From: a virus | DNA: 47,411 nucleotides | Direction: 5' to 3' (one strand) | Virus record (IMG/VR): IMGVR_UViG_3300017917_002544 | Coordinates: 1 to 47,411 of that record | Shown: piece after piece, positions 1 through 47,411 of the stretch | Layout of the letters: each line of letters begins with the position of its first letter | Numbering within the stretch: the first letter of the stretch is position 1 | Made by a program: the position numbers and the translations under genes | The notes under the pieces: generated by a model | Database searches by the model: none | What the model saw: only the letters and a program-made list of their open reading frames with translations | What the model was told of the DNA's origin: nothing

Positions 1-53
1 GTGATTTTTTGGTCACTACCTATGTTAGTTGAAATTCTGTGCTTCTGTACCAT
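1..53 (-). CDS. 5' end of a baseplate-region gene (partial)
   Basis: An ATG on the minus strand at 53-51 opens a frame that runs off the left edge of the window. The 17 visible codons read MVQKHRISTNIGSDQKI. It is supported by position and by an upstream motif: it follows gp25 and gp6 on the same strand, where T4 has gene 7, and a CTATTTATTA motif lies 4 nt before the ATG, as at other structural genes here. A gp7-like wedge protein is an inference from gene order only; the visible residues do not prove it. Confidence 0.55.
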   Translation of the reverse strand, partial: MVQKHRISTNIGSDQKI

Positions 54-57
54 ATAA

Positions 58-67
58 TAATAAATAG
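58..67 (-). promoter_or_regulatory. TATTTAT motif before the left-edge partial gene
   Basis: The minus strand reads CTATTTATTA, ending 4 nt before the ATG at 53. A second weaker copy (TTATTTATAA) lies at about 90-99, between gp6 and this gene. The placement marks a new unit after gp6. Confidence 0.4.
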
Positions 68-107
68 AAAGCTTACGGTTTTCTAATTATTATAAATAAA
101 AAACTAT

Positions 108-1940
108 TTAAAATGTAGTCGAACCTAAAGTTTTTAATCTTACTTTAATATCAGTTTTAGGAAATCTGATTTGGAAAATTTGATTAGACTTCATATAAAT
201 TGTCATATCACTTTGTAATATTTCTTTAGTAGTTGTGTTTTTATATGACTGTGAAACTTCCGCAGATGAATAATCACCACCCACTTTATTAAAAACTCTC
301 ACATCAATTACATTTATCACTCCGTTATTATTTCCAATTTCCTTAATTAAATCACCAATAAACAATGGGTCACCCATTTTTCTCTTCTCTATGGTGAAGA
401 AATTAATTACATCTTGAATTGTTTCTTGTACAATTTCAGTTGCCGACGAATTTTTATTAACCGCCAAATCAATTTCTAAACTAAAGTCAATAACTTCACC
501 ACTCTCAATATCTATAAAATCATTAATCATACGATATTCTGAAAGATAATTTATGATATTTGTTTTTAATGTGTTAGAAACCGTTGTTGATAAATTACCA
601 TTCTCATCATAAGATAAAAGTTTAATACGTACTTTATTATCTTCTTCCATTACATTTACCTTAGCGGCAGAACCATAAGTCGCCGGCATATTTTCAATTA
701 ATGACTTATAATCATTTAATGTTACCGCTCTATTTTGTGCTGAGAAATTATAAGCAATCATATTTCTCAATTCTTCAATTGTTGGTTGGTCCGCACCACC
801 AACTGCTGGTGTTATGTTTGTTACTCTTAATGATTGTTCAACTTGAGTATTCATTGACGATAAAGGTCCGTTTATATTGAATTCAATGTTTTGAACATCT
901 GTAATAACATCAACACCTAAATTCGAATCTTTACCCCCACCAACTCGATACTTTACAAATAAAGTTGTACCGGCCTTTGGTATTGAACCTAATGACATAT
1001 TATTTAAGTAAGTACCCAAATTAACTTTCATGGTACCGGTCATATATTCATCTAAATTATCTAATGGGTCAACTGTGCCTGAACCAAATGTTATTGAAAA
1101 ATAATTTTCAGGAGTATATTCTGTGATGAATTTATTTTTAACTGTAAGGTAGGTTCCCGCTTTAAAATTATCTCTATCTGATGCTGTTGATGGGTCAGGT
1201 AAAAATACTTTGTCATCAATTAAACTTTTTACCTCATACCACTTATTATTTGATGATTCAAATTCTGATGTTGTTGGATTTGCCCCAAAATTTGTTCCTT
1301 CTTTGTGAATAATTGAAGTAACACCTAATACATCTTGTTCAGGTAGGTATAATTTAAAAAATGGTTTTTGGTCAACTGCAGTAATAACTCTTCTATAAAT
1401 TCTTGTTACACCATTAGCAACCGCCTCTCTTTTTGTTATTGTATAAGATATTAATGTATTGTTGGTATCAAAGTTTGGTATCTTAAGTCTATTTGGTTCA
1501 CCTTTACTATTAAATGGATTTGAAAAATCAATATCTTCAATGGTTTCAAATACTTGACCTCCACCTGAAACTTGACAACCGGCTCTTAATATACCCAAAT
1601 ATCTTTCATCTTCTTTATCACCACGAACCGGAACATTTATAGAAAAATCACACAATGCGACTGATGGTCTATTACCGGGTATTTTAATACCATATGTTTT
1701 GGCAATGTGATATAATGATTGTCTTTGTTGTGCAAAATCCAACATAGTTTCTTGCCAAACTCTATCTATATGAAAATGTAGATTATCGGCAACCGCAGCA
1801 TTTAAATCTAACAATACTGAGAATATTGATGCGTCGTTGGTATTTTTAACTAAATCAGGATAATACTCTTTAGTTAAATTTACCAATTCTTGTCTTAAAC
1901 CCGCAAAATCTCTTGTTGCGTATGATATTTTTTTTGCCAT
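108..1940 (-). CDS. Baseplate wedge protein, gp6-like (baseplate J family)
   Basis: This 610-residue protein resembles T4 gp6, the wedge subunit that forms the inner ring of the contractile-tail baseplate. T4 gp6 is of similar size (660 residues). The N-terminus (YATRDFAGLRQELV, then NDASIFSVLLDLNAAVADNLHFHIDR) has the typical opening of gp6/J-type proteins. The middle contains the VGGADQPTIEELRNMIAYNF segment, and then RAVTLNDYKSLI, characteristic of baseplate J proteins. It starts 1 nt after the gp25 stop, so the two wedge proteins are cotranscribed and probably translationally coupled. No frameshift or missing region is apparent. Wedge identity is well supported; the exact ring position is inferred from T4. 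Confidence 0.9.
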   Translation of the reverse strand: MAKKISYATRDFAGLRQELVNLTKEYYPDLVKNTNDASIFSVLLDLNAAVADNLHFHIDRVWQETMLDFAQQRQSLYHIAKTYGIKIPGNRPSVALCDFSINVPVRGDKEDERYLGILRAGCQVSGGGQVFETIEDIDFSNPFNSKGEPNRLKIPNFDTNNTLISYTITKREAVANGVTRIYRRVITAVDQKPFFKLYLPEQDVLGVTSIIHKEGTNFGANPTTSEFESSNNKWYEVKSLIDDKVFLPDPSTASDRDNFKAGTYLTVKNKFITEYTPENYFSITFGSGTVDPLDNLDEYMTGTMKVNLGTYLNNMSLGSIPKAGTTLFVKYRVGGGKDSNLGVDVITDVQNIEFNINGPLSSMNTQVEQSLRVTNITPAVGGADQPTIEELRNMIAYNFSAQNRAVTLNDYKSLIENMPATYGSAAKVNVMEEDNKVRIKLLSYDENGNLSTTVSNTLKTNIINYLSEYRMINDFIDIESGEVIDFSLEIDLAVNKNSSATEIVQETIQDVINFFTIEKRKMGDPLFIGDLIKEIGNNNGVINVIDVRVFNKVGGDYSSAEVSQSYKNTTTKEILQSDMTIYMKSNQIFQIRFPKTDIKVRLKTLGSTTF

Positions 1941-1941
1941 T

Positions 1942-2394
1942 TTAAATGTTAATAATTACAAAGTCCGAGGTTTCAAAAGTCCCGTTATTAATTGTGTATT
2001 CTATCTTTACTCTTGCAGTATATGGTTTTGATGACGTATCAGAAACTCTATATAATCTTTCATCTTCACCATCTTTCACACTTCTCACAGCATCGGGGTC
2101 ATCCTCCGCAGAAACAACTTCAATTTTTGTTAAGTCTAAATTGGGAATGAATTTTTTTACACTATCTCTAAGGTCTTCCTCAATTAAATCATACGTCGTA
2201 CTATCATTTTGGTCAAAAATGAATTCATAAAGTCTTGTACCAAAATCAGGTAAAAAATATCTACTACCTTTTTTAGTTAAAATTAAATGTATTAGGTTCG
2301 CTCTAATTTCTCTTTCAGGAGTATTAGTCATTTTTACAAAGTCACCTTCTACACTATCTCTAAAAGGAAAATCAATTCCATATTTTACTGCCAT
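1942..2394 (-). CDS. Baseplate wedge protein, gp25-like
   Basis: This is a gp25/GPW-family baseplate subunit of about 150 residues. In T4-type and other contractile tails, gp25 links the wedges to the first sheath ring and helps trigger sheath assembly. The core reads NLIHLILTKKGSRYFLPDFG, followed by YEFIFDQNDSTT; this is the family's conserved R-x-x-P-x-F-G-x-x-L-x-x-x-x-F pattern. The frame is open 8 codons further upstream, but I place the start at the ATG at 2394 (MAVKYGIDFPF). That choice matches the usual family N-terminus and puts the ATG 1 nt after an ATATTTATTAA motif. gp6 follows after 1 nt. Despite its old 'lysozyme-like' label, it has no visible lysozyme motif. Confidence 0.92.
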   Translation of the reverse strand: MAVKYGIDFPFRDSVEGDFVKMTNTPEREIRANLIHLILTKKGSRYFLPDFGTRLYEFIFDQNDSTTYDLIEEDLRDSVKKFIPNLDLTKIEVVSAEDDPDAVRSVKDGEDERLYRVSDTSSKPYTARVKIEYTINNGTFETSDFVIINI

Positions 2395-2395
2395 A

Positions 2396-2406
2396 TTAAT
2401 AAATAT
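2396..2406 (-). promoter_or_regulatory. TATTTAT motif before gp25
   Basis: The minus strand reads ATATTTATTAA and ends 1 nt before the gp25 ATG. It lies just after the nrdA terminator, where a new transcription unit must begin. The tight spacing leaves little room for a leader if the motif is a -10 element. Confidence 0.45.
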
Positions 2407-2430
2407 AAACAATATCAAAATGGTAATAAA

Positions 2431-2458
2431 TAAAAAAATCCCAACCGAAATTGGGATT
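2431..2458 (-). terminator. Intrinsic terminator of the replication/nrd operon
   Basis: A perfect 8-bp stem (AATCCCAA/TTGGGATT, arms 2437-2444 and 2451-2458) with a 6-nt loop is followed on the minus strand by a run of T residues. It lies between the nrdA stop and gp25, so it separates the nucleotide/replication block from the baseplate block. Confidence 0.85.
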
Positions 2459-2471
2459 ATGCTTATTCTCC

Positions 2472-2527
2472 TACCCTTTTATTTCACATTAACCTACTTA
2501 TCTTTAAATACGAGTTTCTCAAGGGTA
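2472..2527 (-). other. Possible structured RNA downstream of nrdA
   Basis: Complementary arms TACCCTT and AAGGGTA (2472-2478 and 2521-2527) enclose a small GAG/CTC hairpin at 2512-2520. One extra CC/GG pair is possible across a one-base bulge. The element follows the nrdA stop and precedes the terminator. It contains no ORF of useful length. It could protect the 3' end of the transcript or be fortuitous; no known riboswitch is recognised. Confidence 0.25.
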
Positions 2528-2539
2528 CGGGTTATTTTA

Positions 2540-4963
2540 TCATGAACCACATCCCTCACATTCAAATGGGGAATCTGTCGGTCTCACTATCGTCATTTCA
2601 ACCTCAGGTGTTTGTTCACTTATTAGTGAATTATTTGTTGGTGTTTGATAAAGTGTTGGAGTTTCAACAGGTTTCACTACAGAAGTATCAACACCCAAAC
2701 CTTTAATTGCATCAACAGCGGCGGTGGTTCTCAAATAATACATACCAGTTTTTAATCCAAGTTTCCATCCATGTAAGTGTGCGGCTAATAATTTGGCTTT
2801 AGTTACACCACTAACAAACAAGTTCATTGATTGAGATTGGTCAATAAATATACTACGATTTGCCGCCATATTCAAAATTCTTTTTTGTGACATCTCCCAA
2901 ACTGTCTTATAAATTTCTTTTAATTCAGTAGGGATTTCAGGAATATTTTGAACTGAACCATTCTCCATAATCAATTTGGTTTTGATTTCTTCATTCCATA
3001 AATCATATTTCAATAAATCGTTAACCAAATGTTTGTTAATAACAACGAATTCACCACCTAAGGTTCTTCTTGTATAAAGATTTGTTGTAAATGGTTCAAA
3101 TGCTTCATTATTACCTAAAATCTGTGCAGTTGACGCTGTTGGCATCGGTGCAACTAATAATGAGTTTCTCACACCATAATTAACAACGTCCTTTCTTAAT
3201 TTTTTCCAATCCCAACGACCTGATAAATCTTCATCTTTCTTATCCCACATTTGATATTGAAAAATACCTCTTTCAATTGGTGAGCCTTGAATCGTTTCGT
3301 ATGCACCTTGTTCTTTTGCAATATCGTTAGATGAACACAAAGCAGCATAATATATGGTTTCGAATATATCCGTTTGTAATTTATCGGCAGTTTCTGATTC
3401 AAATGGTAATCCTAATAAACAAAATACATCAGCTAAACCTTGTACACCTAAACCGACCGGTCTGTGTCTGAAGTTTGAACGTTTTGTTTCTTCTGTTGGA
3501 TAAAAATTTAAATCAATTACGTTGTTGAGATTTTTTACAACTTGATAAACAGACTCATATAATAAATCATGATTAAATTCACCATCTTGAATATATTTTG
3601 GTAACGCAATTGACGCCAAATTACAAACCGCCTGTTCTTCAGGTGAACTATATTCAATAATTTCAGTACATAAATTTGAGGATTTAATTGTACCTAAATT
3701 CTTTTGATTTGACTTATAATTAGCAGCATCTTTGTACAACATATAAGGGGTACCGGTTTCAATTTGTGCAGTTAAAATTGAATCCATCAATTTTCTTGCC
3801 TTTATTGTTTGACGACCTAAACCTTGTTGTTCATAAGACTCATATAATTCAGTGAATTTCTTTTCTGTTGGTGTGTCATAAACATCAGATAAACCCGGTG
3901 CTTCATCAGGTGAAAATAATGTCCAATCACCATCTTCCTCCACACGTTTCATAAATAAGTCAGGAGTCCATAAAGCTAAGAATAAATCACGAGCACGTAA
4001 TTCTTCTTTACCATGATTTTTTCTTAAGTCAATAAACTCAAGAACATCAGCATGCCATGGTTCCAAATAAATCGCAAATGAACCTTTTCTTTTACCTCCT
4101 TGATTAATCCAACGAGCTACCTCGTTATATGTTTTCATCATTGGCAATAAACCATCAGATAAACCACCGGTACCTTTAATATACGCACCTTTAGCTCTCA
4201 CATCGTGAACGTGTAAACCAATGCCACCAGCCCATTTAGAAATATTTGCAACATCTTTAATGGTGTTAAATAATCCATTGATATCATCACCTTTGTTACC
4301 AATTAAGAAACAAGATGACATTTGTGGTCTTGGTGTACCCGCATTAAACAACGTTGGTGTTGCGTGTGTATATAAATGTTTAGATAGGTCATCATAAATT
4401 CTTAAACCCATTTCTAAATCACCTTTACAGATACCTAAAGCAACTCTCATATACATGTATTGTGGTCTTTCCACAATACGTTGTCCAATTTTCAAAAGAT
4501 ATGAACGTTCTAATGTTTTGATTCCGAAATAATCAAAATCAAAATCTCTGTCCATCACCACCGCACTATCGATAGCCTCTCTATTTTGTAAAACAAATTT
4601 GTAAAGTGTCTCATCTATTAATGATGATTGTTTACCTGTTCTTGGTTCAATAAAAGAATATAATTCCTTAATTGCCTGTGAGAATTTTTTAGGTGTTGAT
4701 TTGTGTAAACTTGATACTGAGATTCTACCCGCCAATTTCGAATAATCAGGATGGGTAGTGGTCATTGCAACCGCAGTCTCAGCTGCCAAGTTATCTAATT
4801 CAATTGTTGAAATTCCATCATATATCCCTTGTGTAACCTTAAGAGTTACATATGTTGGGTCGATGTATTCCATATTTAAGTCATGACATAAAATACTAAT
4901 TCGTTTAGTGATTTTATCATATCTCATTTCTTCAAGAGAGCCGTCGCGTTTTTTTACTTTCAT
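2540..4963 (-). CDS. nrdA: Ribonucleoside-diphosphate reductase, class Ia large subunit (R1)
   Basis: This 807-residue subunit reduces ribonucleoside diphosphates to deoxyribonucleotides, supplying dNTPs for phage replication. An ATP-cone regulatory domain is visible at the N-terminus (MKVKKRDGSLEEM onward). The active-site residues are present: Cys218 (SSCFLIGN), Asn430, Cys432 and Glu434 (SSNLCTEI), and Cys447 (VCNLASIAL). A Tyr-Tyr pair in GMYYLRTTAA serves radical transfer. The C-terminus ends in a Cys-Glu-Gly-Cys pair that would re-reduce the active site through thioredoxin or glutaredoxin. It follows nrdB by 6 nt and is the last gene of its operon. The length is normal for the class and no intron or inactivating change is seen. 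Confidence 0.97.
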   Translation of the reverse strand: MKVKKRDGSLEEMRYDKITKRISILCHDLNMEYIDPTYVTLKVTQGIYDGISTIELDNLAAETAVAMTTTHPDYSKLAGRISVSSLHKSTPKKFSQAIKELYSFIEPRTGKQSSLIDETLYKFVLQNREAIDSAVVMDRDFDFDYFGIKTLERSYLLKIGQRIVERPQYMYMRVALGICKGDLEMGLRIYDDLSKHLYTHATPTLFNAGTPRPQMSSCFLIGNKGDDINGLFNTIKDVANISKWAGGIGLHVHDVRAKGAYIKGTGGLSDGLLPMMKTYNEVARWINQGGKRKGSFAIYLEPWHADVLEFIDLRKNHGKEELRARDLFLALWTPDLFMKRVEEDGDWTLFSPDEAPGLSDVYDTPTEKKFTELYESYEQQGLGRQTIKARKLMDSILTAQIETGTPYMLYKDAANYKSNQKNLGTIKSSNLCTEIIEYSSPEEQAVCNLASIALPKYIQDGEFNHDLLYESVYQVVKNLNNVIDLNFYPTEETKRSNFRHRPVGLGVQGLADVFCLLGLPFESETADKLQTDIFETIYYAALCSSNDIAKEQGAYETIQGSPIERGIFQYQMWDKKDEDLSGRWDWKKLRKDVVNYGVRNSLLVAPMPTASTAQILGNNEAFEPFTTNLYTRRTLGGEFVVINKHLVNDLLKYDLWNEEIKTKLIMENGSVQNIPEIPTELKEIYKTVWEMSQKRILNMAANRSIFIDQSQSMNLFVSGVTKAKLLAAHLHGWKLGLKTGMYYLRTTAAVDAIKGLGVDTSVVKPVETPTLYQTPTNNSLISEQTPEVEMTIVRPTDSPFECEGCGS

Positions 4964-4969
4964 AGTTTT

Positions 4970-5947
4970 TTAAAAATCAATTTCACCACTAAAAGCATCA
5001 TCGATACTTTCATTACTTTTATTATTAACCCCTGCCTTTTGATATTCGGCAACACGTTTCTCAAAGAAATTTGTTTTTCCTTGTAATGCAATGTTTTGCA
5101 TGAAATCAAATGGGTTTTCAACATTGTACACTTTAGGTACATTTAATGCCACCAATAATCTGTCAGTCACAAACTCAAGATATTGAGACATTAAATCCGC
5201 ATTCATACCAATCAATCGAACAGGTAGTGCTTCAAGAATAAATTCTTTTTCAATAGACAAAGCTCCACAGATAATTTCTTTAATTCTATCGTTGCTCAAT
5301 TTGTTTTGAATATGATTATTGTATAAATGACAAGCAAAGTCACAGTGCATTCCCTCGTCACGAGAAATCAATTCATTAGAGAAAGTTAAACCCGGCATCA
5401 ATCCACGTTTCTTTAACCAAAAGATTGAACAGAACGAACCTGAAAAGAAAATACCTTCAACCGCTGCAAATGCAATCAATCTTTCAACAAATGATTCTGA
5501 ATTAATCCATTTAATTGCCCATTCTGCTTTCTTAGCAATCGCAGGTATGGTTTCAATTGCATTAAATAATTTGTTTTGTTCTTCTTTATCTTTGATGTAT
5601 GTATCAATCAAAAGTGAGTATGTTTCACTATGAATGTTTTCCATCATGATTTGAAAACCGTAAAACATTTTAGCTTCTGTATATTGAACTTCATTAACAA
5701 AGTTCATTGCCAAGTTTTCATTGACGATACCGTCTGATGCTGCGAAGAACGCTAAAATATGTTTAACAAAATGTTGTTCATCAGAATTTAATTTGTTATC
5801 CCAATCTTGAATGTCTTGGGCCAAATCAATTTCTTCTGCTGTCCAAAAACAGGCTTCTTGTTGTTTATAATATTTCCATATATCGTTGTGTTCGATAGGG
5901 AAAAGGACAAAACGTCCGGGGTTGTCTTGTAATATTCTTTCTTCCAT
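4970..5947 (-). CDS. nrdB: Ribonucleoside-diphosphate reductase, class Ia small subunit (R2)
   Basis: This 325-residue R2 subunit carries the diiron-tyrosyl radical cofactor that activates NrdA. By comparison with the mouse R2 sequence, the iron ligands are present as Asp72, Glu103, His106, Glu164, Glu198 and His201. The radical tyrosine is Tyr110 (HSETYSLL). The C-terminal tip GEIDF is the peptide that docks on R1. The sequence resembles eukaryotic/Bacteroidota R2 rather than the E. coli or T4 form, for example [12 protein letters not shown] and [17 protein letters not shown]. That fits acquisition from a Bacteroidota host, although this is an inference. It sits between the helicase gene and nrdA in one tight operon. 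Confidence 0.97.
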
Positions 5948-5951
5948 AAAA

Positions 5952-7328
5952 TTAAACTGTTTGATTTCTTTCTTGTCGTCTTCTTAACATTTCCGCCGCT
6001 CTTGCCGCATTGTTTTGAACTTTTTGTTCTTCCATACCTAATAAGGTATTTTGTGATTCAGTATCGATTAATAATAATTTATTATCGAACTTACAATTTT
6101 GCCAAACAACACCGTCTTGTCCGATACGAGACTTAAGTAATGATAGTGTTGCTAATCCATGTTCTTTTTGTTCCAATGTCTTTGCAATTGAAACAATGAT
6201 GTGGGCAATTTGTGCTTTCTTAATTGAACCACCCATTTGGTCTGATGTAACCACTTCTGATGAAATGGAATCACGGCTACCTTGTGTGGCGGTCCAAATA
6301 GCGATATCAAATTCAGTTGTCATCGATTCTAAATGTCTCATGACCGAACCTTCACCTTTCCATTCTTCACCATTTGTTGATTTATCGTTACTGATACAAT
6401 CAACATAGTCGATGATTAGTAAATCAATTTTAAATCCTTCAGAAGCGTACTTACGAATTTTATTTTTGATGTCAGAAACAGTTACACTATCACTTGGGAA
6501 TTTCAATAACTTTAATTTACCTTTTGAACGTGTTTCTGCTTCCATTACTTTTTCTTTTACCTCATCAGCATATTGTGGTTGTTCATCCGGTTCAATACCT
6601 GTCCAAATTGTATAGTGTTTTCTTTTGATGGCACCGGGATTATCTTCAAAGAATATTTGTAACACATTCATATCATGATTGAATGCTGTATTACCAATCT
6701 TAGTCAAGATAGTTGTTTTACCTGTACCGGTTGGTGCTAAAATAATTCCAAGTTCACCAATACCAATACCACCTTTTAAAAGGTTATCTAAACCCGAAAT
6801 ACCTGTTGGAATTGTTCGACGGTAATCCTTTTCTAATGCCGAGTCAATATCATGAAAAACGTCAGTAGCATCATCACCTTCAATACCCACTTGGAGTGCT
6901 TTCTGAATAATTTGTTCAATCTTATTGTACTCTTCAAAATTACCGTTCTCAATAATGTTTGTTACTAACTTTAATTCCTTTTTTAAATTCTGTTGTTTAC
7001 AAAAATTAAGAGCGGTATCCTTAACAAAGGATGTATCGGTATCGATATTCTTAATCTGTTCTAACGTATCAAGATGAATTCTGTTATTATCACGATTTGA
7101 ACTTTCGTTCATAATTTTTTGTGATAACGTCTCATACGTTGGGATTTTGTTGTAATCAACAAATAATTCTTTTAGGTTTTCAATGATGTAGCGAAAAGAG
7201 TTGTTGTCAAAAAATTTAGTTTCTAATACGTCAATAATTGTTTCCCCAAACTTTTTGTCCTCAATAATCGCCTTAATCAACGATTGTTGAAAGGAAAAGC
7301 CTAGATATCCAAAATTTCTTTCTTCCAT
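5952..7328 (-). CDS. Replicative DNA helicase, DnaB/gp41-type
   Basis: This 458-residue RecA-fold helicase is expected to form a hexamer and unwind DNA at the phage fork. Residues 1-150 form an alpha-helical N-terminal domain. The ATPase core starts near residue 172 ([15 protein letters not shown]). Walker A is APTGTGKTT at 198-206 and Walker B is [10 protein letters not shown] at 301-310. A later [20 protein letters not shown] segment matches the DnaB-family H3/H4 motifs, and the family's terminal arginine-containing block is present ([10 protein letters not shown]). It lies 4 nt upstream of nrdB and downstream of the exonuclease, as expected for a replication operon. No separate DnaG-type primase was seen in this window. 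Confidence 0.92.
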
Positions 7329-7344
7329 GTGTTAAAGTTAATAA

Positions 7345-7791
7345 TTAAAGTTGGTAATTCAAATATGTTGTTTCCAAATCTCTTGAAGAAAGAATATCAG
7401 TTAGATTACCCAAAATCTTCTTAAGTCTCGGACGAATATCTACAGTATATCTTACCTTCGGGTGAAAGTAATGTGCCGGAAATATCCTTTCAATAAATAC
7501 TTCGTCGCCGAACTTAATTTGTAGCAAAAAGCTTTCTTTGTCCTTGTCAGATATTTCATCCACATAGTCCGAAGATAGAAAAAAGTTTTGATTTTCACAC
7601 AGATAATCAGAACTTTTTATTTTCAAATCTTGTGAAATATCCTCACAAATATTTTTCACATAGTAATATAAATCCAAAGAACGTCTTGCTTTTGGGTTAT
7701 AATTTGGGACGTTAAAAAAACGTTGACATACGATGTTTTTCTCTAATGTCAATAGAAATTCAAATTTCGTTAAATCTTGTTGGTTACTCAT
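7345..7791 (-). CDS. Conserved-looking hypothetical protein in the replication operon
   Basis: I do not recognise this 148-residue soluble protein. It has no signal peptide, membrane segment or obvious catalytic motif. It is rich in aromatic and charged residues, with a C-terminal half reading PAHYFHPKVRYTVDIRPRLKK. The first 3 codons overlap the end of the exonuclease gene (8-nt overlap), and the helicase gene follows by 16 nt, so it is cotranscribed with replication genes. T4 has small loader or accessory proteins (gp59, gp62, gp61.x) in comparable places. A helicase-loading or replisome accessory role is a guess from position only. Confidence 0.75.
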   Translation of the reverse strand: MSNQQDLTKFEFLLTLEKNIVCQRFFNVPNYNPKARRSLDLYYYVKNICEDISQDLKIKSSDYLCENQNFFLSSDYVDEISDKDKESFLLQIKFGDEVFIERIFPAHYFHPKVRYTVDIRPRLKKILGNLTDILSSRDLETTYLNYQL

Positions 7792-8806
7792 AGTTTTTAT
7801 TTACTTTTATTGTTCTTTTATTTTTTTCTTTTCTTGTTAACCGAAGAAATGGATTTATAAATTTTACAAACGCATCATCAGATTTTGGTAACACGTTTTG
7901 TAATCCATCTTCTTTCATTAGTCTTAACATATTTTTGTATGACCGACCTTCAGGGTCAAGATTATCACTTATTAGTAATCTAATGTTTTCTTCGGCTTCT
8001 TCAGTTAATAGAGGTTTATCTAAGTTAACGATTTTTTCGTTAATTTCAAAAAATTCAGAGCCAAAAACACCTAATTTTGTGACACCGGTTAATAAATTAT
8101 TTATTAGTTTGTTATTTTTGTCCATTTCAAAAAGTTCGTTACTTTTTTGAATAATATCATTAAGAGTAACTTGTTTTGTTTGGACTTCAGGAAATAAAGA
8201 TATTAATCTCTTAATACCCATGTTTTTGATACCATAGATGTTATCAGATGCGTCTCCACATAATATCTTTGCTATTTTTACGTTTTCAATCAATATATCT
8301 TCGTGTTGATATTTGATGATTTCTTTGGCACTATATAATTTGTGATGTGACGGATTATAGATTTGTGTATTCTCACTAACCAATTGAGTTAGGTCTCCAT
8401 CAGATGAAAAAATGATTTTGTTTTCATTTGGTGAATTTTGAGAGTAGTAAGCAATACAATCATCAGTTTCACAGTAATCAAACTCACCTTGTCTAACATA
8501 TAGTTCTTCAAGATATTGCTTGACTCTTTCTCTCTGATAATTGTATGAATTTAATTCTTCTTCACTACGAAGTCTACTTTTTCTATTTTCCTTATAGAGA
8601 TGATAAACTTTTCTTCGTGTGTTGGAACCTTCCTTACCATCCCAAAAAACAACTATTTTGTCTAAATTGTATATTTCGAATGACCTCTTAAGGGTATTGA
8701 TGAAATGATATATTCCACCAATATGATTACCCTTATAGAAGTAGTTTTTACATCCGTAAAAACCGATAGTTAGTAAGTTGTCTCCGTCAACAAGTAAAAC
8801 GGACAT
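7784..8806 (-). CDS. 5'-3' exonuclease, RNase H/FEN-type
   Basis: This 340-residue protein has the PIN/FEN-like fold of T4 RNase H and the pol I 5' nuclease domain. It would remove RNA primers and flaps during lagging-strand synthesis. The metal-binding acidic residues are visible in the usual order: Asp7 and Asp9 (LLVDGDN), Asp56 (FWDGKEG), Glu113/Asp115/Asp116 (ETDD), Asp136/Asp138 (SSDGDL), and Asp185/Asp188 (GDASDN). A helix-three-turn-helix DNA-binding segment follows (GIKNMGIKRLI). It begins 24 nt after uvsX and overlaps the next gene by 8 nt. The length is close to T4 RNase H (305 residues). The assignment is firm as to family; substrate preference is inferred. Confidence 0.93.
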   Translation of the reverse strand: MSVLLVDGDNLLTIGFYGCKNYFYKGNHIGGIYHFINTLKRSFEIYNLDKIVVFWDGKEGSNTRRKVYHLYKENRKSRLRSEEELNSYNYQRERVKQYLEELYVRQGEFDYCETDDCIAYYSQNSPNENKIIFSSDGDLTQLVSENTQIYNPSHHKLYSAKEIIKYQHEDILIENVKIAKILCGDASDNIYGIKNMGIKRLISLFPEVQTKQVTLNDIIQKSNELFEMDKNNKLINNLLTGVTKLGVFGSEFFEINEKIVNLDKPLLTEEAEENIRLLISDNLDPEGRSYKNMLRLMKEDGLQNVLPKSDDAFVKFINPFLRLTRKEKNKRTIKVNKNYE

Positions 8807-8830
8807 GTGGTTAAATTTATAGGTGAAATA

Positions 8831-9853
8831 CTATTCGTCTTCGTCTTCAGGAACCTCTTCGAATTTTAAATCATCGATTGCGGTTACTTTTTCTCCAAAC
8901 AACATACTGATATAATCAAGATTATTCTTTACGTAATCTTCTCTCGATTTTTTCTCTTCTGTTGAATCTTTTGCTTTCATGAATCCGTGTGGAGTTACCA
9001 TGATTTTACCATCAGCAAAAGCAATACCATTTACGTGGTTTTTCAAAACTGAAATCTTGCTTCGTGTGGCAACCGATATACTTCTCTTGTTTTTGGTAAT
9101 TGGTATCTTATTTGTACCGGCATTTTTCTGATTACCAAATAAAAATACCAAAGTAGAGTTTAGATAAATTGATTCACCACCCTTAGCCTTAATTTTTGGT
9201 TGACCAAAAGGATTATCTGGTAATTCAACCCATGGTTGATTTACAATAATCAATGTGTTCGTGTATTTTTTATCAGAACGTCTTGAACCCGAAATACGTT
9301 GATTGATACCCATACCAATTTTATCTGCTAAAGTAGATGCATTGTGTTGTTTACCACCTTTACCCTCAAAAGTCATTTTACATGGTACAGAACCTACCGA
9401 ATCCCATAAGAATAATAAATCGTAAGGAATTTGGTCTTTTTCTTGTGCGTCTAATAATTCATTGATAAAGTCTGTAATTTGTTCAATATATTCAAAATCA
9501 TTTTTAAATATATAATCTCCTTGATATGTTACTTCACCAGTCGATTCGTCAACAGATTGTTGAACGGGAATACCCATGATACTTGCATGTTCAAAATCAA
9601 ATTTCTGTTCTGTGATAATAAAAACGGGTAACATCCCCTTTTTAATACCATCAGCAGCTGCACCAAGTAATGCCGTTGTTTTTCCTGTATCCGAGTGTCC
9701 TAAAAACATATTAATATGTCCAACCGCTGGACCCGGTATACCTGTCGCATCTAAGAAAGCGTCTCCCAAATCCAAAAATCTATCGGCTTTGTAAGTAGTC
9801 TTACTTGAATACTTGTTAATAATACTTGAAAAATCTTGTTTTTTAATTGCCAT
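8831..9853 (-). CDS. uvsX: RecA-like recombinase, UvsX-type
   Basis: This strand-exchange ATPase (340 residues) is expected to form filaments on ssDNA and drive recombination-dependent replication and repair. Walker A is GHSDTGKTT at 52-60. The catalytic-type glutamate lies in ITEQKFDFE, just after it. Walker B is YDLLFLWDSVG at about 144-153, and a polymer/DNA-loop region follows (KGGKQHNASTLADKIG). It ends in an acidic tail (EEVPEDEDE). It lies between the gp32-like and exonuclease genes, so the ssDNA-binding partner is encoded directly upstream. An imperfect hairpin sits in the intercistronic gap before its ATG. Confidence 0.95.
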   Translation of the reverse strand: MAIKKQDFSSIINKYSSKTTYKADRFLDLGDAFLDATGIPGPAVGHINMFLGHSDTGKTTALLGAAADGIKKGMLPVFIITEQKFDFEHASIMGIPVQQSVDESTGEVTYQGDYIFKNDFEYIEQITDFINELLDAQEKDQIPYDLLFLWDSVGSVPCKMTFEGKGGKQHNASTLADKIGMGINQRISGSRRSDKKYTNTLIIVNQPWVELPDNPFGQPKIKAKGGESIYLNSTLVFLFGNQKNAGTNKIPITKNKRSISVATRSKISVLKNHVNGIAFADGKIMVTPHGFMKAKDSTEEKKSREDYVKNNLDYISMLFGEKVTAIDDLKFEEVPEDEDE

Positions 9854-9872
9854 ATATGATAAATTTTATAAA

Positions 9873-9905
9873 ACATCCCCAAAGACATTACGTCCTTGAG
9901 GATGT
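9873..9905 (-). promoter_or_regulatory. Imperfect hairpin between gp32-like gene and uvsX
   Basis: Arms ACATCC/GGATGT at 9873-9878 and 9900-9905 continue inward, with mismatches, through CAA/TTG and GAC/GTC. On the minus strand the stem is followed by TTTTATAAAATTTATC. It could be a weak or partial terminator that lowers uvsX relative to ssDNA-binding protein, or an mRNA processing or translation element. Confidence 0.45.
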
Positions 9906-9915
9906 GGTTGTTTAA

Positions 9916-10773
9916 TTAGAATGGAAGCTCTTCATCTGGTTCCTCATCAATTTGAGGGTCAACAATTGGTGTCGACGGAACTGAAGGTGTTTGTGGTTTT
10001 GAACCAAAATTATCTTCGTTTGATGTATTGGATACCCATTTACCTAAGTTAGAATCCCAACGAGGTACTTCACCTCTTGCAACCATCTCAAGATAATCTT
10101 CTCCCTTTTTAGAGTAAACATCAGACCAAACTAATTCATCATTTACCCATGAGTCGGCTGTAGATTGGTCAGTATGTAATGGACCCATATCTTCAGGAAT
10201 TACAGAATTAATAACCGTATATTCTTTACCTGTACCAGCTTTGGTTAATGCCAATGATAAGATTAAGTCACGACCTTTTTGAGTATCTGTAACGTCACCT
10301 TTGTTTCTAAAGATTGGAATGATTTTGTCTAAAATACCGTCACCTTTCGCATTGTGTTTAAATCTCCAAAACTTAACACCGTGATGTTCATTATCTCGGT
10401 CAATGATTTTAACGATATAAAACTTACGAGAACGATATTGACGAGCTAATTCCTTATCAGATTCAACACCCGTTAATAATAATTCTTCTTTAATCTCATT
10501 AAGTGGAGAACGTTTTCCTTCTTGTGCCGGGTCATAAAGTTTTACCCATTTTCCATCGACTTGAATTTCGTGAAACATTACCTCCACAAATGGTGATGAA
10601 CCATCTTTTGTAGGTAATATACGAATACGTCTTTCTTCACCTCGTGAACCCTTTGGGAGTACAGTTGTGAAGTACTTGTTCATACGGTCTTCTTGTGAAA
10701 CCTTGTTTCCGTTACCGCTTGCGGTTTGTTTGTTTTTCTCGTATTGAGCTAAAACTGCATCAAATGTTGACAT
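9916..10773 (-). CDS. Single-stranded DNA-binding protein, gp32-like, without zinc site
   Basis: This 285-residue protein resembles T4-type gp32, which coats ssDNA at replication and recombination sites. The family-like core includes RRIRILPTKDGSSPFVEVMFHEI, the VDGKWV segment and KFWRFKHNAKGDGILDKI. Place in the operon, directly before uvsX, supports this. Two features are odd. The protein contains no cysteine, so the zinc-binding subdomain of T4 gp32 (Cys77, Cys87, Cys90) cannot be present. It ends in EEPDEELPF, which resembles the acidic Pro-Phe tip of bacterial SSB rather than the T4 tail. The leader before the ATG is almost pure A/T, compatible with gp32-style autogenous repression, but this is not shown. 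Confidence 0.85.
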   Translation of the reverse strand: MSTFDAVLAQYEKNKQTASGNGNKVSQEDRMNKYFTTVLPKGSRGEERRIRILPTKDGSSPFVEVMFHEIQVDGKWVKLYDPAQEGKRSPLNEIKEELLLTGVESDKELARQYRSRKFYIVKIIDRDNEHHGVKFWRFKHNAKGDGILDKIIPIFRNKGDVTDTQKGRDLILSLALTKAGTGKEYTVINSVIPEDMGPLHTDQSTADSWVNDELVWSDVYSKKGEDYLEMVARGEVPRWDSNLGKWVSNTSNEDNFGSKPQTPSVPSTPIVDPQIDEEPDEELPF

Positions 10774-10815
10774 AATTGTTAAAAGTTAAAATTTAAATGT
10801 TTAATAAAGTATAAG

Positions 10816-10844
10816 AAAAAAAAACCGGATTACAAAATCCGGTT
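10816..10844 (-). terminator. Strong intrinsic terminator after the lipoprotein gene
   Basis: A perfect 9-bp stem AACCGGATT/AATCCGGTT (10823-10831 and 10836-10844) with a 4-nt loop is followed on the minus strand by a T run of at least seven. It ends the receptor/lipoprotein unit and insulates it from the ssb-uvsX operon. Confidence 0.92.
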
Positions 10845-10936
10845 CAAATATATTTTCAAAAGTTAAAAGATATGTTTCATAGTAATATTAATATAACTAG
10901 TAAATCACCAAAAGTAAAGGATTAAAAAACCATTTT

Positions 10937-12142
10937 TTAATTACCTTTTGTTGGGAACTTTGTCCAACCATTAGTCCAAGTTGGTTTAGAAAGAGTTTCC
11001 ATTTCTGTCTTTGTATATGATTTTTCAACATTACCTTCACTTAATGCTTTTGTTTTTACATCTGCCGATGTAATGATTGTAGTGGCTTTTGATATAAAGT
11101 TTAATGTTTGGTCATATGACTGAACTTCATTGTTTTGAAATTTAGATACACCATCTTTATATGATAGTGCAGTTTCATTACTTTCCATACTAAAACCACC
11201 TTTTTGATAACCTAATATCTTGGAGTTAGTTATTGTAAATTGAGTTGCACGTCTCCATCTTATACCTAAATTATGATTAGCTAACGCGGTCGCATCAAAT
11301 GGTCCAATTAAAATCATACCATTTAGTTTAGGATGTGTAAAAGGTTGTGCCGTTGAACCTGTACCATCATTATCACATTCGATACCGTTTCCGGCGTCAC
11401 CATTATCCACGAATTGTGGGTCTCTTTTTGCAACTCCGTTTTCAATAGTTCCTCTATATCCAAAATCAAAATCAAAATCATCATCCGCAGTGGCATATGC
11501 ATATAAGTTTTTAGGTGACACTGTTCCACCAAAAAATTCAAATGCGTCATCGTTAGCGTAGATGGTTTGAACATTCTCAATAATTGTTCCACTACCAACC
11601 CCTCCTAATGTTAATGCATTGATTTCAGAGTTTGGCATTGCAGCAATACCAGCATATTCAATACGAACATATTTTAAGATACCACTATTATCTAAATCAT
11701 TTGTACCTCCATAGGGTCTTCCAACACCACCTTCAATTGTTGGTTCGGCGGTTCTATTAGTAGTTGCCCTACCTAATATTACGATACCGCCCCAATCACC
11801 GGGCACCTTTTCACCAACTGCTCTACCTGATGTGAATACAATTGGTTTTAATTCTGTTCCTTCTGCGATAATTTGTGCACCTCTTTCAATACACAATGCT
11901 CCCTTTTCTGCAATATCAGATTTAATGACTGTACCTGGTTGAATGATTAATTTAGCACCATCCGATACATACACATATCCTTTTAATACCCACTCTTTAT
12001 CCGCAGTAAGAGTTGTGGTTGTGTTTATTGTACCAGATAATGTTGTGGATGTTGGTACATTAATCGGTGTAATTTCTCCACCTAAATCTTTAGAACACCC
12101 AAAGATTGTTAAACTCGCAAATAATACTAATAATTTTTTCAT
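10937..12142 (-). CDS. Surface lipoprotein, probable right-handed beta-helix, partner of the TonB receptor
   Basis: This 401-residue protein begins with a signal peptide and lipobox (MKKLLVLFASLTIFGC). The lipidated cysteine would be Cys16, followed by SKD, which resembles the Bacteroidota signal for lipoprotein export to the cell surface. The body has repeated short beta-strand turns typical of a beta-helix (for example GAKLIIQPGTVIKSD, then GALCIERGAQIIAEGT). Asp/Asn/Gly-rich loops such as DNGDAGNGIECDNDGTG may bind calcium. Its ATG overlaps the TonB receptor stop by 4 nt, so the two are translationally coupled, as with SusC/SusD-like pairs. The ligand is unknown. This is a host-type envelope protein that is unexpected in a phage core region. 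Confidence 0.85.
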   Translation of the reverse strand: MKKLLVLFASLTIFGCSKDLGGEITPINVPTSTTLSGTINTTTTLTADKEWVLKGYVYVSDGAKLIIQPGTVIKSDIAEKGALCIERGAQIIAEGTELKPIVFTSGRAVGEKVPGDWGGIVILGRATTNRTAEPTIEGGVGRPYGGTNDLDNSGILKYVRIEYAGIAAMPNSEINALTLGGVGSGTIIENVQTIYANDDAFEFFGGTVSPKNLYAYATADDDFDFDFGYRGTIENGVAKRDPQFVDNGDAGNGIECDNDGTGSTAQPFTHPKLNGMILIGPFDATALANHNLGIRWRRATQFTITNSKILGYQKGGFSMESNETALSYKDGVSKFQNNEVQSYDQTLNFISKATTIITSADVKTKALSEGNVEKSYTKTEMETLSKPTWTNGWTKFPTKGN

Positions 12143-14622
12143 AGGTTATAATTTAATGTTAATGAAACTGTTGTTTCGTTATTCGTTTTTATTAATGTTC
12201 TATTTGGTTTTTGGTAATATTCGGATGGTTGTCTGAATATATCAGACACCGATAATTTAATTTCTCCCTTTTTAATTTTATGGAGAATAACAATATCAAC
12301 CACATCACGTGAATTTTCAAATATATCAGGATACCCTTGAAATCCTACCGCCGATATTCTATCTCCAACTCTATTATATGATAAGTTTAATATATTATTG
12401 TTTTTATGTAAGTTCAAACCACCATTTATTACATAGTTTGATTGTCCTTGCAATTGTCTTTTAACTCCGTTTATATTGACTTCCGAATTGATGAATGATG
12501 TGTTTGAATATAAATCTAACCAATCATTTAATTTTTTACGAAGTTCAATTTCAACTCCATATACCAATGCCTCATTTGGATTTTTATATGTCAATAATAA
12601 ATTAGATGGAACCGAACCATCAGCCACGACTTGCTCAATTGGCTTAAAGAATTTTTTACCAAAGAAACCAATTGATATATTTTCACCTGATTTTGGATAT
12701 AACTCAAACTTTATATCTGAATTGAATATATCAGTTTTTTGTAAGTTGGGGTTACCTAATAATTGAGCATTTCTAACAAAATCATAATAAGCGAAATTAG
12801 CAACCTCTCTAAACTCCGGTCTAGCCAATGTTTTACTTATTGATAATCTGACTTTTGTTTTTTGAGATGTTGAATATGTGGTGTTTAATGATGGTAATAA
12901 ATCTAAATACTCTCTATTTACCGAAATCTTTTGTCCACTAAAATCGGATGTTTGAACTTTGAATAAATTATATTCCGTTCTAAAACCAGTGTTAATTTTT
13001 AATTTATTAATTTCTTTTTCATACATAACATATCCATTTGCCAAATCAAAATCGGCCGTGTATCTATCAGTATTGTTTGTAATTTCGTTTAATAAATCAT
13101 TAGATTCGTATCTGAATATTCTTGCTTTGAAGTTTCTTAATTTCTTCAAATAACCCACCCCTAATCGAATATCTCCTATAGACTTGTTCAATCCTCCATT
13201 GAATGAGTTTTCATCCATTACACTCCAAAAACGATATGTATCTCTCCATGCTATTGAGTAAGGGGTTGATGTATATAGAGATGATATGTAAGGTGTTACT
13301 CTATAATCAGGCTGGTCTCTTAACATAAGATTATACCCCACATTAAAATCAAATGTCTTAAATTTACCTTCAAATTGTGTATTGAATACTAATTTCTGAA
13401 TTGAGTTAGATGATTTACTATCCACATACTGTACATTATCATAATTCTCACCAACTCTACTTAAAAATGATTTTTCATTTTGGTAATTGGCAAGTGTTTT
13501 CCAACTATAACGATTCTCTCCCAAATAAACTATATTAAGTAATCCGTTTAATGATTGTACATTTGAATAATTTAAGTCTTTATAATTGTATGCCAATTCA
13601 GTTGATGATTGATAATCTATTCTTTCAGTTGTATTAGCGGAATAAGTATTTCTTGCGGTTGAGCTAAATAATATGTTCCATTTGTTTCTTACAACACCAA
13701 ACGCCAAATTACCATTTAAGTTTGGAATGGAAGAAAACTCTTCGGATTGAGGAGAACCTATTAGTTTAGTGTACGCTCTTCTATCACCTAATCCCGCAAT
13801 TCGATACCCATTTGTTGATGGAAATGATGATGGGAATTGAATTGGGTTTACCAACCTAAAGTCCTGTACAGTTGATAGTGAACCCCAACTTCCTCCCAAT
13901 GATATATTGAAGAAATCTCCCGATACTTCTTTTGTTGTTATTTGAATCAAACCTCCCGCAAAATCACCAGGTAAATTTGGCGATGCACCTTTGTTGATGA
14001 TTATATTATCTATAAGTGATGTGGGTATAATATCAAATGAAAACGCTCTTCTATCGGGTTCGGTTGATGGTAAGATTGATTTGTTTAGTAGAGCCGAGTT
14101 GTATCTATCAGCTAAACCTCTAACTAAAACAAACTTATCGTTTTGTATTGATACTCCACTAACTCTTTTAAGTGCATCACCAACAGTTCTATCGGGTGTT
14201 TTCTTAATGGATTCAATTGATAAACCATCAGCAACTATATAAGAAGATTTCAATGTATTGATAAGTGCAGTTGATGTTTCTTTTTTTGATATTTGTTTTA
14301 CCACAACTTCTTCTAATACCTTTGTGTCCTCTTCCATTAGAATGTCAAAACGTGTAGTATCATCAATTTGTATGGTTTTATTGTATTCTTTATATCCAAC
14401 AAACGAAGCCTTTATTGAATAGTGTCCTTTTCCGATATTAGGAAAATGATATTCTGAATTAATATCAGATGTTATTCCTATTTTTTTGTTCGTATCTGTG
14501 TTTGTTAACCAAATTGTAACCCCAATTAAATCTTCTTTGTTTGATTTTGTTTTACCTGATAAAGTTTGTGAGAATGTTTGGTATGAAAATAAGTAAATTA
14601 ATAATAAAAATATTTTCCTCAT
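12139..14622 (-). CDS. TonB-dependent outer-membrane receptor with carboxypeptidase-regulatory-like domain
   Basis: This 827-residue protein has the full architecture of a Bacteroidota TonB-dependent transporter. A signal peptide (about residues 1-18) is followed by a CarboxypepD_reg-like domain (about 20-95). A TonB-box-like segment VLEEVVV lies at 102-108 and the plug at about 125-233 (TVGDALKRVSGVSI, then NIIINKGASPNLPGDFAGGL). The rest is a 22-strand-type barrel, including the typical ARPEFREVANFAYYDF and GNPNL block, running to a complete last strand (TTVSLTLNYNL). Such receptors import large or scarce solutes using TonB energy from the inner membrane. The gene starts a two-gene unit with the lipoprotein and is bracketed by terminators. 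There is no sign of decay. Substrate and role in infection are unknown. Confidence 0.95.
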   Translation of the reverse strand: MRKIFLLLIYLFSYQTFSQTLSGKTKSNKEDLIGVTIWLTNTDTNKKIGITSDINSEYHFPNIGKGHYSIKASFVGYKEYNKTIQIDDTTRFDILMEEDTKVLEEVVVKQISKKETSTALINTLKSSYIVADGLSIESIKKTPDRTVGDALKRVSGVSIQNDKFVLVRGLADRYNSALLNKSILPSTEPDRRAFSFDIIPTSLIDNIIINKGASPNLPGDFAGGLIQITTKEVSGDFFNISLGGSWGSLSTVQDFRLVNPIQFPSSFPSTNGYRIAGLGDRRAYTKLIGSPQSEEFSSIPNLNGNLAFGVVRNKWNILFSSTARNTYSANTTERIDYQSSTELAYNYKDLNYSNVQSLNGLLNIVYLGENRYSWKTLANYQNEKSFLSRVGENYDNVQYVDSKSSNSIQKLVFNTQFEGKFKTFDFNVGYNLMLRDQPDYRVTPYISSLYTSTPYSIAWRDTYRFWSVMDENSFNGGLNKSIGDIRLGVGYLKKLRNFKARIFRYESNDLLNEITNNTDRYTADFDLANGYVMYEKEINKLKINTGFRTEYNLFKVQTSDFSGQKISVNREYLDLLPSLNTTYSTSQKTKVRLSISKTLARPEFREVANFAYYDFVRNAQLLGNPNLQKTDIFNSDIKFELYPKSGENISIGFFGKKFFKPIEQVVADGSVPSNLLLTYKNPNEALVYGVEIELRKKLNDWLDLYSNTSFINSEVNINGVKRQLQGQSNYVINGGLNLHKNNNILNLSYNRVGDRISAVGFQGYPDIFENSRDVVDIVILHKIKKGEIKLSVSDIFRQPSEYYQKPNRTLIKTNNETTVSLTLNYNL

Positions 14623-14694
14623 TGTTGTTTTTTAATTCAACAATAATTATGTATGGTACTTTAAAAAATACAATTTTTTGTGTTAAGAAATTGT

Positions 14695-14726
14695 TAAATA
14701 AAAAAGGTGAGAATTACTCACCTTTT
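14695..14726 (-). terminator. Intrinsic terminator upstream of the receptor cassette
   Basis: A perfect 10-bp stem AAAAGGTGAG/CTCACCTTTT (14702-14711 and 14717-14726) with a 5-nt loop is followed on the minus strand by TTATTT. It overlaps the stop codon of the ferritin-like gene and stops transcription of the tail block before the TonB receptor gene. The receptor must therefore have its own promoter in the roughly 75 nt at 14623-14695. I see no convincing match to the TATTTAT motif or to TAnnTTTG there. Confidence 0.85.
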
Positions 14727-15099
14727 ATTTACTTAGTGTCAATAGATATTTTAATTTTTGGAACAATCCAAGCATTTCATCTCGGAGATTTAATAAATTA
14801 GTGTCTTTCTCATCGATGTTATCTGTCCACTGAACAAATGCCTGACAAACTGTTTCAATCATTTCTTCGGGTTTTACATCAGTAATATTAACTAATTCAA
14901 TTTTACTTGATTCGTCATCTAATTTAAATCTACCATATTGACCCATTGCTTGTTCAATATATTCATCCATTAATCCTTCAAGTTCTTCTCTTACTTTTGC
15001 AAAACCTTCGTGTCTTGAGAAACCTTTTGTTTGCCAATGAAACACTTTTAGTTGTGCATGAAGACCTAAAAGAAAATTTACATTAGTATGTAGTTGCAT
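14725..15099 (-). CDS. Small helical protein, ferritin/Dps-like (DUF5856-like) phage protein
   Basis: This 124-residue, mostly helical protein contains LLGLHAQLKVFHWQTKGFSRHEGF followed by an ELEGLMDEYIEQ helix. It resembles a family of short phage proteins with ferritin/Dps-like first helices (DUF5856 is my best recollection). The His-Trp pair and the following Glu residues mimic Dps-type sites, but a full ferroxidase set is not evident, so enzymatic activity should not be assumed. It overlaps the preceding gene by 17 nt and is the last gene of the tail block before a terminator. The exact function is unknown. Confidence 0.7.
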   Translation of the reverse strand: MQLHTNVNFLLGLHAQLKVFHWQTKGFSRHEGFAKVREELEGLMDEYIEQAMGQYGRFKLDDESSKIELVNITDVKPEEMIETVCQAFVQWTDNIDEKDTNLLNLRDEMLGLFQKLKYLLTLSK

Positions 15100-15724
15100 T
15101 GTATTTATTAGGTTCTGTGTTAAATGTATTTTTTAATGTATCTACATTATAATTATCAACTTCATCTTTAGTTAAAACATATTCATTTTTACCAGTGGCT
15201 CTCATCTCCTCTTGTTTGTGAGAAAAGAAACCTTTTGGTGTTTCATTAAATGGATATGAATCTAAAGAACGCATCTCTAATTTCTCTTGTGGTGTCTCAG
15301 GTTTCATTTCTTCAACTTTAGCACCCAATTCATCGATTTTCGCAATCATACTATCCATCAAACCGATTTGTGATGCCAATGAATCCAATTTAGAAAACAT
15401 ATCGTCCATCTTTGATAATACATCACCATGTTGATTTTTTGAATCCTCAACATCATTTTTTAAACTTTTGGTCATATTAACCAAATCAGTTATATCAATT
15501 TCTTCAGTTGAGTCTGCTGATGGTTCAACCATACCAGGTGCCGGTGCTTCAGCTTCAGGTGCCGGTATATCTAATCCAGCACTTGGGTCAGGTGCAACAT
15601 CACCCGCAGGAAGTTCAGGTGCCGGTGCTGCCGGTGCCTCTTGTTCCATAATCATTTTTTTACCATACTTATTAATCGCTTTATAACGATTAAGTTCCTC
15701 TTGTAATTTTTGTTCTAAACTCAT
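15083..15724 (-). CDS. Pro/Ala-rich acidic protein with central coiled coil, unknown function
   Basis: The 213-residue protein has three parts. A short helical N-terminus (MSLEQKLQEELNRYKAINKYG) is followed by a Pro/Ala/Glu-rich low-complexity stretch at about 28-75. A long helical segment comes next (about 78-140, with regular Leu/Met/Ile spacing as in SKMDDMFSKLDSLASQIGLM). The C-terminal tail (GFFSHKQEEMRATGKNEYVL onward) is compact. The layout suggests a rod or linker protein that may be virion-associated. It is cotranscribed with the 67-residue gene upstream (3-nt gap). No known family was recognised. Confidence 0.75.
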   Translation of the reverse strand: MSLEQKLQEELNRYKAINKYGKKMIMEQEAPAAPAPELPAGDVAPDPSAGLDIPAPEAEAPAPGMVEPSADSTEEIDITDLVNMTKSLKNDVEDSKNQHGDVLSKMDDMFSKLDSLASQIGLMDSMIAKIDELGAKVEEMKPETPQEKLEMRSLDSYPFNETPKGFFSHKQEEMRATGKNEYVLTKDEVDNYNVDTLKNTFNTEPNKYNATTY

Positions 15725-15727
15725 GTC

Positions 15728-15931
15728 TTAATCTGCTAATAATTGTCTACCATCATTGGTAATATATTTTTTATTTAATCTTTCTACAATACCATCTCTT
15801 TCTCTTATGGTATAGCATTCACCTGTCATTAAATCACATTCTTCTCTTTCCATACCATCTTGAGATGTTCTTTTCGTCTGCTTTGGACTTAAGAATTGGT
15901 CTACCGCGTTGTTAAAATTTGAATTATTCAT
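15728..15931 (-). CDS. Small hypothetical protein, first gene of a late subunit
   Basis: A 67-residue hydrophilic protein contains two cysteines in ECDLMTGECYTI and a conserved-looking C-terminal half (RERDGIVERLNKKYITNDGRQLL). It has no signal peptide or membrane segment. It has an ATATTTATAA motif 12 nt upstream and is followed by the Pro/Ala-rich gene. A C-x6-C pair alone is not enough to claim metal binding. The reading frame is supported by the upstream motif and by tight packing. Confidence 0.7.
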   Translation of the reverse strand: MNNSNFNNAVDQFLSPKQTKRTSQDGMEREECDLMTGECYTIRERDGIVERLNKKYITNDGRQLLAD

Positions 15932-15943
15932 AGTATTTTTTTA

Positions 15944-15953
15944 TTATAAATAT
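15944..15953 (-). promoter_or_regulatory. TATTTAT motif before the 67-residue gene
   Basis: Minus strand ATATTTATAA, 12 nt before the ATG. It lies in the 42-nt gap after the 1916-residue baseplate gene and is identical to the copies before the sheath gene and the BppU-like gene. Confidence 0.5.
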
Positions 15954-15973
15954 CAAACTTTCTTTAATATTCA

Positions 15974-18900
15974 TTATTCAACTGTAAAATAAACAACATC
16001 ACCATCGTTTATATTTAATTTTTTTGCCAATTCTTTGGATAACGCAATACCATAACCATTTACATTCGGTCCTTTATGTATACCACCTTTAATATTTTGT
16101 GGTGTAACTGTGTCCGAATTAGTATATCCATCTATTGTAACTGTGGTTTTTAAATCTTTAGGATTGTAGAATGTTGTTTTGGCTTTAAGAATTTTATCTC
16201 CTTGTGGTACGAATACCATGTTACCTAAGTCATAGTTTACAGCGTAGAAGTAATTTTTGGAATTTACAATATCACTCCATAAAATTTTTGATTCCCTTGT
16301 GCTATCACCTGAATTAATATTTATTTCTTTTGTTATATTCGGAATAGTCATAACTGTATTTAATTCCAAACCATAAGTTTTACCTCCCATTATAGTGGCA
16401 ACAGCTCTTAAATATCTTTTATCTATTGGTCCGTTAGAATTACTTACTAATTGAATATATTTTTCACCATTGAAACCGTTATATCTTATACCAAATTCAT
16501 TTATTTGAGAAAGATTAATTATTTGTTCACCGGCAATTTCTTTATCTTTTGAACCCATGTCAATAGTATAATTTCCTGTTTCTGTTGATATGGTTGTTTC
16601 ATTTTGTGTTTTACCACTTAATCTTAAATCTTCTTCTTTTTGTCTTGCAATTGCTTTATCAGTAATTCTTTCAAATAGTGCTCTGAAACTAGCGGTAAAA
16701 GAATCTTGTGGGTCAGGAAGTGCGTTTCTCGACATTCTTACACCGGTGAATGTAGTTTCCATATTATTATTTCTTATTGAATGTGACACTTGTGTAATCC
16801 AATAAGACCCTCTAAACATTGGAACGTTTTTCAGATAAAAAAACATTGTAGGTTGAATCATCGCGTTACCCATACAAGTTACTTCACAAGTATATGATGC
16901 CTGTCTATATATGTCAAATAAACTCACATCAATTTGTGATGTTGCCGAACCGGCTTCACTTCTACCTAATTGTTCCATCACAATAAATGATTCGGTTGTA
17001 TTTTTAATACTATCTTGTGATAATGAAACTCCTTTAAATATACTTTGATTTTGGTCCCCAATGTTCACATCAAACGCTACAACTCTATTTGAATTTTTGA
17101 AGTCTGAATTTTGGAATTCAATAGGACTTGTTATTATTAAAGGATGTGTAGAATCTGCCATATTGAATGTATCGTTATTAAACAGAAAACCATTTTTATT
17201 AATGTCCTTTAAGTCAAGATGTTTGGATGTGTGACCAACATATTGTAATATGATTTTTGGTGAAGATTCTTCATAGTCAACCTCCAAAAATGTTCCAAAT
17301 AAATTATTGGCAACTTTTTTAGATGGAATTACTTTTGACGATGAACCACTTAATCCATAAAAGTTAACATATGCAGGCAATGCTCTCATATCAAATCCCG
17401 TACCGGCAATTAACATGGAGATTACACCATACATACTTTGTTTGTCATTTTTTGGGTCTTCTAATGAAATTAATTTGTCCATTGATAAAAACGCACTATT
17501 ACCGATGTCAATATTACGTTTATCCAAAAATAAGAACTCTTCAATTAATAATTTTTGTCCAATAGAATTACCGGCAATCCATTTATCATTAAATGATTTA
17601 AAGAAATTATACAATTCAAGTTTTATTGGTTCTTCATTATACCCATGGTCCAAAGTAATTGTTTGTCTTTGACTTGGTCCTTGTAATGAAGGAAACTTAC
17701 TTAATAATGTGGTTAAAAAATAACTTTTTCTTGTAACTGCAGATTGATTAGTTATTGTACCTGATGAAACAAAAAAATTATCTTGTATGTATTTTTTAAA
17801 TGCTTCATTTGTTTTTGTTCCACCGGCTTTTAAGTAACCACCCCAAATATGTACTAATGGTCTGAAATTTAAAATGTTTTCTTCACTTAATTCTATGTTG
17901 TTAAATTTAAAGAAGTCTTTATAAACATCTGTCACCGGTTCTTCACCCACATACAACTTTAATAAATTTTGGTTGTCAACATATTGTGACTCAAAATATT
18001 GACCTGTTTGAAATGAACTTTCATTATCAACGTTGGTAAACCCAACCCAAATATATGGGTCAATTTCCTTTGGGTTACCCATCGTTAATTTTATACCATT
18101 TACAGGATTTAAAATATCTTTTGTTATTGTTCTTAAATTTTCTGACTGTGTACTTTTAATCTTATTGATTAATAGATTTATATCGCTTGGGTCACTGTCA
18201 GTATGTTTTACTGTAACAATATTTTTTAAAATTGTTATGAAATTATCTTGTAAGGATAATGTAAATTTTTTAAATGGTTCTGATTCACCAACTTTATCTG
18301 TTGCGAAATCTAAAAAGATGTTTTCAAAATCATTAAGAATATTCGGACTAAACACCGCAATTAAATCATATATCTTTTGATATTCGTTTTCTATACGATA
18401 TTGATTATCTCTTGTTCTACCTGTTTCATACGATACATTATATTCACCATAATTTGGGAATTTAATACCTTCATATGTTCTGTCTAACACAACGTCGTCC
18501 CATATGATTCTGAAATTACTTTGTAATGAATCATCATGGCTTGGACTTTGGAAGTTAATATCTATATTCGAACCATCAGATGGTAATATTGTGTAGTTAG
18601 TATTTGTTGATGTGTATCCTGATTCGTTTACGAATCCTGTCCAATAATTTTTACCACCAAAATTTCTTGCTCTTAAATTTATTTTTCCTGAAGAAGAATT
18701 GGTATTGTATGTAATTTGGTCATTAGGGTCAAACAAATCATTACCGGTCAATATTCTATGAAATACTGTTTGATAATAAGGGTATAAACCTATATCCGTA
18801 TTGTTACTTAACGTTACCGGTCTTGAGAATGTTGATTTTTTATCATATGCCAAAAATATTTGACTTGTATTACCCGATACATCGTAGTATTGTGACACAT

Positions 18901-21724
18901 CCAAACTTTTTGTTGTTGTGTCCTCATTTGATGTTGTCATACCCGTCAAGATATCATAACCATCATATAAATAAGTTTTGTATCTGTGATAAATTGAACC
19001 CCACTTACAAATTAAATGATAAGGTATAACATGTGATGCACTAACCTCTTTGAACATTGATGACATTCTAGTTGTACCTGTCACATAATCTGAAAGTTCT
19101 TTAAAAGGTAACGAATTTAAAAATAAGTAAGCACTACCCGCATATTTTCCAAACGATTTACTTTTTTGGAAATCAGTATACAATTGATTGTGAAAATATG
19201 GTGTGTTTAAAATATATTCTCTTGTAACACCTGAACCAATATATAATTTGTGAAAGAATAAATTATCCTCAAAACCGGGTTTAACATAGTCTTTCATCTT
19301 AAGGATACTAGAACTTATTAATCCTTCTTCAGTTTTTACTTCTAAAATATCACCTAAATTAAAATTACTTGAATCGTATGATGTTTTATCAATATAAGAA
19401 AGATATTTGGTTGAATTAAATGGATATATGTTTAAACGATATGGTTCAAGTTTATAGTTCTTTAAATTATTTTTTAATTTTTGAAACTTATCATCTCTAT
19501 CAGGATTATTAGGTGCATTAAAATATTCCTCTATTTTATATGGTTTATTAACTAATGTTTTAATGTAATCAACCGTAGGTAACTCATCTCTGAAATATGG
19601 ATATCTTTCATAAGGTGATACTGAAATCATCTTATTTACCAATAAATCCGGTGTAGAAATAGTTTTAAGTATATCTAATAAATCCGTATCTTCTTTTAAT
19701 AAGTTTGAGATTATTTCAAATTCATTTTGTGCCAATTCATTTATGGCATCAGTTTGATTATTTAATAAAGTCGAACCGAAAGAATCAAAATATGTTATAT
19801 ATCTTGCTCTCTCATAAATTTCATATAGTATAGACGCAATCGATTTATTAAGATACGGTTGGAAGTTCATTAATGAAAATAGTGTAGACTGTTTTGGTGT
19901 GTCCACATATTCTTCATCATTTTGAAAAACAAAACTTATGTTTTGTACACCTCCTTCTTTATCAGATAATGAATCAATTCTTTTTGTTGCAACACCATAG
20001 AAGTTTTCTAAAAACTCTATTTCAGGCCACAACACAGGATTGTTGGAATTTAATACTTTAACTAAATCTTTATGACCCGGATAAGCTAAAACTTTTTGTT
20101 TGTTTTTACCTAATCTTTTTACTTGTGGCCAAGGGAAAATTTGGTCACCCGGTGCTTCATCACCTAATTTACCTATTCTCAATGCACGTTCAACACCCGA
20201 ATCAAATGATTTAATATGGACATCTTTCAATAATCTAATATATGTGTCAGCGTTAGCACAGATAATTGCAAAAATATTCTTTATGGTTGGAATGAATCCT
20301 AAACCTTTTTCTTTATCCAAAAAGATATCATTCATTTTTTTCTCTACACTATCTTGTACCTTTTGTTTTTGTACATTTAATGAATTAGAAATGATATCTA
20401 TGTCATCTAAAATTTTATCAATAGCAATACCATACTTACCATTAGTATCTTCATAATATTGGTTTATGGATTTTATTGAATTATTTACCGATATCGCCAA
20501 TTTTTTAAAATCAGCACCTCCGGTTTTCTTTTTTAAATCTTCAGTATATAATTTATTTTTCTTTAATAAGGTTACACCATTTACTAATAATTGTTCAAGT
20601 GTACCATTTTTTTTCGGATTTTCTACAAGTTCTAAATTATTTCCTTTCGATGCGGCCAAATAACGATAACTTATATTATTCTTTGTAAAAGTAGTACTAC
20701 TTAAATTTCTTTGACCCCACTCATTTACGTATTTTTTAAATTCACTTATTGTTTTTTCAAATTCTTTAATACCTGAAAAAATTCTCATGTCCACCGATTG
20801 GTCAAATATTTCTCTTTCCAATATTCGGTCTAATGATTTTGCAATAGTAATAATCTCTCTTAATGTTCTTGGTTTTTCAAGAAAAGAATTTGGTAAATAA
20901 CCTTTACGAACATATTCCTCATATACAGATTTAAGTGTGGTAAATCCTTTTGATGATTTAGAAATTGTTTTTTCATATCTACCGGTATTTGGATTAAATC
21001 TTCCTGTCGATGTTTTCTCTGAAGAATACATATAAGGTGCATTCAATATACCATTAATTGGTATGTCGGCTAAATACGCATACGTTGAACCAACAAATGT
21101 TGTGTTGATTTCAAAATTACCGTTATTACCATTAAATCTTGATGTAAATTTAGTTAAGTGTAGTCTGTATCTTATCGCTTTACCATAATGTCCTTTAACA
21201 GTTAAATAAAATATTGGCCATGGTAAATGAAAAAACGCTTTATATGGTGAATTTTCGGGTGATTCAAATAAAGTTTTACCTCTTACATCAATAAAATTAA
21301 TGTTTATTTGAGGAATAAAATTACCACCTTTAACATTGATGTTTATACTCTCAATACCGAATGATTGTGCCGAAGCGTCACTTTTATATAAAGACGATTC
21401 ATCTGTATTAACTATCTGATTTGTTTCAATAAATGAATCAGTCCATGTGGTATCATAATCACCACCTCCTTGTTTTTTTAAAAAGTTTAAAGTTCCCTCC
21501 GCAATTGTTAATGTTGTTGTATTTTTTTCCTTATCAACAATTAAATTTGTTCTTGGTACTAAATCGGCTTCAAGATTAACGTAAATAACTAAATTTTCTT
21601 GTTCAATATTACGCATCAAAACCTCCCCATCGGATATGACACTATTTGGGTCGACATATAATAAATTATTTTGGTCGACCTTTACATAAATGTCTTGGGT
21701 TTTATTTAAATTATTTTTCGCCAT
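15974..21724 (-). CDS. Giant baseplate protein with hub-like C-terminal region
   Basis: At 1916 residues this is the largest protein in the window. Three regions stand out. The N-terminal part (about 100-230: SININVKGGNFIPQININF, then GHYGKAIRYRLHLTKF) resembles tail/baseplate beta-domains. A long central region matches nothing I know. Near residues 1600-1660 (GNAMIQPTMFFYLKNV, FRGSYWITQVSHSI, TTFTGVRMSR) the pattern resembles gpD/gp27/VgrG-type hub proteins. The last 60 residues (YGIALSKELAKKLNINDGD) look like a double-psi or swapped-hairpin beta barrel. The start overlaps the gp53 end by 14 nt. A central hub or spike-platform role is inferred. No lysozyme motif was recognised. Confidence 0.75.
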   Translation of the reverse strand: MAKNNLNKTQDIYVKVDQNNLLYVDPNSVISDGEVLMRNIEQENLVIYVNLEADLVPRTNLIVDKEKNTTTLTIAEGTLNFLKKQGGGDYDTTWTDSFIETNQIVNTDESSLYKSDASAQSFGIESININVKGGNFIPQININFIDVRGKTLFESPENSPYKAFFHLPWPIFYLTVKGHYGKAIRYRLHLTKFTSRFNGNNGNFEINTTFVGSTYAYLADIPINGILNAPYMYSSEKTSTGRFNPNTGRYEKTISKSSKGFTTLKSVYEEYVRKGYLPNSFLEKPRTLREIITIAKSLDRILEREIFDQSVDMRIFSGIKEFEKTISEFKKYVNEWGQRNLSSTTFTKNNISYRYLAASKGNNLELVENPKKNGTLEQLLVNGVTLLKKNKLYTEDLKKKTGGADFKKLAISVNNSIKSINQYYEDTNGKYGIAIDKILDDIDIISNSLNVQKQKVQDSVEKKMNDIFLDKEKGLGFIPTIKNIFAIICANADTYIRLLKDVHIKSFDSGVERALRIGKLGDEAPGDQIFPWPQVKRLGKNKQKVLAYPGHKDLVKVLNSNNPVLWPEIEFLENFYGVATKRIDSLSDKEGGVQNISFVFQNDEEYVDTPKQSTLFSLMNFQPYLNKSIASILYEIYERARYITYFDSFGSTLLNNQTDAINELAQNEFEIISNLLKEDTDLLDILKTISTPDLLVNKMISVSPYERYPYFRDELPTVDYIKTLVNKPYKIEEYFNAPNNPDRDDKFQKLKNNLKNYKLEPYRLNIYPFNSTKYLSYIDKTSYDSSNFNLGDILEVKTEEGLISSSILKMKDYVKPGFEDNLFFHKLYIGSGVTREYILNTPYFHNQLYTDFQKSKSFGKYAGSAYLFLNSLPFKELSDYVTGTTRMSSMFKEVSASHVIPYHLICKWGSIYHRYKTYLYDGYDILTGMTTSNEDTTTKSLDVSQYYDVSGNTSQIFLAYDKKSTFSRPVTLSNNTDIGLYPYYQTVFHRILTGNDLFDPNDQITYNTNSSSGKINLRARNFGGKNYWTGFVNESGYTSTNTNYTILPSDGSNIDINFQSPSHDDSLQSNFRIIWDDVVLDRTYEGIKFPNYGEYNVSYETGRTRDNQYRIENEYQKIYDLIAVFSPNILNDFENIFLDFATDKVGESEPFKKFTLSLQDNFITILKNIVTVKHTDSDPSDINLLINKIKSTQSENLRTITKDILNPVNGIKLTMGNPKEIDPYIWVGFTNVDNESSFQTGQYFESQYVDNQNLLKLYVGEEPVTDVYKDFFKFNNIELSEENILNFRPLVHIWGGYLKAGGTKTNEAFKKYIQDNFFVSSGTITNQSAVTRKSYFLTTLLSKFPSLQGPSQRQTITLDHGYNEEPIKLELYNFFKSFNDKWIAGNSIGQKLLIEEFLFLDKRNIDIGNSAFLSMDKLISLEDPKNDKQSMYGVISMLIAGTGFDMRALPAYVNFYGLSGSSSKVIPSKKVANNLFGTFLEVDYEESSPKIILQYVGHTSKHLDLKDINKNGFLFNNDTFNMADSTHPLIITSPIEFQNSDFKNSNRVVAFDVNIGDQNQSIFKGVSLSQDSIKNTTESFIVMEQLGRSEAGSATSQIDVSLFDIYRQASYTCEVTCMGNAMIQPTMFFYLKNVPMFRGSYWITQVSHSIRNNNMETTFTGVRMSRNALPDPQDSFTASFRALFERITDKAIARQKEEDLRLSGKTQNETTISTETGNYTIDMGSKDKEIAGEQIINLSQINEFGIRYNGFNGEKYIQLVSNSNGPIDKRYLRAVATIMGGKTYGLELNTVMTIPNITKEININSGDSTRESKILWSDIVNSKNYFYAVNYDLGNMVFVPQGDKILKAKTTFYNPKDLKTTVTIDGYTNSDTVTPQNIKGGIHKGPNVNGYGIALSKELAKKLNINDGDVVYFTVE

Positions 21725-22037
21725 AATATGTTACATACAATTCAATACCTCTTTTATAGTCTTGTAAAGAAGTGTTAAGTGGAAAAGGTATTCTTATGAA
21801 AGAATTGTCAGGTATTTCAAATTCTACACTACCTAAAAGTGGATTAGCTTGAAGTATTAACCATCCAAATAGAGGTGAGTTATAATATTCTTGTGAAATT
21901 TTATCCAATCTATCTTTCCCTCTCTTGAATTGTAAATATTTGTCGGTACTTTTTATAGGTATTTCAATTCCCGGTACCATTCTAAAATTTCCTTCACTTA
22001 CAAAATCTTGGTACCTATCATAATATTGTCTACTCAT
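21711..22037 (-). CDS. Baseplate wedge protein, gp53-like
   Basis: This 108-residue protein matches the gp53 wedge family, which clamps neighbouring wedges in T4-like baseplates. The LysM-like portion is visible: YLQFKRGKDRLDKISQEYY, then FGWLILQANPLLGSVEFEIP and a hydrophobic strand with an RIPFPL end. It overlaps the preceding 1623-residue gene by 4 nt and the following giant hub-like gene by 14 nt, so all three are translationally coupled. It is much shorter than T4 gp53 (196 residues) and may lack the C-terminal part of that protein. Confidence 0.88.
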   Translation of the reverse strand: MSRQYYDRYQDFVSEGNFRMVPGIEIPIKSTDKYLQFKRGKDRLDKISQEYYNSPLFGWLILQANPLLGSVEFEIPDNSFIRIPFPLNTSLQDYKRGIELYVTYYGEK

Positions 22038-25000
22038 GGTTTATAGAAGTTTAAAGTGTTAGATAGTTTATTAAACGAACCATTTATTTTAAATAATACA
22101 TCTTTTTCTACTCCATCAGTTATGTCACTATCAGCACCCGCAATATATTCTAAAGGCATCGTATTTTTTCTTTTTGGGTATTTTCTGTCCTTGAACTTTT
22201 TTTCTTTTAAATTAATATCTATAAATTGAGAATATTTTTTATTCATTTTTTCCTTATATTCAGTGAATACGGGGTCACTATAAATTGAAGAAAAATCACT
22301 CCACTTGACATCTTTTAAGAATATAGATAAAATTTCACTTAAAGTAGAGTCATTCATTGAAGTACTACTAAAATTTATTGATGTATCTAAAGTAGAAACA
22401 AACTCAGAGTTTATTTTATCTAAAAACTCTATACCTATCTTATATTGATTGTAAAAATCTTCATCAACAAATCCCGTTAATTGAGTTGCGGTGAAAGTTA
22501 CACCACTTATTTTTGCATCGTGTTGATATTGTACCAAATAATTAAATTTATCAACAATACCAATCAATTCATTTCTTGATGTTTCTACATCTTTTATTGA
22601 TTTAATATCCACAAAAGAATCTACCGTTTTTGTAACTAAATCATTTAAATACGGTTTTAAAACGTTTTCTGAATTTGATATTAATTTATCAGGGAACGCA
22701 TTATCAAGTTCCATTAATTCAGTACAATTGTTTGATGAAATTGCCGATAATATAGCACTTTTAAATATATTACTAAAATATGACAAATCTTTATTTATTG
22801 GGTATTGTCCCAATAATTCCACCGAACTAATTGTTCCTCCCTCTATTGATAAATCTTTTACTGTTCTGTAAGTTGATGAAAAGAAAAGACTAGCAATTTT
22901 TTCACCATATTTTTTAAGGATTTCGTTTACTGCAACTTTATATGAATTATGATAATTTTCAATTTTTTTGAAGATACCACTATCACCATCCATTAAATCG
23001 GTGTAACTTATATTATCGTTAAACTTACTTCCAATATATGTACCTTCAGATACAGAAAAACTTTTACTTGAGTCATTTTTCGGGTCTTTTTGTGTCGTGT
23101 ATGGTTTGATTAAATCTTCCAAGAACTCTTTTGTAAAATCTTCTACTTTTTTTCCATTAATCGTTGAAGTTATTTTCGCCCTTTCGTCATACATTTCAGT
23201 GTTACCGTAAAAGTTAGAACTTAAGGCGTTCTGTAATCTTTCTACGGGTGCCTCTAATCCTTGTCCTCCAATAAACGCAACTTGTAAACTAACAGTAGCA
23301 ATCATTGGTTGAACACCGATACCTTCAGGATTTAAATCCCAAACATTCTCATCAAAAGTTATATTAACATCTCTAATAACCACTTTTGAATGATAAAAAT
23401 CACCAATTCTTAATACACATACAGGCGGCGGTCCAAATGAGGTATTTCTTGCAGTGACATCACCCGCACTATTATATCCTTTAATTGGTATAGTATCACC
23501 AGGTCTAACACATTGTAATAAGAATGTTAATCTACTATTTAAACCTTCAGGGGTTGTTGAGTGAAAACCAGGATGAAAATATCTTAACTTTTCTCTTAAT
23601 GAATTAAAAACAAATGGATCAGTCTCCTCTAATTTTTTGAAATAATATGATTCAGATAAAATCTTCATAATGATTTTTTGCATCATATTAATTTTTGGTT
23701 TAGGTTTACGTCCTTGTACGGTTCTATCGACATAGATTGTTCCTATTGGTTCGTTAGTGTCCGTAGTTCCTCCCGGTATATCGTCAGGATTTACAGTTTC
23801 AGATTCATCTTGTTTCTTACCTATTTTTGTGTATTCTAATTTAACAGAACCTTGTCTACAGAAAAACGCGATAGGTGCGGTAACTTTTAATCCTCTCTTG
23901 GTTGTAATCTGTTGATTACAATTTAAATTTTCACCACTGTTTGTGATATTTGATATTACCGAATTTTCACCATTTGTTTTTACTCTAACCTTTAAAACAC
24001 CACTTGTTTCGTATCCAAATTGTTTAAAGTCAAATTCTTGTTCTATTGGAGTTGTCATTCCCGGCCCCACAAATTCTTCCAATACTTTTTTATCAAACCA
24101 TAATTTTTCAGTGGGTACTGAAACACCATTACTAAACTTATCTATAAAATCTCTATAGATACTATGTGCTCGTCTAATTCCTAAATAAAAATTTCTCTTT
24201 TCGTCACCAACTTCAGATGCTGCGGTTATTAATGTTAAAATAACCTCATTAACTTTACCTTCTTTTACATCAGTCTTTAATGATGTTATTTGTGTATCAA
24301 ATGCAGTGTATCCTGTATTCATGGTATTAAAACCATAAGCTGTTTTACCTGTTTGAACTGATATAATTTGATTTCTTGTTGTTGTTAATTGTGCCCCTGA
24401 TAAACCTGATAATGGATTTGGATTACCTAATACAACTTTTCTATCGTTTTCCCCTGCCTTTCCACTTAAACTACCTGTAAGTATATCTGTTAAATCTTGA
24501 CTAAGGTCACTCATGAACCCGTTTTCTTTTGTTTTATATACATTATATAAATCTTTATACGGTTGTTTACTAATTAATTCTTGTCCCTTAATTAATTTAG
24601 GAAAGTCATTAGCAAAAAATAATTTTAAGTCAAGACTAATTGGTTCATCTGAATTATCTGTATTATTTGGAGTAGTTTCTACCGGTGTTTCTGTAACAGG
24701 AACATTCGCAGTATATTTAATACTTCTTATGGTATTACTATCAACTGTTTTATTATTTAAGTAATCTTGTACTGTTTTAATATCTTCAGGTTTTAAGAAA
24801 CTATACCTATTTATTAATTCGTAGAAATCCAATTCTTCACACCCACTAAAAACAGACATAATATAATTGTCAGCTTCTTCATCAGACATGTTTTTGAAAA
24901 AATCACTAACCAATAAATTAACAACACTTGGATGGTCGACTACAACTTTAAAACTTACTTGACCGGTTCTTGATGTGTTTTGATATGTGTATATTGGTTC

Positions 25001-26905
25001 GGGTCTACCTAAAAAACTATTTTCTTCCCATCTTGCACTATTTTGTTCACTTACTTTTAAATCATATGGTGGAAACCACATTACTCTACCACCATTTGGT
25101 CCTCTTTCTGCTACGGGTAAATCTATAACTCTAAATCCTTCAATATCTGATGTTTTCCATGCTAAATTTTCTATTGAAAACATATATTTCTTAGCATAAA
25201 ATCCACCACCAAATGGATAACCTGATGAAATATTTGTTGAACCTCTAAATTCGTCTTCTTCTGATGAACCTCTACCATTTGATATTGGTGCAATATTCAA
25301 ATTCCAAACTCTACTTGGTCCACCTAAAACACTTGAATCGAACTTTCGAATGTTACTTGTTCTTTTCATGGTGTCACTGTAATTTAAGTATGGTCTATCT
25401 TTTGTCCATACTCTACAATATTCAACACCCGCTTCGTCACTTGAGTATTTGCTTGTATATTTTATTGCCGAACCTCTTGATATTTTTATATCACCGTCCA
25501 TAAACATTCTACTTGTTTGGTCAATTACATTAGCAACATGTGAACGAGCGGCACCAGCATCTGATGGCATCGAATCCAATATTTGTTGTGTATATCCTAA
25601 TAACGAGTCTTCTCTAAATTGATAGTTCGTAGATAGTGAATTCTCTAATTTCGACTGTTCTTGACTTGAGTATTCTGTGTTATTTGCACCTAAATTATTT
25701 TTTGAATTCTTACTTGTCCAAGTTAATTGACCACCAACAAAACCACCATACAACATAGTACTTGGTTTGTGGAATAATTCTGCAGCCACCGAATCAAATA
25801 GTAATGATAAATAATAACTACTTCTTACAGGTCTATCGTTAAAATCATTTACAGCATATTTTACATCATTACCTCTATCATCACCGATATATGCAACACC
25901 GGCAGGTGCTTCCATACCAAGAAAATCTTTTATACCTTGTGCCGCTTGTTCAACATAATTAAAAATCTTTGATGTATTTTGTGAACGAGCCGTGGTTGTA
26001 TAATTTGGTGCATATTTTGAAAAACTTAACGCCTCAAATAATCTTTGTTTTTGTCCCTGACCCATATATTCTATTAAAAGGTCAGATGGTTTTCTTGTTT
26101 CAGTCGGTCTTCTTTCAATACCAATCATCGAACCCAATACACCTGTAACATCTTGAAGAAGTTTCCCAACCTCTGTGGATGCTTGTGGTCTTGTATTCTG
26201 ATTTGGTCTATATGGATTGGTAAGATAATCACCAGGTATTTGTGAAAACGGAATCTCTACACCAACACTATTTTCTAAAAAATCAATTGCCTTACCGGGT
26301 AATGTTTTTGACACCGTAATTGAATTATTCAATTCAATTAACGATTCTCTACCCGTAAGTAAATTAATTGCGGTATTTGTATTACCATTTAACGCATCTA
26401 ATAATCTTAAACGACCTGTTGTTAATCTTTCACTATTTTGTTTAATTCTTTGATATACAGGTCCATTTGTATCATTCTTAATATAATCCGCAGCAAATTT
26501 GAATAATTCAGATTCTGTTTCATAACCGGTTGAACCCATAATACCGATTAGATTATAGTTCGGTACATTCGTTGGAAAATATGGATATAATTTTAATCCA
26601 TTGTTTAATATTACATTACGTAAATCTTCAACAACATAATATTCACTGTCTTTAAATCTATTAAGTCCTGCCGTCTTTACTAATTGGTCATCTCGATTGA
26701 ATGCATCATTTTTTACAACATCTCCTTGGTCCGTGTTAGGGAATTCACTTAATGTTGCAAATCTATAGTCTGTTTTGGTAAATGTTTGTGGTCCATTTGG
26801 TACTCTCAATGTTTTTGATAAAACATAATCTCTGAAACCGGTTCTGATTGGACCAATTAATCCGTTTCCCGCTCTACTTGACTCAAAATCTAAATAACTT
26901 GGCAT
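22034..26905 (-). CDS. Giant baseplate/tail structural protein
   Basis: This 1623-residue protein sits between the tape measure and gp53 and is part of the baseplate block. Around residue 638 it has the GRPEPIYTYQNTSRTGQVSF segment, and at about 1115-1210 YFHPGFHSTTPEGLNSRLTF, then CVLRIGDFYHSKVVIRDVNI and FDENVWDLNPEGIGVQPM. The latter pattern resembles tube-baseplate connector proteins of the gp48/gp54 or LysM-associated type. The C-terminal third is helical and charged. T4 has no single protein of this size here, so this is probably a fusion or expansion of several baseplate functions. The assignment as baseplate is good; the exact role is uncertain. Confidence 0.72.
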   Translation of the reverse strand: MPSYLDFESSRAGNGLIGPIRTGFRDYVLSKTLRVPNGPQTFTKTDYRFATLSEFPNTDQGDVVKNDAFNRDDQLVKTAGLNRFKDSEYYVVEDLRNVILNNGLKLYPYFPTNVPNYNLIGIMGSTGYETESELFKFAADYIKNDTNGPVYQRIKQNSERLTTGRLRLLDALNGNTNTAINLLTGRESLIELNNSITVSKTLPGKAIDFLENSVGVEIPFSQIPGDYLTNPYRPNQNTRPQASTEVGKLLQDVTGVLGSMIGIERRPTETRKPSDLLIEYMGQGQKQRLFEALSFSKYAPNYTTTARSQNTSKIFNYVEQAAQGIKDFLGMEAPAGVAYIGDDRGNDVKYAVNDFNDRPVRSSYYLSLLFDSVAAELFHKPSTMLYGGFVGGQLTWTSKNSKNNLGANNTEYSSQEQSKLENSLSTNYQFREDSLLGYTQQILDSMPSDAGAARSHVANVIDQTSRMFMDGDIKISRGSAIKYTSKYSSDEAGVEYCRVWTKDRPYLNYSDTMKRTSNIRKFDSSVLGGPSRVWNLNIAPISNGRGSSEEDEFRGSTNISSGYPFGGGFYAKKYMFSIENLAWKTSDIEGFRVIDLPVAERGPNGGRVMWFPPYDLKVSEQNSARWEENSFLGRPEPIYTYQNTSRTGQVSFKVVVDHPSVVNLLVSDFFKNMSDEEADNYIMSVFSGCEELDFYELINRYSFLKPEDIKTVQDYLNNKTVDSNTIRSIKYTANVPVTETPVETTPNNTDNSDEPISLDLKLFFANDFPKLIKGQELISKQPYKDLYNVYKTKENGFMSDLSQDLTDILTGSLSGKAGENDRKVVLGNPNPLSGLSGAQLTTTRNQIISVQTGKTAYGFNTMNTGYTAFDTQITSLKTDVKEGKVNEVILTLITAASEVGDEKRNFYLGIRRAHSIYRDFIDKFSNGVSVPTEKLWFDKKVLEEFVGPGMTTPIEQEFDFKQFGYETSGVLKVRVKTNGENSVISNITNSGENLNCNQQITTKRGLKVTAPIAFFCRQGSVKLEYTKIGKKQDESETVNPDDIPGGTTDTNEPIGTIYVDRTVQGRKPKPKINMMQKIIMKILSESYYFKKLEETDPFVFNSLREKLRYFHPGFHSTTPEGLNSRLTFLLQCVRPGDTIPIKGYNSAGDVTARNTSFGPPPVCVLRIGDFYHSKVVIRDVNITFDENVWDLNPEGIGVQPMIATVSLQVAFIGGQGLEAPVERLQNALSSNFYGNTEMYDERAKITSTINGKKVEDFTKEFLEDLIKPYTTQKDPKNDSSKSFSVSEGTYIGSKFNDNISYTDLMDGDSGIFKKIENYHNSYKVAVNEILKKYGEKIASLFFSSTYRTVKDLSIEGGTISSVELLGQYPINKDLSYFSNIFKSAILSAISSNNCTELMELDNAFPDKLISNSENVLKPYLNDLVTKTVDSFVDIKSIKDVETSRNELIGIVDKFNYLVQYQHDAKISGVTFTATQLTGFVDEDFYNQYKIGIEFLDKINSEFVSTLDTSINFSSTSMNDSTLSEILSIFLKDVKWSDFSSIYSDPVFTEYKEKMNKKYSQFIDINLKEKKFKDRKYPKRKNTMPLEYIAGADSDITDGVEKDVLFKINGSFNKLSNTLNFYKP

Positions 26906-26919
26906 TTATTAATGTTTTA

Positions 26920-26929
26920 TAATAAATAG
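26920..26929 (-). promoter_or_regulatory. TATTTAT motif before the 1623-residue baseplate gene
   Basis: Minus strand CTATTTATTA, 14 nt before the ATG at 26905, in the 37-nt gap after the tape measure gene. Confidence 0.45.
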
Positions 26930-26942
26930 AGGGTAATTGATT

Positions 26943-28901
26943 TTATGATATGTACATTCTCTCAGCTTTTGATGCTTTTTCGTATTGTCTCATATCATCA
27001 GGGTCTTCATCGTTAAATGCAACACCCATAGCACTATTTTGAATTGATTGTGTTCTTATTTTATCTAACACATTATCCGCATAAAATTCATGTCTATATG
27101 TTACTTTTTTCTCTATAACTTGTGATGTCCTTTGTTCTCCCGTACTTAAACTTTTCCATGAGTTTTTAATATCTTCAATAAACGCACCAGTTTTAATTGG
27201 TTCTACAATTTTTTTCACAAAATCGGAACCTTGTTCTTTTTGTTCTTGTGCGGTACCTGTACCTCTAAATTCTACCGCTCTTTCTTTTAATTTTGAAATG
27301 ATATTATCCATTTCCGCTTGCTGATATACTTCACCGGCACCTCCTTTTAATTTTCTTGCATATTCCAAAGTGGCATATGATACTAAAACACTCATATCTC
27401 TTGACATTTGTTCTGTTTCAGTTAATTGTTTCATTGCTATGTCTTTGGTATTCATGTCTTTAAATTCATCTCTATTTTCCAATAATTGGTCAGCAATGGT
27501 CTGATTGAATTCATCTAACGCAATTTCAGTAGGTCGATTTAATTTTTTAGCTATACCTTCAGGAATTTCAATAACCATTTTTCCATCTTTCATTCTTGAT
27601 AAATTGGTTAAGAATTCTCTATCTTTTTCATCAACATTTATACCTTGTGCAAACATTGCAGCAGATGCTTGAGTTCTTTCCGCAGATGCTATTGCAATAT
27701 TATTAAGTTCTTTTAAGTCAATGTTTAAAAGTCCCGCCATTTCTTTTGCTCTTCTTAAATTAACACCTGTGACTTCAAATCTTTTCTGTTCATCATTATA
27801 ACTCGCTAAAGAACCCGCAGCACCTATAAGTGCATCTTGTAATCCTTCCATATCATTTGTAGCCATATAAGTTAATTTTAATGGGTCATTAAACGCACCA
27901 ATTGCTCCACCCAAAACTTGTAAATTAGCCGCCAAATCTATTGCACTTTCAGGAGAAAAAACTTTTTCCGCTATACTAGCAACTGAACTCATCGACATTC
28001 TAAATTCTAAGGATTTTTGTACCATTCTGGTTAAACCTTCAACTCCATTTTTAAATCCATATTGATTTAATGTTCCGATATTATCTTTTAAATCTTTTGC
28101 AACTTTTGCCGAACTTAATCCTAAAGATAATGTTTTAGGTGTTAACGCATCAAGAAATTTTGTGGTACCATCTAAACCAATACCTACTTTCTCAAAATCT
28201 GTAGCCGTAGCTGCAAATTCTGATAATCTCATATTTAATGCCGCAGCTACCGGTGATATTTCATCTACTGTTTGTTTGTTAATTAACGCCAATTTACCTG
28301 AATTGGTAACTAATGTAGTATATAACTCAGTAATATTCTCTAACGTATAACCAAATCTAATAGCTTCTCTACTTGCGTCTTGTAAATCTTCTATTAACGC
28401 TTCCGATAATTTTCCTGTTAATGTAGTTTCCCTATTAATGGTGTATCGTGCATCGGTCTCAGCTTGTAATTGTTTAAGAATTTCACTACCCGCAATCTTC
28501 ACAAACTCAACACCATTTTTAAATGGATTAATACCATTTTTTACTATGGATTCAAATATTGTATTAAGTTTATCAAAATCCTGATTTAAATAAGTTTTGT
28601 CAGTTATTTGAGATTTATAAAGTGATTGTATTCCCCCCGCTAAAGCCTTTATCACGTCATTTCCCATAGTAAGACCTTTTTCCAATTTTTCGAACACGCC
28701 AGTTGACGGTCCAGAACTTTCTGCTGTTCCGGCGGTAGTGCTGCTTGAACCACTTACTGGAAATTTTGAACTTAATCTTTTATAAAATTCATCTTGATTC
28801 AATTTATTTCCACTCAGAACATTCGCATTGAAATTCTTAATAGCTTCTTCTCTATTTTTAGCGTTGTCTATAATTGATTTTAGGGTTTCTACTGTTGCCA
28901 T
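26943..28901 (-). CDS. Tape measure protein
   Basis: This 652-residue, largely helical protein is placed between the tube/assembly genes and the baseplate genes, the standard position of tape measure proteins. The central part (ISPVAAALNMRLSEFAATAT, GLSSAKVAKDL, MSMSSVASIAEKVF) has the Ala/Leu/Ser-rich helical pattern seen in phage tape measures. The length is close to T4 gp29 (590 residues); at roughly 0.15 nm per residue it predicts a tail near 100 nm. No membrane-spanning hydrophobic stretch or lytic domain is obvious. The identification rests on gene order and composition rather than one diagnostic motif. Confidence 0.8.
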   Translation of the reverse strand: MATVETLKSIIDNAKNREEAIKNFNANVLSGNKLNQDEFYKRLSSKFPVSGSSSTTAGTAESSGPSTGVFEKLEKGLTMGNDVIKALAGGIQSLYKSQITDKTYLNQDFDKLNTIFESIVKNGINPFKNGVEFVKIAGSEILKQLQAETDARYTINRETTLTGKLSEALIEDLQDASREAIRFGYTLENITELYTTLVTNSGKLALINKQTVDEISPVAAALNMRLSEFAATATDFEKVGIGLDGTTKFLDALTPKTLSLGLSSAKVAKDLKDNIGTLNQYGFKNGVEGLTRMVQKSLEFRMSMSSVASIAEKVFSPESAIDLAANLQVLGGAIGAFNDPLKLTYMATNDMEGLQDALIGAAGSLASYNDEQKRFEVTGVNLRRAKEMAGLLNIDLKELNNIAIASAERTQASAAMFAQGINVDEKDREFLTNLSRMKDGKMVIEIPEGIAKKLNRPTEIALDEFNQTIADQLLENRDEFKDMNTKDIAMKQLTETEQMSRDMSVLVSYATLEYARKLKGGAGEVYQQAEMDNIISKLKERAVEFRGTGTAQEQKEQGSDFVKKIVEPIKTGAFIEDIKNSWKSLSTGEQRTSQVIEKKVTYRHEFYADNVLDKIRTQSIQNSAMGVAFNDEDPDDMRQYEKASKAERMYIS

Positions 28902-28905
28902 AACA

Positions 28906-28914
28906 TATAAATAG
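28906..28914 (-). promoter_or_regulatory. TATTTAT motif before the tape measure gene
   Basis: Minus strand CTATTTATA, ending 4 nt before the tape measure ATG. The short spacing resembles that at gp25 and the BppU-like gene. Confidence 0.45.
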
Positions 28915-28922
28915 ATTAGATT

Positions 28923-29060
28923 TTATTTTTCAGTTTCCATTTCAATTATATACTCAATATAAAATCTTCTAACATATACAGGCATACTTAGTATATCACC
29001 ATATGTGAATCCTTTCTTAACCAAAAATAATATTTCCTGAAGTTGATTTTTCTTATATTC
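28923..29060 (-). CDS. Start-less ORF extending the gp26-like gene, probable +1 frameshift product
   Basis: Downstream of the gp26-like stop, the +1 frame is open from about 29130 to a TAA at 28923-28925. The 45 codons past the upstream stop read like a folded helical domain (EYKKNQLQEILFLVKKGFTY, then GDILSMPVYVRRFYIEYIIE). There is no ATG until the last 20 codons. At 29079-29073 the upstream frame reads TTT TTT C, where a +1 slip would pair Phe tRNA with TTC and enter this frame. The location, between tail tube and tape measure, is where lambda, P2 and Mu make frameshifted tail-assembly chaperones. A homopolymer sequencing error in the T6 run is the main alternative. Confidence 0.65.
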   Translation of the reverse strand, partial: EYKKNQLQEILFLVKKGFTYGDILSMPVYVRRFYIEYIIEMETEK

Positions 29061-29802
29061 CGTAGAAAGGGCGAAAAAATTCAACCCCGAATCCAATTTC
29101 GATTTGGATTGTGTCTCCTGACGGGGTAGTTACATTTTGGACTAAATCCAGTCCGGGTTTATTATTTTCTACAAACTTTCTAAAGTCTTGTGAATCTTTT
29201 ATTGGGAGATTTTCTGTAAAGTTTTTAATCATTAAAAGGTCTCTGCTACCTTCCACTGATTTAATCATGAATTCTAATTGTTTAGTAATAATTGGTGCAA
29301 CACCTTGACCATTCCAACTATTTTTAATTGCATTAATATCATCAAGTTGTTTTCTTGTTAAAAAGGTAAAAGTAACATTTTTCTTACAAACAGGCATAAA
29401 ATACGAATATTCACCATTACTATCAGCCTCCAATGTGAAATCTTTAATTTTTAATGACGATATATCACAAACATATTCAAATTCTTTTTGTGTTTTTGAA
29501 TCATATGCGGTAATTGTATAATCTGAACCGAATGCGGTGTTTCTTAAGAAAATTAAAATAGCCATTCTATCTTCATCAACTAAATCATCCACAGAAATAT
29601 CTTTATCAAGGACTTTTCTACGTAATAACTCATCAGTCGTTCCGTTACTTGCTATTAAACTTGGTGATGATAAAATATTTTCATCTGAAGCAGTTAGATA
29701 GGATACCCTAACTGACTTCTTCTTGTTTGGGTAATATAACCCTTGACTTGGTAATTGTACTACGTCATATGAAATTGACGGGTCTATTCTGTATTCTTCC
29801 AT
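29053..29802 (-). CDS. T4 gp26-like baseplate/tail assembly protein (chaperone candidate)
   Basis: This 249-residue protein resembles the T4 gp26 baseplate-hub family (recalled as Pfam T4_baseplate), with the N-terminal LPSQGLYYPNKKKSVRVSYL pattern and then TASDENIL. T4 gp26 has 208 residues. It lies between the tail tube and tape measure genes, the site of tail-assembly chaperones in other myoviruses. Its 3' end carries a TTT TTT C sequence leading into a start-less ORF, suggesting a longer frameshift form. A weaker CTATTTAC element lies about 30 nt upstream of its ATG (29833-29840), after the tube terminator. Whether it is a structural hub part or a chaperone cannot be decided from sequence. 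Confidence 0.75.
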   Translation of the reverse strand: MEEYRIDPSISYDVVQLPSQGLYYPNKKKSVRVSYLTASDENILSSPSLIASNGTTDELLRRKVLDKDISVDDLVDEDRMAILIFLRNTAFGSDYTITAYDSKTQKEFEYVCDISSLKIKDFTLEADSNGEYSYFMPVCKKNVTFTFLTRKQLDDINAIKNSWNGQGVAPIITKQLEFMIKSVEGSRDLLMIKNFTENLPIKDSQDFRKFVENNKPGLDLVQNVTTPSGDTIQIEIGFGVEFFRPFYGI

Positions 29803-29846
29803 AACATTAATTTAAATAATTTTTTATATAATGTAAATAGAGTGCA

Positions 29847-29898
29847 TAAAAAAACCGGCAATCTATTAGACAGATTTACTAAATAGGACACCGGTTTT
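29847..29898 (-). terminator. Terminator after the tail tube gene
   Basis: Arms AAAACCGG/CCGGTTTT (29851-29858 and 29891-29898) form an 8-bp outer stem. It encloses a smaller AATCT/AGATT stem and is followed on the minus strand by a T run. It is placed 6 nt after the tail tube stop, so abundant tube mRNA would end here. Confidence 0.75.
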
Positions 29899-29904
29899 AA
29901 TATA

Positions 29905-30393
29905 TTAAAATATTTGAATACATCTATCCATTCTCAATCCTGTTGTGATTGTTGCAATAGAATCTTGAGAATAATCTAAAGTACCAAAATCTACAGAAGT
30001 TAAGAATGCACCCTCAATACGCCATTTTTCAACAACAACACCTGTTGGGTCTAACATCTCTAATTCAATGTCTTTCTTATATCCAGCAGCATAACCCATA
30101 CGACCTGTTACAGATTCTGCATGTAAACGGAACCATTCCATTAATGCTTGTGAAGCTGAAGGTCCAATTGGGTCTTTAAATGTAACTGTCATTTCATCCC
30201 AAGTAAATCTTCCAGCTACATAAGTTGAAGTATTTAAAAAAGGAATTTCAACTGGAGTAATTTTAGCTGAAGGTCTCTTTGTTGAAGTAACATACCATTC
30301 GTTAATTCCCATAGTCGCAGGAAAACGAAGAATAAATCGATTAGTTCTTTTCGGTTCAAACGGAACCGGCATTTTCATTAATAAATCTGCCAT
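29905..30393 (-). CDS. Tail tube protein, gp19-like
   Basis: This 162-residue protein matches the T4 gp19 tail tube family in length (T4: 163 residues) and pattern. The N-terminus reads FEPKRTNRFILRFPATMGIN, followed by KRPSAKITPVEIPFLN. A TFKDPIGPSASQALMEWFRL segment and a C-terminal DFGTLDYSQDSIATITTGLR strand follow. It polymerises on the baseplate to form the inner DNA channel inside the sheath. It is a single-gene unit: a long upstream spacer with palindromes and a TATTTAT motif precedes it, and a terminator follows. That fits independent high expression. Confidence 0.96.
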   Translation of the reverse strand: MADLLMKMPVPFEPKRTNRFILRFPATMGINEWYVTSTKRPSAKITPVEIPFLNTSTYVAGRFTWDEMTVTFKDPIGPSASQALMEWFRLHAESVTGRMGYAAGYKKDIELEMLDPTGVVVEKWRIEGAFLTSVDFGTLDYSQDSIATITTGLRMDRCIQIF

Positions 30394-30425
30394 CTGTATT
30401 TGTTAGTTTTGTTTTCTTTATTTTA

Positions 30426-30436
30426 TTAATAAATAT
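30426..30436 (-). promoter_or_regulatory. TATTTAT motif before the tail tube gene
   Basis: Minus strand ATATTTATTAA, 32 nt before the tube ATG. The spacing leaves a normal leader, as for the sheath gene and the 52-residue plus-strand gene. Confidence 0.5.
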
Positions 30437-30513
30437 ACACTTTTAAAAAAAGTTGAGTTTTTTCAAATTTTTATTTGACTTTGTGAAAAAAATTCGTTAG
30501 TTTTTTACAACAC

Positions 30514-30633
30514 CCAGTATAACTAGTTCCAGTATAAATTATTATTTAATATATCTAGTTTATTTAATTAAATAATTAATAATATTAAAGCTAATATAAA
30601 TAAATACTAGTAATACTGGTACCAGTATACTGG
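30514..30633. repeat. Cluster of CCAGTATA repeats and nested palindromes between sheath and tube
   Basis: This lies in the 293-nt gap 30394-30686. CCAGTATA occurs at 30514-30521, 30529-30536 and 30622-30629, and in reverse as TATACTGG at 30626-30633, with AATACTGG at 30612-30619. ATACTGGTACCAGTAT (30613-30628) is a perfect 16-bp palindrome and overlaps the 12-bp palindrome CCAGTATACTGG (30622-30633). CTAGT elements lie between the two clusters within almost pure A/T. No ORF was found in the gap. It may be an operator, a recombination or replication site, or an RNA structure between two abundant transcripts. Confidence 0.75.
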
Positions 30634-30638
30634 GGCAC

Positions 30639-30675
30639 AAAAAAAGGAGATACTTTGTATCTCCATTTTTTTTTG
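30639..30675 (-). terminator. Terminator after the tail sheath gene
   Basis: A perfect 8-bp stem GGAGATAC/GTATCTCC (30646-30653 and 30657-30664) with a 3-nt loop has an A run on one side and a T run on the other, so it could work in both directions. On the minus strand it follows the sheath stop by about 20 nt. Confidence 0.9.
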
Positions 30676-30686
30676 TTGTATCAATA

Positions 30687-33557
30687 TTAAATGTTCTCAA
30701 AAGATGCTCCTGTAGGAGTAATGATGAATTCCAAATCAATGAATTCAAGAGAACGAGTTGGCTTGATATAAATCTTACCTCTTAAAGTATTTGCATCAAT
30801 ATCCTCTGGGTCATTTGATACTGTTACTTTAAATTCTGTTAAACCTCTTTCTTTCTTAATTGATTCAAGAATTGGGTTAACCAATCTTAAGAATTCTTGT
30901 CTTACTTGCTCATCGTTTTGTTCGAACAATAATCTTACCGCAACCGCTGAAATTAATTTTCTTGCTCTTAACAATAATCTTCTTACGTTAATTCTGTCAA
31001 GTGCAGATTCTTTAACTTGTAATGTTTTGTTACCCCAAATAATCGTACCTGTATCTGCAAATGTTGCGATAGGATTGATTCTGTTTTTGTATAGAGTATC
31101 TCTCTCATCATTAGTTAATTTTTTAGTTGCTTTGATTGCATTTACTAAACCTCTTGTATAACCCGCCGGAGCAAACCAAGGATAAGCCACATTATCAGTT
31201 AATGCAATATTCTTCAATACTTCACCTGTTGGTGGAATGTATAGTTGAGTTGCGTTATCTGTGTCTCTTACCTGAATCCATGGCCAATAAGTTGCAGAGT
31301 AGTTAGAATCGATTGAAACAGCGTCCAATGAATCAACTATTTGGTCGGCACCTGTTGTACCTGTAATGTTTGGTGAGTTAATAATGTAAAGTGAGTCTGC
31401 TCTTTCATTCTCAATTATATCAATTGCTTGATTAACTAATGAACTATGTGTTTCAAAGTTAATACCCGGCGTTGCGAATAAGTTAATATCAACAGCTTCA
31501 GGGTTTGCAAATGTATTAATACCATCTAAATAAGCATAGTAATCAGAGTTACCAGCGGTTGTACTAAACACACCACCGTTAGCAGTATTTCCTGATGTAT
31601 ATATTGACTTATTGAAAACGTAATCGTCACCATAAGTTCTTACGTTTCTGTATATATCCCAACCATCATATCCACCATTCACAGCGAAAGTGAATTTACG
31701 GTAATTGATGTTTGACAATAAACCTTTATCAGTACCTTCCAAATCATAAGGTGATGCTTGATAAGCGTATCCTGAAGGAGTTGAACCTGTAATTGTTGCC
31801 GCTTGACTTGACAAGTGGAAACCGTATGTTACACCAGCTGCCGCTGTACCTTTAAATTTCAATAAGTCACTATCAAAACCAAATTGTGATGATAAACCTA
31901 AAGATACCTTTTTCACCTTGTCACCACTTGATGTAATTGCTGTACCATCGGCTTCATAACCTGTAACATCACCAGCTACATAGTATTTGGTCTTGAATAA
32001 TGCACTACCCAAAGTTGTTCCTGAGAAACTTGTGTTAGAAGTGAAACCTTTGAAACCAGCTGGAAACGCGTTATCAGGATGACTATCAGCCATACTTAAC
32101 ATAATATATTTTGAACGTAATTCGTATTCACCATCTGATGTACCGATTTTTCTACCAACATATCCTGATGAAGCCGAATTCATATTACATCTTGAGAATT
32201 TCTCCAACACGACTTGATTTTCATCTGTATCATTAAAATCACGAACTATTAAATCAAAATCACCAGAATCGATGTCAATATTTTGAATTGTAATTTTAAC
32301 TTGTGTATTTGCCGCCTCACCATCTGAAATTGTGATAACTTGGAATAATTCGTCTACACTACCACCACGAACTTCAGAAACCACCATCGGCGATGCCGGT
32401 GTGTCCCATTGTGTTCTATATGATGTTCCTTCATCCTCATATGCCAATGAAGTACTCAAACCTATAATGTAACCTTTTTCGTAGGCTGTTTTTAATAAGC
32501 TAGGATATACTTCGTGAACATATAAAGGAAAATCCGCTCTACCTTTATCATAAACTTTAGTACCTAATACTTTAGTGATATATTTTGATGAAGTAGAACT
32601 TAATGAACAAGTAAATGATTTAACACCTGAAGTGGAACCTGTAACATTTAATGTAAATTCAGCTAACGGGTCTGTTTCAGCATCTGTTGTAGATAATGTT
32701 ACTCCTGTATTTGCAGTAACCTCTAACCCCAAAGTTTGACCACTATATGAACCTCTTGAACGTAAAGCCGCAACTGTAATATTGTGGTAATCCGTATTTA
32801 ATTCGGCGTCGAATTTATATCTTGTTACATCAAATGTTGTTGTTCCTGAATTCCATACAAACAAGTACGAATAAACACCATCAATAGTGTCCATAGTTGC
32901 ACCTGTCTTAGTATAATAAACATTATACCAATCTGTATTATTTTTTAAGTCTGCCGGTGAAGTTTGCTCTAAACTTGTTGTCACACCTGTCGTTGCACCT
33001 GTAGTTAAATAACCGATTGAGAACCACTTACCATGGTCAGCACCTGTATATCCACTAAATGTTTCGACAATATATTCAGTCACTGATTGTGTAGAATCTT
33101 GAGTAGATGTCTTTCCTGATAATTCAGCGTATATTGTTGAACCTGTAATTGTTGAGGTAGTTGCAGACATAGTAACACCTGTTGATGTTGGTGACACCAA
33201 ATCAGTTACAGTTACACCACCGATTGTTTTAATACCATAAGTTTTTACAGGAAGATATCCTGTTAAACCTAATACTCTCGTTACGAAAAGTTGATTTGAT
33301 TCTTGTAAATAAGATTTAGCTACGTAAGGTAATTCGTATTTTGGGTTTCCTACTCCGTCTTTTTCAGGAGATGTACCACCAAAATAAGTTTGGAACTCGT
33401 CGAAGTCAGATATTAAAATCGGTTCAAAAGCCGGACCTTTTAATGTCTCACCAACTAATCCCAATGTCGTTACACCAACACTTTGAGCTACGAAAGTTAA
33501 ATCTTTCTCCGATGTGTAAACACCTGGAGATACGAATACTCTATTTGAATTTGCCAT
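30687..33557 (-). CDS. Tail sheath protein, gp18-like
   Basis: The 956-residue protein is the contractile sheath subunit. The N-terminus (VFVSPGVYTSEKDLTF, then GLVGETLKGPAFEPILI) and the C-terminus (RARKLISAVAVRLLFEQND, then EFKVTVSNDPEDIDANTLRG and KIYIKPTRSLEFIDLEFI) are typical of gp18-family sheaths. T4 gp18 has 659 residues; the extra length is in a Ser/Thr/Gly-rich region after about residue 100, probably surface-exposed insertion domains. It forms a single-gene unit with an upstream ATATTTATAA motif and a strong terminator. Sheath identity is firm; the role of the insertion is unknown. Confidence 0.96.
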   Translation of the reverse strand: MANSNRVFVSPGVYTSEKDLTFVAQSVGVTTLGLVGETLKGPAFEPILISDFDEFQTYFGGTSPEKDGVGNPKYELPYVAKSYLQESNQLFVTRVLGLTGYLPVKTYGIKTIGGVTVTDLVSPTSTGVTMSATTSTITGSTIYAELSGKTSTQDSTQSVTEYIVETFSGYTGADHGKWFSIGYLTTGATTGVTTSLEQTSPADLKNNTDWYNVYYTKTGATMDTIDGVYSYLFVWNSGTTTFDVTRYKFDAELNTDYHNITVAALRSRGSYSGQTLGLEVTANTGVTLSTTDAETDPLAEFTLNVTGSTSGVKSFTCSLSSTSSKYITKVLGTKVYDKGRADFPLYVHEVYPSLLKTAYEKGYIIGLSTSLAYEDEGTSYRTQWDTPASPMVVSEVRGGSVDELFQVITISDGEAANTQVKITIQNIDIDSGDFDLIVRDFNDTDENQVVLEKFSRCNMNSASSGYVGRKIGTSDGEYELRSKYIMLSMADSHPDNAFPAGFKGFTSNTSFSGTTLGSALFKTKYYVAGDVTGYEADGTAITSSGDKVKKVSLGLSSQFGFDSDLLKFKGTAAAGVTYGFHLSSQAATITGSTPSGYAYQASPYDLEGTDKGLLSNINYRKFTFAVNGGYDGWDIYRNVRTYGDDYVFNKSIYTSGNTANGGVFSTTAGNSDYYAYLDGINTFANPEAVDINLFATPGINFETHSSLVNQAIDIIENERADSLYIINSPNITGTTGADQIVDSLDAVSIDSNYSATYWPWIQVRDTDNATQLYIPPTGEVLKNIALTDNVAYPWFAPAGYTRGLVNAIKATKKLTNDERDTLYKNRINPIATFADTGTIIWGNKTLQVKESALDRINVRRLLLRARKLISAVAVRLLFEQNDEQVRQEFLRLVNPILESIKKERGLTEFKVTVSNDPEDIDANTLRGKIYIKPTRSLEFIDLEFIITPTGASFENI

Positions 33558-33592
33558 TGATTAATGTTTGGTTAATATTTTTATTAGTTTTC

Positions 33593-33602
33593 TTATAAAT
33601 AT
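33593..33602 (-). promoter_or_regulatory. TATTTAT motif before the sheath gene
   Basis: Minus strand ATATTTATAA, 35 nt before the sheath ATG. It faces a plus-strand copy at 33643, so the gap looks like a divergent promoter region. Confidence 0.5.
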
Positions 33603-33642
33603 CTTTGTTTTTACGAAAGATTAAAGGAAAATTTTTTAAAAG

Positions 33643-33652
33643 ATATTTATTT
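33643..33652 (+). promoter_or_regulatory. TATTTAT motif before the 52-residue plus-strand gene
   Basis: Plus strand ATATTTATTT, 30 nt before the ATG at 33683. It is on the same strand as the gene it precedes, which supports the motif being directional. Confidence 0.45.
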
Positions 33653-33682
33653 ATCTTAAAGAATAATTAATTATCCTAACAC

Positions 33683-33841
33683 ATGGAAAATAGAACAAAA
33701 AATGTTAAAATCAGTGAAAAACATCATGAGATGTTAAAATCACACTGTGATAAGAATGGATTAAAAATTTATAAAGTTTTGGAAAAATTTATTGAAGAAT
33801 ATTGTAAACCCAAAAAAAAAGACATTTATGGTGAGAGTTAG
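33683..33841 (+). CDS. 52-residue protein, ribbon-helix-helix-like
   Basis: The plus-strand ORF at 33683-33841 encodes a short basic protein. After MENRTKN comes VKISEKHHEMLKSHCDKNGL, then KIYKVLEKFIEEYC. This strand-helix-helix pattern resembles small RHH/CopG-type DNA-binding proteins. It has a TATTTAT motif upstream and overlaps the convergent tail-terminator gene by 4 nt at the 3' ends. It lies next to the sheath gene on the opposite strand. A role as a late regulator of neighbouring genes is conceivable but not shown. Confidence 0.65.
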   Translation: MENRTKNVKISEKHHEMLKSHCDKNGLKIYKVLEKFIEEYCKPKKKDIYGES

Positions 33842-35091
33842 TACAAATATGTAACACCAATTACTGAACCATTAAACGGAGCACCAAGTAAAGTAATTGT
33901 CTTTGTGCCACTAACATCATAACCTGAACCCTCTTCCTCCTTCAAACCGTTTATATCAACAGATACAATACTATTTATTGCGTTATCTAAAGTAAAAATT
34001 AAAGTAGAACCATCATATGTAAAATATTCAGTAGATACTTGTAATATTTTACCGGTATTATCAATGATAACATTATTCCTTCCCTTATAGTAAGATATAG
34101 TAACAACACTACCATCAGATGGTGGGTCGACAAAAGTTATTTTTGAGGTATATGCAACATGAAAATAATCAACATCTCTTTCTTGTAGGAGACCATTTAC
34201 TGACACGTTAAATAGAATACCTATACTTTCACCGACACTGAATTGTGTTTGTAAACCATCACCCGGAAAAGTTGCAACCGTGATATCAATAGTTTTACTA
34301 AGATATTTTTTCTTAGGTGCACCTTCTTTTGCAAATTCATTTAGTAAAAATAATCTACTGATTGCCGGTTTAACTTCAAATTCTTCAGGGTCAATTAAGA
34401 AACCCAACATTGTGAATTTGTAGTTTTGAATGTAAAATCTACGACCATCCAAAGTTTCCATAGGTGTATTATCGGATATGGTGTCTAAAACAATCGGTAT
34501 ATAATGACCTTTAACAGTTGTGTATGCTTGACGAGAAGCAAACTTTTGCATTACCTTTTGATTAAATTTGTTAAGTTCTCTAAATGCGGTACAAACAATG
34601 GTAACCTCATAAGTTATATCTATCGCAACAGGTTGAGGTATTTTGTAAATATCGGCACCCATTTGTTGTCCATTCCATGTAGGGACTGATGCATAAAATA
34701 CCGGTCTTCTATCGGGTATATTTCTTTGTACTATAGGATTACTTCCCGGTTGAACATCGGGTTGTCTAATTACAGCAATAAAAGGTAATTTAATATTTTG
34801 GTCTTCATCTGTAAATTCCCACGTATTTTCAAATTCCGCCCACCTTTGTATTGTTAAAATTTTAGGAATAACAGGTATCGCGTCACCATTGGATATTATT
34901 ACAAAATTCTTTTTAATGAATTCTAACATACCCATGTCCAAATCATCGTGTAAAACTGCGTCAGGTAAATTTGTATCTGATTTAGTGATTCTATCCAAAA
35001 GTTCTTGTCTTTTAGCTAAAACACCCTCACCCGGTTTACCCGATAAATCCCCGTATACACTAATATTTGTTTTTCTTTTAGGTACTCCCAT
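33838..35091 (-). CDS. Probable tail terminator/sheath stabiliser (gp15-like) with C-terminal repeats
   Basis: I place the start at the ATG at 35091 (MGVPKRKTNISVYG), 1 nt after the upstream stop. An ATG at 35163 in the same frame would overlap the previous gene. The central region has IPQPVAIDITYEVTIVC followed by NKFNQKVMQKFASRQ, and later GRRFYIQNYKFTMLGFLIDP. Their order resembles T4 gp15, which caps the tail beneath the neck. The last 150 residues contain two related beta modules (SVNGLLQERDVDYF and DINGLKEEEGSGYD as equivalent segments) not found in T4 gp15. The gp15 link is inferred from pattern and position next to a neck-type gene. Confidence 0.6.
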   Translation of the reverse strand: MGVPKRKTNISVYGDLSGKPGEGVLAKRQELLDRITKSDTNLPDAVLHDDLDMGMLEFIKKNFVIISNGDAIPVIPKILTIQRWAEFENTWEFTDEDQNIKLPFIAVIRQPDVQPGSNPIVQRNIPDRRPVFYASVPTWNGQQMGADIYKIPQPVAIDITYEVTIVCTAFRELNKFNQKVMQKFASRQAYTTVKGHYIPIVLDTISDNTPMETLDGRRFYIQNYKFTMLGFLIDPEEFEVKPAISRLFLLNEFAKEGAPKKKYLSKTIDITVATFPGDGLQTQFSVGESIGILFNVSVNGLLQERDVDYFHVAYTSKITFVDPPSDGSVVTISYYKGRNNVIIDNTGKILQVSTEYFTYDGSTLIFTLDNAINSIVSVDINGLKEEEGSGYDVSGTKTITLLGAPFNGSVIGVTYLY

Positions 35092-35092
35092 A

Positions 35093-35605
35093 TTAAATTC
35101 CTCTAAATTCTGTTTCTTGAACAGGTGCACACAATATTGTTCTATAGAATGGTCTGTAACCAAACATACTGTGTTTATTATCTGATGTTACTCTACCATC
35201 ATTAACAACGGTGTAAAATCTTATTCGTTCTTCAGTTTCAGGATAACCTATAAAATCACCATAAGAAACATCAATTTTTAATTCCTCTAAATGTTTTATA
35301 TACACAGATAAAGTCAAATTACCCGGTTCATTATATCTGATTAAACCATTTTTGTAGGTTTTATTTTCAGGACCGGCAATTTGAACTAATGCGTTAAATT
35401 CCACCGGTGGAAAATATTTTATTTGGTCTTTATTTACTTCACCGTAAACAGCATCAACACTTGTTTTTGACTTGTCTACACGATATAAAACCAATTTCAT
35501 ATTCAAATCCCCATGTAGATACTCTTGACCCAATTGAACATTTAAATCAAAATCGTCATGAGACAAAAATTTAGATAATCTTGTGATAGGTAATTTACTC
35601 TCCAT
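35093..35605 (-). CDS. Neck/connector-type structural protein (gp14-like candidate)
   Basis: About 170 residues. The second in-frame ATG at 35605 (MESKLPITRL) is preferred over 35611, because a CTATTTATA motif occupies 35611-35619 and overlaps the first ATG. The protein is beta-rich, with DAVYGEVNKDQIKYFPPVEF, LIRYNEPGNLTLSVYI and ERIRFYTVVNDG, a pattern similar to neck or head-closure proteins such as gp14. It is followed 1 nt later by the gp15-like gene, so the pair probably forms the head-tail joint. Family membership is tentative. Confidence 0.55.
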   Translation of the reverse strand: MESKLPITRLSKFLSHDDFDLNVQLGQEYLHGDLNMKLVLYRVDKSKTSVDAVYGEVNKDQIKYFPPVEFNALVQIAGPENKTYKNGLIRYNEPGNLTLSVYIKHLEELKIDVSYGDFIGYPETEERIRFYTVVNDGRVTSDNKHSMFGYRPFYRTILCAPVQETEFRGI

Positions 35606-35610
35606 ATCCA

Positions 35611-35619
35611 TATAAATAG
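35611..35619 (-). promoter_or_regulatory. TATTTAT motif before the neck-type gene
   Basis: Minus strand CTATTTATA, 5 nt before the preferred ATG at 35605. It faces the plus-strand copy at 35634. Confidence 0.45.
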
Positions 35620-35633
35620 TTCAGTTTTACGTT

Positions 35634-35643
35634 CTATTTATTT
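35634..35643 (+). promoter_or_regulatory. TATTTAT motif before the SNF2 helicase gene
   Basis: Plus strand CTATTTATTT, 10 nt before the ATG at 35654. If the motif marks late genes, this helicase is expressed late, as T4 uvsW is. Confidence 0.45.
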
Positions 35644-35653
35644 ATATTTTATT

Positions 35654-37405
35654 ATGGAGAAAAATATTCCTGAAATTGAAGCGAGAAATATTCTTTTATC
35701 ATATGAGGGTTCAAACAACCAATTGTTAGAATACAAACAAAAGTTTTTAGATGTTAAAAATTTTAAATTAACAAGACCACAATCCGAATATGTTATAAAA
35801 TATAAAGATGTAAAACCTAAGGTTGCTAAAAAATACATCAACATAGTTAGTAATTTTGGTGAAAAAATTGCCGATGAAAAACTATTACCATCCATACCTG
35901 AAAATATTTGGTGTGAAAAATTATTATGTGAATCAGATAAAGCCTTTCATATATGGGGAAAAATAACCGAAAATGAGAAATTACATTCTTTTTGGTTACC
36001 TAAAGCCGCAGTTGTTCAACAAGAAAAAAAATTAAATTACGAGATTGATTATTCGAAGTACAATCAAAGACCCCCAATGGACCATCAAAAGATTGCCATT
36101 GAGAAATTATTAGCAAATGACAAATTTATATTGGCTGATGATATGGGACTTGGTAAAACAACTTCAGCGGTAATTGCGGCATTAGAAACAGGGGCAAAGA
36201 AAGTACTTATTGTTTGTCCAGCGTCTTTAAAAATAAATTGGGACAGGGAAATAAAAAACTACTCAGACAAAAGAGTTTTAATTGTCGAGGGTCGTAAATG
36301 GGGTTCAACCTTTGATTTTTATATTATTAATTATGACATTATTAAAAATTACCATTCAACAGATAACAGCGAAGATAGTGATGATTATAAACTGTTGGTT
36401 AATGCCGGCTTTGAGTTGGCAATCGTAGACGAAGCTCACTATATTTCAAACAATACGGCACAAAGAACAAGACTTCTAAACGATGTGTTGGATAAAATAC
36501 CAAAAGTTTGGTTATTAACGGGTACACCGATGACTTCCAGACCAATCAATTACTTTAATCTTTTAAAAATTGTCGATTCACCATTAACCTTAAATTGGCA
36601 GACATATGTAAAAAGATATTGTAAAGGGTTTCAATTTAGAGTGGGAAATAGAAAAGTATGGAATACAAGTGGTGCAAGTAATTTGGATGAATTAAGAGAA
36701 CTAACAAAAAATGTGGTACTTCGTAGAATGAAAACTGATATCTTAGATTTACCTGAAAAAATAGTTACACCTATATTTGTCGAACTTAATTCCAAAATGT
36801 ATGATGAAGAATTGGAAGATTTTATGAGAATCAGTAATGAGAAAAAAGAAGAAGACACCATTACAGTTACTCTTAATCGTTTAATGAAAATCAGACAACT
36901 AATTTCCTATGAAAAAATTCCATACACTTGTGAATTAATTGACCGTTGTCTTGAACAAGGTAAAAAGGTAATAGTACTAACAAATTTTACAATGACATTG
37001 GATATGTTACATGAGAAATACAAAAAGAATTCTGTAACATTGGACGGTCGTATGAGTAAAGATAAAAGACAAGACTCTGTTGACAAATTTCAAAATGATG
37101 ATAAAATAAAAGTATTCATTGGAAATATTAAAGCCGCGGGTGTTGGTATTACATTAACAGCAGCCGAAGTTGTTATTATGAACGACTTGTCATTTGTACC
37201 GGCAGACCACTCACAAGGTGAAGATAGAGCTTATCGTTATGGACAAAAAAATAGTGTTCTCGTTTATTATCCTATATTCGAAAACACTATTGAGAAAATT
37301 ATCTATAACATTTTACAAAAGAAAAAGAATATTATTGACCAAGTTATGGGGGATGGTGAATATTCAGAATCTTTCAGTAAAGATTTAATTAAAGCTATTC
37401 TTTAA
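35654..37405 (+). CDS. SNF2-family DNA helicase/translocase (SMARCAL1-like)
   Basis: This 583-residue superfamily 2 ATPase has a complete SNF2 motif set. Motif I is DDMGLGKT (about residues 162-169), motif II DEAH, motif III LTGTPMTSRP, motif IV-like KVIVLTNFT, and motif VI QGEDRAYRYGQ. The first 140 residues include a segment ending FWLPKAAVVQQEKKLNYEID that resembles SMARCAL1/HARP-type N-termini. Such enzymes reverse or anneal forks and R-loops; T4 UvsW has an analogous job. It is one of the few plus-strand genes, with a divergent late-type motif. The 3' end overlaps a small minus-strand gene by 21 nt. The function is inferred from family. Confidence 0.9.
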   Translation: MEKNIPEIEARNILLSYEGSNNQLLEYKQKFLDVKNFKLTRPQSEYVIKYKDVKPKVAKKYINIVSNFGEKIADEKLLPSIPENIWCEKLLCESDKAFHIWGKITENEKLHSFWLPKAAVVQQEKKLNYEIDYSKYNQRPPMDHQKIAIEKLLANDKFILADDMGLGKTTSAVIAALETGAKKVLIVCPASLKINWDREIKNYSDKRVLIVEGRKWGSTFDFYIINYDIIKNYHSTDNSEDSDDYKLLVNAGFELAIVDEAHYISNNTAQRTRLLNDVLDKIPKVWLLTGTPMTSRPINYFNLLKIVDSPLTLNWQTYVKRYCKGFQFRVGNRKVWNTSGASNLDELRELTKNVVLRRMKTDILDLPEKIVTPIFVELNSKMYDEELEDFMRISNEKKEEDTITVTLNRLMKIRQLISYEKIPYTCELIDRCLEQGKKVIVLTNFTMTLDMLHEKYKKNSVTLDGRMSKDKRQDSVDKFQNDDKIKVFIGNIKAAGVGITLTAAEVVIMNDLSFVPADHSQGEDRAYRYGQKNSVLVYYPIFENTIEKIIYNILQKKKNIIDQVMGDGEYSESFSKDLIKAIL

Positions 37406-37591
37406 ATTCGATAGTTCGTTATTTAAAAATTCATTAATTTTTTCATCACCGGTATTTTGATTAATACACAATGTATAATCATTATTATTTAAATCGAGTG
37501 ATGAAAAATTATTTTCACCATTTAATGTTATGTTCATTTCGATATTTTTGGTACCACAAAATTTAACAATTTCACTTAATATACTATACAT
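37385..37591 (-). CDS. Small hypothetical protein
   Basis: A 68-residue acidic, Asn-rich protein (MYSILSEIVKFCGTKNIEMN onward) without recognised motifs. Its ATG overlaps the stop of the preceding 296-residue gene by 8 nt, suggesting translational coupling, and its end overlaps the convergent SNF2 gene. The coupling is the main evidence that it is real. Confidence 0.55.
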   Translation of the reverse strand: MYSILSEIVKFCGTKNIEMNITLNGENNFSSLDLNNNDYTLCINQNTGDEKINEFLNNELSNLKNSFN

Positions 37592-38474
37592 TATATATTT
37601 CTTTTTTGTAGAGTAATTCTTTTGGAAAAATTACACCATCATTTGTTATTTTTATTTTTTTAATATTATTCTCAAATATATGGATGGATTCATTAACACA
37701 AACAAAAACGTAATAATCACATCTTGAATTCTGACTAATACTTGAATTAATTAAAAAACCATCACTAATTTCAATTATTTTACAAGTACCTTTTATTTGG
37801 TCAGTTGTTTTTCTATCCGTATGTGTTTTCCAAACATCTACACCTTCTTTTCTATCATTATAATCACCTCTACCACTTGAAGAAACAACATCAACTAAAT
37901 CATCAAAAAAGTTATGTATTCTATCCACATAGAATTTTTGGGCTTCATCACCCAATGACATTGTTTTATCATATAATTCCATTAGAACCTTACAGAAAGG
38001 TTTTTCATAAAAAAATATATCATTCTTTTTAAAATTAATTATTTTAAAAATACTGTCTATTTTTTGTAATATTTCTTTTTCAGTATCATTGATGTTGAAA
38101 ATTATTAAATTTTTGTAAGAAAAAACCTCACCATCAATTACTATCTCCTCAATACCTTTTTCTCTATATAAATTGACCAAATACTTATTACATCTATTAA
38201 AAATTAATGAATGTCCCGAATAGTTTGTATCACTTTGATTTAATGATGACCAAACACCATCAATCACAACACCATAATCTTCTAGTTCCGATTTGGGATT
38301 TTGTAACCACATACCAATCGGATTATAAACATCTTTTAAAATTTTTTTTATTTTATCAGATATGTAAAACTTAATATTACTTCTTCTTGAAAATATAATC
38401 GATAACTCCTCGGTGAGTGAAGTTTTCATTAAAGGGTCAATTTTTAACTCTTTTAACCTTTGGTTTATATTCAT
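37584..38474 (-). CDS. Hypothetical protein, possible PD-(D/E)xK-type nuclease
   Basis: I do not recognise this 296-residue protein. In its second half it reads GDEAQKFYVDRIHNFFDDLV, then SSSGRGDYNDRKEGVDVWKT followed by a TTDQIKGTCKIIEI strand. An acidic cluster followed by Q-x-K on a beta strand is compatible with a PD-(D/E)xK nuclease core, but no complete motif can be proven. It diverges from the plus-strand structural-type gene at 38513 and shares a palindromic TATTTATATAAATA with it. The flanking genes are late or structural, so it may be a late DNA-processing enzyme or unrelated. Confidence 0.65.
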   Translation of the reverse strand: MNINQRLKELKIDPLMKTSLTEELSIIFSRRSNIKFYISDKIKKILKDVYNPIGMWLQNPKSELEDYGVVIDGVWSSLNQSDTNYSGHSLIFNRCNKYLVNLYREKGIEEIVIDGEVFSYKNLIIFNINDTEKEILQKIDSIFKIINFKKNDIFFYEKPFCKVLMELYDKTMSLGDEAQKFYVDRIHNFFDDLVDVVSSSGRGDYNDRKEGVDVWKTHTDRKTTDQIKGTCKIIEISDGFLINSSISQNSRCDYYVFVCVNESIHIFENNIKKIKITNDGVIFPKELLYKKEIYNV

Positions 38475-38489
38475 AACCGAAATATAAAC

Positions 38490-38503
38490 TATTTATATAA
38501 ATA
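38490..38503. promoter_or_regulatory. Palindromic TATTTAT motif in a divergent gap
   Basis: TATTTATATAAATA is its own reverse complement, so the motif reads the same on both strands. It lies 15 nt from the minus-strand ATG at 38474 and 9 nt from the plus-strand ATG at 38513. The preceding base gives a CTATTTATA copy for the plus strand. Confidence 0.5.
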
Positions 38504-38512
38504 AAACAAATT

Positions 38513-39637
38513 ATGGCAACACAAATCATAACACAAGAAGAAAAAGAAAAGTTATATACTCAGGTCTTTCATTTGTTAGGGATGCCCGTAAGAGGTATTG
38601 AATTAACTGAAGAACAGATGGATACGTTTTTGGAATTATCCATTTCAGAATATGAACAATATGTTTCTGATTGGTTAATTGAATCACAATGGTCATCTTT
38701 AGCCGGTGTGGATGTTGACACCGCATCTTTAGCAAGAGCTTTCACAACAAGAAGTTTAGATTACGAAACACAATTTACATATTCATATTCAAAAATTGTT
38801 GGTTTACAAGCCAATGGACCTCATGTTTTAAAGAAAGATTTTATTACACTGACAGGTGGTACACAAACATATGTGATTCCAGCAGGTCGTGAAATTAATG
38901 AGTTGTTATGGTTTACAAGAGCAGAATTAACAGATTCAATTATCGACCCATTCATTGGTGGATTTGGTGGTTTAGGTGGTGTTGGTTTTGGTGGTATTGG
39001 TGGTTATCATCAAATTGGTTCGGCGGGTTCATATTTTATGATGCCGGCATTTGATTTGTTATTAAGAATGCAAGATAGAAATATCAAAAACCGTTTAATT
39101 GGTGGAGATTTAACATACAGAATTACTGCGGGACCTGAGGGAACTAAATTAGTTCACTTGTATAATGTACCGGGTGGTAGATTTGATTTTGGTTCTATAG
39201 CGTCAAATTATTATCAAGTATGGTATTGGTATTATGAAACTGATACAAGAACAAGAGATGAGTGTTTAGAACAAAATAAAGATATTATAAAATTACCTTC
39301 AGATGTTGAAACTGAAACTTTAACATGGGTAAAATTAAATAAACCGGCACAAAACTGGGTTAGAAAATATCTTATTGCTTATTCAAAAGAAGGTTTGGGT
39401 CGTATTTGGGGTAAATTTAGTGGTGACCTTAAAGTACCTGATTCTGAATTAAAATTAGATTACACATCATTACTTACTGAGGGTAAAGATGAAAAACTTA
39501 AATTATTGGAGGAATTAACACAACGATTAGAAAGACTCCGCCCCGAAAAGATTCTTGAAAGAAAAGCTACCGAAGCGGAGAACTTAAATAAATCGTTGAA
39601 GTTTAGACCTATTATTTCGCCAATAGTTCCGATTTAA
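38513..39637 (+). CDS. Putative virion structural protein (neck/portal-vicinity candidate)
   Basis: The 374-residue protein begins with a helical region (LYTQVFHLLGMPVRGIELTE, EQMDTFLELSISEYEQYVSD) like head-tail adaptor N-termini. A beta-rich middle carries a Gly-rich loop at about 147-171 (GGFGGLGGVGFGGIGG). The C-terminus is a charged helix with repeated Leu/Glu (KLKLLEELTQRLERLRPEKI). Gene start is supported by the upstream CTATTTATA motif. It is convergent with, and overlaps by 4 nt, the DNA polymerase gene. I regard it as virion-associated by pattern and late-type motif; T4 gp13-like identity is possible but not demonstrated. Confidence 0.55.
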   Translation: MATQIITQEEKEKLYTQVFHLLGMPVRGIELTEEQMDTFLELSISEYEQYVSDWLIESQWSSLAGVDVDTASLARAFTTRSLDYETQFTYSYSKIVGLQANGPHVLKKDFITLTGGTQTYVIPAGREINELLWFTRAELTDSIIDPFIGGFGGLGGVGFGGIGGYHQIGSAGSYFMMPAFDLLLRMQDRNIKNRLIGGDLTYRITAGPEGTKLVHLYNVPGGRFDFGSIASNYYQVWYWYYETDTRTRDECLEQNKDIIKLPSDVETETLTWVKLNKPAQNWVRKYLIAYSKEGLGRIWGKFSGDLKVPDSELKLDYTSLLTEGKDEKLKLLEELTQRLERLRPEKILERKATEAENLNKSLKFRPIISPIVPI

Positions 39638-42534
39638 TCTTCAATAGTATATAACGCAAATTCATTATCTGTTTGTTCAATGATAATTTCATCTTCATTG
39701 CTCTCAGTACTCTTTGCGTTATTTCTAACCACCTCTCTATTTAAATCAACCCAATATTGGTCAACTTCATTTATACTGTCTTCAACATACATATAGAATG
39801 GGTCTCTGTTCATCTTATTCCAAAACTTCACTTCCATTTCAGATAAAGTCATAACTTCATCAAAATTGTCTTGACCTGTTTCTTTTAAAGGATAACCATT
39901 AACAAGTTCACATTGTAATTTTGTAAAGTATTGCCTGTCTTTAGGGTCTTCTATAAGAATATCCTCCCGTATTTCAGGTTTGAAAACACATAATAATGGT
40001 TCAATTCTTTTGTTAAATGTATTCAAATAACGAAGAACATTATAATCACCCAACATATCAGGGTTTGCGGTGATTTCTTTTTCATCAATCATATAACAGT
40101 TAATTTCAATATAATTTTCGGGAATTTGTGTTCCGAATTTATTGAAATATTCTTCCTGTTGTTTCTTTGTTGGCTTTGCTAATTTTTGTACATCACCTGA
40201 AGTTTTCTTATCACCATTATTGACATAATAAATTGTGTCACCAAGACCGGCAGGATAATCATTCATCATGATTAATTCCATATGTGCCTGTCTTGACATC
40301 AAAGAACCCGATTTGGTGGTTTTCTTCACGTATTTTTTATAATCCTCTACCGTTTGTTTAACACGTGCTTTATTTGCAATTTTTGACAAAGGAATTTGTT
40401 TGTTGAATATCTTATCAACATATTCATAATAAAGTTCAAGGAATTCATGACCATCACCATTCAATAGGTGTTTTAAACCCTCATCCAAAAATTCCACAAT
40501 ATACGTTGGTAACTTCTTTGATTTAATGGTATTACCTGTTAATTTTATTTTCTCTTTACCTTTTTTAATCAGTTTGATAATATAGTTCTTACGAGAAATG
40601 TTAATAGTTACTGGTGAGACATAATCCACGTCCAATCCCATTTCATTCCTCATAAAAATATCATTGAATTCGGCAGTATCTGCTTCGATACCTTTATATT
40701 CTTTTCCCGCCTCAACTAATTCATTATTACCCTTACCAATATAAATGTGAGAATCTACATCCTTTGGTGTTTCAAAGTTCACACCGTCCGTATCCATTAC
40801 CAATGGTTTATATCCTTTTTTCATGTAGAACATAATCATCATACGTAAACATTGACGACCGGTACATGTAATCATTTCACCCATATCCATATCACCCCAA
40901 GGAAATACTTGTGGTGCAGATAATGAACCGAAGTATGCGTTAATAAAAATCTTAATAGGTAATTGTTTACGGTCATACATTTCAGCTGCTACGGGGTCAC
41001 TATCTTTTAATTCACCGGCTAATCGTTTGTACTTAATACGAATGTTACGGAAATACTTTAACATCGATTTTTGTACACCCATAACATCACATTTTGGAAA
41101 TACATCATAAACTAATTGAATTGATGGATAAAGTGATGCGTAGTCAAACTTAACAATATTCTTTGAATAACCAACACTTAATAATCTTGATAATCCACCA
41201 GTAATACCTCGTCTTTCTTGTTTTGCTGGAATAGCTAAATTGTTTTCATATGACCAAGCCAACATGATAATCTTCCATAATGTTGCGGTACCCATTGTGG
41301 CAATACGTTCATAAGTTGTTGGTACCAACTTTGAAAGTAAAAATGTAGATTGAGAGAATGAGTCATCGACAATCATTGTCTCATAAAGGTCATCGTCAAG
41401 ATATTGCTCAACTATTTTTCTACCGGTCCATATTTCAAATTTACCAGGGAATTTAGTTAATAAATTTTCCGTACCCGGTTCACCTATTTTCTTATAACCT
41501 CCCGTTTTTGGATTCACATAGTAACTATCGTTATCCAAATAAATCTGAGAAATTTTATTACCCTCAACATACACACGATTTGGTTTTTCCTTTTCCAAAT
41601 ATTTTGTTATATATTTCAACCCCCATGATTTAATCTCCGAATTAATAGCTTGTGCTCTACGAACGGAATGTGCTATATCAATAATATTGAAACCCCAAAT
41701 AACATGTTGAGTATAATCTTCAATTTCATTAGCTAATTTCAATATACCTTTCTTTTCTTTCATACCTTGTGCAGTTAAGATTTGTGTTAATGATTCAATA
41801 TTAACACCTAAAATTTGTGCACGTTTTAAAATAAAAGGAAAATCAAAGAACGCAGAGTTGTAACCAGCAATAATTGTTGGTTTAAGTTCTTTAATTAAAT
41901 TGAAAAATTCGATAATTGCGTTCTTTTCACCATCATCACCAAAACATGGTATGGTTTTCTGTAAACCACGGTTATCCTTAACTCCAATCAAAATTATTTG
42001 ACAGTTTTCAGGGTCCAAACCTGTGGTCTCAATATCGAATACAAATCGATAAACATCAGAGTAATCATCAATACCTTTAAATAATCGTTTTTTTGTTTGA
42101 ACAAGATATTGTTCAACAGGTGATAGAATAGTGAAATAAGATTTGGTTTTTTCACCCCAAGGGTCGATACCACCCATTCTGAAAAAATTAATTAAGTCGG
42201 TATAACTCTTAATACTCTTCACTAAAAACTTCATACCGGCCTCTAATCTTTCATCACCATGGGTTTCTAATTTTTCAATTATGATACCATACTTATTCAT
42301 TGCTGCTTTTTGCTTGGATTTATTTTTTTCATAAAAATCCAACTCAGATAAATCACCAACCCATAGAAACGGCATGAGATTATCTGTTTTAACAATTTTA
42401 CCCTTAATTGGGTCTTGAATAATTTTTTGAACTGTGTTGGTGGGATAATCGTATTCAACCCCTACGATATAGTTTTCGGGGTCACCACCATTAAGGAAGT
42501 TTTCAATAACTTCCTGAGAAATGATTTCTGACAT
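39634..42534 (-). CDS. DNA polymerase, family B (gp43-type)
   Basis: The 966-residue replicative polymerase has an active-looking 3'-5' exonuclease: Asp167/Glu169 in FVFDIETTG, and Asn226/Asp231 in GYNSAFFDFPFI. Polymerase motif A is DYASLYPSIQ (about 462), motif B KIFINAYFGS (about 528) and motif C VMDTDGV (about 581). T4 gp43 is 898 residues. The gene stands alone, apart from the replication operon at 2540-10773, with a hairpin in its leader that might act as a translational operator. It overlaps the convergent gene at 38513 by 4 nt. No intron or intein was noticed. Confidence 0.96.
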   Translation of the reverse strand: MSEIISQEVIENFLNGGDPENYIVGVEYDYPTNTVQKIIQDPIKGKIVKTDNLMPFLWVGDLSELDFYEKNKSKQKAAMNKYGIIIEKLETHGDERLEAGMKFLVKSIKSYTDLINFFRMGGIDPWGEKTKSYFTILSPVEQYLVQTKKRLFKGIDDYSDVYRFVFDIETTGLDPENCQIILIGVKDNRGLQKTIPCFGDDGEKNAIIEFFNLIKELKPTIIAGYNSAFFDFPFILKRAQILGVNIESLTQILTAQGMKEKKGILKLANEIEDYTQHVIWGFNIIDIAHSVRRAQAINSEIKSWGLKYITKYLEKEKPNRVYVEGNKISQIYLDNDSYYVNPKTGGYKKIGEPGTENLLTKFPGKFEIWTGRKIVEQYLDDDLYETMIVDDSFSQSTFLLSKLVPTTYERIATMGTATLWKIIMLAWSYENNLAIPAKQERRGITGGLSRLLSVGYSKNIVKFDYASLYPSIQLVYDVFPKCDVMGVQKSMLKYFRNIRIKYKRLAGELKDSDPVAAEMYDRKQLPIKIFINAYFGSLSAPQVFPWGDMDMGEMITCTGRQCLRMMIMFYMKKGYKPLVMDTDGVNFETPKDVDSHIYIGKGNNELVEAGKEYKGIEADTAEFNDIFMRNEMGLDVDYVSPVTINISRKNYIIKLIKKGKEKIKLTGNTIKSKKLPTYIVEFLDEGLKHLLNGDGHEFLELYYEYVDKIFNKQIPLSKIANKARVKQTVEDYKKYVKKTTKSGSLMSRQAHMELIMMNDYPAGLGDTIYYVNNGDKKTSGDVQKLAKPTKKQQEEYFNKFGTQIPENYIEINCYMIDEKEITANPDMLGDYNVLRYLNTFNKRIEPLLCVFKPEIREDILIEDPKDRQYFTKLQCELVNGYPLKETGQDNFDEVMTLSEMEVKFWNKMNRDPFYMYVEDSINEVDQYWVDLNREVVRNNAKSTESNEDEIIIEQTDNEFALYTIED

Positions 42535-42564
42535 GTTATTATTAATTAAAGTGACACATTAGCT

Positions 42565-42579
42565 TACGGATTTTCCGTA
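42565..42579 (-). promoter_or_regulatory. Leader hairpin upstream of DNA polymerase
   Basis: A 6-bp perfect stem TACGGA/TCCGTA with a 3-nt loop lies about 30 nt before the polymerase ATG on the minus strand. It has no T run, so it is unlikely to be a terminator. T4 gp43 represses its own translation by binding a leader hairpin; a similar operator is possible here. Confidence 0.4.
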
Positions 42580-42606
42580 GTTAGTCTTAATACTATTCAA
42601 TAATAA

Positions 42607-42625
42607 CAAAAATAATCGGAATTAT
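42607..42625 (-). terminator. Weak terminator after the BppU-like gene
   Basis: A 5-bp ATAAT/ATTAT stem (42612-42616 and 42621-42625) is followed on the minus strand by TTTTTG and touches the stop codon at 42625. The stem is short and AT-only, so function is doubtful. Confidence 0.3.
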
Positions 42626-42981
42626 CAAATTACGTTTATAAATAACTTTTCTTTGATTGGTGCAATTAATAAATTTCCGTCAGGAAAAGTAATATTAATC
42701 TTACCCTCATATCTACCTACGTTTGTAGTATGACCGGTTGTGAACCTGTGTGTGATGTAATATTCGTCTGTTGTATGATTGAATTTTTTTGTACGGGTTG
42801 TTACAAGACATTCACTATCTAAAATCACATATTCATTTGTTTTTACATCAAACATTTCGAATGTAATTGTTGAACCACTTTCTAACATATCATTAAAAGA
42901 TGATTTGTCATTTTTTCCGTCATCAACTAATCTTAATTTTAAAATAGGGTCCGTAGCACCTTGTCTAATAAAAAATTCCAT
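42625..42981 (-). CDS. Small fibre-attachment protein, BppU N-terminal-like
   Basis: The 118-residue beta-rich protein (MEFFIRQGATDPILKLRLVD, TITFEMFDVKTNEYVI, NVGRYEGKINITFPDGNLLI) resembles the N-terminal domain of baseplate upper/fibre-holder proteins, which attach receptor-binding proteins to the baseplate. It follows two tail fibre genes on the same strand (12-nt gap) and has an ATATTTATAA motif 3 nt before its ATG. Assignment is from pattern and context. Confidence 0.6.
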   Translation of the reverse strand: MEFFIRQGATDPILKLRLVDDGKNDKSSFNDMLESGSTITFEMFDVKTNEYVILDSECLVTTRTKKFNHTTDEYYITHRFTTGHTTNVGRYEGKINITFPDGNLLIAPIKEKLFINVI

Positions 42982-42984
42982 ATT

Positions 42985-42994
42985 TTATAAATAT
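42985..42994 (-). promoter_or_regulatory. TATTTAT motif before the BppU-like gene
   Basis: Minus strand ATATTTATAA, ending 3 nt before the ATG and lying partly in the end of the fibre gene. Confidence 0.45.
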
Positions 42995-45312
42995 TACCAT
43001 TGTTTATTTGTTGTAGCAATTACCTGTAGTGTTGGGTACGCTCCTGTGAATAACGACCAAGTATTGGTATCTATATTTTGACTGTAATAAATTGGGTAGT
43101 TGGTTTTACCTGATGGTACTGTACGAGTACCATTATTACTTATATAATTCGAAATATATGTTTTACTTGATGTTGGTGTGGTTGGTGCCTTTCTTATGAA
43201 ATAATATTGTTGAACTCCCGTAATTGAGGTGTAAGTAATATTTGAACCTATTTTAGTGTGAACACCATTTGCCGTTGTTCCCTCTCTCAAATATGTTGTA
43301 ATTGTGGATACTGTACTGTGACTAACTCCATAAGCAAAACCAATTATATAATTATTGGTCGGTATTGAACCTATAACATTTGTGGTATCGTTATAGGATA
43401 TATTATAATTTGTACTCCAATTTGTTGTTGTACTGGTTAAATCAGTATCATTCATTATGTATTTGGTGGATGATGTTGCACTTATAACTGCATTATATTC
43501 AGATAATGTCACCTTTATAAAATCACCAACAGAGGCGTTATTATAGTCTGTCAATGATGTTGTTAACGACGATGCGATTACATCTGAAACCGATTGTGGG
43601 GTTGGTGAAGGTGTTGGTGTAATTGTCGTGGTTGTACTTGGTGTTGGTGTAATTGTTGTTGTGGTACTCGGTGTTGGTGTTACTGTTGAGGTTGGGGTAG
43701 GTGTCGGTGTTAAAGGAACATATTTCTCAATAGTGTTATTATAGTTACTTAATACTTCAGATGATGTTAACGCTCTATTATATAATCTAGTAATACCTAT
43801 TCTACCATTCATCCACTGACTATATTCACCACCATTGTAACTACCGATATAAAGTGGATTGGTTGTATTAAGTAATGAACCTAAACTATGACTTACACTA
43901 CCGATACTTGTTCCATTGATAAAAGTTTCTAGTGAGTTTGAATCTATGTTTTTCCAAACATAAGTAATGTGAGTCCAATTATTAATCATCAATGTATGAC
44001 TAATACTATCTACATAGTTACCTAATCCGTCACCCATTTGGGCAAATACATTAGCACCACTGATTCGCATAGAGTAGGAAACATCGTCACTACCTCCACC
44101 ATTGTTGAACTTACCTAGTATAACTTTACCACCACTACTATTGCTAAGATATACCCAGGCTTCCATAGTCCAATCACCACTTCCAGGTTCTAATAGTGCA
44201 TTATCTGCTATTGAAATTTGTGAAGAAGAACCATTATATGTAAAATATGGTGATGTGAAAGATATATTTGACATCGTTCCGTTTCTACCATTACCACTTA
44301 AATCCGTAATGGTCGTTCCACTTCCGGAATATGATGATGAGTTGGATGGGTCATAATGTAAAATTAAATTACTTGACACAAATGAGGATGTTGATGATGG
44401 TGTTGGTGTAACTGTATTTGTTGGTGTAACTGTATTTGTTGGCGTTACAGATGGTGTTGGAGTAGGGGTTGGTGTTGTAAATCTACCTAAATGACAATTG
44501 TAGTTTTGTAAAATTTCAGAAGATGATAAATCTCTATTGTAAATCATTACAGAACTAATAGAACCGTTATATGGATATGAACCTGTTGGTCGAGCACCTC
44601 CACCTGTAAATGCGCTTCTACCTATCCATACTTCTTGCGAATTAGAGACTGTCCCTACTAAGGTGTCCGTAACTTCTGAAACTTTAGACCCATCCACATA
44701 AAGATATATTTTATCATCAGTTACACTTCTAATAAATGATACATTATGCCACTGTCCGTCTGCTAAATTTGTTGTGTATTGTATAGATATATTACTACCA
44801 CCATTTTGCGCAATATCCCCAATAAGATAACCCGTCGATTGTGCTAAGTATATTCTATAATTCCACGGCCATCCACCTGTTTCTTCTTTAGAGATTAACA
44901 TTCCATATTGCGTAACGTTACTACTTTTAAACCAAACACTTAATGTAAAAGATTCCGAAGATAAAGATTGATTTACATCCACATAATCATTTGAACCATC
45001 AAATGTTAATGCACCACTATTATTTGAATTATATCCAACACCATTTATTAAAGTTGCATGATTACCATTAACACTTAAATCATTCCAAGTTGTACCTGTA
45101 CCAACGTATGAATTAATATTTCCGGCATCTAAAAATAATTGCAAACCATCACTAACCACACATAAACTTGCCAATGATGTTGATGTTGGTGTCATTGTAG
45201 GTGTGGGGGTATATGTTGATGTAGGTGTGGGTGTAGGTGTAGGTCTTGGTCTTTTCTTACTACCCCTAAACCTGTCACTTGAACCCGTATGTGATGAAAT
45301 TCTTGATATCAT
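42994..45312 (-). CDS. Tail adhesin with two LamG-like domains and Thr-Pro linkers
   Basis: This 772-residue protein has a basic N-terminus (RFRGSKKRPRP), a first Thr-Pro linker, and a LamG/concanavalin-like domain at about 50-270. A second Pro-Thr linker, a second related LamG-like domain (about 310-535) and a third linker with repeated TPTPSTTTTI follow. A distinct C-terminal domain of about 200 residues ends it. The two LamG-like units share LSVNGNHAT/LSGNGRNGT and IYNRDLSSSEILQNYN/LYNRALTSSEVLSNYN. LamG-like domains commonly bind glycans, so host-surface recognition or virion decoration is likely. It lies 5 nt after the other fibre gene. Confidence 0.8.
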   Translation of the reverse strand: MISRISSHTGSSDRFRGSKKRPRPTPTPTPTSTYTPTPTMTPTSTSLASLCVVSDGLQLFLDAGNINSYVGTGTTWNDLSVNGNHATLINGVGYNSNNSGALTFDGSNDYVDVNQSLSSESFTLSVWFKSSNVTQYGMLISKEETGGWPWNYRIYLAQSTGYLIGDIAQNGGSNISIQYTTNLADGQWHNVSFIRSVTDDKIYLYVDGSKVSEVTDTLVGTVSNSQEVWIGRSAFTGGGARPTGSYPYNGSISSVMIYNRDLSSSEILQNYNCHLGRFTTPTPTPTPSVTPTNTVTPTNTVTPTPSSTSSFVSSNLILHYDPSNSSSYSGSGTTITDLSGNGRNGTMSNISFTSPYFTYNGSSSQISIADNALLEPGSGDWTMEAWVYLSNSSGGKVILGKFNNGGGSDDVSYSMRISGANVFAQMGDGLGNYVDSISHTLMINNWTHITYVWKNIDSNSLETFINGTSIGSVSHSLGSLLNTTNPLYIGSYNGGEYSQWMNGRIGITRLYNRALTSSEVLSNYNNTIEKYVPLTPTPTPTSTVTPTPSTTTTITPTPSTTTTITPTPSPTPQSVSDVIASSLTTSLTDYNNASVGDFIKVTLSEYNAVISATSSTKYIMNDTDLTSTTTNWSTNYNISYNDTTNVIGSIPTNNYIIGFAYGVSHSTVSTITTYLREGTTANGVHTKIGSNITYTSITGVQQYYFIRKAPTTPTSSKTYISNYISNNGTRTVPSGKTNYPIYYSQNIDTNTWSLFTGAYPTLQVIATTNKQW
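43600..43700. repeat. In-gene tandem repeats coding a Thr/Pro linker
   Basis: Imperfect 30-bp units encode TPTPSTTTTI twice, followed by partial units, inside the adhesin gene. A similar 18-bp repeat (VTPTNT) lies near 44400-44450. The repeats allow linker length to change by slippage or recombination. Confidence 0.7.
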
Positions 45313-45317
45313 AAATT

Positions 45318-47390
45318 TTAACTACCGAAAGAAGATAATGAACCAACAACATTCCAACTCGAACCTACTCTAAACGCGGTAAGACCTATAATGTCGACTT
45401 TATTTGCACTACCTGTTGGTACTGTTGATTCTACCCATTTAACTGTAACAGCACTTGAATTTATTGAGTAAGCAGACGCACTATATGCAGTAGAATCTTG
45501 ATTAACAACAAATGTCATTGTTGTTCCTCTATTATTTGTTGTTGGTACGTTAGTTATGTTCCATGTACCATTTCCTGTCAAACCTGTTAAATAAAATATT
45601 GAACCAGAAGTGTAATCAAAATCTCTATTACCTGTAAATCCACCATCAACAGTTAATATTTCATTCACACTTTCAATTGTTAATGAACCATTAATTGTTT
45701 GGTCACCAACAAAAGTATTTGAACCAGTTGTTGCTAAATTACCAACAAAATTACTTATATCGTTACTATACGAAACTTCTTTTGTTGTGTTGTCATATTG
45801 TAATATTCCATCACCACCAGTTGTATTTCTAATTGGTGCAATTACTAATGAACTTGTAATTGTGTTATCTAGGTCATTTCCAGTGGCGTTAAATACAATA
45901 CTATGTGATGCTTGATTAGTTCTACCTGCCCAATATCCTAACGCTATTGAATAATCTCCTTGATTTGTTCCACCTGCCTGAGTTCCAATAGCAATTGCAT
46001 TTTGACCTTGTGTATTTGCACCTGCCAATGCGCCCAATGCAACTGCTCTTAATCCCTGTGTAATTGATCCCGCACTAGCTCCTATGGCAATCGTTCCATG
46101 ACTTTGATTGTAATTTCCGGCACCATTACCAATTGCAACGGATTGAGTTCCTTGATTCGTTTCTGCGGCTTGATATCCAAATAAAACTGAATTATTTACA
46201 TTATCCTTTATTACTGCACCGTTCTCTAAAATTATAGAACCACTTATAGTTTGGTTACCAACAAAAGTATTTGAACCGGTTATTGCAAAACCTAATTCAA
46301 CAATTTGAGATGAACCCGATATTAAATTGTTTGGTGTATTAGTAATCCCTGTGTATGATATTTGAGAACTACCTGAAACTAAACCTGATGGTAGTTGTTC
46401 ACTTCCACTTATAATTCCATTTGGAATATCGGTTATACCACTATATGATATTTGTGACGAACCTGAAATTAATGTTGGTACATTTATTAAATTTGAATAA
46501 TCTAATGAACCGGTTAAATCACTAACATATAAAGAACCATCAATTTTTACACTACCACTAAATTCGTATGTATATCCTTCGGTAAATGAACTAGTGTTAA
46601 ATGTTACCTCACTACCGGTATGCACTGTAACTTGAGGATTATTCCAAGCATTATTTGCAAATAAATATAATTTAGCGGGGTGACTTGTACCACCAATAGT
46701 TCCCAAATATAAATCTTTACCTACATTTAAAAGATAGGCATCATTTGCGTACCCCACAACACCACCATTATATGTGGAACTATTAATACCCAAATCAACA
46801 TAATGAACACCTTCTGTACCGTTATCAGCAGTTACAACAATATCACCACTAGCTAAAGGACCCGAATTTGTATTTTTTAAATTTATTTGTGTATAATAAT
46901 CATGATTACCCAATATGTCTATATTATTAATACTACCCGAACTGTTTACTTGAACAGTAGTACGTTGATTGGCGTCACCTGTTAAATCTATGTCGCCAAT
47001 ACCGACATGTAAAGTATCAAAACTTCCTGAACCACTTACATTTAAATAATTTTTTAAATATACACTACCCGTCACATTAACACTACCCGTAAAATTATGT
47101 GTATCATCAAACGTATTACCAAAATTTGAAGACCCACTTATTGTTTCTGTGGTGATATTTGATATTGATGAACTTAAGATATACTGTTGAGCTGTTAATG
47201 TGCCACTAATAATTAAGTCACCATTAATTGTTTGACTACCCGTAAATACGTGAGAACCACTATCAACTAATTGTTGCCTTAACGTTCGTAATGATGATTG
47301 ATGTGTTACACCACTATAAACAACTGTAGTTGTACCACTTAATGGTGGTAATGATGAACTTATTAATTCGGATATTTTTTTGCTTGCCAT
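45318..47390 (-). CDS. Tail fibre protein with YadA-head-like repeats
   Basis: This 690-residue fibre has an N-terminal attachment-type region (MASKKISELISSSLPPLSGT, SLRTLRQQLV). Repeats of the SGSSQISYSGITDIPNGIIS type follow. From about residue 405 to 490 there is a ladder of left-handed-roll repeats (SVAIGNGAGN, TIAIGASAGS, AVALGALAGA, AIAIGTQAGG, SIALGYWAG) like the head domain of trimeric YadA-type adhesins. TINGSL-type repeats (GSQTINGDLIISG, GDQTINGSL) frame the protein. It is probably a trimeric fibre. No chaperone or endosialidase-type C-terminal domain was recognised. It heads the fibre gene block. Confidence 0.82.
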   Translation of the reverse strand: MASKKISELISSSLPPLSGTTTVVYSGVTHQSSLRTLRQQLVDSGSHVFTGSQTINGDLIISGTLTAQQYILSSSISNITTETISGSSNFGNTFDDTHNFTGSVNVTGSVYLKNYLNVSGSGSFDTLHVGIGDIDLTGDANQRTTVQVNSSGSINNIDILGNHDYYTQINLKNTNSGPLASGDIVVTADNGTEGVHYVDLGINSSTYNGGVVGYANDAYLLNVGKDLYLGTIGGTSHPAKLYLFANNAWNNPQVTVHTGSEVTFNTSSFTEGYTYEFSGSVKIDGSLYVSDLTGSLDYSNLINVPTLISGSSQISYSGITDIPNGIISGSEQLPSGLVSGSSQISYTGITNTPNNLISGSSQIVELGFAITGSNTFVGNQTISGSIILENGAVIKDNVNNSVLFGYQAAETNQGTQSVAIGNGAGNYNQSHGTIAIGASAGSITQGLRAVALGALAGANTQGQNAIAIGTQAGGTNQGDYSIALGYWAGRTNQASHSIVFNATGNDLDNTITSSLVIAPIRNTTGGDGILQYDNTTKEVSYSNDISNFVGNLATTGSNTFVGDQTINGSLTIESVNEILTVDGGFTGNRDFDYTSGSIFYLTGLTGNGTWNITNVPTTNNRGTTMTFVVNQDSTAYSASAYSINSSAVTVKWVESTVPTGSANKVDIIGLTAFRVGSSWNVVGSLSSFGS

Positions 47391-47392
47391 TT

Positions 47393-47402
47393 AAATAAAT
47401 AT
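47393..47402 (-). promoter_or_regulatory. TATTTAT motif before the YadA-like fibre gene
   Basis: Minus strand ATATTTATTT, ending 2 nt before the ATG at 47390, close to the right edge of the window. Confidence 0.4.
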
Positions 47403-47411
47403 TTTAGTATA

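Follow-up and report, generated by a model that had tools for sequence, protein, structure and literature searches.

A TonB-dependent receptor and lipoprotein pair in T4-like phages, probably adopted from the phosphate-starvation response of Bacteroidota

Background

Most known cases of viruses taking over the host phosphate response come from cyanophages and involve a periplasmic binding protein or a phosphatase; these phages carry the phosphorus-acquisition genes pstS and phoA under the control of host PhoB. The outer-membrane step is a poorly understood part of phosphorus acquisition in Bacteroidota. A described system of this kind is PUSIV of F. johnsoniae (Fjoh_0543-0546), which comprises PhoR, PhoB, a TonB-dependent transporter (TBDT) and lipoprotein FII (PMC8115612). 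Upon phosphate depletion, Fjoh_0545 and Fjoh_0546, located next to phoBR, showed log2 fold changes of 8.0 and 9.9; the receptor contains Plug, CarbopepD_reg_2 and OMP_b-brl_3 domains, the lipoprotein was assigned a pectin-lyase fold, and such lipoproteins were related to Caulobacter ElpS (PMC8115612). In Caulobacter crescentus, ElpS is a surface lipoprotein that is made only during phosphate starvation and whose release depends on type II secretion, and it co-occurs with the TonB-dependent receptor (TBDR) CC0171, which is reported to be constitutive (PMC2996285). Among viruses, a TBDR has been noted in the megaphages Mar_Mega_1 and LR745206, where it was labelled SusC-like and associated with carbohydrate uptake (PMC9723777); searches of open-licence papers found no phage TBDR operon or phosphate-linked phage TBDR beyond that report.

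The pair described here, a TBDR gene followed by a lipoprotein gene in a T4-like phage genome, shares with the phosphate-starvation-controlled PUSIV three receptor Pfam domains and a lipoprotein of the pectin-lyase/beta-helix class encoded after the receptor. The basis of this comparison is domain content, fold class and synteny, the gene order of a Chryseobacterium locus homologous to the phage pair (L171; PhoR-PhoB-receptor-lipoprotein) being that of Fjoh_0543-0546. While PUSIV is chromosomal and adjoins phoBR, the phage pair forms a stand-alone cassette of two genes that has an operator of its own, encodes a receptor with shortened loops and lacks phoBR. It resembles ElpS and CC0171, as these are described, in combining a putative surface lipoprotein with a co-occurring TBDR, but that system is alphaproteobacterial. 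XusA-XusB of Bacteroides (PDB 9gbc) is likewise a TBDR with a surface lipoprotein, and the fold of XusA matches that of the phage receptor; however, it serves siderophore uptake, is not from a phage, and has in XusB a lipoprotein that the phage lipoprotein resembles neither by sequence nor by fold. Megaphage LR745206 also has a TBDR adjoined by a related beta-helix lipoprotein, but for LR745206 and Mar_Mega_1 identity is only 28-36%, the lipoprotein gene precedes the receptor gene, and the megaphage copy lies outside the phage clade and was therefore probably acquired separately. The likeness to cyanophage pstS and phoA is that of phage phosphorus-acquisition genes driven by host PhoBR, but those encode a periplasmic binding protein or a phosphatase, not an outer-membrane receptor pair, and act in another host phylum; by analogy, the pair is best explained as the outer-membrane counterpart of cyanophage pstS.

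An earlier sequence-only reading of this DNA knew of no full-length TonB receptor operon encoded by a phage. As a statement of novelty this was too strong, given the TBDR in Mar_Mega_1 and LR745206 (PMC9723777) and the roughly 80 IMG/VR contigs found here. The features that appear new are the phage receptor-lipoprotein pair, its link to the Pho regulon, its putative Pho box, and its spread through T4-like phages of Bacteroidota.

Data and sequence comparison

The window is the whole 47,411-nt stretch of viral DNA analysed (IMG/VR record IMGVR_UViG_3300017917_002544). IMG/VR was scanned with the receptor (20 loci) and with the lipoprotein (best 80 of 111 loci). GTDB genomes were scanned with a lipoprotein profile, which yielded more than 580 relatives, the best 80 of which were kept; these bacterial loci were thus found by lipoprotein similarity alone. 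Six faecal "phage" records matching the receptor were set aside, four of them matching its N-terminal quarter only. MT838075, which looks like a piece of a Bacteroidales chromosome, was set aside, as was MT837092, which is not clearly phage. Of the checks proposed in the sequence-only reading, structure prediction returned a plug-and-barrel receptor and a parallel beta-helix lipoprotein, phylogeny against Bacteroidota receptors returned a phage clade nested in the Chitinophagaceae in both trees, and a search of phage genomes returned the same pair in about 80 other viral contigs.

Results and discussion

Organization of the locus and its two proteins

Both open reading frames are intact and lie on the minus strand, the receptor gene first and the lipoprotein gene second, with an overlap of 4 nt (12139-12142; Table 1). 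Based on Pfam and PHROG matches, genes for gp32, a UvsX-like recombinase, a 5'-3' exonuclease, a DnaB-type helicase and ribonucleotide reductase lie on the downstream side, and a Dps-like gene lies on the upstream side, with baseplate, tail tube, tail sheath and DNA polymerase genes farther away. The pair is therefore part of a T4-like genome, being surrounded by gp32, UvsX, helicase and contractile tail genes. The T4-type genes that had been read on both sides from the letters alone are confirmed by these matches; the signal peptide, regulatory domain, plug and barrel (open reading frame, Pfam, AlphaFold) and the overlapping lipoprotein with a beta-helix-like body (coordinates, AlphaFold) were likewise read correctly.

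Table 1. Coordinates of the receptor-lipoprotein cassette and its borders in the window
Feature	Position	Strand	Evidence and remarks
TonB-dependent receptor (TBDR), 827 aa	12139..14622	-	ORF, Pfam, AlphaFold, Foldseek to PDB, dN/dS
Putative surface lipoprotein, 401 aa	10937..12142	-	ORF, AlphaFold, homologues, dN/dS; start codon 4 nt inside receptor gene
Pho-box-like direct repeat TTAACA-N5-TTAACA, 11-bp period	14681..14697	-	Ends 58 nt before receptor start codon
Intrinsic terminator, gap between dps-like gene and cassette	14702..14726	-	10-pair stem and T tract; z -5.5
Terminator 3' of lipoprotein gene	10822..10845	-	10-pair stem and T tract; z -5.1
gp32-like ssDNA-binding protein, downstream border of cargo site	9916..10773	-	Pfam PF08804; conserved neighbour in relatives
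Dps-like/DUF5856 protein, upstream border of cargo site	14725..15099	-	Pfam PF19174, PHROG 858; conserved neighbour in relatives

The receptor consists of a signal peptide (residues ~1-18) followed by CarbopepD_reg_2 (22-108), Plug (PF07715; 134-223) and OMP_b-brl_3 domains, the last forming the barrel. Its AlphaFold model contains a complete plug and barrel (pLDDT 87.8), and the best match among solved structures (Foldseek to PDB) is PhuR (E 4e-25), with PfeA, FepA and FecA matched as well. The plug is conserved in the alignment. A TonB-box-like stretch (EEVVV) precedes it in a segment that is disordered in the model, and several host copies have a similar stretch. Compared with host copies, phage receptors lack ~110 aa, mostly from loop regions and the C-terminal part, and one phage subgroup has lost the N-terminal regulatory domain.

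The lipoprotein has an FGC lipobox with its cysteine at residue 16, which is invariant in all 69 aligned sequences, and its body is a confident parallel beta-helix (AlphaFold pLDDT 93.5). The mature N-terminus is rich in K and D/E, a composition compatible with Bacteroidota lipoprotein export and, putatively, with display on the outer face. No family match was found in Pfam, PHROG or NCBIfam, and no solved structure in the PDB is related by sequence. Foldseek gives a weak likeness to alginate epimerases and pectate lyases that is not significant (best E 5e-3, TM <0.4), and with only this likeness no catalytic claim is made. A SusCD-type glycan transporter was also considered and rejected, the partner being a beta-helix with no Pfam match, SusD included.

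Distribution among viruses and authenticity of the insertion

About 80 further viral contigs of IMG/VR carry the pair (best 80 of 111 lipoprotein loci plus 20 receptor loci), and the exact 4-nt overlap is present in 85 of 88 other two-gene loci, about ten contigs being counted twice among the fetched loci. Since the flanking genes differ widely between carrier contigs, the pair moves between phage backgrounds as one unit. A T4-type gp23 was found in 13 of 35 carriers, phoH in 16 of them and ribosomal protein L14 in none; a T4-type tail sheath was found in 9 of 30. PstS was found in none of the 35 carrier records searched.

The dps-gp32 interval is a cargo site in the window's own phage lineage. 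In 102 relatives of the window it holds at most 200 bp (59 relatives), 200-500 bp (23) or up to 1.2 kb with other small genes (the remaining 20), and in none of the 102 does the pair lie between dps and gp32. The cassette is bounded by an intact dps stop with its terminator and, on the other side, by a hairpin that is the counterpart of the ancestral terminator between dps and gp32 (Table 1), a similar hairpin preceding gp32 in relatives with an empty site. Comparison with about 100 such relatives shows a clean edge on either side of the insertion.

It is very unlikely that the locus is an assembly chimera or host contamination. Points in its favour are that the window is a single contig, which is no proof of its own junctions, that the pair was found between dps and gp32 in no second contig, and that 24 whole relative records are without the pair anywhere. 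Against it, every bacterial copy falls outside the clade formed by the phage copies (100/100), many viral contigs have the pair, and the dps stop and the ancestral terminator of gp32 are both preserved at the insertion edges. Host contamination was rejected on the gp23, phoH and L14 tally, the separate phage clade and the clean insertion edges. The concern of the sequence-only reading that host DNA had been joined in assembly is thus answered for the family, by the roughly 80 contigs, and largely answered for the window contig, by its clean edges.

Descent and selection

The 31 phage rows of the lipoprotein tree all fall into a single clade (100/100), whose sister is a sequence from a Chitinophaga MAG and which lies within the Chitinophagaceae; megaphage LR745206 branches elsewhere. 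The 26 phage rows of the receptor tree also form one clade, which sits on a long branch (0.71) and is nested with Sediminibacterium, Gynurincola and another Chitinophagaceae sequence. As both trees give one phage clade within the Chitinophagaceae, the main phage clade most simply stems from one acquisition, with evolution in phages since. The bacterial sequence nearest to this clade is L105 in the case of the lipoprotein, and L106 and L107 are nearest in the case of the receptor; all three belong to pit-DUF47-porin loci, and those of L105 and L106 also contain phoBR.

The phage copies are under purifying selection (dN/dS mostly 0.04-0.2). Receptor values range from 0.04 to 0.16 (0.08-0.11 for the window receptor against its relatives) and lipoprotein values are mostly 0.05-0.2 (0.14-0.16 for the window lipoprotein); one near-identical lipoprotein pair with almost no changes gave 0.3.

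Gene neighbourhood of bacterial homologues

In nearly all of the best 80 of more than 580 bacterial loci, a receptor gene adjoins the lipoprotein gene. Phosphate genes lie beside 27 of these best 80 (PitA 14, PhoU_div 14, PhoB 15, Porin_O_P 10, Pst/PhoU 7), and the flanks fetched for the other 53 contain none of those tested. The genes pstS, pstC, pstA, pstB and phoU flank the pair in Pontibacter (L127) and in loci L133, L149, L155 (pstS not scored) and L172; many Chitinophagaceae loci combine Porin_O_P, DUF47/PhoU_div and Pit with phoBR; and one locus (L134) contains a polyphosphate kinase and an exopolyphosphatase-like gene. As a control, PstB was counted in 37 genomes; 13 of them contain it, with 14 genes in all above the curated cut-off. 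Four of these 13 have pstB no more than 10 kb from the pair, versus ~0.06 expected by chance (13 genomes x 20 kb / about 4.7 Mb). On these comparisons, the best explanation is that the pair would belong to the Pho regulon, as a phosphate-starvation outer-membrane pair.

A Pho-box-like operator

The direct repeat TTAACA-N5-TTAACA was first spotted in the window, where its exact form occurs once in 47 kb (0.03 expected), and was then tested elsewhere. A repeat score of at least 10/12 was reached by 78% of bacterial receptor upstreams versus 10.5% of 901 other genes, by 80% of phosphate porin upstreams, and by 47% of phage receptor upstreams versus 4.4% of other genes; motif P values overstate certainty, as related sequences are not independent, the bacterial set being the more diverse one. 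The lipoprotein upstream was left out of the motif evidence because that region is receptor coding sequence. De novo motif searches conducted separately on phage and bacterial upstreams returned the same repeat from both. A model trained on bacterial homologues alone gives the window site 15.7 bits, a score that none of the 1392 other phage gene upstreams reaches; it also places 26 of 39 phage receptor upstreams above the 95th percentile, a clear motif being absent upstream of about a third of phage receptor genes.

Genome-wide, exact repeats in two isolates include sites at pstS, Porin_O_P, PPK, a phoR-like kinase and DUF47-pit, and these matches suggest that the repeat is likely the Pho box of these bacteria. 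A scan of the Pontibacter genome placed exact sites near pstS and a porin. Among pstS upstreams in the fetched loci, 1 of 8 scored at least 10/12, a share that is not raised, partly because pstS can sit downstream in the same operon.

Proposed function and alternatives

Taken together, descent, the linkage of homologues to Pho loci, the shared operator motif and published Flavobacterium induction argue that the pair is probably a Pho-regulon outer-membrane uptake pair adopted by phages and switchable by host PhoB, which would boost the uptake of phosphate or a phosphorus compound during infection. In a phosphate-starved Bacteroidota host, phosphorylated host PhoB would bind TTAACA-N5-TTAACA and switch on the bicistron. 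The lipoprotein, presumably displayed on the cell surface, would capture or process phosphate or a phosphorus compound and hand it to the TonB-driven receptor, which would pass it into the periplasm and on to the Pst/Pit systems of the host. Phosphorus flow into phage DNA would thereby be kept up, and phage DNA synthesis would be less constrained by its need for phosphate.

The sequence-only reading had offered nutrient import, masking or replacement of the entry receptor, and envelope remodelling. Import stands and is narrowed to phosphorus by descent, homologue neighbourhood, the Pho-box-like operator and Flavobacterium induction (PMC8115612), while masking found no positive evidence. In such a scheme, superinfection would be excluded by the phage TBDR replacing, or the lipoprotein capping, a host TBDR used by competing phages. 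Phages commonly use TBDRs as receptors, and such a receptor can be blocked by a phage lipoprotein, as with T5 Llp. The shortening of the phage receptor in loops and C-terminal part and its long branch would also suit exclusion, but plug, TonB-box-like stretch and barrel are all conserved with dN/dS of about 0.1, a Pho-type operator would tie expression to starvation and not to every infection, and both partners descend together from a Pho pair; we regard this alternative as unlikely. Import of a nutrient other than phosphorus, such as the carbohydrate suggested for the SusC-like receptors of LR745206 and Mar_Mega_1 (PMC9723777), appears a little less likely still: it could draw on the likeness of the lipoprotein fold to alginate epimerases and pectate lyases, but those matches are not significant, a SusD partner is absent, and homologues adjoin phosphate genes.

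If the phosphorus-uptake reading is true, these phages would be limited by phosphorus shortage outside the cell, TBDR/beta-helix pairs would import phosphorus, and Bacteroidota phages would read the nutrient state of their host. Many T4-like Bacteroidota phages carry this outer-membrane step, apparently wired to host PhoB, which suggests that the virus drives starved cells to scavenge phosphorus for use in viral replication. A dual role, in which the pair would feed phosphorus during starvation while the trimmed loops, unlike those of the host copy, would offer competing phages no docking site, is conceivable though improbable.

Genomic context of the receptor-lipoprotein pair

The interval between the Dps-like gene and the gp32 gene, in which the TonB-dependent receptor and beta-helix lipoprotein genes reside (window 10774-14724), is a cargo site that in relatives is either empty or occupied by small genes (75-349 aa, N-terminus MISGSA...), some of which contain long T-P repeats. 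The window receptor retains the N-terminal CarbopepD_reg domain, unlike a subset of ~750-aa phage receptors (e.g. loci L033, L038, and L044) that lack it. In one group of pair-carrying phages (L004, L010, L017, L020, and L021), the pair is surrounded by several further apparent signal-peptide proteins (541-644 aa, 239 aa, and 526 aa), hinting at a broader envelope-modifying region. The 635-kb megaphage LR745206 encodes its own pair (locus L101, 11755-15595), in reversed gene order relative to that of the window, and this pair was apparently acquired separately.

Other features of the window

Within the window, the Pho-box-like site with the second best score (9.1 bits) lies upstream of 38513 (+), ahead of a gene whose 374-aa product has no clear family assignment. 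Two very large proteins, for which PHROG returned no matches, diverge rapidly (~40-50% identity among relatives) and are probably adhesion or tail proteins.

Very large proteins encoded in the window
Length (aa)	Position	Context
1916	15974-21724	adjoins baseplate genes
1623	22034-26905	adjoins baseplate genes

Follow-up and report, generated by a model that had tools for sequence, protein, structure and literature searches.

Putative +1 frameshifting in a probable tail chaperone gene of the T4 gp26 family and proposed routes to its long form among related phages

In related systems, tail-chaperone frameshifts usually go backwards. The closest described arrangement is that of lambda gpG/gpGT, together with P2 E/E' and the -2 case of Mu, in which a short chaperone is encoded between the tail tube and tape measure genes and acquires a C-terminal extension through low-level frameshifting near the 3' end of its gene. 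The locus described here resembles these systems in gene position and, by prediction, in the C-terminal extension. It differs from lambda, which uses a -1 shift, and has another sequence and length (249 and 292 aa in our case); the likeness is one of arrangement.

A 2016 review described G-T frameshifting as conserved in long-tailed phages "except T4" (PMC5009743). That gap was filled by a later paper on tail assembly chaperones (TACs) in the T4-like group (Vladimirov, Gautam and Davidson 2022, Virology 566:9-15; via PMC10885494, PMC12846349), which, as represented in the citing papers, treats the same protein family, with gp26 as the short form, gp51 as the long form and poly-T signals in the TAC-N genes. 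That gp26 acts as a TAC and that T4-like phages use frameshifting was known before, and our reading of gp26 and gp51 agrees with that work as cited. In the citing papers, however, the signals are given as -1 poly-T sequences, whereas the window carries a putative +1 site of the form UUU_CGN/UUU_Y without downstream structure, and a large +1 branch is added here.

Two described systems share the forward direction. The tail frameshift of the haloarchaeal myovirus HSTV-2 has been described as very likely +1 (PMC5009743); the likeness lies in the direction and the difference in the archaeal nature of the virus. The PA-X site of influenza A, UCC_UUU_CGU (Firth et al. 2012, PMC3498833), shares the UUU_CGN core and the +1 direction with the clade of the window (UUU_UUU_CGC or CGU), but its class was proposed for eukaryotic hosts, the gene and the translation machinery are different, and its origin is independent. 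Within the literature searched, where Vladimirov et al. is represented by citing papers, the +1 direction, the UUU_Y/UUU_CGN site and the rare A-site codon are undescribed and appear to be new, as do the spread over lineages of the Flavobacterium-phage type and the switch of direction within one family.

The gp26-like gene and the reading frame overlapping its end

The window is the whole stretch of DNA analysed, 47,411 nucleotides of the IMG/VR record IMGVR_UViG_3300017917_002544. The features of the locus are as follows.

29053..29802, minus strand: gp26-like gene, putative TAC-N (gpG-like); ORF of 249 aa, T4 gp26 family (PF12322/phrog_150)
28923..29129, minus strand: open stretch in the +1 frame, stop to stop, 68 codons
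28926..29072, minus strand: putative TAC-C (gpT-like; T), 49 residues (ALSTEYKK...EMETEK), conserved in all clades
29071..29079, minus strand: putative +1 shift site TTT TTT CGC, from codon conservation among relatives
29085..29088, minus strand: GGGG, conserved in the window clade and 5 nt ahead of the UUU UUU pair
26943..28901, minus strand: the gene that follows (652 aa), placed like a tape measure gene; identity inferred from synteny
29905..30393, minus strand: upstream tail tube gene (gp19-like; PF06841, E 7e-7; phrog_4542, E 6.5e-26)
30687..33557, minus strand: upstream tail sheath gene (PF04984, E 1.8e-15; phrog_23, E 1.7e-63)

The gp26-like gene ends with the codons GTT GAA TTT TTT CGC CCT TTC TAC GGA ATA TAA, and its translation with ...GVEFFRPFYGI. 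The +1 ORF shares 74-77 nt with it and ends at a TAA at 28923-28925. An earlier note, made from the sequence of the window, had reported 45 residues past the gp26 stop; the +1 frame is indeed open there, for 43 codons. The T6 run at which the note placed the overlap (TTT TTT C) was confirmed at 29074-29079, and no ATG occurs before codon 49 of the 68, in keeping with its statement that none is found until the last 20 codons. Its term "start-less" holds for ATG and GTG and is too strict otherwise, TTG codons being present upstream in the +1 frame of the window. At the predicted site, the P-site UUU (29074-29076) would re-pair to UUC (29073-29075) with CGC (29071-29073) in the A site, and post-shift reading would begin with GCC at 29072, extending the 249-aa short form by the +1 frame to a predicted TAC-NC fusion of 292 aa.

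A total of 44 IMG/VR relatives were retrieved, 38 of them spanning the gene end, and 25 were left after removal of near-identical loci. The downstream ORF, which had looked conserved from the sequence of the window, is kept in 38/38 full-length relatives, and so are the frame relation and the slippery site, the points for which the earlier note had proposed an alignment of homologues. The T peptide takes the form FF[AV]LST[ED]YKK..L.EI.FL.K.GF.Y.DI..MP.Y.RR. The two other frames over the T span were open in 0/25 non-redundant loci, and pN/pS in the window clade was 0.31 for the T ORF vs 0.37 for the gp26-like gene. The extra T ORF is under purifying selection. Codon frequencies, here and below, are descriptive only, because the loci share phylogeny and are not independent: at the junction the P-site TTT, CCT and TTC never vary (25/25 each) and GGA and TAC hardly do, while codons for the same amino acids vary freely elsewhere in the gene.

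The +1 frame relation and the shift site are also kept in 73 complete loci of a neighbouring clade, that of Flavobacterium phage Immuto. SP-15, LIS04, SagM-GXN1, RM378 and LR756508 have a +1 T ORF as well, and in these, as in the loci L218-L232 (L227 excepted), L241, L244-L246 and L250, the frame relation and the shift site are again present. Judged by this agreement between contigs, the +1 arrangement is neither chance nor read error. A sequencing error at T6 was rejected with more than 100 loci agreeing on the frame relation, and a homopolymer error was excluded because independent contigs share that relation, several of them without T6 (TTC TTT CGC in L007; TTT CTT TGG in the Immuto clade).

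The gene order is sheath, tube, TAC and tape measure, the tube being identified by Pfam and PHROGs and the tape measure by synteny. Annotations of Immuto, SP-15 and LIS04 name a tape measure gene directly after T; the 652-aa protein of the window matched no Pfam or PHROGs family and did not clearly resemble its Immuto counterpart.

Proposed shift site, direction and alternative explanations

TTY TTT CGN occupies the site in 24 of the 25 non-redundant relatives of the window clade, in the forms TTT TTT CG(C/T/A) and once TTC TTT CGC, and TTT TTT CTC in the remaining one. The Immuto clade has TTT CTT TGG, TTT TTT TGG, TTT CTA TGG and once TTT CTT TAC, and distant loci have TTC TTT CGT, TTT TTT CAC, TTT TTT AGT, TTT CTA TTC or TTC TTT TGG. 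A UUU with U or C after it is shared by all these sites, and throughout the two main +1 clades that UUU is in the P site. The T ORF of the window does not fit the X_XXY_YYZ class of -1 sites, its frame being +1.

CGC, one of the two rarest codons, stands in the A site at 17-18 of the 25 window-clade sites vs 0/204 Arg codons in the gp26 bodies of the clade, and accounts for 4/533 Arg codons across the window. Such a rare A-site codon would suit a +1 mechanism with a slow A site, although the overlapping +1 frame, with its codon GNN, accounts for part of the preference for CGN. In addition, the Gly codon upstream of the site is GGG in 24/24 cases vs 18/221 (8%) of the Gly codons in gp26 bodies, and GGGG is retained in L009, L020, L024 and L026, whose +1 frame is closed; GGGG is perhaps a cis stimulator of the +1 shift. 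No stimulatory RNA structure was found downstream of the +1 sites (z -0.7 to +1.5), and RNAalifold returned one small stem at the slip site and a second stem beyond it, both nearly devoid of covariation. Elsewhere in the main genes of the window, TTT CGC occurs in frame once, at codon 45 of the gene at 5952-7328 and away from any gene end; this copy is probably harmless, though a possible background slip site.

The earlier note had left the direction as +1 (or -2). A -2 shift as in Mu reaches the same frame, and the T6 run of the window permits re-pairing two bases back. The +1 shift is preferred because UUU before U or C lets the same tRNA-Phe re-pair, whereas -2 re-pairing is often spoiled: it is blocked in the P site by TTC TTT CGC (L007) and TTC TTT TGG (L218-L232), and likewise by ACC TTT CTT TGG and TTT CTA TGG in the Immuto clade, while the step one base forward, from UUU to UUC or UUU, works in all these loci. 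With re-pairing possible at all main-clade sites, +1 is the best explanation, and we consider -2 very improbable. Slippage of RNA polymerase on T6, giving a mixed mRNA pool and from it the fusion, would suit the T6 homopolymer of the window, which most relatives share, but six T are short for such slippage and the same frame relation is found with only T3 (TTTCTTTGG) or an interrupted run in many loci; its chance appears smaller still.

Alternatively, T might be a separate small protein, made by re-initiation or internal initiation at a TTG or other weak codon at the end of gp26, with no fusion formed. NTG codons do occur in the T frame of several relatives, the TTG codons upstream in the +1 frame of the window make internal initiation formally possible, an ATG lies 5 nt after the start of the gp26 stop in about half of the cyanophage loci, and S-PM2 gp51 and Mel-JY01 are annotated as separate products. 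However, ATG, GTG and TTG are all absent from the T frame, up to +12 from the gp26 stop, in 5/25, 10/49 and 19/50 non-redundant loci of three clades. Some relatives have a stop in the +1 frame 26 nt ahead of the gp26 stop, which leaves them without any start codon; in the L218-L232 group, the open +1 stretch of most members begins 20 nt ahead of the gp26 stop, and a start is missing from most. Start positions vary but slippery codons are invariant, and conservation begins at the FF codons, in many loci upstream of any possible start. Homologues in which T has its own start, which the earlier note had regarded as evidence against a shift, do exist: in L227 and L233, an ATG clearly belongs to T itself, which lies in another frame and is longer by about 20 residues at its N-terminus, but exactly there the slip codon is TTC instead of TTT. 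As read from their codons, these two loci are a natural control, in which a start was gained and the slippery codon lost; they also indicate that the fusion can be dispensed with in some cases. Separate initiation of T in place of a fusion is, in our judgement, improbable, though less so than either a -2 shift or transcriptional slippage.

Family membership and proposed function

The gp26-like protein of the window matched phrog_150 ("baseplate hub") with E 6.7e-6 over 15-244, and PF12322 with E 4e-4 and 20.6 bits, below the cut-off of 24.5, which is passed by the clade member L040 (33.8 bits) and by SP-15 (100 bits). Profile-profile comparison links the window clade to the SP-15 group (98.7%), the SP-15 group to the cyanophages (95.5%) and the cyanophages to T4 gp26 (97.2%); by profile homology, the window protein belongs to the T4 gp26 family. 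Along the 282 positions of phrog_150, T4 gp51 covers 13-280, T4 gp26 14-235 and S-PM2 "gp51" 240-281. Because of this coverage, T4 gp26 is assigned as the short N form, T4 gp51 as the long NC form and cyanophage "gp51" as the C part only.

For the T domain, the profile of window and Immuto T matched that of cyanophage T at 90.8%, and cyanophage T matched the C-terminus of T4 gp51 at 74% by profile and 2.6e-9 by hmmsearch. Direct comparison of window T with T4 gp51 was not significant, and BLAST of the window fusion against T4 gp51 gave no match; the probable link came from profiles. Mel-JY01 was the sole match to the T ORF by tblastn in the phage collection, and a PDB sequence search with the gp26 profile returned chance matches only, e.g., Rab-8A.

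The gp26-like protein and the T domain were modelled separately with AlphaFold2, each with a pLDDT of 87, and the T model consists of three helices. Among solved structures, only the HK97 tail assembly chaperone gp13 (2ob9, Z 5.3) and B. subtilis YqbN (3klu, Z 5.0) matched the gp26 model with Z of at least 5, the next match being at 2.4. These best structural matches are modest, covering 77-80 residues (about residues 127-216 of the gp26-like protein) at 4-5% identity. YqbN belongs to the XkdN family of tail chaperones. Foldseek alone found no significant match for the gp26 model, and the T domain alone had no significant fold match.

Taken together, it is highly probable that the gp26-like protein is TAC-N (G) and T is TAC-C, and that the 292-aa TAC-NC would arise by +1 slippage from UUU to UUC at CGC. 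The evidence is drawn entirely from sequence and shows conservation, selection, homology and gene order; the shift in vivo, its efficiency, the pause at the rare codon and the protein interactions are inferred. The gp26-like gene would give the short chaperone TAC-N, the equivalent of lambda gpG. A minority of ribosomes would pause on the rare CGC at the A site, the P-site tRNA-Phe would slip forward from UUU to UUC during the pause, and reading onward in the +1 frame would yield TAC-NC, the gpGT equivalent, with its three-helix C-terminal domain. By analogy with lambda (PMC5009743), TAC-N would coat the tape measure protein, the product of the following gene, and a few copies of TAC-NC would recruit tail tube subunits. 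The chaperone role and G/GT-type traits proposed in the earlier note are supported by gene order, the overlapping conserved ORF and family profiles; its link between T4 gp26 and the G/GT system was right, but had already been published, as far as the citing papers (PMC10885494, PMC12846349) report it.

Proposed routes to the long form across the family

Within the family, the long form is proposed to arise in different ways: by a +1 shift at UUU_Y in the Bacteroidota-type T4-like phages, by a -1 shift at U_UUU_UUC, helped by a stem-loop, in the cyanophages, and in T4 from a full-length duplicate gene, gp51; in a few loci T is a separate gene that starts at an ATG of its own and has lost the slip codon. 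In the Synechococcus phage S-PM2, the gene after gp26, "gp51" of 57 aa, is the equivalent of T in the -1 frame. In the cyanophage loci compared, gp26 finishes with T TTT TTC, one further codon and the stop, and the -1 frame after the heptamer reads FFR and then the T domain. The heptamer U_UUU_UUC was present in 50/50 non-redundant cyanophage loci vs a background TTC usage of 30%, and outside cyanophages only in LR756511 and L238. In the S-PM2 group, a stem-loop of 10-16 bp lies about 9 nt past the heptamer (z -2.5 to -4.2), and one of its pairs changes from C-G to U-A in three sequences, i.e., with compensation. At the gp26/gp51 junction it occupies positions 3183-3240 of L137 and recurs in the relatives L138-L160. 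Among the -1 sites, downstream stem-loops were confined to this group and a few others there. The S-PM2-group stem-loop is likely to be a -1 frameshift stimulator.

No recognisable T ORF was found in the Bacteroidales gp26 relatives L239, L242, L248 and L249 (Prevotellaceae, Odoribacter and Bacteroidaceae MAG contigs), and in L243 an ORF of about 970 codons begins at a TGATG overlap with gp26. Here the long form may have disappeared or may come from another part of the genome.

With some reserve, we favour the broader view that one chaperone family keeps a short/long pair while the route to it varies (+1, -1, separate T or duplicate gp51), and that the +1 site would be a bacterial-phage example of UUU_CGN, driven by the rare codon and perhaps GGGG. 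This suggests that selection holds the two-protein output and not the direction of slippage. The natural series of +1, -1, separate start and duplicated gene offers a compact set for testing frameshift signals. Additionally, annotations can be corrected in Immuto, SP-15, LIS04 and Mel-JY01, where the tail of the long form is a "hypothetical protein" or left blank.

Two further observations concern the neighbouring genes. The tail sheath, at 956 aa, is unusually long, and its family match is confined to the C-terminal half, which suggests large surface insertions. The octamer TATTTATA closely precedes the start of several genes on their coding strand, with minus-strand copies at 28906-28913, 33594-33601, 35611-35618, 42986-42993 and 15945-15952; its total count in the window shows no excess over chance. 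TATTTAT before the tape measure gene is invariant in 18/18 relatives. Read in reverse complement, the octamer is the T4 late promoter core TATAAATA, and it is possibly a late promoter.
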